47,142 bases of DNA from Candidatus Krumholzibacteriia bacterium (GTDB lineage: Bacteria; Krumholzibacteriota; Krumholzibacteriia; WVZY01): assembly GCA_029863805.1 (NCBI GenBank), contig JAOTUR010000003.1, positions 1 to 47,142 on the forward strand, read 5' to 3'. The notes beneath the pieces are model-generated. The model worked only from the letters and a program-made list of their open reading frames with translations, was not told the origin of the DNA and searched no databases. The translations under genes were made by a program, and so were the position numbers. Each line of letters opens with the position of its first letter. The first letter of the stretch is position 1. This document shows positions 1 through 47,142 of this stretch, piece after piece.

Positions 1-2438
1 CCCGTCACCAGCGGCATATATTCTTCACGCGTACCCTCCTCGTACTTAGCACCTACCCACACGCTGGTCATGCGATCGTCACGATTGATTCGCTCTGCAC
101 CGGGCACCTGGTGAAATTCCGCCAGAGAGGCGAGCGGAACCTTGTCGCCCTCGTCGGTCCATAACGGCAAATTAGTCAGCTGCGAGATCGATTCCGTCTC
201 GGTTTCGTCGAGAGTAAGCCGCATCTCGCGCTCACCATCGCCCGTTCGAAATCTCTGCAGCCGTCGCCCGCGATACGTCAGGCCCACGACATCTGCCGGC
301 TGATTGAGAAAGATACCGTAGCGCGCCGCAAGCTCTCGGTCCAGCTTGACATGCAGCTCTTGACCGCCTTGCTGGTTGCTCGATTGCGCATCACCCATGC
401 CCGGTATTTCCTCGAGCAGTAACTTGGCCTGATCTGCGAGGCGGGCGAGCACTTCAGAGTCCTCGCCAACAATTTGAAACCATACCGCTTTGCCACGGTC
501 GCGCCGCCAGAACCGACGATCCTCGAGCACCTCCAGCTTGACGCCCGCGATTTCGGGTAAGAGTCCCTTTAGCCGCTTGCGGACTTTCGCCATGTTCTCC
601 TCGTTGGCATCACCTTCTCTCAGATACACTCGAGTCAGAGACCAGCGATCGCTCCAAAAGCTGTAGATTGAACGTGCCATGAGCTCTTCACGATGCGGCT
701 CCAGAATTTGCTCTACCTGCGTGACCAGTTCCTCTTTCCTCTCCAAACTCATGTCCTCGGCGATGTCATAACGGACTTGCACAAACATCTCGCTCTCGTT
801 CGTATCAAAATTCTTGTCTATTTTCATAAAAGGATATATCGCGGACATGATGATTCCGATACCAATGATCGGTGTCAGCCACCGGTGACGAAGATTGAAC
901 TTGAGCAGCCCGACATAGCGCTCCTCCACCGCGGACATCAGCCGGCCGCGAGAACGTGGTTTGGACTTGATGAACCACGACGTTGCCATCGGGATGAGTG
1001 TCTGACTAATAAAGAGAGAGGCAAGCAGTGTGAGGCAGACTGTGGTACCGAGCTCTTTCAAGTAGATGTTCATTTCGCTCGGTTTGTTGAAGATGAGGGG
1101 CAGAAACACTATCACTGACGTGAGGGTGGCGGCGATCACAGCGGTTGACACCTCGCGGGCGCCTAGGCGCGATGCGGTCTGTCGATCGTAGCCCAATTCA
1201 CGATGGCGGAAGATGTTTTCCATGACGACGACGGCATTATCAACCAGCATGCCGATTCCCACAATCAGGCCGAGCAGAGTCAGCGTGTTCAGTGAGTTGC
1301 CCTGGGCCCAAATAAAACCGCAGGTCACCACCAGCGAGAAGGGTATGCACAGCACAGAGACCATCGTCGTTGCGAAACGTCTAAGAAACCCATATAGGAC
1401 GATCGATGCCAGAATACCGCCGAAGATCCCTGTGAACAGGAGGTCTTTGAGCGTCTTCTTGATCTCACGCCCTTGGCTGAACCAGACCAAAAAGTTAATA
1501 CCCTCTAGATCGGGATCTTCGCCCATTGCGGCGATCCGCTCTTCGATTCTCGCGCACACTTCCACAGTATTTGCCTTGGACTCCTGACTCACTGTTATCC
1601 CGATCGCGAAATTGCCGTCGAGATGCCGTCCATACTCGAGCGGTGGCTCCTCGTACCTTACATCGGCAACGTCACGCAACCGCAGCCCGTCGGCGCGAAG
1701 GACAAGGTTATCAATCTCTCCGACCGTGGCAAATGTCCCCACGGTGCGCAGGGCGTATTTGGTGTCACCCTCCGTGATTTTGCCAAGTGATTGGTCAAAG
1801 TTGGTGTTTTGGAGAATGCGCGTAACTTCCCTAATGTCCATACCGTGCGTCTCGAGATCAGAGATGCGAAGATTGATTCGCACCTCTCGCGGATTGACAC
1901 CGTCGAGACGCACTTGTGCAACACCGGGTACTCTCTCCAGGGGTCTCAAGATCTTGCGTTCCAGCAGGTCATAGCTCTCGCTGAGATTGCGATTGGACGA
2001 CAGCCTGCCTTCAACGATGGGCATATCCGCCTCGCGTGTATCCCAGTTGGAACCCACGGTAATATCACCTATGTCATCCGGGAGATCGCGACGGATACGA
2101 TCAATCTTTTCCCACACCTCGACGCGGGCAAGGCTCATATCAACGGCCCAATCAAACTGCAAACGAATCACTCCGCCATCCCGTTCGCACGCCGCCCAAA
2201 TGCTACGCACCCCCTTGACCGAGCCCAATGCGTCCTCCACCGGACGGACGACCATGCGTTCTACCTGTTCCGGCGAGGAGTTCTCGTAGGGCACGCGAAC
2301 AAAAAGTTGCGGCTCATCAACATCCGGCAGAAACGCCAGCGGAAGCCGAAAAAGCGCCACCCCACCCAGCACAATCAGGCTGACAATGATCATAAGTGTT
2401 GTAACGTGCCGTTTGATGGCGAGTTCGGGTAGCGTCAT
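1..2438 (-). CDS. RND efflux transporter permease (second of a tandem pair), 3' end truncated by window edge
   Basis: Minus frame starting ATG at 2438 reads MTLPELAIKRHVTTLMIIVSLIVLGGVALFRLPLAFLPDVDEPQLFVRVPYENS...; the same frame gives IVGIGMLVDNAVVVMENIF near 1220 and VGAKYEEGTREEYMPLVT at the window edge. Not in the ORF track because no stop is in the window. Confidence 0.9.
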   Translation of the reverse strand, partial: MTLPELAIKRHVTTLMIIVSLIVLGGVALFRLPLAFLPDVDEPQLFVRVPYENSSPEQVERMVVRPVEDALGSVKGVRSIWAACERDGGVIRLQFDWAVDMSLARVEVWEKIDRIRRDLPDDIGDITVGSNWDTREADMPIVEGRLSSNRNLSESYDLLERKILRPLERVPGVAQVRLDGVNPREVRINLRISDLETHGMDIREVTRILQNTNFDQSLGKITEGDTKYALRTVGTFATVGEIDNLVLRADGLRLRDVADVRYEEPPLEYGRHLDGNFAIGITVSQESKANTVEVCARIEERIAAMGEDPDLEGINFLVWFSQGREIKKTLKDLLFTGIFGGILASIVLYGFLRRFATTMVSVLCIPFSLVVTCGFIWAQGNSLNTLTLLGLIVGIGMLVDNAVVVMENIFRHRELGYDRQTASRLGAREVSTAVIAATLTSVIVFLPLIFNKPSEMNIYLKELGTTVCLTLLASLFISQTLIPMATSWFIKSKPRSRGRLMSAVEERYVGLLKFNLRHRWLTPIIGIGIIMSAIYPFMKIDKNFDTNESEMFVQVRYDIAEDMSLERKEELVTQVEQILEPHREELMARSIYSFWSDRWSLTRVYLREGDANEENMAKVRKRLKGLLPEIAGVKLEVLEDRRFWRRDRGKAVWFQIVGEDSEVLARLADQAKLLLEEIPGMGDAQSSNQQGGQELHVKLDRELAARYGIFLNQPADVVGLTYRGRRLQRFRTGDGEREMRLTLDETETESISQLTNLPLWTDEGDKVPLASLAEFHQVPGAERINRDDRMTSVWVGAKYEEGTREEYMPLVT

Positions 2439-5400
2439 GTCAGAACCTTTTCTTCAGCCGTGGAGGCATCTTCTTCGGTCGCCCGTGACGGAACAATCAT
2501 GTACGCTGCCGGGATCACGACGAGAGTCAGAAGCGTACTCAGAAAAAGCCCCGAAGCCACCGTGATAGCCAGCGGGGACCTCAGCTCGGAGCCTTCTCCC
2601 CAAGCTAGAGCCATCGGGATGAGCGCCAGGATGGTTGTTAACGCGGTCATGAGAATCGGTCTCAGGCGGTAGTGCCCTGCGCGAACCACCGCCTCAAACT
2701 TGTCAACGCCAGCACGCCGCTCGCGGTTTATGGCATCAATCAATACGATGGCGTTGTTGACCACAATCCCGACCAGCATGATAATGCCAATGAGAACAAT
2801 GACGGTGATTGTCGTGCCCGTCGCCAGAAGACCGGCCACCACTCCCACCAGCGCCAGCGGAATCGTAAACAGCACTACAAAAGGATGAACGAATGATTCG
2901 AAGGTCGCTGCCATAACCAGGTAAACAAGGAAGACGGCGAGGCCAAGCGCGAAGCGCAGCGTGGCGAACGACTGACGCATCTCGCGATTCTGCCCCCCAA
3001 TCTCAGTAGTTATGCCTGGGGGCAAAGGCGTTTGTGCCATCAGTGCCTCGATATCTCGGACCGCCGCGCCCAGACTGCGCCCTTTAAGGTTCGCGGAGAC
3101 CACCGCCGCACGTTGCTGCTGCAACCGGTGAATCTCTGCGGGACCGCGGTCGAGCTTTACATCGGCTATCGACAGCAGGCGGATTGGCTGTCCACCCGCA
3201 CCCGGAAGGACCAGATTACGCACGTCGCTTACCGAAGCCCTGTCGATTTCCTGGTTGCGCACGCGGATATCGATCTGGCGGTCTTCCTGTTTGAACCGCG
3301 TGGGCACCACACCCTGCACGCGATTCTTGAGAGTTTCGGAGAGCGCACCCATATCGAGCCCCAACGAAGCGAGGCGTCGGCGGTCAAACGTCACCTGCAG
3401 CTCTGGGTTTCCCGCCTCCAGAGACGAACGCACATCGACAAGCCCCGGCACTGCAGCGAGGTTTCGGCTTAGATCGAGCGAGTAGTCCCGCAGGTTCTCC
3501 AGGTTATCACCGTAAAGCACCACTTCAACCGGCGTCTTGAGGCTGAAGTACGATGGTCTGCCGAACTTTACCTCCAGGTCAGGAATGGCTGAGTACCTCT
3601 CGCGGAGTGTTGCCACCATCACAGCCTCTGCTTCGGCATTAGTGCGGTTCGTCATGGCGACGTGAAGCTGCCCAAGGTTTTCGCCTCTTGTATTGAGCGA
3701 CATTCCTCCGGCGACGAGACGCGTGCCAACGGTCGAGTAGTACTTGTCAATTCCTTGCTCCGCGGACACGATATTTTCCATCTCGCTGACCACACGATCG
3801 GTCGCCGCCAGCGACGTTCCTTCCGGCATGTTGACTTCAAAGAAAAACTCGCCCTCGCTGAGCGGGGGAATGAGCTCCTTGCCGATCCAACGTAGCGAGA
3901 TCATGGCGCCAAAGAACAGCAAAAAAGCAATCATCAGCGTCGCCCACCGGTGACGGATCGCCCCTCGCACAAAACGGTCGTATTGCCGAGAAACCCCCCC
4001 CATGGTCATGAGCGTTTCGTCCTGGGAAAAGCGCGCTGAGCGCTTACGTATTTTTCCGCCAACGGCGCTCAGCATGGGGATCATAGTCACAGCCACCAAC
4101 AGCGATGCCAAGAGACTGATCGTGACGGTAAGAGCCTGATCCTTGAATAGCTGACCCGCGATGCCCTCGACGAAGATGATCGGCAAAAACACGGCCACAG
4201 TGGTGAGCGTAGAAGCGACCACCGCTGGGCCAACCTCGGCCGTGCCATCGACTGCGGCGGCTGCCAGTTTTAGCCCCTGTTTTTTTTTGCGGAAAATAGC
4301 TTCGAGCACCACTATAGAGTTGTCCACGAGCATCCCGATGCCGAGCGTCAACCCGCCGAGCGACATAATATTGAGAGAAATGTCCATCCGGTACATCAAC
4401 ACGAAGGTTGCGACCACGGAAAGAGGTATCGAGGTTGCTATGATCACCGTGCTCCGTACGTCGCGAAGAAACGCGAACAGCACGATAACCGCGAGGATCC
4501 CTCCGATGATGGCCGCGTTGCGGACCTCGTTCAGGGCCTGTTGGATGAAATGTGACTGGTCAAAGAGCACGGTCAGAGAGTGGGACGGTGGCAGTTTGTC
4601 TGTCCACTCCTCGAGGCGTTCGCGAATTTTCTTCGCGACCGTCACCGTATTGGCATCCCCTTCCTTATATAATGCTATTTCTATGCACTCTTCTCCATTT
4701 ACACGAGTGATTTCCTCACGCTCCTTGGCTCCGTGTACCACCGCGGCCACATCACGCAAGCGTACTATCTCTGAGCCGCCCCGAGAAATTATTAGGTCGG
4801 CGATCTCGTCGACCGTATCGAATTCATTGACCGTGCGAATGAGATACTGACTCTCTGCGCTACGCAACGCGCCACCTGGCAAGTTTACGTTCGACACCCC
4901 CACTACCTGGCGAATACGTTCCAGAGGGATACCCAACGCCGCCAGACGCTCCTGATCCACGTCGACATGGATTTCTTCCTCCAAACCTCCTCTGATCTCA
5001 GCCGCCGCAACGCCCAGTATTGTCTCGAAGTCTTGCTTGAGCTTGCGTTCGGCCAGCTGGCGCATGTCGGACAATCCGCCGGGACCGGCCAAGGCCAGAC
5101 GAATAATGGGATCGAGCGACGGATCAAAGCGAAGCACGATAGGGTCTTCGACTTCCTCGGGGAGGATTAGGCGATCGAGCTTTTCTCGCACCTCCATTGA
5201 CAGCATATCCATGTCGGATTTCCAGTCGAACTCGAGCGTGACTTCCGACACCCCTGGACGCGACACCGAGTGAATCGTCTGTAGACCACGAAGCACGCCG
5301 ACTACTTCCTCGACCGGTCGAGTCACAAGGTTTTCCACCTCTTGCGGAGCTGTATCGGGAAAATCGGTTTGAATCGTAAGCGAGGGATATGTGATGTCCG

Positions 5401-5515
5401 GGAAAAGTTCGAGCGGGAGGCGATTGTATCCCACGAAGCCAAACGACACGACCGCTAGCGCGGCCATAATCACGCTAACGCGACGACGAACGGCGAGTGC
5501 GATGACCGACCGCAT
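2435..5515 (-). CDS. RND efflux transporter permease (AcrB/MdtBC-like)
   Basis: 1026 aa; N-terminal TM then YNRLPLELFPDITYPSLTIQTDFPDTAPQEVE, LGIGMLVDNSIVVLEAIFR, MLVGIVVNNAIVLIDAINRER. Overlaps the next permease start by ATGA. Confidence 0.95.
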   Translation of the reverse strand: MRSVIALAVRRRVSVIMAALAVVSFGFVGYNRLPLELFPDITYPSLTIQTDFPDTAPQEVENLVTRPVEEVVGVLRGLQTIHSVSRPGVSEVTLEFDWKSDMDMLSMEVREKLDRLILPEEVEDPIVLRFDPSLDPIIRLALAGPGGLSDMRQLAERKLKQDFETILGVAAAEIRGGLEEEIHVDVDQERLAALGIPLERIRQVVGVSNVNLPGGALRSAESQYLIRTVNEFDTVDEIADLIISRGGSEIVRLRDVAAVVHGAKEREEITRVNGEECIEIALYKEGDANTVTVAKKIRERLEEWTDKLPPSHSLTVLFDQSHFIQQALNEVRNAAIIGGILAVIVLFAFLRDVRSTVIIATSIPLSVVATFVLMYRMDISLNIMSLGGLTLGIGMLVDNSIVVLEAIFRKKKQGLKLAAAAVDGTAEVGPAVVASTLTTVAVFLPIIFVEGIAGQLFKDQALTVTISLLASLLVAVTMIPMLSAVGGKIRKRSARFSQDETLMTMGGVSRQYDRFVRGAIRHRWATLMIAFLLFFGAMISLRWIGKELIPPLSEGEFFFEVNMPEGTSLAATDRVVSEMENIVSAEQGIDKYYSTVGTRLVAGGMSLNTRGENLGQLHVAMTNRTNAEAEAVMVATLRERYSAIPDLEVKFGRPSYFSLKTPVEVVLYGDNLENLRDYSLDLSRNLAAVPGLVDVRSSLEAGNPELQVTFDRRRLASLGLDMGALSETLKNRVQGVVPTRFKQEDRQIDIRVRNQEIDRASVSDVRNLVLPGAGGQPIRLLSIADVKLDRGPAEIHRLQQQRAAVVSANLKGRSLGAAVRDIEALMAQTPLPPGITTEIGGQNREMRQSFATLRFALGLAVFLVYLVMAATFESFVHPFVVLFTIPLALVGVVAGLLATGTTITVIVLIGIIMLVGIVVNNAIVLIDAINRERRAGVDKFEAVVRAGHYRLRPILMTALTTILALIPMALAWGEGSELRSPLAITVASGLFLSTLLTLVVIPAAYMIVPSRATEEDASTAEEKVLT

Positions 5516-6738
5516 TACGAACCCGCTTGCTCTGTGGGAGTGCGTCCGGTGGTTTGACCCTCAAGAATCTTGATCGGCGCACCGTGTTTGAGCGAGCGCT
5601 GCCCTTTTACGACAATCCGCTCTCCTTGCGCGATCCCGCTCAGGATCTCGGTGTGCTTGTCGTCCTCGAACCCTACCTCGACCACACGTCGCTCCGCGGT
5701 GCTATCGGCAGCAACATAAACAACCCGGTCTCCTTCGTCGGTAAATACCGCAATTCTTGGTACTAACGTCCTATCCGTCCGGCGTTCGGTTACGATGCGG
5801 ACCTCAGCGAAGTCACCGGGTCGCGTCTGCGCCGGATATTGCGGTATTTCAATCGTGACCTTGATAGTGCCGCTGTTCGGGTCGATGATCGGACTCACCA
5901 GTTTGATGCGCCCCACAAGTTGCTCTTTGCTGCTATCGATCGTCAGTGTCACCGGTTGATCAGGCTTCAATTTCTTGAATTCTTTCGACGGCACATGAAC
6001 GATAGCAAGCAGCGGGTCGAAATCGGAAATCGTAAACAGCGGTGTTCCCGTTGAGACATTCTGCCCCTCATCCACCAATCGCTCTACAATTCGGCCAGTG
6101 AACGGTGCCTTGACCCGGGTGTAGGAAAGATTGAGCCTTGCCAGGCCCTCCGCGGCCTCCGCGGCCTTGAGCTCATTGCTAGCGCTCTCGAACTGCTCAG
6201 CTGAAACCAGTTGCTGATCCCACATGCCTTTCAGGCGGTCGCGCCTGTCCCGCAGATTGGCTGTGGTCGCCACCGCCTGCTCTACGCGCAGGCGATATTC
6301 GTCATCCGCTATCTTTAGCAGCTCCCTCCCCTGCCGAACCTTGTCTCCCTCCTCGCACTTCAGCGACTGAACTACACCCGTAGCCCGTGCCAGGATTTGT
6401 GCCTGTTTCTCCGCGGCCAGTGTGGCGGTCGCCGTGTAGTAGCTTGCTATCGAACCCTCGCTGGCTTCGGCCACGGCTACCGGAACCGGCGGCTGCTTGG
6501 GCCCACGCCTGTCGGGCCGTTGTCCTTTGCTTTTCTGCGCCTGCGTTGCTTTGGCCGCATGCTCTGATCCTGCGCCATCATCTCCGCTGCCACAGCCCGT
6601 CGTCATCACAAAGGTGGAGACAATTAAGACGACACCCAACGCCCACCCTGGACGCACTCTGCTTGCAAGCGAGCGCATGAGTGCGGGTATCTGACTTGCG
6701 CGATGGCAGCCGGTTCGCCTGCTTCTGTTTAGCAACAT
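5515..6738 (-). CDS. Efflux RND transporter periplasmic adaptor (membrane fusion protein), probable lipoprotein
   Basis: GVVQSLKCEEGDKVRQGRELLKIADDEYRLRVEQA, LNLSYTRVKAPFTGRIVERLVDEGQNVSTGTPLFTI. An internal start MRSLASRVRPGW...STFVMTTGC fits a lipoprotein signal. Confidence 0.92.
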   Translation of the reverse strand: MLLNRSRRTGCHRASQIPALMRSLASRVRPGWALGVVLIVSTFVMTTGCGSGDDGAGSEHAAKATQAQKSKGQRPDRRGPKQPPVPVAVAEASEGSIASYYTATATLAAEKQAQILARATGVVQSLKCEEGDKVRQGRELLKIADDEYRLRVEQAVATTANLRDRRDRLKGMWDQQLVSAEQFESASNELKAAEAAEGLARLNLSYTRVKAPFTGRIVERLVDEGQNVSTGTPLFTISDFDPLLAIVHVPSKEFKKLKPDQPVTLTIDSSKEQLVGRIKLVSPIIDPNSGTIKVTIEIPQYPAQTRPGDFAEVRIVTERRTDRTLVPRIAVFTDEGDRVVYVAADSTAERRVVEVGFEDDKHTEILSGIAQGERIVVKGQRSLKHGAPIKILEGQTTGRTPTEQAGS

Positions 6739-6898
6739 GGGTTCCCTTTTTGTGGATTAAAACGTTACGGGCATTTCCCGGAGGGACAGGAAATCGAGAA
6801 GTACTCGGTTCGCTCTGGCTAGCCGCCCACCCCCCTTTTGTAGTTCTACGGGGACAGCGGCGCGGGGTTCCTCTCAAAATGGCTTATCAGGCCGTTTC

Positions 6899-6927
6899 AT
6901 TATACCAGAGGTGTCAAGGCCTACCAC
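6899..6927 (-). promoter_or_regulatory. Possible extended -10 promoter for the MFP-RND operon
   Basis: Minus strand reads CTGGTATAATG (TGn + TATAAT at plus 6899-6904) upstream of the MFP gene; -35 is not convincing. Confidence 0.4.
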
Positions 6928-6979
6928 CGATCTCGTCGCCAAGACACGCCATCATCTCCTCCGGGGGCCAGGCAATCTT

Positions 6980-7000
6980 GGCCGACGCCACCCGTCGGCC
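6980..7000 (-). terminator. Stem-loop after recF (possible terminator, no U-tract)
   Basis: GGCCGAC-GGGTGGC-GTCGGCC, perfect 7-bp stem, about 34 nt after the recF stop; followed by AAGATTGCC rather than a run of T. Confidence 0.3.
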
Positions 7001-7033
7001 TCTTGAGTTGCGGTAACTTCCGTATCTTTCGAG

Positions 7034-8131
7034 TTATGGTTGCGGCACCGGGCCAACCTGGCCGTGGTTCACACGAAAAATCTGTGTCCCGGCCGCATCC
7101 CAGGATAGATCCACTGGAGAAGTGACAAAAATCTGCCGGTTGTCATCGAGGGCTCCTTTGAGGTGATCGACCACTCTTTCATCGAGTTCGGAAAATAGAT
7201 CGTCGAGCAAGAGCACACAGGGCTCACGCAGCTGTTCCTCGACATATGATAATTCTGCCAGGCGCAACAACACGGCGACCAGTCGTCGCTGCCCTTGAGA
7301 ACCGTAGCGTCTGAGATCGTGTCCGTCGACTACGAGCGTCATGTCATCGCGATGAGGTCCTACCAGTGTTGTCCCACGACGGATCTCGTCAAACTCCCGT
7401 CCCGCCAGTCTTGCGGCGAAATGTTCCTGATGGGTCACGTCTGCCGGCTGACTGTTCGTCAGCTCCGACTCGTAGCCGACACGTATCGGGTAGCGAACCT
7501 GCAGCTTTTCGATGTGTGAAATCATATGTTTGCGGATCGCCTCGACAACATCAACCCGTCGTCGTACAAGATGACATCCTTGCTCGATGAGCTCTTCGGT
7601 CCACACCCCTAGTGCGCTGGCTGTATCCGTTTTGAGCGCCGCGTTACGCTGAGCCAAGACCCGCCGGTATGCCCGCAGTACCGCCAGATATCCGGGGTCC
7701 GTCAGGCTACCGACCATATCGAGGAACCTGCGGCGCTCCGCTGGTTGCCCCGATGTAAGCGCCAGGTCGTGGGGGCCAAATAAAACGCATGGATAACGAC
7801 CGACTAACTCCGAATACTTGGGAACTTCCTTGCCGTTGAGCTTGATGCGCTTCGCGCCTTTTCTCTCGATGGCAGCTTCGAAAGCCTCGCGGTCATCCAC
7901 GCGCGTCTCCGCCTCTATCACTATGCGCAGAAGCGGTTCTTCAAAACGGATCAGTTCGCTATCACGGGATGTGCGAAACGACCGCCCGAACTTAAAAAAG
8001 TAGATTGCCTCCAAAACATTCGTCTTGCCGTGACCATTCTCGCCGACGACAAGATTGACACCAGGAGAGAAGCTAAGCGGTTCATGAATGAGGTTGCGGA
8101 AATCGCTGCTCGTTAATCGATCGATGCGCAA
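7034..8131 (-). CDS. recF: DNA replication/repair protein RecF
   Basis: MRIDRLTSSDFRNLIHEPLSFSPGVNLVVGENGHGKTNVLEAIYFF; YGSQGQRRLVAVLLRLAEL; VLLLDDLFSELDERV. Confidence 0.97.
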   Translation of the reverse strand: MRIDRLTSSDFRNLIHEPLSFSPGVNLVVGENGHGKTNVLEAIYFFKFGRSFRTSRDSELIRFEEPLLRIVIEAETRVDDREAFEAAIERKGAKRIKLNGKEVPKYSELVGRYPCVLFGPHDLALTSGQPAERRRFLDMVGSLTDPGYLAVLRAYRRVLAQRNAALKTDTASALGVWTEELIEQGCHLVRRRVDVVEAIRKHMISHIEKLQVRYPIRVGYESELTNSQPADVTHQEHFAARLAGREFDEIRRGTTLVGPHRDDMTLVVDGHDLRRYGSQGQRRLVAVLLRLAELSYVEEQLREPCVLLLDDLFSELDERVVDHLKGALDDNRQIFVTSPVDLSWDAAGTQIFRVNHGQVGPVPQP

Positions 8132-8150
8132 GGAACGGTCCTACAACCTC

Positions 8151-9260
8151 TCACTCGTTGAGCCTGAGCGGCATGAGCAAGCAGCGATAATCAACTTCCT
8201 CCGCCCCACCGACTGGCACCAGCATTCCGGCGCTGTCGCTTCGATCGAGGAGGAATGACACGTCATCGGTATCGATGGCTTTTAGAATATCGAGAAGATA
8301 GCGGGCGTTGTATCCGATCTCCATCGGCTCCGACTTGAAATGACAATGCACTTCTTCGACGGCCTCGCCCACATCCGGCGTGTTGACACTGATGGTTAAC
8401 GAGTCACTGCCGATGGACAAACGAATCTGATGAGTAATTACGCTGGAGAGAATCGCCACACGTCTGCAAGCCGCGGTGAGTTCTTCACGGTTGACGACCA
8501 ATTCTTTCTCGTTGTTCTTCGGTATGACCTGCTTATAATCTGGGAACGGTCCCTCTAACAGCCTAGAGTAAATTACGTTATCCCCCAAATCAAACGTGAT
8601 ATGATTCTCAGCCAGCGTTATCCCTACCTCGTCTTTCCCATCCAGCAGCGAACGGAGTATGTTGAGCGCTTTTGGTGAAACTATGAAGTCGCGATTCTCT
8701 ATGCCACTGTAGTCCCCGCTCAAAACCACTTTTGACAACCGGTGCCCATCCGTTGCCACCATCGAAAACGCGCCGTTTTCAACCTGCCACAAGACCCCGC
8801 ACAACGCCGGTCGCGTCAGGTCTGTAGACACGGCATAGATTGTCTTTTGAACCATGTCATTAACCGTCTCAGACCGCATATCAAACGCCCCGAGAGATTT
8901 TTGTTTTGGCAGTTTGGGAAACTCATCCGCAGCCTTGCCCACCATGCGGAATCTGCTCTTAAGACACTTGATCGATATTTTCTCGCCGCTTGATTCCAGG
9001 CGTACGGTGTCTTCCGGGAGCGAGCGGACTATTTCAAAGAACTTCCTGCCAGGAACCGCGATTTGGCCTTCTTCTTCAACTTCACAATCAACCATCGTGG
9101 TTAACGAGACATCGAGGTCGTTTGCCGTCATGTGCACTTTACCGTTCTTGGCTTCCATCAAGAAAGTAGACAAAATCGGAAGGGATGATTTTGTCGGAAC
9201 GACCGATGATATGCCCTGGATTTTTTTTGTTAATAGTTTTTGATCAAGCGCAACCTTCAC
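8151..9260 (-). CDS. dnaN: DNA polymerase III subunit beta (sliding clamp)
   Basis: MKVALDQKLLTKKIQGISSVVPTKSSLPILSTFLMEA...; C-terminus SAGMLVPVGGAEEVDYRCLLMPLRLNE; GTG start with AGGAGGT upstream. Confidence 0.97.
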   Translation of the reverse strand: MKVALDQKLLTKKIQGISSVVPTKSSLPILSTFLMEAKNGKVHMTANDLDVSLTTMVDCEVEEEGQIAVPGRKFFEIVRSLPEDTVRLESSGEKISIKCLKSRFRMVGKAADEFPKLPKQKSLGAFDMRSETVNDMVQKTIYAVSTDLTRPALCGVLWQVENGAFSMVATDGHRLSKVVLSGDYSGIENRDFIVSPKALNILRSLLDGKDEVGITLAENHITFDLGDNVIYSRLLEGPFPDYKQVIPKNNEKELVVNREELTAACRRVAILSSVITHQIRLSIGSDSLTISVNTPDVGEAVEEVHCHFKSEPMEIGYNARYLLDILKAIDTDDVSFLLDRSDSAGMLVPVGGAEEVDYRCLLMPLRLNE

Positions 9261-9616
9261 CCCGAGACCTCCTGCATGTTGTTGAACATTGCTTGAATTT
9301 CGCGAGCAGTATACGCCATGGAAAGACCCCGTTCAAGCGCTTTGTCTTCGGCGCACTTACGGACCACCACCACGTTTCTTCAACTTACTGTTTACGGTAT
9401 AGATACTATTACTATTAGTTTAAAAAAAATATAGTAATAGTAGTAGTACCTGTTAATAAGTGGGGAATTTCTGGTTGCCACTACTCAGCCAAAGGCTTGT
9501 GCGGACGCTGCTTGTTGATAGGCTTTGTATAGATTGTTAGAAAGTCAGTGCTTGTCCCCAGGACATCTTGTGTGAACAGGTATTCCACAGTGGATATCCA
9601 CTAAACGTTGATATCT
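9261..9616. other. oriC: Part of oriC (dnaA-dnaN intergenic): AT-rich unwinding region with DnaA-trio-like repeats
   Basis: Minus strand reads CCCCACTTATTAACAGGTACTACTACTATTACTATATTTTTTTTAAACTAATAGTAATAGTAT. DnaA-box-like TTATTAACA is followed by repeated trinucleotides and an AT tract, between dnaA and dnaN. Confidence 0.75.
9404..9442. repeat. Perfect 12-bp inverted repeat flanking an AT-rich core (two opposed DnaA-trio tracts)
   Basis: Left arm TACTATTACTAT (9404-9415), 15-nt loop tagtttaaaaaaaat, right arm ATAGTAATAGTA (9431-9442), extended by TAGTAG. Confidence 0.85.
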
Positions 9617-11041
9617 TTAGGTTAGCTCCCTTTTTAGTTGTTGTATGGTTGCTTTTAGTGCGACGTCGTCCTTGGTCTTGTTGGCTATCTTCTGGCATGC
9701 ATGTATGACGGTCGTGTGATCCCTTCCGCCGAAACGTTGGCCAATTTGAGTCAACGAGCAATTGGTTATGTCTCGAGCAAGGTAAATCGCTACCTGACGG
9801 GGAAACACGTAAGCGGCTGTACGTACCTTGGACTTCATCGCGTCAACGGGTACACGGAAGTGTTGAGACACAACTTTTTGTATCAGGGCGATATTGGTTT
9901 TTCTCGGCTCATGTTTTATGAGATGTTTCAAAATCTCTTGTGCAGTCTCTATGGTCATTTGCGTGCGATGCACACTTGCGTGTACCACTAGTTTGACAAG
10001 GCTGCCTTCTAGTTCTCTGATGTTGCTTTTGATGCTGTCGGCGATGAAGCAAAGGATGTCGTCCGGTATAGGGACGTTCTCTCTTTCCACCTTTTTTCTG
10101 AGGATGGCAAGACGCGTTTCGTAGTCCGGGGACTGTATGTCGGAGACAAGGCCCCACTCAAACCGCGAAATCAGCCTTTCCTCGAGCGTGGGTATTTCCT
10201 TTGGCGGACGATCGCTGGTAACAACGATCTGCTTGTTCGCGCCGTGTAGCGCGTTGAAGGTATGAAAGAATTCTTCCTGGGTACTTTCTTTGCCAGCCAA
10301 AAACTGAATGTCGTCGATCAACAGGATTTCAACATTTCGATACTTTTCGCGGAACTCGTGGCTCTTGCCCTGACGGATCGCCCAAATAAGCTCGTTCATA
10401 AACATTTCAGCAGAGCTGTAATGAACCTTGATCCGATCGTGGGTTGCCAACACGTGGTGACCAATGGCCTGCATGAGGTGTGTCTTACCAAGGCCCACAC
10501 CACCGTATATGAAAAGGGGGTTGTAAACGATCGCCGGTTTTTCAGCCACGGCAAGACAGGCGGCGTAGGTCATACGACTATTACTTCCGGCTACGAATTC
10601 GTCGAACGTGTACTTGGGGTTTAGCTGCTCGGAGCCGTTTCCGGTTCGTTTGTCGGCGATCGGTGGCCTTTGAATGGTCGCGCGACGTGAAAACAGCTCG
10701 TCGTGAGCTTCTTTTGTGTTGCAGAAATGCAAATCAGGTTCGCATTCGAGAATGTCTTTGAGCACATAGCGGATCTTGTCCTCGTGATGTTCGATGACCC
10801 AGTCCATCGAGAACTTACTCGGACAATCAATAGAGACTTTGTTTTCCTCGATCACCGAAATCCGCATCGGCTGAAACCAGGTCTCCACGGTCTGTTTGCT
10901 AACCATGGTGCTGACCCTGGTGAGGAACTTTGACCAGATGCGATTGTACTCATCGTCCTGCGCTCCGGCTGATGGAGATATAGACATGGGCAAGCCCTTC
11001 CTTAGTTTTCGAAGTCGATATTCTGTGGAGACATTCTGCAT
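9617..11041 (-). CDS. dnaA: Chromosomal replication initiator protein DnaA (likely start at 10987, MSISPSAGAQDDEYNRIW)
   Basis: NPKYTFDEFVAGSNSRMTYAACLAVAEKPAIVYNPLFIYGGVGLGKTHLMQAIGHHV; LLIDDIQFLAGKESTQEEFFHTFN; GGRDHTTVIHACQKI. Confidence 0.98.
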   Translation of the reverse strand: MQNVSTEYRLRKLRKGLPMSISPSAGAQDDEYNRIWSKFLTRVSTMVSKQTVETWFQPMRISVIEENKVSIDCPSKFSMDWVIEHHEDKIRYVLKDILECEPDLHFCNTKEAHDELFSRRATIQRPPIADKRTGNGSEQLNPKYTFDEFVAGSNSRMTYAACLAVAEKPAIVYNPLFIYGGVGLGKTHLMQAIGHHVLATHDRIKVHYSSAEMFMNELIWAIRQGKSHEFREKYRNVEILLIDDIQFLAGKESTQEEFFHTFNALHGANKQIVVTSDRPPKEIPTLEERLISRFEWGLVSDIQSPDYETRLAILRKKVERENVPIPDDILCFIADSIKSNIRELEGSLVKLVVHASVHRTQMTIETAQEILKHLIKHEPRKTNIALIQKVVSQHFRVPVDAMKSKVRTAAYVFPRQVAIYLARDITNCSLTQIGQRFGGRDHTTVIHACQKIANKTKDDVALKATIQQLKRELT

Positions 11042-11116
11042 GGGGCGAAACCGCCTCGCGAGGGAACCCTACCACCCGATTTTCTTTGCCGGGCCACTCG
11101 GGACGGCAGCCCGCAG

Positions 11117-11145
11117 GTTATACCGCCCTTATCCACAATTGTGGA
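11117..11145 (-). promoter_or_regulatory. Putative dnaA promoter overlapped by DnaA boxes
   Basis: Minus strand TCCACA-17-TATAAC; the -10 (plus 11117-11122) abuts the DnaA-box palindrome. Confidence 0.4.
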
Positions 11146-11153
11146 TAAGGGCG
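11124..11153. promoter_or_regulatory. Perfect 30-bp palindrome containing two inverted consensus DnaA boxes
   Basis: CGCCCTTATCCACAATTGTGGATAAGGGCG; TTATCCACA at 11129-11137 and TGTGGATAA at 11140-11148, 2 bp apart. Confidence 0.9.
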
Positions 11154-11205
11154 CAGCGCCTTGACGACACGCAACTTACACAAGCTGACACGGCTAGATT
11201 GGAAA

Positions 11206-11219
11206 AGTTGTGCACAACT
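11206..11219. promoter_or_regulatory. 14-bp palindrome with DnaA-box-like core
   Basis: AGTTGTGCACAACT; TTGTGCACA is one mismatch from TTATNCACA on either strand. Confidence 0.5.
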
Positions 11220-11339
11220 CCGCTCCAAGGATGCTTGAGATCTCAATAGTTGGGGTATAGCCGATAAGAAGATGACACTCGACGTGAGTGATGCCGAAAC
11301 TAGCAGAAAACGTCCCGGCGCTTCAAGGCCAAAATAGAG

Positions 11340-11348
11340 TTACCCACA
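11340..11348 (+). promoter_or_regulatory. Near-consensus DnaA box
   Basis: TTACCCACA, one mismatch from TTATCCACA, in the dnaA-rpmH intergenic region. Confidence 0.45.
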
Positions 11349-11420
11349 ACAATCGCCAAAAGACTGCGCCATCCGTGGTTAGGCCGTTGTAATCGGTGGA
11401 TTAATCGGCCCACAAAAACC

Positions 11421-11449
11421 TTGACTTGGAAACGCGCGTACGGTAGCTT
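11421..11449 (+). promoter_or_regulatory. Possible promoter for rpmH-rnpA-yidD-yidC
   Basis: TTGACT-17-TAGCTT upstream of rpmH; the -10 match is weak. Confidence 0.35.
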
Positions 11450-11538
11450 TACTCATTTGAGCGACAAATCTAGGCGTTTTAGGCGCCTCCTCACCGAATG
11501 GGGCTAATGCAAGGAACCATGGCCCGGGGTGAACGATC

Positions 11539-11673
11539 ATGAAACGGACATTCCAGCCCAAAAACCAGCGCAGATCCCGCGTGCACGGCTTCCGGAAACG
11601 CATGCGCAGCAAAGCCGGAAGACTCGTACTCAAGAGACGCCGCAAGCGAGGGCGGAAGCAGCTGACCGCATAA
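11539..11673 (+). CDS. rpmH: 50S ribosomal protein L34 (missed by the ORF track)
   Basis: ATG at 11539 translates to [44 protein letters not shown], a canonical L34, in the conserved dnaA-rpmH-rnpA neighbourhood. Confidence 0.97.
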
Positions 11674-11724
11674 GCTCGCCGACTGGAACGACCCGGTTGG
11701 GGAAACGAGTTACAGCTCCCGAAG

Positions 11725-12084
11725 TTGTATAGAATGATGCCGTTGCGTACACTGCAGAAGCCCTGGCAGTTTCAACGAGTATATCGCCACGGCAAAAAGA
11801 TTGATTGCAAATTCGCGGTGCTGTTTTATTATCGAACCGGCGACGGCTGCGGCCCTCAGTTTGGTTTCGTTGCCAGCAAGCGGCTGGGCGGGGCGGTTAA
11901 GCGCAATCGTGCAAAGCGGTTACTACGTGAAGTGGCAGGACGTGCGGTCGACCGTCTCGAGCATCAGGATCTATGGGTCGTTCTTGTCGCCAGATCCGAA
12001 ATCAACCATACAAAGGGTCAGGCGATGCTGGCCGAAATAGATGAAGAGCTCGAGGGCTTGGCAAAAGGCGAAGCCCGCGCTTAA
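11725..12084 (+). CDS. rnpA: Ribonuclease P protein component
   Basis: GPQFGFVASKRLGGAVKRNRAKRLLREVAGR, the RnpA signature; located between rpmH and yidD. Confidence 0.93.
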   Translation: MYRMMPLRTLQKPWQFQRVYRHGKKIDCKFAVLFYYRTGDGCGPQFGFVASKRLGGAVKRNRAKRLLREVAGRAVDRLEHQDLWVVLVARSEINHTKGQAMLAEIDEELEGLAKGEARA

Positions 12085-12104
12085 TTATCACGATATCTCT
12101 AATT

Positions 12105-12323
12105 ATGGCTTTATCCAGCAAACCACTAGTTCTAGCCATCGGCGCGTACAAAAAGTTCGTTTCTCCGTTCCTTCCGGCAAGCTGTCGTTTCTATCCCAGC
12201 TGTTCAGACTACGCCGCTCGGTCGATTGACAAGCACGGCGTGGTTCGGGGATCTCTTCGCGCGATCAGACGTCTGTCGCGATGCCATCCCTGGCATCCGG
12301 GCGGACATGACCCTGTCGACTAG
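12105..12323 (+). CDS. yidD: Membrane protein insertion efficiency factor YidD
   Basis: IGAYKKFVSPFLPASCRFYPSCSDYAARSIDKHGVVRGSLRAIRRLSRCHPWHPGGHDPV. Confidence 0.96.
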   Translation: MALSSKPLVLAIGAYKKFVSPFLPASCRFYPSCSDYAARSIDKHGVVRGSLRAIRRLSRCHPWHPGGHDPVD

Positions 12324-12345
12324 CCCCTAACCACGGAGCTTCACA

Positions 12346-14229
12346 TTGGAACGACGCTTACTCTTCGCCTTCTTGCTCTCCACGCTTCTGATAATGGCCT
12401 ATCAGATGTTTTACTACGGCCCGCGCGTCAGGCGCGCCGATGAATTGAAGCGTGCACAACAGGAACGGTTGGAGAAGGAGCAGCCGAGGTCGCCCGAACT
12501 GGCAGCCGAAGCTGTTCTGCAACCATCGGTTGACGATTCCTCGCTCGCCGAGGAGGCAACTCCGTCGGCCGAGGCCGAACGCGACGGGTTACCCCCGGCG
12601 ATACGGGAAGAAGTCAGATATATCACCGTCTCCTCGCCCCTCTACGAGATCACTTTAACCACCGCTGGGGCCGAGATCGTGGAAGCGAGGCTGCTCGATT
12701 ACAAGACAAGAGATGAACCCGTGCAGCTAGTAAGAAGTGAGAATGAATGGGGGAACGGCATCCTCAACGTAAAACTCGCGGGCGAAAACCGGGAGATAAG
12801 CCTTAGCGAGGCCCTGTTCGATGCCTACCTGGGGGGCGGTGGCAGCCCGCTGGCTAACGGCACGACTATCAGACTCGATGCAACATCACGCGAAAAGACC
12901 ATCGTCTTTCGAGCCGAAGGTCCGCAAGGGGCCGCGATCGAGCGCCACTATACCTTCGTCCCCGATCAATATCTCGTACGCACCAAGATTCGCTTTCGTT
13001 CCAGCCACTACCCGTTCGCGCGGGACATTGTATGGGGTTTTGGGCCAGGCATGACGGCGACGGAGTACAACGTCGAAGACGACTACTCCTCGATGCGCGT
13101 GACGTTGAGACTTGGCGACGAGCTCTACAAGAAGAAGCGTGGAGACTTCGAAGAGGATTTTTCGGGAACCGTCCAGTGGGCCGCTATTCAGACCAAGTAT
13201 TTTACGACCATAGTTGTTCCCGAGACGCCCAGCGGTGGCAGGGCTCGCATCGAGGGTGTCAAGAACGAGAACTTCATGACGGCGGAGATTGCCCTGCCTG
13301 CGGTTGAACGAGGGGGTATCACGGACCAAACCGTTGACGTCTACCTCGGGCCCCTCGATTACGAGCGGTTGCAGGCCCTGGGCCGCGGCCTTGAGAAAAA
13401 CATCGATATCGGTTTCGAGCACTTCAAGATTCTTAAACCGGTGAGCCGCGCCACCTTGTGGTGCCTGCTTGCGACGTACAAGGTGATACCAAACTATGGC
13501 GTTGTCATCATCCTGCTTTCCGTTCTAACCAAGGTACTATTTTATCGGCTCACCCACAAAAGCTTCAAGTCGATGCGAGACATGCAGTCGCTACAACCCC
13601 GGCTACAGGCGCTCAAGGAAAAGCACAAAGACGATCGTCAAAGACTCAGCCAGGAAACGATGAAGTTATACAAAGAGTCCGGCGTCAACCCCCTGGGGGG
13701 GTGCCTTCCCATGTTGCTGCAAATGCCGGTGTTTATCGCCCTGTTCAACGTTCTGCGCAGTACGATCGAAGTCCGGCGCGCCCCGTTCTTCGCCTGGATC
13801 AACGATCTTTCCCAGCAAGATGTGCTCTTTGAGCTGCCGTTCTCGCTGCCGGTTATCGGTGCGGCGGTCAGTGTCCTGCCGATCCTTATGGGAGGATCAA
13901 TGCTCCTGCAGTCGAAGATCGGGAGTTCGATCACCGGGCCGTCTTCTGTCAGCACCCAACCCAAGGCGTTTACTTATCTTCTTCCAATCGTTTTCACCTT
14001 TCTGTTCTACCGGATGCCATCAGGTCTTGTCCTGTATTGGTTGGTGAATACGGTGCTGTCTGTGGGTCAGCAGTATTACATCAATAAAGGAGCCGACAAG
14101 AAAGAGGCGGCGTCCAAGACGCAACAGGCGAAGGCCGACAAAGCGAAACAAGCTACCGAGAAATCTACGGCAAAACCCGTAAAGGAATCGAATGCTAGAG
14201 CAAGCAAGCACAAAACAAAGAAAGGATAG
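12346..14229 (+). CDS. yidC: Membrane protein insertase YidC (TTG start)
   Basis: ERRLLFAFLLSTLLIMAYQMFYYGP; NYGVVIILLSVLTKVLFYRLTHKSFKSMRDMQSLQPRLQALKEKHKDD; GGCLPMLLQMPVFIALFNVLR. Confidence 0.96.
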   Translation: MERRLLFAFLLSTLLIMAYQMFYYGPRVRRADELKRAQQERLEKEQPRSPELAAEAVLQPSVDDSSLAEEATPSAEAERDGLPPAIREEVRYITVSSPLYEITLTTAGAEIVEARLLDYKTRDEPVQLVRSENEWGNGILNVKLAGENREISLSEALFDAYLGGGGSPLANGTTIRLDATSREKTIVFRAEGPQGAAIERHYTFVPDQYLVRTKIRFRSSHYPFARDIVWGFGPGMTATEYNVEDDYSSMRVTLRLGDELYKKKRGDFEEDFSGTVQWAAIQTKYFTTIVVPETPSGGRARIEGVKNENFMTAEIALPAVERGGITDQTVDVYLGPLDYERLQALGRGLEKNIDIGFEHFKILKPVSRATLWCLLATYKVIPNYGVVIILLSVLTKVLFYRLTHKSFKSMRDMQSLQPRLQALKEKHKDDRQRLSQETMKLYKESGVNPLGGCLPMLLQMPVFIALFNVLRSTIEVRRAPFFAWINDLSQQDVLFELPFSLPVIGAAVSVLPILMGGSMLLQSKIGSSITGPSSVSTQPKAFTYLLPIVFTFLFYRMPSGLVLYWLVNTVLSVGQQYYINKGADKKEAASKTQQAKADKAKQATEKSTAKPVKESNARASKHKTKKG

Positions 14230-14230
14230 A

Positions 14231-14911
14231 ATGATTATGCCCCGGTCCGTCGAAAGCACCGGCAAGTCGATCGAGCAGGCGCTTCAGAAGGCGCTGAGAC
14301 AACTCGACGCCAAACCCGATGAAGTGGATATCGAAATCCTCGAGGGCGCAAGCAAAGGGTTCCTGGCTGGCTTGTTTGGCTCAAAGGAGGTTTCGATTCG
14401 TGTTACGCTGCGCGATTCAAAACGAACCGAAAACCATATCGACGTTCTGAAGGACATCATCTCGAGTCTCCTGTCGCGCATGGGCGTGGATTATGAACTA
14501 ACGATCGAGGAAATGCCCGATACGACGTTTATCAATGTGGTTTCATCCGGTCTGGACGGCCTTCTGATCGGCAGAAGGGGAGAGACGCTGAGCTCGCTGC
14601 AACACGTCGTCAACCGGATTTTTACGAGCCGAACCGGCCAGCATAGTAAGATCACTATCGATGTCGGTGGCTACGTCAAACGCAAGCATAGACTGCTTAT
14701 CGAGCGAGCCCGCAAGAGCGCGGACCGAGTCCGTAAGACCGGGAGGGACTTTGACTTCGAACCGCTCAAAGCATCGGACCGCCGTATTATCCATCTTGCG
14801 GTGTCCGAGCTGAGCGATCTGACGACATACACGATTGGTGACGGTCTGATGCGTAAGGTCGTCATCACTTCCAAGGCGAACGAGTTCTCCGAGAAGTCTG
14901 AAAAAGACTGA
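14231..14911 (+). CDS. Jag/SpoIIIJ-associated RNA-binding protein (Jag-N, KH, R3H)
   Basis: MIMPRSVESTGKSIEQALQKALRQLDAKPDEVDIEILEGASKGFLAGLFGSKEVSI; LIGRRGETLSSLQHVVNRI; follows yidC. Confidence 0.93.
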   Translation: MIMPRSVESTGKSIEQALQKALRQLDAKPDEVDIEILEGASKGFLAGLFGSKEVSIRVTLRDSKRTENHIDVLKDIISSLLSRMGVDYELTIEEMPDTTFINVVSSGLDGLLIGRRGETLSSLQHVVNRIFTSRTGQHSKITIDVGGYVKRKHRLLIERARKSADRVRKTGRDFDFEPLKASDRRIIHLAVSELSDLTTYTIGDGLMRKVVITSKANEFSEKSEKD

Positions 14912-14936
14912 TCTCCCACCGCGGGCACTCTCAGTC

Positions 14937-16328
14937 ATGCTGGGCGAGCTTCACGATACCATAACGGCGCTGTCGACACCGGCGGGCGAATCCGGCATCG
15001 CGGTGATTCGCATCACCGGGGTTGAGGCGTTGGACATTCTGTCGTCGATATTCTCTTGTAATGATCGTCGGAGATCTCGGGAAGAGTGGCAACACCAACG
15101 CCTCTATCACGGGTTTGTTGTCGACGGTTCGGAGACCATCGATGAGGTCATGTGCGCTGTGATGCGGGGCCCGGATTCTTACACGGGACAGGACACGGTC
15201 GAGATCAGCTGCCACGGCAACACACTGCTGATTACAAGAATCTTGAACCTGATTTTCTCGCGGGGGGCGCGATGTGCAGAGGGGGGCGAGTTTACAAAAC
15301 GAGCCTTTCTCAACGGCAAGATCGATCTCATTCAGGCCGAGGCAGTGGCCGATTTGATTCACGCCAGGAGCGAGCTGCAACGCAAGGTCGCGCATGAGCA
15401 GCTGGCGGGTGTACTGTCGCGAAAGATCAACCGACTTGCCGACGAATTGCTCGAGATGCTGGGTACAATCGAGGCCAACATCGACTTCATCGAAGAAGGC
15501 ATCGATACGCTGGATGTCCAGGCGTCGATCATCATCCTCGATCGGCATCTGCGCACGCTCGAAGAATTGCTCAAGGACTCGTCGTTTTCCAAACCGTTTC
15601 GGGAGGGGTACCGGGTCGCGATCGTTGGGCCTGTCAACGCCGGCAAGAGCAGTATCTTCAACCGGTTGCTTGGCGAGAACCGGTCGATAGTAACCGAGGT
15701 GCCGGGTACGACCCGCGATGTGCTGCGGGAGCCGATTGTCCTGGAGGGTCTGTTGTTCGTTTTGCAGGACACGGCCGGTCTGCGAGGAACCAAAGATCGA
15801 ATAGAAAGCATCGGCGTTGATCTCGCCGAATCCGCGTTGAGCGGGGCAGACCTGGTTCTATTTGTCGTCGACGCGTCGGCGCCGTGGACAAGCGAGCTGA
15901 GCACGCGACTCGAGTCCTTGCACGGCCAGCAAACCGTTGTGGCCCTTAACAAGATGGATCTGCCCATACGGATCACACCGGACCAGGTCGAGTCACGCTT
16001 TCCCGGACTCTCCGTCGTCGCGGTGTCAGTTCGGACCGGCGAGGGATTGGAAGAGCTAAAGAAGACCCTCATTGAATTCGTTGGTGGTGAACGGCTAAAC
16101 TGGATCGCTCGCGAGCGCATCGTGCTGAACTCGCGGTTGATATCCATCCTGGCCAAAACACGTGAGCGGATAGGTGCACTGAGGAGGAGCTTCGAACAGG
16201 GGGCACCGTTGGAGATTTTGGCGCTGGATGCGCGAGAGGCCCTGCAGCACTACGAGCTGGCCACGGGAAAACGGTATACCGCTGATTTGCTCGACAATAT
16301 CTTCTCGCGGTTTTGCATTGGCAAATAG
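14937..16328 (+). CDS. mnmE: tRNA uridine-5-carboxymethylaminomethyl modification GTPase MnmE
   Basis: DTITALSTPAGESGIAVIRITG; VGPVNAGKSSIFNRLLGENRSIVTEVPGTTRDV; C-terminal DNIFSRFCIGK. Confidence 0.97.
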   Translation: MLGELHDTITALSTPAGESGIAVIRITGVEALDILSSIFSCNDRRRSREEWQHQRLYHGFVVDGSETIDEVMCAVMRGPDSYTGQDTVEISCHGNTLLITRILNLIFSRGARCAEGGEFTKRAFLNGKIDLIQAEAVADLIHARSELQRKVAHEQLAGVLSRKINRLADELLEMLGTIEANIDFIEEGIDTLDVQASIIILDRHLRTLEELLKDSSFSKPFREGYRVAIVGPVNAGKSSIFNRLLGENRSIVTEVPGTTRDVLREPIVLEGLLFVLQDTAGLRGTKDRIESIGVDLAESALSGADLVLFVVDASAPWTSELSTRLESLHGQQTVVALNKMDLPIRITPDQVESRFPGLSVVAVSVRTGEGLEELKKTLIEFVGGERLNWIARERIVLNSRLISILAKTRERIGALRRSFEQGAPLEILALDAREALQHYELATGKRYTADLLDNIFSRFCIGK

Positions 16329-16425
16329 GCTCGGCGCGTGGCCAAGTAAACATGGTTTCAAACCGGGTTGAGTTACGGACATCTTGTTGTTCCAGCGAAA
16401 CAAGGTGAGGACGTATCCACACAGC

Positions 16426-18333
16426 ATGGACAAACCATTCGACATTATCGTGATCGGCGGAGGTCACGCGGGTTGTGAGGCAGCGCTCGTTTGCGCGCGG
16501 ATGGGCCTCTTTACGGCCATGGTCACCCTGCAGGTGCACCGCATTGGCTATATGCCGTGTAACCCCGCCGTCGGCGGTCTCGCCAAAGGACATTTGGTCA
16601 AGGAAATCGATGCGTTGGGTGGTGAGATTGGTCGTGCCACCGACCAAGCGGGTATCCAGTTTCGAATGCTCAATCGCGGTAAAGGACCAGCGGTTTGGTC
16701 ACCGAGGGCGCAGGTCGACAAGTATCGTTACGCGGACATAATGCGATATGTCGTTGAAAATCAGAAAAACTTGTCTTTGGTGCCTGCCGAAGTGACGCGA
16801 ATCGTGATACAGCATGGGGCATTCCAAGGGGTCGAGCTGGGCGACGGCACGCGTCTAATGGCGAGAGCCTGTGTGCTGACGACCGGCACTTTTCTCAAAG
16901 GGCTGATGCACATCGGAGAGACCAAGGTCCCGGGCGGGCGCGAGGGCGAACCCGAGACGACGACACTCTCCGCTTCGTTGCGGGCCAGCGGCTTTCGACT
17001 CGGGCGCCTCAAGACCGGCACGCCACCACGGGTCTTGCGATGCTCGGTCGATCTCCAACAGTTCGAACCACAGGCCGGCGATTCGTGCCCGACACCCTTT
17101 TCGTATCGGACGAAGACGATAACGCAGAGCCAGGAGCTATGCTACCTCACTCACACCAACGCCGTGACTCACGATGTGGTCCGGCAGCACATCGACCGCG
17201 CACCCATGTATCGTGGCGACATCGACGCCATAGGCACTCGGTATTGCCCATCGATAGAAGATAAGGTGGTCCGTTTTCCCGATAAGATTCGACACCAGAT
17301 ATTCATCGAGCCCGAGGGTCGTGACCACCCCGAACTCTACCTCAATGGTATATCAACCAGCATGCCCGTGGATGTGCAACTCAAGATTTTGCAGTCGGTT
17401 CCTGGACTCGATACGGCGATTATGCGGCGGCCCGGCTACGCGGTGGAGTACGATTTCTTTCCTCCGGACCAGCTCAAGCGCACTCTCGAATCCAAGCACG
17501 TGGACAGGTTGTTCTTCGCGGGCCAAGTCAACGGTACCTCGGGTTATGAGGAGGCGGCTGCCCAGGGGTTCATGGCGGGTGTCAACGCGGTGCTCAAGAC
17601 TAGGGGGAAGCCGCCTTTCACCCTGGGGCGTGATGAAGCTTACATCGGGGTCCTCATCGATGACCTCACGACCAAGGATATTGATGAACCGTATCGGATG
17701 TTTACGTCGCGGGCCGAGTTTCGGCTTTCGCTCCGGCAGGACAACGCCGATGAGAGACTGATGGCCTACGGAGTGGAACTTGGCCTCATTCCGTTATCGG
17801 CATGGGATGGGGTGCAGAAAAGAATGAGGCACATGGAAGAGATCATCGGGCAGTTGGAGCGAACGCCGTTTCCAACCGTTGTCGGCAATCCGCGGTTCGC
17901 AGCCGAAGCGCTCGAACCCGTCGCCAAACCGAGTACGCTGGCGCAGGTACTCAGGCGACCGCAAGTCCGCTTCCGTCATGTCCAGCCATACATGAGCAGA
18001 ACCGTCCACGGGGGGAATGGTCTCGACCGTCATGTCGAATGTGCCGTCAAGTACGTTGGCTATCTTGAGCGGCAGGAAAGGGACATACAGACAGTCCGGG
18101 AAATGGAGGCCCAGGCGATTCCAGAGGACTTCCCCTACCACGGGATTCATGGTTTGAGCACCGAAGCCCGACAGAAGCTCATGATAAAACGTCCGGAAAC
18201 CATGGCTCAGGCCTCCCGTATATCTGGAGTGCGTGCCTCAGACCTTTCCATTATCGCCGTACACTTGCAGCGTAGTGGCCCACCGAAAAACGGCCGCCCG
18301 ACGACAACCGATGTACAGAAACCTCGAACATGA
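16426..18333 (+). CDS. mnmG: tRNA uridine-5-carboxymethylaminomethyl modification enzyme MnmG
   Basis: MDKPFDIIVIGGGHAGCEAALVCARMG; NPAVGGLAKGHLVKEIDALGGEIGRATDQAGIQFRMLNRGKGPAVWSPRAQVDK; start within the 16384 ORF. Confidence 0.97.
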   Translation: MDKPFDIIVIGGGHAGCEAALVCARMGLFTAMVTLQVHRIGYMPCNPAVGGLAKGHLVKEIDALGGEIGRATDQAGIQFRMLNRGKGPAVWSPRAQVDKYRYADIMRYVVENQKNLSLVPAEVTRIVIQHGAFQGVELGDGTRLMARACVLTTGTFLKGLMHIGETKVPGGREGEPETTTLSASLRASGFRLGRLKTGTPPRVLRCSVDLQQFEPQAGDSCPTPFSYRTKTITQSQELCYLTHTNAVTHDVVRQHIDRAPMYRGDIDAIGTRYCPSIEDKVVRFPDKIRHQIFIEPEGRDHPELYLNGISTSMPVDVQLKILQSVPGLDTAIMRRPGYAVEYDFFPPDQLKRTLESKHVDRLFFAGQVNGTSGYEEAAAQGFMAGVNAVLKTRGKPPFTLGRDEAYIGVLIDDLTTKDIDEPYRMFTSRAEFRLSLRQDNADERLMAYGVELGLIPLSAWDGVQKRMRHMEEIIGQLERTPFPTVVGNPRFAAEALEPVAKPSTLAQVLRRPQVRFRHVQPYMSRTVHGGNGLDRHVECAVKYVGYLERQERDIQTVREMEAQAIPEDFPYHGIHGLSTEARQKLMIKRPETMAQASRISGVRASDLSIIAVHLQRSGPPKNGRPTTTDVQKPRT

Positions 18334-18964
18334 TGTGGGGCGAATCACCGCCTCGCTTGCCGATCTGCGCTCCCGTTTCGATCCCGATTTCCTGAATATC
18401 TTTGTCGAGGAACTCCTCACGTGGAACCCGCAACTGGGACTGGTATCAAAACGGTCCACCGCCGCGGTGGTGTCTCGGCTTGTTCGTCAATCGGTCGATC
18501 TATGGGAGTTTGTCGCGGGTGGAGTCGGATACCGTAGCGCCGGGCCACCGTGGCGCGTCGCTGATATTGGATCCGGCGCCGGCTTTCCGGGTCTGGTTTG
18601 GAAGGGTCTGGTTCCGTCGCTCCGTTTGATTCTGATCGAACGGAAGAGCCGGCGGGCCATGTTCCTGGAGCGAACTGTCCACAGGCTGGACTTTCGAGAC
18701 ACAGAGGTAGTGGAGGCCGACCTCAAAGAGGTGGTCCAGGGACCCCGAGGACCGGGAGGATTCGATTTGGCGGTGACGCTGGCCGTCGCGTCTCCGCCGA
18801 AGGTGGGAAAGCTCATCGAGCAGGTCCTCAAGCCCGGGTGTTATTACGTGACCGTACGCCCCGTAAGAGAGAAGGCCATCGATCCCCACCTTGCCACTTG
18901 CCTTCGCCTCCACTCCACAGCCAAGTCAGAAAAAGGGACTTTCCTTCTCTACCAAAAAACGTGA
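18311..18964 (+). CDS. rsmG: 16S rRNA (guanine527-N7)-methyltransferase RsmG (GidB)
   Basis: VADIGSGAGFPGLVWKGLVPSLRLILIERKSRRAMFLERTV; follows mnmG; likely start MYRNLEHDVGR. Confidence 0.88.
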   Translation: MYRNLEHDVGRITASLADLRSRFDPDFLNIFVEELLTWNPQLGLVSKRSTAAVVSRLVRQSVDLWEFVAGGVGYRSAGPPWRVADIGSGAGFPGLVWKGLVPSLRLILIERKSRRAMFLERTVHRLDFRDTEVVEADLKEVVQGPRGPGGFDLAVTLAVASPPKVGKLIEQVLKPGCYYVTVRPVREKAIDPHLATCLRLHSTAKSEKGTFLLYQKT

Positions 18965-19090
18965 ACACGTTTCCCCCCGCCGGGGATGACGCGGGATGGC
19001 CGGCAAGAGGGTTTTCCGGGGGCGCCATCACTGCGGTCATGAGACGCATGACAACGAACAAACAGGCTGTCATGGAAGTAGTTGCGTCTG

Positions 19091-19106
19091 TGTTTCACGT
19101 GAAACA
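19091..19106. promoter_or_regulatory. parS: parS centromere site (exact consensus)
   Basis: TGTTTCACGTGAAACA, identical to the canonical 16-bp ParB-binding palindrome; about 1.6 kb upstream of parA. Confidence 0.96.
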
Positions 19107-19235
19107 GCGATCTCGCCAGGTGTTTTCTGTGGCGGTTCTCTCCACCAAAAAAGTTATCGAAAAGCACTTGATTTCACGTGGCGATTGGGCATAGTGTATC
19201 CATAAATCGAACACGCAGAGCAAAGACACACAAAA

Positions 19236-20525
19236 ATGTATAACATCATAAAAAAAAGTTGGTTAGCTGTTTTTGTTGGGCTCCTGACCATCGGGTGTTC
19301 CGAAGAGGATACAACGGTAACGCCGCCCCGAAATCAGGCTCCGACCATCGCGTTTACGTTTCCCAAGCTCGCTGTTGCGCGTAACTCGAGTGTCACGCTG
19401 AGCGTCGATGTCGATGACGCTGATGGTGACCCCGTTCAGGTGACATGGGACGTGACCCGATGGTTGCTCGAGGCGGGCGACCAAGGGACGCCCTCCATGC
19501 GATGCGAAGCTGCTGCGACGGTCGGAACGGATACGGTTACGGTTACGGCGACTGATGGTAAAGGAGGAGTGGTCACGCTGACCAGGACGGTCGATGTGGC
19601 GAGCCCGACCGATGACGTCACGGCAAACCTTACCTGGAGTGCGGGCGGGTCGCCCTATATTGTCGCACCCGCGGGCGGGATTTTCGCCGTCAACGCAAGC
19701 GCGACACTGACCATCGATCCAGGGGTCAACGTGTACGTAGAGCCCAATAGCGAAATTCAAGTATCGGGTCGAGTGGATGGCAACGGGATGGCGACCGCGC
19801 CGATTTTCATTCGGCCGAACATGCGAACCCCGGAGCCCGGGTGCTGGTCTGGGATTCTGACGACACCGAGCGCCGCCTCCGTGCTCGAGTTTGACCACAC
19901 CCACATCTCTTACGCCCAAAACGCCCTGCGGAGCTCCATCAGCGGGAGCATTCTAGCAACCAATTGTTTTATAACGTTTTGCAGCGAAGCAGCCGTCCTG
20001 TATGAGTCGAATGGGCAGCTGCTAGTCGACAGTTGTACCATCACGGATAACCTAAAAAGTGGGGTTCGCGTGAGCGAGTCGACGATACCACCCGCGAGCA
20101 TAACGATTCGTGGCGGCGATATCGGACTCAATGGACGGTTCAAAGACTCAACGCTCTACACCGATGGCGAGGCGGGGATTTCGATCGACCTAAACGATCC
20201 CAACGGGACGGTTCCCATTGACATAAGTGGTAACGAAATATCCCGCAATGACTTCCCCGGTATCCGGCTCATAACGGCGGTCTTCCCACTCATCACGGGC
20301 AATGGCATCTTCGGAAACGAGTTCAGATTGCCGGACCACATAAACATACGGCTGGAACCGCCGTTCAGAGGGCTCATCACCACCATCGACGCCACCAACA
20401 ACTATTGGGGAAGCAACCCCGCCGACTCTGTGTTGATCAAAGAGGGTATCTTCGATAGCGAAGACACGGGATCGGTCGACGTCAAGGTGCTTGTGACACC
20501 GTGGCTAGATAGCTGGCCGCAATGA
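19236..20525 (+). CDS. Secreted lipoprotein with Ig-like N-terminal region and right-handed parallel beta-helix domain
   Basis: MYNIIKKSWLAVFVGLLTIGC signal with lipobox; NQAPTIAFTFPK...DADGDPVQVTWDV; repeats such as NCFITFCSEAAVLYESNGQLLVDSCTITDNLKSGVRV; ATNNYWGSNPADSVLIKEGIFD. Confidence 0.75.
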   Translation: MYNIIKKSWLAVFVGLLTIGCSEEDTTVTPPRNQAPTIAFTFPKLAVARNSSVTLSVDVDDADGDPVQVTWDVTRWLLEAGDQGTPSMRCEAAATVGTDTVTVTATDGKGGVVTLTRTVDVASPTDDVTANLTWSAGGSPYIVAPAGGIFAVNASATLTIDPGVNVYVEPNSEIQVSGRVDGNGMATAPIFIRPNMRTPEPGCWSGILTTPSAASVLEFDHTHISYAQNALRSSISGSILATNCFITFCSEAAVLYESNGQLLVDSCTITDNLKSGVRVSESTIPPASITIRGGDIGLNGRFKDSTLYTDGEAGISIDLNDPNGTVPIDISGNEISRNDFPGIRLITAVFPLITGNGIFGNEFRLPDHINIRLEPPFRGLITTIDATNNYWGSNPADSVLIKEGIFDSEDTGSVDVKVLVTPWLDSWPQ

Positions 20526-20664
20526 TATGAACGGGACGAAGTCTGAGCGCTACGACGCGACGTATCGCCACGCACAACGCGCTGGCGGTTTGAGCTATTG
20601 TTAAATAGGGTCTTGTATTGGCCAAACGACGATGGGTCAGCCCGAGACGTGTGTGGCTCACATC

Positions 20665-21426
20665 ATGGCACGAATCATAGCCATTGCGAATCAGAAAGGC
20701 GGGGTCGGCAAGACCACGACAGCGGTGAATCTGGCCGCCAGCTTGGCCGCTGCTGAGAAAAAGACGTTGCTGGTGGACATGGATCCACAAGCGAACGCCG
20801 TCTCCGGGCTGGGCATCGACAAGCGCAGCCTCCCCACTACGGTTTACGAGGTGCTTTTGGACGCAACAATCGTCGATGAGGCGATCGTGGAGACCCCGCT
20901 GTCGCATCTGTGGCTACTCCCCTCAAACGAGCAGCTCACCGGGGCCGAAGTGGAGCTTGTCAACCAACCGCACCGCGAGCTGCGACTCAAACGGGCGCTG
21001 GAGCGGGTCGCGGAACGGTTCGACTACATCATGGTGGACTCGCCGCCCAGCCTGGGGTTACTGACCGTGAATACTCTGGCGGCGTCGGACTCGGTCTTGA
21101 TTCCCCTGCAATGCGAGTACTACGCGCTGGAGGGACTCGGGCAACTACTTGAAACGATTAAGCTTGTGCAAGCAGGGTTGAATCCGGGGCTCGAGATCGA
21201 GGGGGTACTCCTCACGATGTTCGATCGGCGTCTGCGACTGGCCAAACAGGTTGTGGAGGAGACACTGAGCTACTTTGGCGACAAGGTATATAACACAATA
21301 ATTCCGAGAAACGTGAAATTGAGCGAGTCGCCCAGCTTTGGTAAACCCATAATTCTTTACGATATCGAGTGCCTGGGTGCAAAGACCTATCTTCAACTGG
21401 CAAGAGAGGTGATTCAGAGTGTCTAG
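20665..21426 (+). CDS. parA: Chromosome partitioning ATPase ParA (Soj)
   Basis: MARIIAIANQKGGVGKTTTAVNLAASLAAAEKKTLLVDMDPQANAVSGLGID; YIMVDSPPSLGLLTVNTLAAS. Confidence 0.97.
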   Translation: MARIIAIANQKGGVGKTTTAVNLAASLAAAEKKTLLVDMDPQANAVSGLGIDKRSLPTTVYEVLLDATIVDEAIVETPLSHLWLLPSNEQLTGAEVELVNQPHRELRLKRALERVAERFDYIMVDSPPSLGLLTVNTLAASDSVLIPLQCEYYALEGLGQLLETIKLVQAGLNPGLEIEGVLLTMFDRRLRLAKQVVEETLSYFGDKVYNTIIPRNVKLSESPSFGKPIILYDIECLGAKTYLQLAREVIQSV

Positions 21427-22279
21427 GAAGGCATTGGGGCGCGGGCTGGAATCTCTTATCCCACAGGAGGTTAAGGACACGATCAGCGCGGACAAGCTCG
21501 TTAGGCTCCCGGTCAGCGAGATCGGTTCCAACCCTCATCAACCCCGCAAGCAATTTGACGAAGAAAAGATCAAGACGCTTTCCGAGAGTATCCAAAGCGA
21601 CGGACTGCTCCAGCCCGTCGTCGTGCGCAAGGTCGGGGACCGTTACGAGTTGATTATGGGAGAGCGCCGTCTTCATGCCGCCCGCCTGGCAGGGGTTCCC
21701 ACCGTTCCAGCGATTGTTCGCTCCGCCGAAGAGGTGGACAGTCTGAGACTTGCGTTGGTCGAGAACTTGCAGAGAGAAAACTTGAACCCAATCGAAATCG
21801 CCGAAGCCTACCGTGCGCTGATCGATAAGTTTGGCATGTCTCAGAACGAGTTGTCGAAACTAGTCGGTAAGGATCGCAGTTCGGTTGCCAACGCGCTCAG
21901 GCTCCTCAGCCTACCCAACGCGGTCCGGCATTTCCTCGTGGACGGTAGAATCAGCGAGGGACACGCTCGGGCGCTGCTCGCGCTCTCAACGGCCGCCGCC
22001 CAAGTTTCGCTCGCAGAACGAATCGTCAGAGACCGCCTCACGGTGCGGCAGGTCGAGGGAGAGGCGGGGCCGGACCGTAAGAAGCGAACCGCAAAGAGGC
22101 GAGTAAAGGAAAAACCAACGCACATCGCATACTTGGAAAAGGCGATGTCGGGTCACCTCTCCACGCGGGTGACCGTCGATGAAAAACGCGGCGGCAAAGG
22201 GAGAATAGTGATCGAGTTCTACAGCCACGATGACTTCGAAAGGCTGGCAGAGCTGATGCACATACCGCTTCCACGATGA
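21419..22279 (+). CDS. parB: Chromosome partitioning protein ParB (Spo0J; GTG start)
   Basis: SRKALGRGLESLIPQE; IGSNPHQPRKQFDEEKIKTLSESIQSDGLLQPVVVRKVGDRYELIMGERRLHAARLAG. Confidence 0.97.
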   Translation: MSRKALGRGLESLIPQEVKDTISADKLVRLPVSEIGSNPHQPRKQFDEEKIKTLSESIQSDGLLQPVVVRKVGDRYELIMGERRLHAARLAGVPTVPAIVRSAEEVDSLRLALVENLQRENLNPIEIAEAYRALIDKFGMSQNELSKLVGKDRSSVANALRLLSLPNAVRHFLVDGRISEGHARALLALSTAAAQVSLAERIVRDRLTVRQVEGEAGPDRKKRTAKRRVKEKPTHIAYLEKAMSGHLSTRVTVDEKRGGKGRIVIEFYSHDDFERLAELMHIPLPR

Positions 22280-23076
22280 GAAGACATTTCTCGGTCATAA
22301 TTGTCCCACACGACGATTCCAAGATGCGTAACTATCGCGTGTCGTACCCGTTGTTGTATACGTTCTTGGTGTTGGCCGTTTTGTCGGTGGCGTCTCTCGT
22401 CGTTTTTGTGGGTACGTACGGAAAGGTGCTCTACGCGGCGCACCAGGCCCGGCTTCTCAGCTCGGAGAACGCCAAGCTTCTCGAGCGCAACGCGCAAATA
22501 GACTCGCTCCGAACCGAGTTGGTGCGCTTGCAGACGATGGGAATCCAAATAAAAAAGATGCTTGGTGTCGGGCTGTCTGTCGAGGATAGCATTCTAGTGG
22601 CCAGTTTATCACCGATTGTCAATTCTCCGGCCATCTCTGCTGTCGGCGAACAGGCGGAAGATACCCGGTCGGAGCAGCAGCTCTTGCTGAAGGCCATACC
22701 GTCTCTCTGGCCGGTAAAGGGATACGTGACAAGGGAGTTATACACAACCGGCGGAGAGAAAAGCCACGGTTACCACCCGGGCATGGATATTGCTGCCAGA
22801 CGGAATACACCGGTTCAAACCTCCGCAGAAGGGGTCGTCGTCGTAAGTGACTGGGACGACACGTACGGGTATATGATCGTTATCGATCATGGCTTTGGAA
22901 TAAGCACCCTGTACGGACACAACGCTCGCAACCTTGTGAACGTGGGCGAACGAGTCACGCGCGGGCAGACCATCGCTTTTGTCGGAAGCACCGGCAAGAG
23001 CACAGCACCCCACCTTCACTTTGAGGTAAAGAAGAACGGTGTTCCCGTCGATCCCAGAAACTATCTGCTCAACTAG
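22276..23076 (+). CDS. M23 family metallopeptidase with N-terminal TM and coiled coil
   Basis: SYPLLYTFLVLAVLSVASLVVFVGTYG TM; intact zinc motifs HPGMD and HLHF; GHNARNLVNVGERVTRGQTIAFVGSTGKSTAPHLHFEVKKNGVPVDPRNYL. Confidence 0.93.
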   Translation: MRRHFSVIIVPHDDSKMRNYRVSYPLLYTFLVLAVLSVASLVVFVGTYGKVLYAAHQARLLSSENAKLLERNAQIDSLRTELVRLQTMGIQIKKMLGVGLSVEDSILVASLSPIVNSPAISAVGEQAEDTRSEQQLLLKAIPSLWPVKGYVTRELYTTGGEKSHGYHPGMDIAARRNTPVQTSAEGVVVVSDWDDTYGYMIVIDHGFGISTLYGHNARNLVNVGERVTRGQTIAFVGSTGKSTAPHLHFEVKKNGVPVDPRNYLLN

Positions 23077-23123
23077 AGATCGACTGATAGCCAAAATGAA
23101 CTGTAACTCGCTGTGAATTTGTG

Positions 23124-23129
23124 TATAAT
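23124..23129 (+). promoter_or_regulatory. Putative -10 element upstream of bactofilin
   Basis: TATAAT about 45 nt upstream of the bactofilin ATG; -35 weak. Confidence 0.35.
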
Positions 23130-23173
23130 CTCTCGCGTCTCGACCAACGGTTCTGAAAGAGGAGGATCAACTC

Positions 23174-23614
23174 ATGTTTGGTAAAGAAGCGGACGCCGTC
23201 ACCGGCGGCGAGGGTAATCTAAACTCGATTCTCGGACCAGGATGTAAAGTCAAGGGGAACATAGATCTCAAGGGAACGCTTAGAATCGATGGCGATTTTG
23301 ACGGCGAGATCAAGTGTCCGGAGACATTGATAATCGGCAAGTCCGGTGTCGTGAAGGCCGATGTGAATGTGAAAAACGCCGTCATCGGTGGTAAGCTGGT
23401 TGGCAACATCACGGCGACCAACAAAATCGAACTTCAGACCGGCTCGCACGTGGAAGGAGATATCGCCACGGCGCGCCTGGTGATCGACGAGGGCGTGTTC
23501 TTCGAGGGAGCCTGCAAGATGGGCACCCAGGCCGGCGCGCCTGCCAGCACGGCCAAACCGGTGAGTGAAAAACAGACCTGGAACAAAGAAACCCAAAAAC
23601 AGGCGCTCAAGTAG
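23174..23614 (+). CDS. Bactofilin (polymer-forming cytoskeletal protein)
   Basis: SILGPGCKVKGNIDLKGTLRIDGDFDGEIKCPETLIIGKSGVVKADVNVKNAVIGGKLVGNITATNKIELQTGSHVEGDIATARLVIDEGVFFEGACKM. Confidence 0.95.
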   Translation: MFGKEADAVTGGEGNLNSILGPGCKVKGNIDLKGTLRIDGDFDGEIKCPETLIIGKSGVVKADVNVKNAVIGGKLVGNITATNKIELQTGSHVEGDIATARLVIDEGVFFEGACKMGTQAGAPASTAKPVSEKQTWNKETQKQALK

Positions 23615-23643
23615 CAAACGGTGTGATACACCGACCCAAATCA

Positions 23644-23672
23644 GGGCTTCCACAAGATGGAGGCCCTTTTTT
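23644..23672 (+). terminator. Rho-independent terminator after bactofilin
   Basis: GGGCTTCC-acaagat-GGAGGCCC (one G-U pair) followed by TTTTTT. Confidence 0.85.
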
Positions 23673-23684
23673 GCGGGGCAGGTT

Positions 23685-23804
23685 TTATCCACAGCCGTCT
23701 AGATTGATGTTGACAAATCGGCGCGGGCTGTGGAAAACGCATAATCTATTTTACAACAAGAGGTTGAGAAGATCAGGCGGGAAGGCGCTGGGGGTTTTTC
23801 CACA
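23685..23804. promoter_or_regulatory. Cluster of three DnaA boxes away from dnaA
   Basis: TTATCCACA exact (23685-23693); TGTGGAAAA (23729-23737) and TTTTCCACA (23796-23804), each one mismatch; in intergenic DNA. Confidence 0.5.
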
Positions 23805-23914
23805 AATCGAGCACCACCATGCGCCTATGTGTTTGGCCGTCAAAAAAATAAGACTCGCGGGTTAAGCTGTCGTTTATCTGAAACAAGAGATTGGTTGGGA
23901 TCAAACAAATTGAG

Positions 23915-23933
23915 CTCTCACACACGGTGAGAG
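23915..23933 (-). terminator. Stem-loop after the selenoprotein gene (weak terminator)
   Basis: Minus strand CTCTCAC-CGTGT-GTGAGAG, followed by CTCAATTTGTTTG; about 10 nt after the stop. Confidence 0.45.
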
Positions 23934-23943
23934 GCTAGACCGC

Positions 23944-24159
23944 TCAGCTCCCTCCGAATCCGATCGTGACCTCCGAGCCCACGACGATGACGGGCACGTC
24001 CCGAACCCCTTCAGAGTGGGTAAGCATCTCATCGAGGGCTGCTTGGTCTTTCTTTACATCTTTGTACTCGACGCTAAAGTCTCGGTTTGCGTAGTCCTCA
24101 CGGGCCGCGTTTGTGTAAGGTCAAGTATCCTTCCCAAAAATCAGTACTCGCTTGGCCAT
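23944..24159 (-). CDS. Glutaredoxin-like selenoprotein of the Uxx-star type, UGA (24121-24123) read as selenocysteine
   Basis: Minus ATG at 24159 reads MAKRVLIFGKDT(UGA)PYTNAAREDYANRDFSVEYKDVKKDQAALDEMLTHSEGVRDVPVIVVGSEVTIGFGGS*. The UGA sits where the first Cys of a CPYT thioredoxin-fold motif belongs; AGGGGGAG Shine-Dalgarno at plus 24166-24173; hairpin follows the UGA. Confidence 0.88.
24089..24108 (-). promoter_or_regulatory. Putative bacterial SECIS hairpin
   Basis: Begins 12 nt after the UGA: GCGGCCCGUGAGGACUACGC; GCG/CGC base plus CC/GG upper stem, loop CGUGA with G about 20 nt from the UGA. Irregular stem, folded by hand. Confidence 0.5.
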
Positions 24160-24364
24160 GTTGAGCTCCCCCTGTATACGGGTGCGATACACCGCGCGGT
24201 TGTGAGACATGTCCATCGAGCTGTGCTCCGCGCGCGTGTGGGTGAACCGATCTCGCAATTGCCGCCACGGTTGCCGAAACGCCGGTACGGGTGGTCGAGA
24301 CGTGTTCTCGTTTCAGGCATGCAGGATAGAACGAAAGGCATTCAACGGCAAGAGCCAATTACGC

Positions 24365-24393
24365 GTAACATTTTGGCGCTATGATGGTATAAT
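24365..24393 (+). promoter_or_regulatory. Promoter for the moxR-DUF58-batA cluster
   Basis: GTAACA-17-TATAAT with extended -10 (TGGTATAAT). Confidence 0.55.
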
Positions 24394-24471
24394 GAAAGAG
24401 ATTGAAATCTTACCGCTAACGAGTTGCCCACCGCAAATAGACAATCAACTGGCAGCGTGAGGAAAGGACCC

Positions 24472-25467
24472 ATGGAAGCAAATAATGAGAGCATGGCGGT
24501 TGTCGAAGAAGTCAAACGGTTTAGCCAAGCGTACGGAACCCTCAAGGCCGAGATCGGCAAAGTAATAGTCGGGCAGCACGAGGTCATCGAGCAGCTGCTT
24601 ACCGCCCTTTTCTCTGGCGGCCACTGTTTGCTGGTGGGGGTCCCCGGACTCGCCAAAACGCTGTTGATCTCGACAGTGGCAAGGGCATTGGACCTGAAAT
24701 TCTCCAGGATCCAGTTCACGCCGGACCTGATGCCTTCTGATATCACGGGCACCGAAATCCTCGAAGAGGAACCCGGAACGCGAAAACGTGTCTTCAAGTT
24801 TGTTCACGGGCCCATTTTCGCCAATGTCATCCTGGCCGACGAAATCAATCGGACTCCGCCCAAAACCCAGGCCGCTCTGCTGCAGGCCATGCAGGAGCAC
24901 GAGGTGACGGCCGGTGGAAAAACCTTCAAGTTGGAACTTCCGTTCTTCGTTCTCGCGACGCAGAACCCCATCGAGCAGGAGGGCACCTATCCGCTGCCAG
25001 AGGCCCAGCTCGACCGATTCATGTTTCATGTAAACGTGGACTACCCGACTGAAGAGGAAGAAAGGGTGATCGTGGAGACGACCACGTCGAAAGCTAACGG
25101 GGAGCCCGAAGTCGTTATCGAGGCCGCGGAGATACTTCGCTTCCAAAAGCTGATCAGAAAGGTGCCGATATCCAACCATGTTCTGAATTATGCCATCCGC
25201 TTGGTGAGGGCCACGCGCGACGCTTCGGTGAAGTCGATTCAGGATTATATAAGCTGGGGCGCTGGGCCGCGAGCTGGGCAGCATCTCATCTTGGGCAGCA
25301 AAGTCCGCGCCATAATGCAGGGGCGGCCCACGCCGAGTTGCGAGGATATTAGAGTCATGGCGGCCCCCGTTCTCCGACATCGAATAGTGACAAATTTTAA
25401 TGCTGACGCGGACGGGGTGGCGACCGATGAACTTATTGACAAACTGCTCGACGAAGTTGTCGAGTAA
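24472..25467 (+). CDS. MoxR-family AAA+ ATPase
   Basis: [93 protein letters not shown]. Confidence 0.96.
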
Positions 25468-25487
25468 CCTCAAATTCGTGTTTACTC

Positions 25488-26453
25488 TTGGGGATTAATC
25501 ACAAGGCGGATGCCGTGCGGGCGAAAAAACCAAGTGCTATCACAAAATTCCTCGATCCAAGCGTGGTCAGTCGTTTGACCGGTATGGAGCTCAAGGCCCG
25601 CCTGATCGTCGAAGGGTTCATTGCCGGTATGCACCGCAGTCCTTATCACGGATTCTCTGTTGAGTTTGCGGAGTACCGCCAGTATATGCAGGGAGATAAT
25701 GTCAAGAACCTCGACTGGAAGGTTTACGGCAAGACCGACAGATTCTATGTAAAAGTATACGAAGAGGAGACGAATCTCAAAGCCACCATCCTGTTGGATA
25801 AGAGTGGGTCGATGGGATTCTCCTCGCTGGGTGGAGATGTAGAAACCGGAAAAGGTGACGGGCTCGATAAACTCACATATGGCGGGCTTCTGGCGGCAAG
25901 CCTGTCCTATCTCATGATACGTCAGCAGGACGCGGTAAGCCTTTGCGCATTCGACGATCAAATTCGTGCGTTGTTACCTCACCGGTCGGTGCGCAAGCAC
26001 CTGTTCTTTCTTCTGGGCAATCTCGAACGCCTCAGCGCGGGAGCGAAGACGCGCATAAGCCCAACATTGCATTACATCGCAGAGCGCGTAAAAAGGCGCG
26101 GGTTGATCATACTCATTTCCGATTTGATGGACGACCCCGAGAAGATTCTGATGGGGCTCAAACACTTCCGGCACCGCAAGCACGAAGTTATTGTTTTCCA
26201 CATTCTTGATCCGCGTGAGCTCGACTTGGATTATCGCGATGAGGTCGAATTCCGAGATCTGGAGAATGATAAGAAAATCCGCGTCGAGCCGGCGTTTCTC
26301 AAAGAGCAATATGCAAAACGGGTTGAGGGCTGGATAAGCAAGCTCGACCGTGAGTGCAAAGGGCACCAAATAGACTATAACCTGTTGACAACAAGAACCC
26401 CCTTCGACCAGGCGTTGACGGCTTATTTGAACAAGCGTCTGAGGATGGGTTGA
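25488..26453 (+). CDS. DUF58 domain-containing protein (TTG start likely)
   Basis: GMHRSPYHGFSVEFAEYRQYMQGDNVKNLDWKVYGKTDRFYVKVYEEETNLKATILLDKSGSM. Confidence 0.94.
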   Translation: MGINHKADAVRAKKPSAITKFLDPSVVSRLTGMELKARLIVEGFIAGMHRSPYHGFSVEFAEYRQYMQGDNVKNLDWKVYGKTDRFYVKVYEEETNLKATILLDKSGSMGFSSLGGDVETGKGDGLDKLTYGGLLAASLSYLMIRQQDAVSLCAFDDQIRALLPHRSVRKHLFFLLGNLERLSAGAKTRISPTLHYIAERVKRRGLIILISDLMDDPEKILMGLKHFRHRKHEVIVFHILDPRELDLDYRDEVEFRDLENDKKIRVEPAFLKEQYAKRVEGWISKLDRECKGHQIDYNLLTTRTPFDQALTAYLNKRLRMG

Positions 26454-26460
26454 TGAATCG

Positions 26461-28542
26461 ATGTTCGGGCTCGGTTTTCTAAACAGCTTCTTCTTGTTTG
26501 CGCTCGCGGCGATGGCGTTGCCCATCATCATTCACATCCTCAATCGACGGCGTTTACGCAAGATACGTTTTAGCTCGCTAGAGTTTATCGACGAACTGAG
26601 TCGGCGCAGAATGAGCAGAGTCAACCTGCGCCGATGGATAGTGCTTCTATTGAGGACGCTTGCCGTCACTTTCGTCGTTCTCGCCTTTGCTCGGCCTACG
26701 CTCCACAGCAGAGCGGCTCTTTTCATGCCTGCTGCTGCGGCCAAGCAAATTGTCATATGTGTTGATATGAGCGCGAGTATGGGGGTGGAGCGCGAGACCG
26801 GTACCGCGTTTACCCAAGCGAAGATCCTTGCCAAACGTGTCGTTGACGAAAGCGCAAGGAATGATGTGCTCAACGTGGTCGCGTCATCAGGATCGAGTCG
26901 GTTGCTTTTTGAGAGTGGAACCACGAATAAGCAGATCGTAAAAAAAGCGATCGACGGGCTCGAAGTTGCCGACGAACGAGCCTCTTTGACAAAGGCGCTG
27001 GAAACGGCGGTGGGGCACTTTCGTGAGTCGGAGCTGCGCAGCGGCGAGATCTATGTCGTATCCGACTTCAGAGAAACGGCGGATTCGCTTCTTGTCTCCG
27101 GGACGCCGGCCGGATTGAGAGTGATCCTGCTCCCGGTCTATCTTGAAGCGGTTGACAACGTCAGCATCGATCGTGTGTTCACGCCCCGTAAGCTCATAAG
27201 ACCAGGCGAAGTGGTTCGCGTCGGGGTGTCTGTCACCAACCATTCCCGCGAGAACCCAGCAGAGTTTCCCGTGGAGCTGTTCATCGACGAAAAGCGCAAG
27301 GCCGAGAAATTCGTAAATCTTTCACCGGCGGCTTCGGCCACGGTTACGTTCTCTGTTTCGATAAACGACTGGGGTAGCCACAGGTGCCGGGTGGCGAAAA
27401 ACAGGGATCGTCTACCGATAGATGACGACCGGTTCTTTATGTTGGACGTGTCGCGTCGCATCCCGGTCACCTTGATGCGTGGTAAGAGATTCGTCGAGGA
27501 TGACAAGCAGACAGCGAGCTATTTTTATGTCGACAAAGCCCTCAACCCACGGGGCTCTGGAGAAAGCGAGTTCTCGGTAAAAGTCGTCGACGAGAAGGAC
27601 CTAACCACAGCCGCGCTGCCAGATCGCGGTGTCGTGGTATGGACCGATCCTCATCGGCTCGACCGGAATCGGTTTGAATTGCTAAAGCGTTACCTCCACA
27701 CTGGTGGACGGCTGATGGTCTTTCTGGGCGGAGGTAGTAGCGGACAGTGGCGGGAGGATGGGTTTGCACGGTATTTCGGCATTAAAAAGGCGACCCACCG
27801 AAAAGCGGAAGAATCGCTGCGGTCTTTTCAGAAAGATCACCCGGTTTTTAGTATTTTCAACGAGGAGGAATTGGAGCTGCTGTCACGGAGCCGAGTTCGT
27901 GAGTATATCGCTGTCGCCGGAGTCGCACCCGATTCCATTCTGGCGTATCTTGGCAGCGGTGACGCGGGGATTTGGGAGTGCAGACGAGGGGACGGGCGAG
28001 CAGTCGTGGTGAGCGCCTCACCCGATATGGCGAGCGGTGATCTGCCGTTGTCACCCATGTTCTTGCCGTTGATTCATACCACCGTATCGTACTTGGCTAG
28101 CAGCGAAGGCGCCGAGTTTCACCGCGAGAACTATCCAGGAACGGACTTGTTTTTTGACCTGCCAGCGGGCTGGAGGCGGCAGGGCCACGAGCATCGTGTG
28201 GCCAATGAGTTGGGCGAGCAGGAGCAAGCGGTGTTTTTTGATTTGCCGCACGGCGAGACCAAAGCCATGATCTCGCGGCCCAAGCGCGTGGGATTCTACA
28301 AACTGTTGGCGGACACGACGCTGGTGTCCGAAGCGGTGGTCAACGTCGATACGCGAGAATCCAATCTGAACCCGCAAGAGCTCGCGGGCGAGTATCTTGG
28401 CGATGCCACCGTCGTCGACGACTCGGCGGATTTTGCGACAACTCTGCAGAGAGAAAGGCAGGGCCGCGAGATTTACCCATTGTTCCTCTTGGTGGCGATC
28501 TCGGCGCTTGTCCTGGAGTCTCTTTTGGGTCGTAGGGCGTGA
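26461..28542 (+). CDS. BatA-type membrane protein with VWA domain
   Basis: MFGLGFLNSFFLFALAAMALPIIIHILNRRRLRKIRFSSLEFIDEL; VICVDMSASMGVE; C-terminal TM. Confidence 0.92.
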   Translation: MFGLGFLNSFFLFALAAMALPIIIHILNRRRLRKIRFSSLEFIDELSRRRMSRVNLRRWIVLLLRTLAVTFVVLAFARPTLHSRAALFMPAAAAKQIVICVDMSASMGVERETGTAFTQAKILAKRVVDESARNDVLNVVASSGSSRLLFESGTTNKQIVKKAIDGLEVADERASLTKALETAVGHFRESELRSGEIYVVSDFRETADSLLVSGTPAGLRVILLPVYLEAVDNVSIDRVFTPRKLIRPGEVVRVGVSVTNHSRENPAEFPVELFIDEKRKAEKFVNLSPAASATVTFSVSINDWGSHRCRVAKNRDRLPIDDDRFFMLDVSRRIPVTLMRGKRFVEDDKQTASYFYVDKALNPRGSGESEFSVKVVDEKDLTTAALPDRGVVVWTDPHRLDRNRFELLKRYLHTGGRLMVFLGGGSSGQWREDGFARYFGIKKATHRKAEESLRSFQKDHPVFSIFNEEELELLSRSRVREYIAVAGVAPDSILAYLGSGDAGIWECRRGDGRAVVVSASPDMASGDLPLSPMFLPLIHTTVSYLASSEGAEFHRENYPGTDLFFDLPAGWRRQGHEHRVANELGEQEQAVFFDLPHGETKAMISRPKRVGFYKLLADTTLVSEAVVNVDTRESNLNPQELAGEYLGDATVVDDSADFATTLQRERQGREIYPLFLLVAISALVLESLLGRRA

Positions 28543-28546
28543 ATCG

Positions 28547-31500
28547 ATGTTGCAGGCCAAGAGCAGACTGACGGAGGCGGGGACCGCGTCGCTCGTCGAG
28601 CGCGTGGCTAAGCAGGCGCAAATTGTACAGATCCGGCGCCTGGTCGAGGAAGGCTGTCGCCGCATAGATATTCGCGGTCTGGCGGGCTCATCACCGGTCT
28701 TTGCAGTGGAGGCGCTGAGGAGATTGTTGGGTAGGCCTGTTGTGCTTTGTTGTACCGATGAGGAGAAAGCTCGGGATTCTTGCTCTGACCTGGAGACGAT
28801 TTCGGAGGCCAGGATAACGCTCTTTCCCGAGAAGGATATTTTCCCGCAACCGTTCGAGCCAAAGGAAAACCTCGTTGTCCGCGGCCGCAGAAACGCGTGC
28901 CTGGATCTTATTCGCAAAGGGGAGGTCGACGTTGTCGTTACGACGCTCCTTGGTTTTCTTGAGAAAACAATTCCCGCCCCTGCCCTTGCAGCGCTGACCC
29001 TGGAGTTCTCCACCGGCGACCGGATCGATCTGGACGAGTTGGTTGAGCACCTTGTAACCGTCGGTTACGAGGCCACGAGTATTGTCGATGAAATAGGACA
29101 ATTCTCCGTTAGGGGGTCGATCGTTGATATCTTCGACCCTTCTCGGGCCCACCCGATGCGGCTCGAACTCCTCGACGATGAAGTGGTGTCGATTCGTGCG
29201 TTTGATGTCGATTCACAGCGTTCCATCGAGCGGCGGCAAACCTTTCGCGTCCTGCCCGCCACCGGTGTATTGGTCAACGAACGCTCTTTGGAAGGGCTGG
29301 AACGCCACCTGCAAGACGCACAATTCCGCGATGGGACTATCGCGCAAGTCCGGCATGAGATAGAGCATCACCGTTCTTCATATCTGCTTCGGCGATACGC
29401 TCCCGCCATGGGAATGGATGGGACACTCCTCGACTTCTTCGATTCACCGCCGCTCGTGTTCTTCTGGGACGAGACGGGTCTGGGGAAGACACTGGAATCA
29501 CTGGAGAGCCAATTCGAGAAAGTTAAGACGGTAGCCGGCGAGTACCCCCTGTTGGGTTTCCAGGAGTATATGCATCCCGTCGATTGCTACACGTCGTACG
29601 AAACACCCAGTATTCACCTTTGGAGTATTGCAGTCGCGATGACACGAACGGGAACTTCAGGGCAGCAGACGTCGACCGAGAAGAAACTCGATGTACCCGA
29701 GAATGTCATAGTTTTCACACAACCGAGCACCCGACCGTCCTGGGAAAAGTGGAATCGCTGATTCGACTCATCGGCAGCCTCTCCAAGAAGGCTGTTGACA
29801 TACTGATTTTCTCGGAGAGTCCGGCGCAGCGTGAACGGCTGGCGGACCTTCTGGAAGATGACGAGCAGCTGGTTCATTTGCCGGTGGGTTGGGTTACATC
29901 TGGTTTTGTTTGGGAGCAAGCAGGAATGGCGCTGCTTACCGACCACGAAATTTTTCACCGCGCGCTCCCGCGGCCATCTGAAAAACAAAAGGTCCGCAGA
30001 GCAAAGAGTCCCGACCGAGAAGCCCTGCAGATAGGCGATTTTGTTGTGCACGTCGACTACGGAATAGGGCGCTATGTTGGTCTCGAAAGGGTGAAAGTGC
30101 GTGAAGGAGAAACCGAGTGTCTTAGTCTACGGTATCACGGAGCCGATCGCATCTTTGTCCCGCTCGATCAGATGATCCTCGTAGAGAAATACATAGGGAA
30201 AGACGGTGCTGTCCCGGCTCTGGACCGCTTGGGCAGCTCTAAGTGGCAACGCACCAAGGCACGGACAAAGAAAGCACTCGAGGCCGTCGCGGGCGAGATG
30301 CTCAGGGTCTACGCCGGTCGAGAGATTGCCACCAGCAAACCGTTTGCAGGCGACACCCCATGGCAAAAGGAATTGGAGGCCTCGTTTCCCTTCGAGGAGA
30401 CACCTCATCAACTAAGGGCGACCGAGGAGATCAAACGTGACATGGAAACGTCGAGGCCGATGGATCGCCTGGTTTGTGGTGACGTCGGATTTGGCAAGAC
30501 CGAAGTGGCTATTCGTGCCGCTTTCAAAGCGGTAAATGGGGGGCGACAGGTTGCAGTACTCGTACCGACAACGATACTCGCATTGCAGCACTACAGAACG
30601 TTCCAGGAGCGGATGTCGTCGTTTCCAGTTCGCGTCGAGATGTTGAGTCGTTTCAAGACACCATCCGAGCAGAAGACGATTGTTGAGGAGCTACGAAAAG
30701 GGGTGGTTGATGTTGTCGTCGGCACGCACCGCTTGCTCTCTAGGGATATCGAGTTTAATGACCTAGGACTGCTAGTCATCGACGAGGAGCACCGTTTTGG
30801 TGTGCGCAGCAAGGAAAAGATCAAGAAGATCAAACACGCCGTCGACGTCTTGTCGATGACAGCTACGCCGATCCCTCGCACGCTCTACATGGCGCTCTCG
30901 GGTCTGCGACCGATGTCTGTAATCGACACGCCACCACGTAATCGTCATCCGGTGAAAACTGAGATCGCGACGTTCGACGAAGACACTATCGTGCAGGCGA
31001 TAACTTCAGAGACAGCCCGAGGAGGGCAGGTGTTCTTTCTTCACAATCGAGTGGCATCCATATACTCGATGCAGGCGTTTCTAGAGAGATTGATGCCAGA
31101 GTTGAGGTTTGGGGTGGCGCATGGCCAAATGCCGGAACGGCAACTTGAAAAGACGATTTCAGTGTTCCTTGACAAGAAATATGATGTGTTGATATCGACG
31201 ACGATCATTGAGTCGGGGCTTGATTTCCCGAACGTCAATACAATCATCATCAACCGCGCCGACCGCTTCGGACTCGCCGATCTCTACCAGTTGAGGGGGC
31301 GTGTTGGACGGAGAGAGAGACAAGCGTACGCGTATCTGTTTATACCCAGAAACTTTATGATCACCGAAAACGCTGACAAGCGCTTGCAGGCGATGGAAGA
31401 GTTTGCCGAACTGGGTAGCGGTTACCGGCTGGCCATGCGCGACTTGGAGATCCGCGGAGCCGGGAACATTCTCGGCGTAGAGCAGCACGGGCAACTTGTC

Positions 31501-32037
31501 GCGGTCGGTTTTGATCTCTATTGCAAGATGCTAAAGGAGGCGATCGAGGAGCTAAGTGGTGAAGACAAGGCCGCCCCCACGCCGTGCCGGATCGAAACCC
31601 GCTTGAGATGCTATTTGCCCGAAGCCTACGTGGAGGATCAGAACGAGCGGATGGCGCTTTACAAACGCCTCGCGCGACTGGAGAGCCCGGCTGAGGTCGA
31701 TGATGTCGAAGCCGAGCTGGCGGATCGCTTTGGCGCACCGCCCCCGGAAGCCATTAATTTGGTGTCGGTTACACGGCTTAAGCTTCGTGCGATGACCCTC
31801 GGTATCGGGCTTATTCAGTTCAGACCCCAGCGGATTGTGGTAGAATTTTTGCCTGGAAGGGCGCTTCTTCCACAGGTGTGTGCCCGCATAGTTGAAACTT
31901 TTGAAGGTCGCGCATTGTTCAAATCGGGGGATACGTTTGGGTTGACTGTGACCGGCCCGGCGAGTGGGTGTGGTCTCGAACAGGCCAAGATACTTCTGGA
32001 TGTTGCCATGGCCGCATCATCGGACTATAGTCGCTAG
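28547..32037 (+). CDS. mfd: Transcription-repair coupling factor Mfd, interrupted by an apparent -1 frameshift near 29711-29716
   Basis: N-terminal part (28547-29761): [76 protein letters not shown]-terminal part (ORF 29584-32037): [66 protein letters not shown]. Combined length fits Mfd at about 1163 aa. Confidence 0.93.
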
Positions 32038-32104
32038 CTACGGCTTTAGCTCCTAAGAGAAAATCTTTCACAAAGCATTCGGTTTATTATCGCGCGTGAG
32101 CGCA

Positions 32105-32118
32105 CCCCAGCGCTGGGG
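32105..32118. repeat. 14-bp perfect palindrome upstream of the first PpiC gene
   Basis: CCCCAGCGCTGGGG. Confidence 0.5.
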
Positions 32119-32172
32119 ATGATCCATGAAGGTTTAGAATACTCAGGGGTTGGAGAAAGGAGACGGTTTGTT

Positions 32173-33885
32173 ATGCAGCCAGCGAAAAACATAGTGTTAG
32201 GAGTCTTGTGCGTTTCCCTCGCACTAGCCGGATCTTGTAGTCAAAATAGAGAGAAACTTCCTGTGGCGAAGGTCAAAGACCGGGTTATAACTCTTGGTGA
32301 CTTCGAAAAAGCCTATTTGAACGTGGGCCCAGAGTATCTTCCGGATACGAAAGATCTGGCCGGACTCAAGGAGTTTCTCGAGCATATGATACATCGAGAA
32401 ATTATGGGGTTGAAGGCCGATGAGCTGGGTTATGACAAAGATCCCTACGTAGTCCAGGGCATGGAGGGTTTCAGGCAATCGGGTTTGCAGGCCGCATACT
32501 TGAAAGTAAAAGTCGCGGACAAGCTCGCGGTCACCGACAAAGATTTGCGAGACATTTATGACAAATATGGAACGGTTCTAGAAGTAAAGCAGATTCTCGC
32601 CGATACAGAGGACGAGGCAAACCACGTGTACGATCTACTCCAACAAGGGCACGATTTTGAAAGCGCCTGTAAGCAGTATTCGAAGGGACCGGATGCGAGC
32701 ACGGGCGGCAAGGTGCTGGACGCGTATTACGGTCAGTTTCCGACGCACTTTCAAGATGAACTCTTTAGCAAGAAGGTCGGGGAGGTGACGAAGCCAATAA
32801 TAAATCCCTATGGTTACTTCGTTATCAAAGTCATCAACTCAAAAAGACCGACGCAAAAACCGTTTGAGGAGGTGAAACCCGAACTCGAAAAAATGGCTAC
32901 GACCCAAAAGACATCCAAGCTGACGTTTGAGCTCTCCAATCAAATTATGGAAAAGCATGGATTTCAATGGTATGACGATAACCTCAAGATCATATTCAAC
33001 GCGATGCCGCCGGACCAACCGGTCGACAATCCGCCAAACCGGGACCTCGAAGTATATCCACTGTTGAAACTTGCGGTCGAGGACATGGAAAAACCCGTTG
33101 CTTCGTATCTCGATAAGACGATAACTGTAAAGGATTTTTCGGATCTTTATGACCGTGGGCATTTCTATCAGAGACCGAGGAGAGAACGACGTCTCGGGGG
33201 GCTCCGGAAGTTTCTCGCCGACATTGCCATGAACGAACTAGTCGTGGTGGAGATCGAATCGTCGGGGATCGAGGGTGAACCGGAAGTAATTAGTATGCTC
33301 AATAGAAAAAGAGAAGACATGATGATAAGTCGGCTCCACGTTGAGCTAATAGATGAACAGGTGGACGTAAGAGAACCCGAGATTGAAGCCTACTACAAAG
33401 ACAACCAAGAGCTGTTTCGACGGGAGGAGGAGCGCCGCTTTTCGGCCATCGTCACCGGTGATCGGGCCAGTGCGACGGAGGCGTGGGAGAAGCTGAGCTC
33501 GGGCGCCGACTTCAAGACCGTTGCGCGAAGTCTCTCCGTACCGGAACTGGCAGCTCAGGCAAGAGTAAACGACCGTCTATTGGCGAAAGGACAAGTGGCG
33601 GAGATTGATGACCATGGTTTTAATATCGCAAACCTTGGCGACATTTCGGAGCCTTTTGAACTGTCAGTCGGCTGGGCGGTGGTCAGGCTCGACGAGAAGT
33701 TGCCGGAACGGATCCGGTCATACGACGAGGTGCAAAATGAGATTAGGCATCGTTTGAAGACGATAAAGGGCGGCGAACGGCTGGATCAACTGTTGTCGAA
33801 GTGGCGGCAGGAGTATACGGTTGAGGTGTTTGACAAGAACCTCAAAAAGGCGAAGCTCGACGTCACGGCAAGTTCGACCCGATGA
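32173..33885 (+). CDS. PpiC/SurA-type peptidylprolyl isomerase lipoprotein
   Basis: MQPAKNIVLGVLCVSLALAGSCSQN lipobox; EVKQILADTEDEANHVYDLLQQGHDFESACKQYSKGPDASTGGKVL...YGYFVIKV. Confidence 0.85.
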   Translation: MQPAKNIVLGVLCVSLALAGSCSQNREKLPVAKVKDRVITLGDFEKAYLNVGPEYLPDTKDLAGLKEFLEHMIHREIMGLKADELGYDKDPYVVQGMEGFRQSGLQAAYLKVKVADKLAVTDKDLRDIYDKYGTVLEVKQILADTEDEANHVYDLLQQGHDFESACKQYSKGPDASTGGKVLDAYYGQFPTHFQDELFSKKVGEVTKPIINPYGYFVIKVINSKRPTQKPFEEVKPELEKMATTQKTSKLTFELSNQIMEKHGFQWYDDNLKIIFNAMPPDQPVDNPPNRDLEVYPLLKLAVEDMEKPVASYLDKTITVKDFSDLYDRGHFYQRPRRERRLGGLRKFLADIAMNELVVVEIESSGIEGEPEVISMLNRKREDMMISRLHVELIDEQVDVREPEIEAYYKDNQELFRREEERRFSAIVTGDRASATEAWEKLSSGADFKTVARSLSVPELAAQARVNDRLLAKGQVAEIDDHGFNIANLGDISEPFELSVGWAVVRLDEKLPERIRSYDEVQNEIRHRLKTIKGGERLDQLLSKWRQEYTVEVFDKNLKKAKLDVTASSTR

Positions 33886-33895
33886 GAAATTTGTC

Positions 33896-34789
33896 ATGAT
33901 AAAGCGAATAATCGTTGGATCTATTACTGGGGTCAGCTTGCTTGCCGTCACCTTGTCTTTGACGGGCGCCGGTTGCGAGAGAATGACGGATAGGCAAAGA
34001 ACTGATTCGTCGCCGGTGGTGGTGAAAGTTAACGGCGAATCGCTGACGAAGCGCGAGTTCGATTTTTTTCTGCCCGAAGAGTATCGGAGTTTCCTTACCA
34101 CCGAGGAGCTTCAGGAATATCTGGACAGGTGGATTACGACGCAACTTCTTTATGAAGAGGGTATGAAGTCCGGTATGATTGCCTCATCGGATATCGAATC
34201 ACGGCTTGAACAGTACCGCAAAGACCTGATCGCAGATCATCTGGTTCAAAACGTAATTCAGGACAAAGCAATGGTCTCAGACGATGAAGTGCGGGGGTAC
34301 TATGACGGGCACGCCCAGGAGTATTTGACTGAATTCAGAGTCAGCCACATTCTGGTGAATACTCTGGAGGATGCTGAACAGGTCAAGCAACAGATTGGAC
34401 AGAGAAGCTTCGCCTATCTCGCGAGAAGGTATTCGATAGACAAGCACTCAGGCTCTGGCGGGGATCTCGGATACCTGTCGAAAGGCAATATGATTCCCGA
34501 GTTCGAGGACATCGTGTTCGGGATGAAGTTGGGGGACGTTAGCGATATCATCGAATCGGAGTTCGGCTATCACATCATCAAGATAGTCGACATCCGCGAG
34601 GCTCGTGTTAAGCTCGAGTTTGAGGACGTGCAGGACGAGATCGCTAACAACCTGATGCTGAGAAAGCGAGAGGCGGTTTACGACAGTCTCGTCGCGACGC
34701 TTAGAGCAAGAGCGGATATCGAGATCATGGATAGCGCCCGGGAGCTAGGTGTGGCGAGCGCCATGGATTCGGTAGCAATTAACCCGTAA
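33896..34789 (+). CDS. PpiC-type peptidylprolyl isomerase lipoprotein
   Basis: MIKRIIVGSITGVSLLAVTLSLTGAGCERM; FRVSHILVNTLEDAEQVKQQIGQRSFAYLARRYSIDKHSGSGGDLGYLSKGNMIPEFEDIVFGMKLGDVSDIIESEFGYHIIKI. Confidence 0.92.
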   Translation: MIKRIIVGSITGVSLLAVTLSLTGAGCERMTDRQRTDSSPVVVKVNGESLTKREFDFFLPEEYRSFLTTEELQEYLDRWITTQLLYEEGMKSGMIASSDIESRLEQYRKDLIADHLVQNVIQDKAMVSDDEVRGYYDGHAQEYLTEFRVSHILVNTLEDAEQVKQQIGQRSFAYLARRYSIDKHSGSGGDLGYLSKGNMIPEFEDIVFGMKLGDVSDIIESEFGYHIIKIVDIREARVKLEFEDVQDEIANNLMLRKREAVYDSLVATLRARADIEIMDSARELGVASAMDSVAINP

Positions 34790-34802
34790 CAGAAGCGATA
34801 AC

Positions 34803-36125
34803 GTGATGTCGGCGACTTTTTTTCAGAAAATATTTTTCGTGAGCGTAGTTGTGGCGTGCAGCACGATAGAGGGGCTCGCGCTAGCCGACAAGCAACTAGT
34901 CGACAGAGTCATCGCTGTCGTCGAAGACACGGCAATCTTTCAGAGCGAGATCGATCAAACCGTCAAGCAACTCATTTTGCAGCGTGGACTGACCGACCTG
35001 GAACCGACAGAGAGATCGGCGTTAAAGCAGCAAGTTCTTGACGAACTGATCAACAGCAAACTTATCGTTGCCAAAGCCGGTCGCCTGGGTATCGACGTGC
35101 CGTTCGCGGAAATCGAGCAGCTCGTTGATCAGGCGATCGAGGACAATGAAAAAACGCTTGGGGGGGAAGAAGCCTTCGCCCGGCAGCTAGAGGCAGAGGG
35201 GCTCACGATGTCGGAGCTGAAGCAGCTGTACCGGGAGCAGATACGAAATCGCATGCTCGTCGAGCGTGTCTTGAGCACCGATGTAGATCGCCGCTCGGTG
35301 CAGGTGACGGAGGCCGATTTGCGCGCACTATATGATAGACGAAAGAGCAGTCTACCCTTGAGACCGGCCGTGGTTCACCTGAGAACAGTTTATATTGCCA
35401 TGGAGTCTTCGCAGACAGCCCAGACGCAAGCAAAGGCACGGGCAGACAGCGTCTACCGACGGGTAATGGCCGGTGAAGATTTCGCCGATCTGGCGAGGGC
35501 GTACTCCGATGATCCCAGCGCAAAGAATGGTGGCAGGCTCGGCTCGCTCAAGTTAGCGGATCTAGCCGATCAGGCGTTTGCCGAAGCGGCGGGCAAGCTG
35601 GCGATCGGAGAGGTCAGCCAACCGGTTCTCACCGGGTATGGGTACCACTTGATCAAGGTTACTGGAGCGGACAGCACGAAACAGGAAGTGGACCTCAGTC
35701 ACATTCTGATTACCGTCAAACCGGGTGACGACGATATAGACAATGTATTCGCAAAGGCAAACGAAATACACGCCTCGTTGCTGGCCGGCGCTCCATTCGA
35801 TACGACGGCGATGCGTTTCAGCGACGACTCAGCCACAGCCGCTGAGGGAGGAGACTTGGGTTGGCTGCGGGTGGAAGACCTGCCAGAGTTCTTCCGAGAC
35901 GTGCTCAGCAATATGAAACAGGGGGACATCAGCCCCGTGCTGCGTGAACCCACCGGCTTTAGAATCGTCCAACTTCTTGCGCGCGAGACCGAAAGAACCT
36001 ACCGATATGAGGAAGTGCAGGAAGAATTGAAAAAGCTCGCCGAGCAGGAAAAAACCGCCAACATTTACGACGACTACTTGAACCGGCTCCGTGATGAATT
36101 TTATGTAGACTTGCGTGGTGACTGA
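34803..36125 (+). CDS. SurA-like periplasmic chaperone/peptidylprolyl isomerase (two rotamase domains)
   Basis: DRVIAVVEDTAIFQSEIDQTVKQL; VHLRTVYIAMESSQ...FADLARAYSDDPSAKNGGRLGSL; VDLSHILITVKPGDDD...MRFSDDSATAAEGGDLGWL. Confidence 0.9.
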   Translation: MMSATFFQKIFFVSVVVACSTIEGLALADKQLVDRVIAVVEDTAIFQSEIDQTVKQLILQRGLTDLEPTERSALKQQVLDELINSKLIVAKAGRLGIDVPFAEIEQLVDQAIEDNEKTLGGEEAFARQLEAEGLTMSELKQLYREQIRNRMLVERVLSTDVDRRSVQVTEADLRALYDRRKSSLPLRPAVVHLRTVYIAMESSQTAQTQAKARADSVYRRVMAGEDFADLARAYSDDPSAKNGGRLGSLKLADLADQAFAEAAGKLAIGEVSQPVLTGYGYHLIKVTGADSTKQEVDLSHILITVKPGDDDIDNVFAKANEIHASLLAGAPFDTTAMRFSDDSATAAEGGDLGWLRVEDLPEFFRDVLSNMKQGDISPVLREPTGFRIVQLLARETERTYRYEEVQEELKKLAEQEKTANIYDDYLNRLRDEFYVDLRGD

Positions 36126-36128
36126 TCG

Positions 36129-36413
36129 ATGCGAATCGATCTCGTGCTCAAGTACCTGTGTCTCGCAAGAAGCCGGTCACTGGTAAAGTCGCTGTGTGAG
36201 CGGAACGCCATCTGGCTGAATGGCCGTCCCGCAAAACCTTCGTCAGACCTGCATGTCAAGGACAGGGTCACCATCGAAACCCGCTCGGGAACGTTGACCG
36301 TCTCCGTTGTGAATGTTCCACAGAAACAGTTGAGCAAGGCGGTCGCCCCCACGTATTATGAGGTGGTCGACCACGAGCAAACAAACATGGGCGAAGACGC
36401 TTTCGAAGAGTAA
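36129..36413 (+). CDS. S4-domain RNA-binding protein (RqcP/HslR-like)
   Basis: MRIDLVLKYLCLARSRSLVKSLCERNAIWLNGRPAKPSSDLHVKDRVTIETRSGTLTVSVVNVP. Confidence 0.85.
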   Translation: MRIDLVLKYLCLARSRSLVKSLCERNAIWLNGRPAKPSSDLHVKDRVTIETRSGTLTVSVVNVPQKQLSKAVAPTYYEVVDHEQTNMGEDAFEE

Positions 36414-36536
36414 GCGTCTGTTTGGCTTCGTGGTGTGACACGTGCCGCCTCTGTCGCTGCGGGTGATCTGGCTCTGTGCCGAGGTGCTGCGTTTGCCCGG
36501 GCCAGGTCGAGATCTCCTGGAAGGTCGGAGCGTCGT

Positions 36537-37568
36537 ATGCAAAATTCGTCCCGTAAAGCACGCAAACCCGCCATCGCCGTCACCTTGGGCGACCCGGCGG
36601 GTATCGGTCCCGAGATCGTGGCCAGTCTTTTCGCGACATTTCGCCCCGTTCGATCCGAGACCATGTTGGTGGGTTCATCGCGCGTCCTCGATCCCTATCT
36701 TTCGCATCTGCAAGGTCGTGTGAGTGTGGTTCAAGCCGAAGACCTGGACCGGTCGCTGGCCGGATTTGAACCAAACACGGTGCGGGTTGTGGATACGGGC
36801 TGCAGGGACCGTTATTCAAGGGGTCGGGATAGCCTCGGGGGTGGGAGACATGCCGGATTGGCGCTGGAAGTTGCTTGTCGTATGGTCAAAGGAGGGGTGG
36901 TTAAGGGCCTGGTGACGGCTCCGATTTCCAAGAAATCGCTAAGCCTGGCCGGCTATCGATTTACCGGGCACACCGAGCTCTTTGCAAGATATCTTGGCGC
37001 TCCCCACTGCCAGATGGTCATGGTTCATCGCGATCTTCGGGTCGTTCCGATCACCCGCCATATTCCGATCCGCAAGATCAGTCCGGCGCTTACTCCCGAA
37101 CGGGTGCTCGCCGCGCTTAGAGTGGTCAACCGTGCGTTGAAAGAGCAGTTTGGCGTACGAAAGCCTCGGATTGCGGTTACGGGGCTGAATCCGCATGCCG
37201 GCGACGGTGGGTTGGTGGGCAACGAGGAAATACAGGTCATCAAGCCGGCCCTACGGCAGGCCCGCCGAGGCGGGATCACGGTGACCGGACCGGTCCCAGC
37301 CGATACTCTTTTCCAGGAGGCCGGAAGTGGCACGTTTGATGCGTTTGTCACCATGTACCACGACCAAGGACTAATTCCGTTCAAAATGATGGCAAAGCGC
37401 CGGGGAGTCAATGTTACGGTCGGCCTCCCGGTCGTCCGCACTTCGGTGGATCACGGCGTTGCCTACGATATCGTAGGCAAAGGTGTGGCCAGCTGCGAGA
37501 GCCTAAAGCAAGCTTATCTTCTTGCCGAGAAGTTGGTTGCAAGAGGTAGAATGAGGCGCTCAAGGTAA
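36537..37568 (+). CDS. pdxA: 4-hydroxythreonine-4-phosphate dehydrogenase PdxA
   Basis: AIAVTLGDPAGIGPEIVASL; GLVTAPISKKSLSLAGYRFTGHTELFARYLG; TGLNPHAGDGGLVGNEE; TMYHDQGLIPFKMMAKRRGVNVTVGLPVVRTSVDHGVAYDI. Confidence 0.95.
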   Translation: MQNSSRKARKPAIAVTLGDPAGIGPEIVASLFATFRPVRSETMLVGSSRVLDPYLSHLQGRVSVVQAEDLDRSLAGFEPNTVRVVDTGCRDRYSRGRDSLGGGRHAGLALEVACRMVKGGVVKGLVTAPISKKSLSLAGYRFTGHTELFARYLGAPHCQMVMVHRDLRVVPITRHIPIRKISPALTPERVLAALRVVNRALKEQFGVRKPRIAVTGLNPHAGDGGLVGNEEIQVIKPALRQARRGGITVTGPVPADTLFQEAGSGTFDAFVTMYHDQGLIPFKMMAKRRGVNVTVGLPVVRTSVDHGVAYDIVGKGVASCESLKQAYLLAEKLVARGRMRRSR

Positions 37569-37578
37569 AAGGGGTCCC

Positions 37579-38346
37579 ATGGAAGCCAGACACGTTATTG
37601 GCATGTACCATCTATCCAAACGCTACGAGGACCGAACGGTCCTGACAGACGTCAACCTGCAGGTCGCCAATGGTGAGTTCGTGTTTCTTGTCGGGCCAAG
37701 CGGAGCAGGCAAGAGCACCTTGCTGCGCATGATCTACATGAATGAGTCTCCTACGCAAGGCCAAGTTGTCGTGGGTTCTTTTGTTTCAAGCAACATGAAA
37801 CGGCGTCAGATACCGTACCTGCGAAGAAAAATTGGGGTCGTTTTTCAGGACTTCAAGCTACTCGAAGATCGCGACGTCTTCGAAAATGTGGCGATCGCCA
37901 TGCGAGTGACGGGTGAAACAAATTATGAGATCAAGAGACGTGTCATGCAGGTTCTCACTCAAGTCGGTTTGTATCACAAGCGTTACGATCGCCCCGTAAA
38001 GCTTTCCGGGGGGGAGCAGCAACGGGTTGCCATCGCCCGCGCGGTTGTGAACAGTCCCGAGATCCTGCTGGCGGATGAACCCACAGGTAATCTGGATCCC
38101 GACGTGACCGCGGAGATTCTGCAACTGCTTTTCCGTATTAACAGTTCTGGCACTGCTGTTCTCATGGCGACGCACAATCACGCTCTAGTAAAGAATTTTG
38201 GCCAGAGGATTCTCCACTTGAGAGATGGTGTGATCGAGGAAGATCGCAGGGTGGGCCCGCGTAGATTCTCGAGAGAACGTCTCGATGAAATCAGCATGAC
38301 CGCTGGAAAGTCCATTTGGAGTGACGACGGGAGAGCGGATCGGTGA
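37579..38346 (+). CDS. ftsE: Cell division ATP-binding protein FtsE
   Basis: GMYHLSKRYEDRTVLTDVNLQVANGEFVFLVGPSGAGKSTLLRMIYMNESPTQGQVVV; LSGGEQQRVAIARAVVNSPEILLADEPTGNLDP; followed by ftsX with overlap. Confidence 0.94.
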   Translation: MEARHVIGMYHLSKRYEDRTVLTDVNLQVANGEFVFLVGPSGAGKSTLLRMIYMNESPTQGQVVVGSFVSSNMKRRQIPYLRRKIGVVFQDFKLLEDRDVFENVAIAMRVTGETNYEIKRRVMQVLTQVGLYHKRYDRPVKLSGGEQQRVAIARAVVNSPEILLADEPTGNLDPDVTAEILQLLFRINSSGTAVLMATHNHALVKNFGQRILHLRDGVIEEDRRVGPRRFSRERLDEISMTAGKSIWSDDGRADR

Positions 38347-39212
38347 AGCTTTACCAAGGGTTATACCTCATCAAGGAGTCTTTCAAGACCCTGGGGCGAC
38401 ACAAGGGCATCATGTTCTTGTCGATTGTTATTATGAGTCTCACACTGCTGGTGCTGGCAGTTTTTCTTCTGGTGACCGACAACGTTTTGTCGGCCCTTGA
38501 GCGGACCCGACAGGAGTTGAGTGTGTATGCGTACATTGAGGAGGGACTAACACAGAACGACATCGAGCAGCAGTACAAGAAACTGCTGGCGATGAAAGAA
38601 GTTGAGTCGATCGTGTTCATTTCGAAGGCCGAGGCCATGACGGAATTCGAGGAGGAGTTTGGAGAAGGTAGTGCAATCCTGGAGAGTCTCGAGTCAAATC
38701 CGCTGCCAGCGTCGTTTCGGATAGCGCTCAAAGATGGTTATAAGGAACAGAGCAACATCAGGTTGTTTGCAGAACAAGTCACTGCCGTATCCGGAATTGA
38801 AAATGTCGATTACGGCAAAGAGTTTCTGGATCGTTTTTCATTGATGGCTCGCGTTTTTCTGTACGTCGACATGATATTAGGTTTTATTGTGGTTCTTTCG
38901 TCTGTGTTCATTATCTCAAATACAGTCCGTCTGACCATTCTTAGCAGGCAGAAGTCGATCGAAATACTAAAACTTGTTGGTGCAACCAATCGATTTATCA
39001 CGACTCCGTTTGTTCTCGAGGGAGCTTTTCAGGGCGGGCTTGCTTCATTGGTCTCGCTGGCACTCCTGGCGTTGATTTATCTCGTTGTGGTTAAGATGTT
39101 GCCGGACATTGCCTTCCTCGATGTGCAAACGAGTGTGTTGTATGTTTTGACATGCATTGTTCTCGGATCCCTGGGCAGCTTTGCTGCGCTGCGACGTTTT
39201 CTGAGACTGTGA
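38343..39212 (+). CDS. ftsX: Cell division protein FtsX (permease)
   Basis: FLSIVIMSLTLLVLAVFLLVTDNV; VYAYIEEGLTQNDIEQQYKKLLAMKEVESIVFISKAEAMTEFEEEFG; four TM topology. Confidence 0.94.
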   Translation: MKLYQGLYLIKESFKTLGRHKGIMFLSIVIMSLTLLVLAVFLLVTDNVLSALERTRQELSVYAYIEEGLTQNDIEQQYKKLLAMKEVESIVFISKAEAMTEFEEEFGEGSAILESLESNPLPASFRIALKDGYKEQSNIRLFAEQVTAVSGIENVDYGKEFLDRFSLMARVFLYVDMILGFIVVLSSVFIISNTVRLTILSRQKSIEILKLVGATNRFITTPFVLEGAFQGGLASLVSLALLALIYLVVVKMLPDIAFLDVQTSVLYVLTCIVLGSLGSFAALRRFLRL

Positions 39213-39231
39213 CCAGCGCCTGCAACTCGAG

Positions 39232-40467
39232 ATGATTTGTTCGCAGAATAATAGAATCACGCGGATCTCCTGGCCTGTCGGCAGGTTAGGCGTAAGCCGA
39301 ACATCGCTATTGCTCCTGGTGTTACTGATCGTCGGCGCCGGTACTTTGCTGTCGCAGGCATCTGCATCCTCCGGCGATAAGATCGAGTCGCAGAAACAAA
39401 AGCTGCAGCGGATCAGAAGAGATATCGAACGCCATCGGGTCAAGTCGCGAGAATTAAAACGTGAAGAAGTAAGCGTCATAAAACAGCTATCCCACCTGGA
39501 CAAGGAAATGTCACTCTCGAACAGACTATTGCGTGAGTTGCGGGAAAGGGAAAAACTGCTCGAGCGACAAATCGACAGTCTGCGTATCAACATTTCTTAT
39601 GAGAGTCAGATGCTGGCCTATCAACGCCGGGTTCTGGCGAAGAGGGTGCGACAGATGTACAAACACGGGCCCAATCATCGTCTGGAAGTCGTTCTGGCCA
39701 GTCCTTCCCTGCAGGAACTCTCGCGCCGCTACAAGTTTCTGCAGACGGTCGCGGAGCGCGATGCGCGACTCGTGGAAGAGGTAAGAAGAAAGAAATCGGA
39801 CCTGGAAAGGGAGAGAGCACTTTTGACCGAAACCATGGCCGACGTTGTGGCTCTGAGGGCTGCTCGTGCTGAAGAAGATGAAAAACTTCAGGATGCTAAG
39901 AATGCGCGCGTCAAGATGCTGAAGGGAATCCGTCGCGAAAAAAAACAGCATGTGCAGGCGATCGAAGAACTACGGAAGTCGGAGGAAGAAGTAAAGGATC
40001 TGATAGGCCAGCTCGAGCAAAGGCGCCTAACCGACAAGGACACCAGTGGCTTGCCGGCCGGAGACTTCGCGAAGCTCAAGGGGCGACTGATAAAACCGGT
40101 AAAGGGCAAGATAACCAAGAAATTTGGTCAGGATCGACACCCGAAATTTGGAACCGTCACGTTCAATAATGGTGTTAACATCAAAGCTCCCGCTGGTGCC
40201 CCCATTCGAGCCGTGGCCAGGGCCAAGGTCGAGTTTGTCGATTGGATTGCGGGCTACGGCAACTGTATTATTCTCAACCACGGTGGGGGCTACTATACTC
40301 TTTATGCGCATGTTGCGGAGATTTTTGTCAAGACCGGAGACATGGTCTCGCAGAAGGAAGTGATTGCGGAAGTCGGTGATACAGGATCGCTAAACGGTTA
40401 CGAATGTCACTTTGAGATTCGTAAGTCAAAGCAAGCGTTGAATCCGATGGCGTGGTTCGCGAACTAA
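39232..40467 (+). CDS. EnvC-like murein hydrolase activator (coiled coil + degenerate LytM domain)
   Basis: Long coiled coil after the signal; LytM fold ...YGNCIILNHGGGYYTLYAHVAEIFVKTGDMVSQKEVIAEVGDTGSLNGYECHFEIRKSKQALNPMAW; follows ftsEX. Confidence 0.9.
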   Translation: MICSQNNRITRISWPVGRLGVSRTSLLLLVLLIVGAGTLLSQASASSGDKIESQKQKLQRIRRDIERHRVKSRELKREEVSVIKQLSHLDKEMSLSNRLLRELREREKLLERQIDSLRINISYESQMLAYQRRVLAKRVRQMYKHGPNHRLEVVLASPSLQELSRRYKFLQTVAERDARLVEEVRRKKSDLERERALLTETMADVVALRAARAEEDEKLQDAKNARVKMLKGIRREKKQHVQAIEELRKSEEEVKDLIGQLEQRRLTDKDTSGLPAGDFAKLKGRLIKPVKGKITKKFGQDRHPKFGTVTFNNGVNIKAPAGAPIRAVARAKVEFVDWIAGYGNCIILNHGGGYYTLYAHVAEIFVKTGDMVSQKEVIAEVGDTGSLNGYECHFEIRKSKQALNPMAWFAN

Positions 40468-41597
40468 CTGGGAGCAAGAAACTGGTGCACACGAGCGACC
40501 GGACAAGAGGGGGCTTTCCGCGAGTGGATCTCAAGAGTGACCACGTCCGGTCATTTCTCAACGCGTATCTGAGAGACCGCATACCGCCGCTACTTTTTAT
40601 TGGGCCGGAAGGCGTTGGCAAAGAACATGCGGCCGTAGATTTCGCCCGTCTCATATGTTGTAACAGGCGCCCCAAATGCGAACTGGCGGGCACTTTGTGC
40701 GAGAGTTGTCAGAAAGCCGTTAGACTTGAGCACCATGCCATCCATTTTGTTTATCCGACACCAAGCATGGGTGGTGGCGAAAAGCCGGGAGACGACGAAA
40801 CCGAGATCGGCAAGATCCTCGATGTCAAACGGCTGGATTTTTTTGATACGCACCGCTTTGCAAAAAAGGTGTCCATCCGCATCGCCCGTGCTAGAGCTAT
40901 CATTCAAAGGGCCAACATCAAACCTTTTGGTAGCGGCCGTAACGTCTTTTTGGTCTGCCGCGCTGACCTGATGCGGGAGGAGGCGCAAAACGCCATTCTT
41001 AAACTGGTCGAAGAACCTCCCGGACATACAGTCCTGATCTGTCTCACCGAGAATCTCGATTCAATCCTGCCGACGATCCGCTCGCGTTGTCAGAGGCTGC
41101 GGTTCTCACCACTACGGTCTTCGTTGGTGGAGGGGCTGCTCGTCGACTATTATTCGACGCCGGTTACAGCCGCCCGTGTAGCGGCGCCGATGTCGCAAGG
41201 TAGTATCCGTCGCGCTAGGGAGATCGTTGCGGAGCAGGATGACGTGGGTAGAAAGCACGCGTATGAGATTGTCGCAGGACTCGTCGACGCGCCCCAATCC
41301 TGGGTCATAAAGAATGCTCTAATGGTGTCACGATACGGTTCGCGTGATAGCGTGGCTAGATTTCTCCACGAGCTTGCTTCGGCTTACCGGGATATCATGA
41401 CGGGCGAAGAGAGCCTGTTCATCAACCAGGATCAGGCTAGGATGCTGGCCGCGCAGACCGGCAACTGGGACCCCAGACGGGTGCCGGCAGTGCTCGATCG
41501 CATTATCGAGACCCACGACGAAATCCTCAGACGCAACTTGAATATGGAAGCCGCGCTAGTGGATCTCTTCCTTGATATCAAGCACTTGCGGTGTTAG
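40452..41597 (+). CDS. holB: DNA polymerase III subunit delta' (start uncertain)
   Basis: PPLLFIGPEGVGKEHAAVDFARLICCNRRPKCELAGTLCESCQKA; NVFLVCRADLMREEAQNAILKLVEEPPGHTVLICLTENLDSILPTIRSRCQRLRF. Confidence 0.88.
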   Translation: MVRELTGSKKLVHTSDRTRGGFPRVDLKSDHVRSFLNAYLRDRIPPLLFIGPEGVGKEHAAVDFARLICCNRRPKCELAGTLCESCQKAVRLEHHAIHFVYPTPSMGGGEKPGDDETEIGKILDVKRLDFFDTHRFAKKVSIRIARARAIIQRANIKPFGSGRNVFLVCRADLMREEAQNAILKLVEEPPGHTVLICLTENLDSILPTIRSRCQRLRFSPLRSSLVEGLLVDYYSTPVTAARVAAPMSQGSIRRAREIVAEQDDVGRKHAYEIVAGLVDAPQSWVIKNALMVSRYGSRDSVARFLHELASAYRDIMTGEESLFINQDQARMLAAQTGNWDPRRVPAVLDRIIETHDEILRRNLNMEAALVDLFLDIKHLRC

Positions 41598-41645
41598 AAT
41601 CTTCACGCTTTTCAATCCCCAGACATACTCGAGGAGCACGCGGAG

Positions 41646-43184
41646 TTGAAAACGTTTTATGTAACAACCGCCATCGACTACGTGAACGCGCGACCGCATT
41701 TGGGCACCGCCTATGAAAAGATCGGCGCGGATTGCCTTGCCCGCTACAAGCGACTCGCTGGGTTCGATACGTACTTCCTAATGGGAACCGATGAACACAG
41801 CACCAACGTCGAAAAAGAGGCGCATCGGCTTGGGAAAACGCCTGAGGTTTATTGTAAAGAGATGGCCAGAGAATTCGAAGAGGTGTGGGCAAAGCTCAAT
41901 ATATCCTACGACCAGTTCATTAGGACGGATGACCCCCAACACAAGACAGCGGTGCAGAACCTCTTTAGAACGGTCTACAACAACGGCTATATCTATCAGG
42001 GTACGTACGAGGGATACTACTGCGTATCGTGCGAGGAATTCAAACTCGAGAAGGATCTTGTCGATGGTCTGTGTCCCCGCCACAAAGAAAAGGCCACTTG
42101 GCTGGAGGAAAAAAACTATTTTTTTGCGTTGAGCAAGTTTAGCGGTCGTCTCAAGAAGCACATCGAAGAGAACCGAGAATTCATTCAGCCAGAGACTCGC
42201 AGAAATGAGATCTTGGGTGTTATCGAGCGTGGGCTTGAAGACGTGAGCGTTTCGCGGAAGGGCGTACAATGGGGTGTACCGCTGCCTTCGGAGATAGCAG
42301 AGGGGCATGTCGTGTACGTTTGGTTCGACGCGCTTATCAACTACATATCTGCCTTGGGGTACTCCGGCGCGGACGATGCGAGGTTCAGGAAGTATTGGCC
42401 GGCAGACTGCCATGTAATAGGCAAGGATATCACGCGATTCCACTGTCTCATTTGGCCGGCGATGCTGATGGCGGCGGACGTTCCGGTCGCCAGGAGCGTG
42501 TTTGGACATGGCTTCGTATATTCCCGTGGCACAAAAATGAGCAAGACTATTGGCAACATAATGGATCCGATTGAGCTGGCGGAGTTCTTGGGAAGCGCGG
42601 ATTCGCTGCGATATCTGTTGCTGCGTGAGATTGCTTTTGACAGGGATGGAGACTTTACGATCGAGCAGACGGTGACGCGTTACAACGCCGAGCTCGCCAA
42701 CGAACTGGGCAATCTATTCTCTAGAACGCTGTCCATGTTGCAACGTTACCGGGATGGGTCCGTGCCAACGTGGACTCGGGAGGCTGCCATCGACTACGAC
42801 GAGATTGCTGGGGGAGTAGTGGATGAATATGTAAACGCGATGGATCAACTGAGTTTCGACCAGGCTATCGTGGCTTGGTGGAAGGCAGTTCAGTCGGCGA
42901 ACCGCTACATCGAACAGAAAAAGCCCTGGGAACTCTCCCGCGCGGGTGACGCGAGGGCTCTGGACGATGTGCTGCGCGCGCTTCTGGAGGTGCTTCGACT
43001 CAGTTCGGTGCTCAGCATCCCGTTTACCCCCGTCAAGGCGGAAGCTATGCGCCGACAGCTAAGACTGGAACCCGACATATCCAAAGTGACACTTGAGGAA
43101 GCGAGAAGCCCTGGAGATGATGCGTGGAAAGGCGTCGATTCTCCGGATCCCCTTTTCCCGAAGATAGAGACTCCAGCGAAGTAA
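41646..43184 (+). CDS. metG: Methionyl-tRNA synthetase (short form, TTG start)
   Basis: KTFYVTTAIDYVNARPHLGTAYEKIGADCLARYKRLAGFDTYFLMGTDEHSTNVE; GTKMSKTIGNIMDP. Confidence 0.96.
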   Translation: MKTFYVTTAIDYVNARPHLGTAYEKIGADCLARYKRLAGFDTYFLMGTDEHSTNVEKEAHRLGKTPEVYCKEMAREFEEVWAKLNISYDQFIRTDDPQHKTAVQNLFRTVYNNGYIYQGTYEGYYCVSCEEFKLEKDLVDGLCPRHKEKATWLEEKNYFFALSKFSGRLKKHIEENREFIQPETRRNEILGVIERGLEDVSVSRKGVQWGVPLPSEIAEGHVVYVWFDALINYISALGYSGADDARFRKYWPADCHVIGKDITRFHCLIWPAMLMAADVPVARSVFGHGFVYSRGTKMSKTIGNIMDPIELAEFLGSADSLRYLLLREIAFDRDGDFTIEQTVTRYNAELANELGNLFSRTLSMLQRYRDGSVPTWTREAAIDYDEIAGGVVDEYVNAMDQLSFDQAIVAWWKAVQSANRYIEQKKPWELSRAGDARALDDVLRALLEVLRLSSVLSIPFTPVKAEAMRRQLRLEPDISKVTLEEARSPGDDAWKGVDSPDPLFPKIETPAK

Positions 43185-43240
43185 CAGGTTGTGGTAGCCC
43201 TTGAGCGAGGGTGGGGTTGGCGTTAACATGAGATGGATGT

Positions 43241-44002
43241 ATGACTGATTCTCACGTACATTTGAACCACCCTGATTTCCGGGAGGATTTTGACGATGTG
43301 ATCTCGCGCGCGCAGGAGGCAGGGATCACGCGCATGGTCAACATCGGTTTCGATCTAGAGTCGTCCCTGGAAACGGTGGGGCTCACCGAGCGTTTTGGGT
43401 TCATGTATGGTGCGGTTGGCGTGCACCCTCACGACGCCAGGACGTATAGCGATGACGTGGAGCAGGCTCTCGAGAAACTGCTTGAAAAGCCGAGTGTGCT
43501 TGCGGTCGGGGAGATCGGTTTGGACTTCTATCGTGATCTTACGCCCCGCGACCAACAACGGCGAGTATTCAAGCGTCAGCTTGCCATGGCGAGAAGAAAA
43601 AATAAACCCGTAATAATTCACTGCCGTGATGCTTTCGAAGATGTCATTGCCGTTCTCTCGGAGAACGACGGTGTCTACCAGGGAATTTTTCACGCATTCA
43701 CGGGGACCGTGGGGATGGCAGAGCAAGTTAACGCGCTGGGATTTCATATTGGCATTGGTGGACCGGTCACATTTCGTAACTCAACGTTGCCGAATGTGTT
43801 GACCTCTTTGCCGCTGGATGCGTTTGTCTTGGAAACGGATTGTCCCTACCTGACCCCGGTGCCGTTTCGCGGCAAGCGTAATGAACCGGCATATGTGACC
43901 TATGTCCTGGCGAAACTGTCCGAGCTGACCGGAATCCCGGCGGAGGAGTTGGTTGAAAAAACGGACAGGAACTTCGACGTGGCCATGCAGCTGCAGAACT
44001 AG
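43241..44002 (+). CDS. TatD family hydrolase
   Basis: MTDSHVHLNHPDFREDFDDV; VGEIGLDFYRDLTPRDQQRRVFKRQLAMARRKNKPVIIHCRDAFED; LETDCPYLTPVPFRGKRNEPAYV. Confidence 0.96.
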   Translation: MTDSHVHLNHPDFREDFDDVISRAQEAGITRMVNIGFDLESSLETVGLTERFGFMYGAVGVHPHDARTYSDDVEQALEKLLEKPSVLAVGEIGLDFYRDLTPRDQQRRVFKRQLAMARRKNKPVIIHCRDAFEDVIAVLSENDGVYQGIFHAFTGTVGMAEQVNALGFHIGIGGPVTFRNSTLPNVLTSLPLDAFVLETDCPYLTPVPFRGKRNEPAYVTYVLAKLSELTGIPAEELVEKTDRNFDVAMQLQN

Positions 44003-44024
44003 CAGGCGTACCAGGAGGCCAGCG

Positions 44025-44456
44025 ATGGAAGATGGATGCGAACACCCCGAGGGAAGCCCCATCGGAAAATGTGCCATTTGTGATCGTACGGTTTGCACCG
44101 AGTGTTACCACGACGTCTTTGGAGCGATGATTTGTGATCTTCACAGGGGGCTGGAGGATGAATCCGATTGGGAGCTCGTCGGTTTCTACGACGACGCCGC
44201 GTCGTTGTCCGAACGGCGCTACGTGCTTGAAGAGAATGGTGTCACATCACTGGTCGTAGAGGGAGATGAGGACGCTGTTGAGCTCTATGTACCAAACATT
44301 GAGAAAGACGACGCCTTTGCGTCCCTGGAGGCATCGGCCGATAACGAGTACAGTTGTCCTGAGTGCAAGATCCAGTTCTCGGGCAACATGGAAGCATGCC
44401 CGGTTTGCGGTGTCAAGCCGTCGGATGAGGACGAGGCAGATCAAATACGCGAGTAA
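44025..44456 (+). CDS. Zinc-binding protein: B-box-like zinc finger, DUF2007-like middle, C-terminal zinc ribbon
   Basis: CEHPEGSPIGKCAICDRTVCTECYHDVFGAMICDLH; ELVGFYDDAASLSERRYVLEENGVTSLVVEGD; CPECKIQFSGNMEACPVCG. Confidence 0.75.
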   Translation: MEDGCEHPEGSPIGKCAICDRTVCTECYHDVFGAMICDLHRGLEDESDWELVGFYDDAASLSERRYVLEENGVTSLVVEGDEDAVELYVPNIEKDDAFASLEASADNEYSCPECKIQFSGNMEACPVCGVKPSDEDEADQIRE

Positions 44457-44481
44457 GAAGGGACGGTGAGCGGTCGCAGAG

Positions 44482-45405
44482 ATGAAGGTTCTTATTACAG
44501 GTGGTACCGGTTACGTGGGGAGCACGCTGAGGGAATACATCAGGGCTCAGGGCCACGATGTGCGACTGCTGGTGCGCTCCGGCAGTGAGCACAAGGTCGA
44601 TTCACCGAGCTCATACGAGATTATTGTCGGCGATGTTTTTAACACCAACGCCTGCTTGCGGGCTTGCGACGGTTGCGCCGCTGTCGTGCACTTGGTGGGT
44701 ATCATCCGCGAATTCCCGTCGCAGGGCGTTGTGTTTGATCAGTTTCATCGAGTGGCGACTATAAACATGGTCGACGCGGCAAGAAGATCTGGGGTGGAGC
44801 GTTTTGTCCACATGAGTGCCCTTGGTGCTAGAGAGAACGCCGTTTCCACCTACCACCGCACGAAGTATAAGGCTGAGCAGTACCTGCAAAAGTCCCCTCT
44901 GCGGTGGACGATATTCAGGCCCTCGTGGATCATCGGTGCGGGCGATGGTCTGACCGAGCAAATAAGCGAACTTGTCCACAAGATCATCGTGCCGCTGATC
45001 GACGGTGGCCGGATGTTGGTTCAGCCCATCGCGCTGGAGGATGTGTGCACGTGCATGTCCAAGGCACTAGCCATGCCCGAAACGCAGAGCGCAATCTACG
45101 AGCTGGGGGGGGCCGATCGAATCACGATGAAGGAGATTATCCACAGTGTTGCCGCGCACATGGGGGTTAAGATCAGAACCATGGACGTCCCCACCTGGGC
45201 GATCAGGCCAATTGTCGCTGCGCTGGAACGGTTTCCGTCGTTTCCGCTAACCAGGGACCAGTTGCGTATGATGGCCGAAGAGAACGTGTGTGAGGTCGAT
45301 CGCTACGTAAAGACATTTCGCGTCGAACCCAAACCGTTTGCCGAAGTGCTCCCAACGGTCATCGGCGATAGAGCAGCGCACGGGAGAAGCGCGGTCTTGT
45401 TATGA
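44482..45405 (+). CDS. NAD(P)-binding SDR-like epimerase (NDUFA9-like family)
   Basis: MKVLITGGTGYVGSTLREYIRAQGHDVRLLVRSG; VVHLVGIIREFPSQGVVFDQFHRVATINMVDAARRSGVERFVHMSALGA; YHRTKYKAEQYLQKSPLRWTIFRPSWI. Confidence 0.9.
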   Translation: MKVLITGGTGYVGSTLREYIRAQGHDVRLLVRSGSEHKVDSPSSYEIIVGDVFNTNACLRACDGCAAVVHLVGIIREFPSQGVVFDQFHRVATINMVDAARRSGVERFVHMSALGARENAVSTYHRTKYKAEQYLQKSPLRWTIFRPSWIIGAGDGLTEQISELVHKIIVPLIDGGRMLVQPIALEDVCTCMSKALAMPETQSAIYELGGADRITMKEIIHSVAAHMGVKIRTMDVPTWAIRPIVAALERFPSFPLTRDQLRMMAEENVCEVDRYVKTFRVEPKPFAEVLPTVIGDRAAHGRSAVLL

Positions 45406-45441
45406 TCCATGCCCGTTTCCAGCGACCAGTCGCTACTGATC

Positions 45442-45470
45442 TTGACTTTGCACGTGTTTTGCGGTATAAT
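45442..45470 (+). promoter_or_regulatory. Sigma70-type promoter upstream of rsmA
   Basis: TTGACT-17-TATAAT. Confidence 0.75.
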
Positions 45471-45598
45471 GTATTGATTAAACCGCCACATATAGGAGGA
45501 TTCTCCCCCACTCAATTGCTACCAGCTGGTAAGACATTTTTCTCTGAGCCCTGACTTGATATAGGTCGTCTTTACTCTGCGCTGAATGTGGATGTCCA

Positions 45599-46453
45599 TT
45601 GGTGCGTAAAGCGTTTCGTCCCAAAAAGCGGCTTGGGCAGAATTTCTTGTACGACCCGGCGATCGCCAGAAAAATCGTGGAGCGAGCGAATCTCTCGCCG
45701 CAACAAACGGTTATCGAGCTCGGTGCCGGGAAGGGCATTTTGACCAAGCCCTTATCGAGCCGTGGTGTTCGATTGATCGCCCTTGAGCTCGATACCGGAC
45801 TGTGCCGCGAGCTCGGTCGATACTTCGATGCGCATAGAGTGACGAACGGTGCGTCCACAGGCCATGTCGAGATACTCAACGTCGATTTTACAAAGATAAC
45901 CATCACCGGGTTGCTTGCATCCCGCGGGGTCTCGAGTTGTGTGCTGGTTGGAAACATCCCCTATCATCTCACACGCGAGGTCCTGTTCTCGTTTCTCGTT
46001 GATGAGGTCGAGATGCTGGACTCCGCATATTTGATGATGCAGCGTGAAGTGGGAGAGCGGATCGTTTCACCACCCGGAAATCGCGTGTATGGAATCACCA
46101 GTGTGATTCTGCAAAGTCTGTATGCGGTGCGCCCTCTCTTTAGAGTGTCGGCGGGGTCGTTTAATCCGCGGCCAAAGGTCGACTCGATAGTGCTTGAATT
46201 CAAGCCGAGTCCGACGCCGCTGGTGGCCCCGGCCCATTTACGGCCTTTTATTCGTCTTGTCAAAAGCTTATTTCAGCAGCGAAGAAAGACGTTACACAAT
46301 ACCATTCGAGCGTTTTATGCGACTTCCGAGGACGAACTCGAAGAAATTCAAACGATCGCAGGGATCGATTTGAGCCAGCGCCCCGAGGCGCTGTCCAAGG
46401 AAGAATTCGTGCGACTGCTCGGCGCGGTCGAGCAGGTGACATCGACAGGTTAG
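45599..46453 (+). CDS. rsmA: 16S rRNA (adenine1518/1519-N6) dimethyltransferase RsmA (KsgA)
   Basis: KKRLGQNFLYDPAIARKIVERANLSPQQTVIELGAGKGILTKPL; LVGNIPYHLTREVLFSFL; MLMQREVGERI-like MMQREVGERIVSPPG. Confidence 0.95.
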   Translation: MVRKAFRPKKRLGQNFLYDPAIARKIVERANLSPQQTVIELGAGKGILTKPLSSRGVRLIALELDTGLCRELGRYFDAHRVTNGASTGHVEILNVDFTKITITGLLASRGVSSCVLVGNIPYHLTREVLFSFLVDEVEMLDSAYLMMQREVGERIVSPPGNRVYGITSVILQSLYAVRPLFRVSAGSFNPRPKVDSIVLEFKPSPTPLVAPAHLRPFIRLVKSLFQQRRKTLHNTIRAFYATSEDELEEIQTIAGIDLSQRPEALSKEEFVRLLGAVEQVTSTG

Positions 46454-46476
46454 TAAGGCGGGCAAGGGCGACGACT

Positions 46477-47142
46477 GTGAACAAGGGAATGTGTCTGGTG
46501 GCAGTTATGTGTGTGGGGTTCTGCCCGGCGAGCGCTTCGGGGCAGGCAGGCGGGGCGCAACCGGCACAGCGGGATAGCGTGGCGGCGACGACTTTTGACA
46601 GAACTTTCAGCAATGCTATAAGAGGCGATGTAAGCCGGGTGTTCATGCGTAACGGAGTGTCTGCCAATCTGATTCTAGGAAGTGGACTCAACGTCACGGG
46701 TAATCTCGGTATCGATGAGTCTCACTATCGTCTTCAGGATCGGCGCGAGGAGTCCAGGAACTTTGTAGCCAACCTGAATATGCCCCTGGGCAAGTACTGG
46801 CGCGTCACGGGCTCGATATCCGACGCGCGATTCTTTAACCGCGTGGTGACGTTTGCGAATCAGGTACAGGATTTTACGAATAAGCAGGAGAGCGCGCAAT
46901 CGGCGCTAACGTATGCGCGGGGATCGCCGACCGGGCTGTCGGTGGAGGCATCGGCCAACGCCAGGGTCTCAAGAAGTCAGCAGACCTTCCTCAAGGACCA
47001 GAATCAGGGCGGCTCGATTCGGGGAAGCGTCTCGTACGTGCTTGGTGATCGCGTCAAATGGTCAGGAAGAGGCTTTGCGCGCAGGACCAGCCGGGATGCG
47101 GAAGCCAGTGGTAGGGAAAACCGTGGTCTTGGTGGCGAAGAA
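46477..47142 (+). CDS. Secreted/outer-membrane protein of unknown function, truncated by window end
   Basis: GTG start reads MNKGMCLVAVMCVGFCPASASGQAGGAQPAQRDSVAATTFDRTFSNAIRGDVSRVFMRNGVSANLILGSGLNVTGNLGIDESHYRLQDRREESRNFVANLNMPLGKYWRVTGSISD...; open to window end. Confidence 0.7.
   Translation, partial: MNKGMCLVAVMCVGFCPASASGQAGGAQPAQRDSVAATTFDRTFSNAIRGDVSRVFMRNGVSANLILGSGLNVTGNLGIDESHYRLQDRREESRNFVANLNMPLGKYWRVTGSISDARFFNRVVTFANQVQDFTNKQESAQSALTYARGSPTGLSVEASANARVSRSQQTFLKDQNQGGSIRGSVSYVLGDRVKWSGRGFARRTSRDAEASGRENRGLGGEE

Follow-up and report, generated by a model that had tools for sequence, protein, structure and literature searches.

According to the textbook rule, a bacterial SECIS element lies within the coding sequence. 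The constraints published for such elements are a loop of 3-9 nt placed 16-37 nt after the UGA, a G in the first two loop positions, and a stem of at least 4 bp (PMC13188914). The table of the same 2026 review contains NF041114 as 'Distant Grx-like protein 1 (UXX-star selenoprotein family 1)', with a UxxT motif and two selenocysteines (Sec) (PMC13188914). A two-Sec family is already known, and the gene described here is a further member of it. Judging from the name and the length of the model, 'UXX-star' very probably stands for a Sec-x-x-stop ending. The gene is located in a 47,142-nt stretch of Candidatus Krumholzibacteriia bacterium (contig JAOTUR010000003.1), the whole of which is referred to below as the window. 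To the known family it adds evidence for a SECIS in the 3' UTR and a corrected gene model.

Gene Model and Family Assignment

The first-pass annotation had proposed an unannotated Uxx-star glutaredoxin-like selenoprotein of 71 aa on the minus strand, with a single Sec at codon 13, a GFGG-type C-terminal ending and a gene end at 23944. The frame with its in-frame TGA at codon 13 (24121..24123) is indeed present in the sequence, its start codon is the ATG at 24159, and the Shine-Dalgarno-like AGGGGGAG (24166..24173, minus strand) lies, as had been reported, six bases ahead of the ATG; a purine-rich stretch is found at this position in four relatives as well. The end of the gene had to be revised. 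An x-V/I-stop pattern is kept past codon 72, so the complete gene occupies 23935..24159 (minus strand) and has 74 codons plus TAG, with two Sec codons instead of one. Reading each TGA as Sec gives the translation MAKRVLIFGKDTUPYTNAAREDYANRDFSVEYKDVKKDQAALDEMLTHSEGVRDVPVIVVGSEVTIGFGGSUAV, a product in which cysteine is absent. U13 sits in the U-P-Y-T active site. The second TGA, codon 72 (23944..23946, minus strand), is followed by GCG GTC TAG, which places U72 in a C-terminal U-x-x-stop tail (GFGGS-U-A-V-TAG). The TAG at 23935..23937 (minus strand) is the first unambiguous stop.

The family search suggested in the first-pass annotation gave a clear result. The 71-residue form scored 107.5 bits with NF041114 (positions 1-67 of 70) and the Pfam Glutaredoxin match reached 38.4 bits, scores far from what chance would give. 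Adding the residues U-A-V raised the NF041114 score to 115.4 bits, against a cut-off of 72, and completed the model (positions 1-70 of 70). A structure model built from a 54-sequence alignment had a mean pLDDT of 94 and showed the beta-alpha-beta-alpha-beta-beta order of the glutaredoxin topology with a short tail at the end. Its best PDB matches were glutaredoxins, with TM values of about 0.75-0.78, along with the thioredoxin-like protein BC3987.

Homologs and Conservation of the Two UGA Codons

A scan of genome contigs yielded 55 homologous genes, or 56 counting the gene of the window. Their records are labelled Latescibacterota, Acidobacteria, Methylomirabilota, Deltaproteobacteria, Armatimonadetes, and Planctomycetota, the nearest named ones being Candidatus Latescibacterota metagenome genomes, and identity to the 53 aligned homologs ranged from 51 to 73%. 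No relative of the gene was found among the IMG/VR viral contigs. Codon 13 is TGA in 49 of the 56 genes and a Cys codon (TGC or TGT) in the other seven, a ratio that is not an unbiased census, as the search patterns demanded conserved peptides. Codon 72 is TGA in 53 of 56, with Cys, Ser, and Gly occurring once each; conservation of the tail Sec thus equals or exceeds that of the Sec in the active site. The combinations at codons 13 and 72 were U-U (48 genes), C-U (5), C-C, C-S, and U-G (one each). The four relatives from the taxonomic family of the host keep both TGAs.

After codon 72, one residue, then Val or Ile, and then a stop follow in every gene, the stop being TGA in 27, TAA in 17, and TAG in 12. 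The conserved ending of the family is therefore GFGG(T/S)-U-x-(V/I)-stop, longer than the GFGG-type ending proposed at first. Such conservation would be unexplained if translation truly ended at codon 72, and this codon is almost certainly, on these comparisons, a second Sec codon. Amino acids downstream of the first UGA are likewise kept through to the end in the relatives, and the Sec/Cys column at codon 13 is the one that the first-pass annotation had expected. Two homologs deviate from the common pattern. In L076, from Acidobacteria, codon 72 is GGA (Gly) and a strong hairpin is still present; the tail Sec may be dispensable, or the codon may hold a base error, so that this is either a recent loss or an error. 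L048 has UGYT where the others have UPYT, and no strong hairpin was detected after its UGA-72.

Candidate SECIS Elements

Downstream of the second UGA, the window contains the candidate SECIS 2, CTCTCAC-CGTGT-GTGAGAG (23915..23933, minus strand), which lies entirely 3' of the stop codon. Its CGUGU loop begins 17 nt past UGA-72 and is closed by a 7-bp stem of -8.4 kcal/mol, all within the published constraints; the local fold had -13.2 kcal/mol (z -1.9). A hairpin of -5 kcal/mol or lower followed UGA-72 in 49 of the 52 genes with Sec72, where dinucleotide shuffles expect 8; these counts are uncorrected for relatedness, and the best hairpin was picked per sequence, with the same freedom given to the shuffles. 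The 5' arms of the 49 hairpins comprised 31 different hexamers, and pairs 1-5 were nevertheless kept in 49/49, each by three to five types of base pair. This pattern argues strongly for compensatory change in the stem. In 47 of the 49 genes the stem lies wholly past the stop codon. Of the by-products of the analysis, this covariation evidence that a bacterial SECIS can lie in a 3' UTR is the most interesting.

The RNA after the first UGA is constrained in another way. In most Sec13 genes it reads GCNGCCCGUGAGGAYUAY, and the candidate SECIS 1 of the window, GCGGCCCGTGAGGACTACGC (24089..24108, minus strand), presents a GUGA loop 19 nt past the first Sec codon. In 46 of the 49 Sec13 genes Arg20 is encoded by CGT, a codon used at 13 of the 171 remaining Arg positions of these genes (Fisher p about 1e-31); Ala19 is GCC in 47 and Glu21 is GAG in 48 of the 49. 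Among the seven Cys13 genes, only one uses CGT for Arg20; judging by this codon usage, the synonymous constraint is relaxed where codon 13 encodes Cys. The likely shape has CC-GUGA-GG at the top, then an internal loop, then a lower stem. For the latter, 35 of 49 genes allowed codon 18 to pair with codons 23-24 in one or the other of two registers, as against 22 ± 3 when codon 18 was shuffled.

A strict scan for contiguous 4-bp stems after UGA-13 gave 1 of 48, with about 4 expected by chance, and the 64 nt after UGA-13 folded alone no better than shuffles. For this reason, the case for SECIS 1 rests on the frozen codons and the pairing counts. The first-pass annotation had proposed a check for SECIS elements, and its outcome was divided: the hairpin after UGA-72 agrees with the published constraints, whereas after UGA-13 a fitting loop and spacing go with a short stem, and the 30-nt piece (-5.1) misses the energy threshold of -7.5. 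Rfam, at gathering thresholds across the window, matched no family.

Selenocysteine Machinery and Gene Neighbourhood

The genome of the window is a draft metagenome assembly of 3.68 Mb in 404 contigs, 87% complete. All four Sec genes, whose presence the first-pass annotation had wanted examined, were found: selA (475.6 bits), selD (364.7 bits), tRNA-Sec with the anticodon UCA (67.6 bits), and selB in pieces at contig ends, its N-terminal part at the extreme end of contig 70 (283.5 bits) and its C-terminal part as a weak match on contig 172. None of the findings that the annotation had named as speaking against a selenoprotein was encountered. The selD gene (L039, 3488-5032) itself contains Sec at an in-frame TGA in CAG-U-ASK, a UxxK motif; 20 nt downstream of this UGA there is a hairpin of 7 bp with the loop GGG. 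Over its cut-off in 56 of 58 related genomes, selA is near-universal among the relatives, whereas the NF041114 gene exceeds its cut-off in only five of 80 genomes of the phylum and is confined to one taxonomic family, that of the host.

The gene stands alone between a bactofilin gene (accompanied by M23 peptidase, ParB, and ParA) and a MoxR gene (accompanied by DUF58 and BatA). This slot is shared by L044, L045, and L046, with BatA and DUF58 unmatched in L046; the contig of L048 ends short of the bactofilin side and covers the slot on the MoxR side. There is no operon partner indicating a substrate. Two further observations concern the window itself. At 23685-23804, in the gap between bactofilin and the selenoprotein and near parAB, there are three DnaA-box-like sites (TTATCCACA, TGTGGAAAA, and TTTTCCACA), an origin-like arrangement. 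The mfd gene (transcription-repair coupling factor; 28397-32037, plus strand) is apparently broken up into a pair of overlapping frames, 28397-29761 with UvrB_inter and 29584-32037 with CarD/DEAD/TRCF, which appears to be a frameshift or an assembly error.

Alternative Explanations

Could the protein carry only one Sec, at codon 13, and end with 71 residues at GFGGS? In the window, ParB, DUF58, BatA, and a beta-helix gene all end normally in UGA; termination could therefore conceivably occur at codon 72 as well, and part of the product may end there. As the sole reading this is very improbable, in view of the x-V/I-stop pattern of all 55 homologs, the Cys at this position in homolog L065, the conserved hairpin at SECIS spacing past UGA-72, and a family model that extends three residues further. 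A decayed glutaredoxin pseudogene, or a sequencing error giving UGA for a Cys codon, might be suspected in a draft assembly of so many contigs. It is contradicted by the homologs, as genes from several phyla have TGA at the same codon 13 and in the four relatives both TGAs recur in a gene occupying the same slot, its amino acids conserved to the end, and we regard it as extremely unlikely. Least probable, to the point of being negligible, is a genome-wide reassignment of UGA, for instance to Trp or Gly. Two in-frame UGAs within one gene would suit it; several neighbouring genes terminate in TGA, which contradicts it, as do the presence of tRNA-Sec, SelA, SelB, and SelD and the appearance of Cys in homologs at the UGA-13 column and, once, at the UGA-72 column.

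An explanation of greater weight, although still an unlikely one, accepts the two-Sec protein and takes the Secs to be ligands in the handling of selenium, a metal, or a metalloid instead of parts of a redox enzyme. Sec in UXX-star proteins may be a metal-binding ligand according to the 2026 review (PMC13188914), and the UPYT motif has no second nucleophile. On the other hand, the glutaredoxin fold and the active-site position are retained, and in the taxonomic family of the host no neighbour (bactofilin, M23, ParB, ParA; MoxR, DUF58, BatA) is related to metals. The function of the two Secs is probably that of a Sec-Sec redox pair.

Proposed Mechanism and Significance

We are highly confident, from the sequence data, that the locus is a stand-alone gene for a cysteine-free, glutaredoxin-fold selenoprotein of 74 residues with two Secs. 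Sequence evidence establishes UGA-13 and UGA-72 as sense codons under selection, the end of translation at the TAG after U72-A-V, and a constrained RNA after each UGA with its apical loop 17-19 nt away. SelB with Sec-tRNA would decode each UGA from its own SECIS, and failure at the second would leave a 71-residue form without U72. In the Sec-Sec redox pair, U13, which belongs to UPYT and opens helix 1, would be the attacking selenolate in a thiol-disulfide or peroxide-type reaction, its target being a disulfide, a glutathione adduct, or a peroxide. No further sulfur or selenium nucleophile is available in the protein; U72, carried by the short C-terminal tail, could therefore be the partner of U13, forming a Sec-Sec bond that resolves oxidised U13. 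Alternatively, U72 might hold a metal or metalloid jointly with U13.

A wider proposal is more doubtful and is offered only tentatively: that bacteria routinely decode a C-terminal Sec from a SECIS wholly in the 3' UTR, that one short mRNA combines two SECIS designs (a GUGA loop in the coding region and a mostly G-rich loop in the 3' UTR), that Sec13 and Sec72 form an internal redox pair, and that selenium determines the choice between 71 and 74 residues. With UGA used twice for Sec, ordinary gene finders miss or truncate the gene, and even readers that get past the first UGA are prone to halt at the second. This very small protein, with two Secs and no cysteine, would be a clean test case for Sec-Sec chemistry.

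Comparison with Known Systems

The product shares with UXX-star family 1 (NF041114) the full-length match, the UxxT motif, the two Secs, and the small single domain. There is no substantial difference; the tail is UAV here and UGV in most relatives. The Uxx-star subfamily NF041212 has the same fold and was also matched over its cut-off (88.3 against 66). UXX-star families 2 (NF041211) and 3 (NF047338), again of the same fold, remained far under their cut-offs, at 46.8 of 100 and 45.2 of 97. In the HUGP/GUXX-star fusion NF045501, the C-terminal domain (164-236 of 236) matches our product end to end, but the HUGP part is absent here and the score was 59 of 325 bits. Classical glutaredoxins, among them cGrx1 and cGrx2 of Clostridium oremlandii, share the fold and the first Sec/Cys position; they differ in having UxxC, CxxC, or CxxS motifs and no C-terminal Sec tail (PMC13188914 and general knowledge). 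The protein family of mammalian thioredoxin reductase is unrelated, and the likeness is one of working principle only. In that enzyme, the tail GCUG carries a C-terminal Sec next to an internal redox centre.
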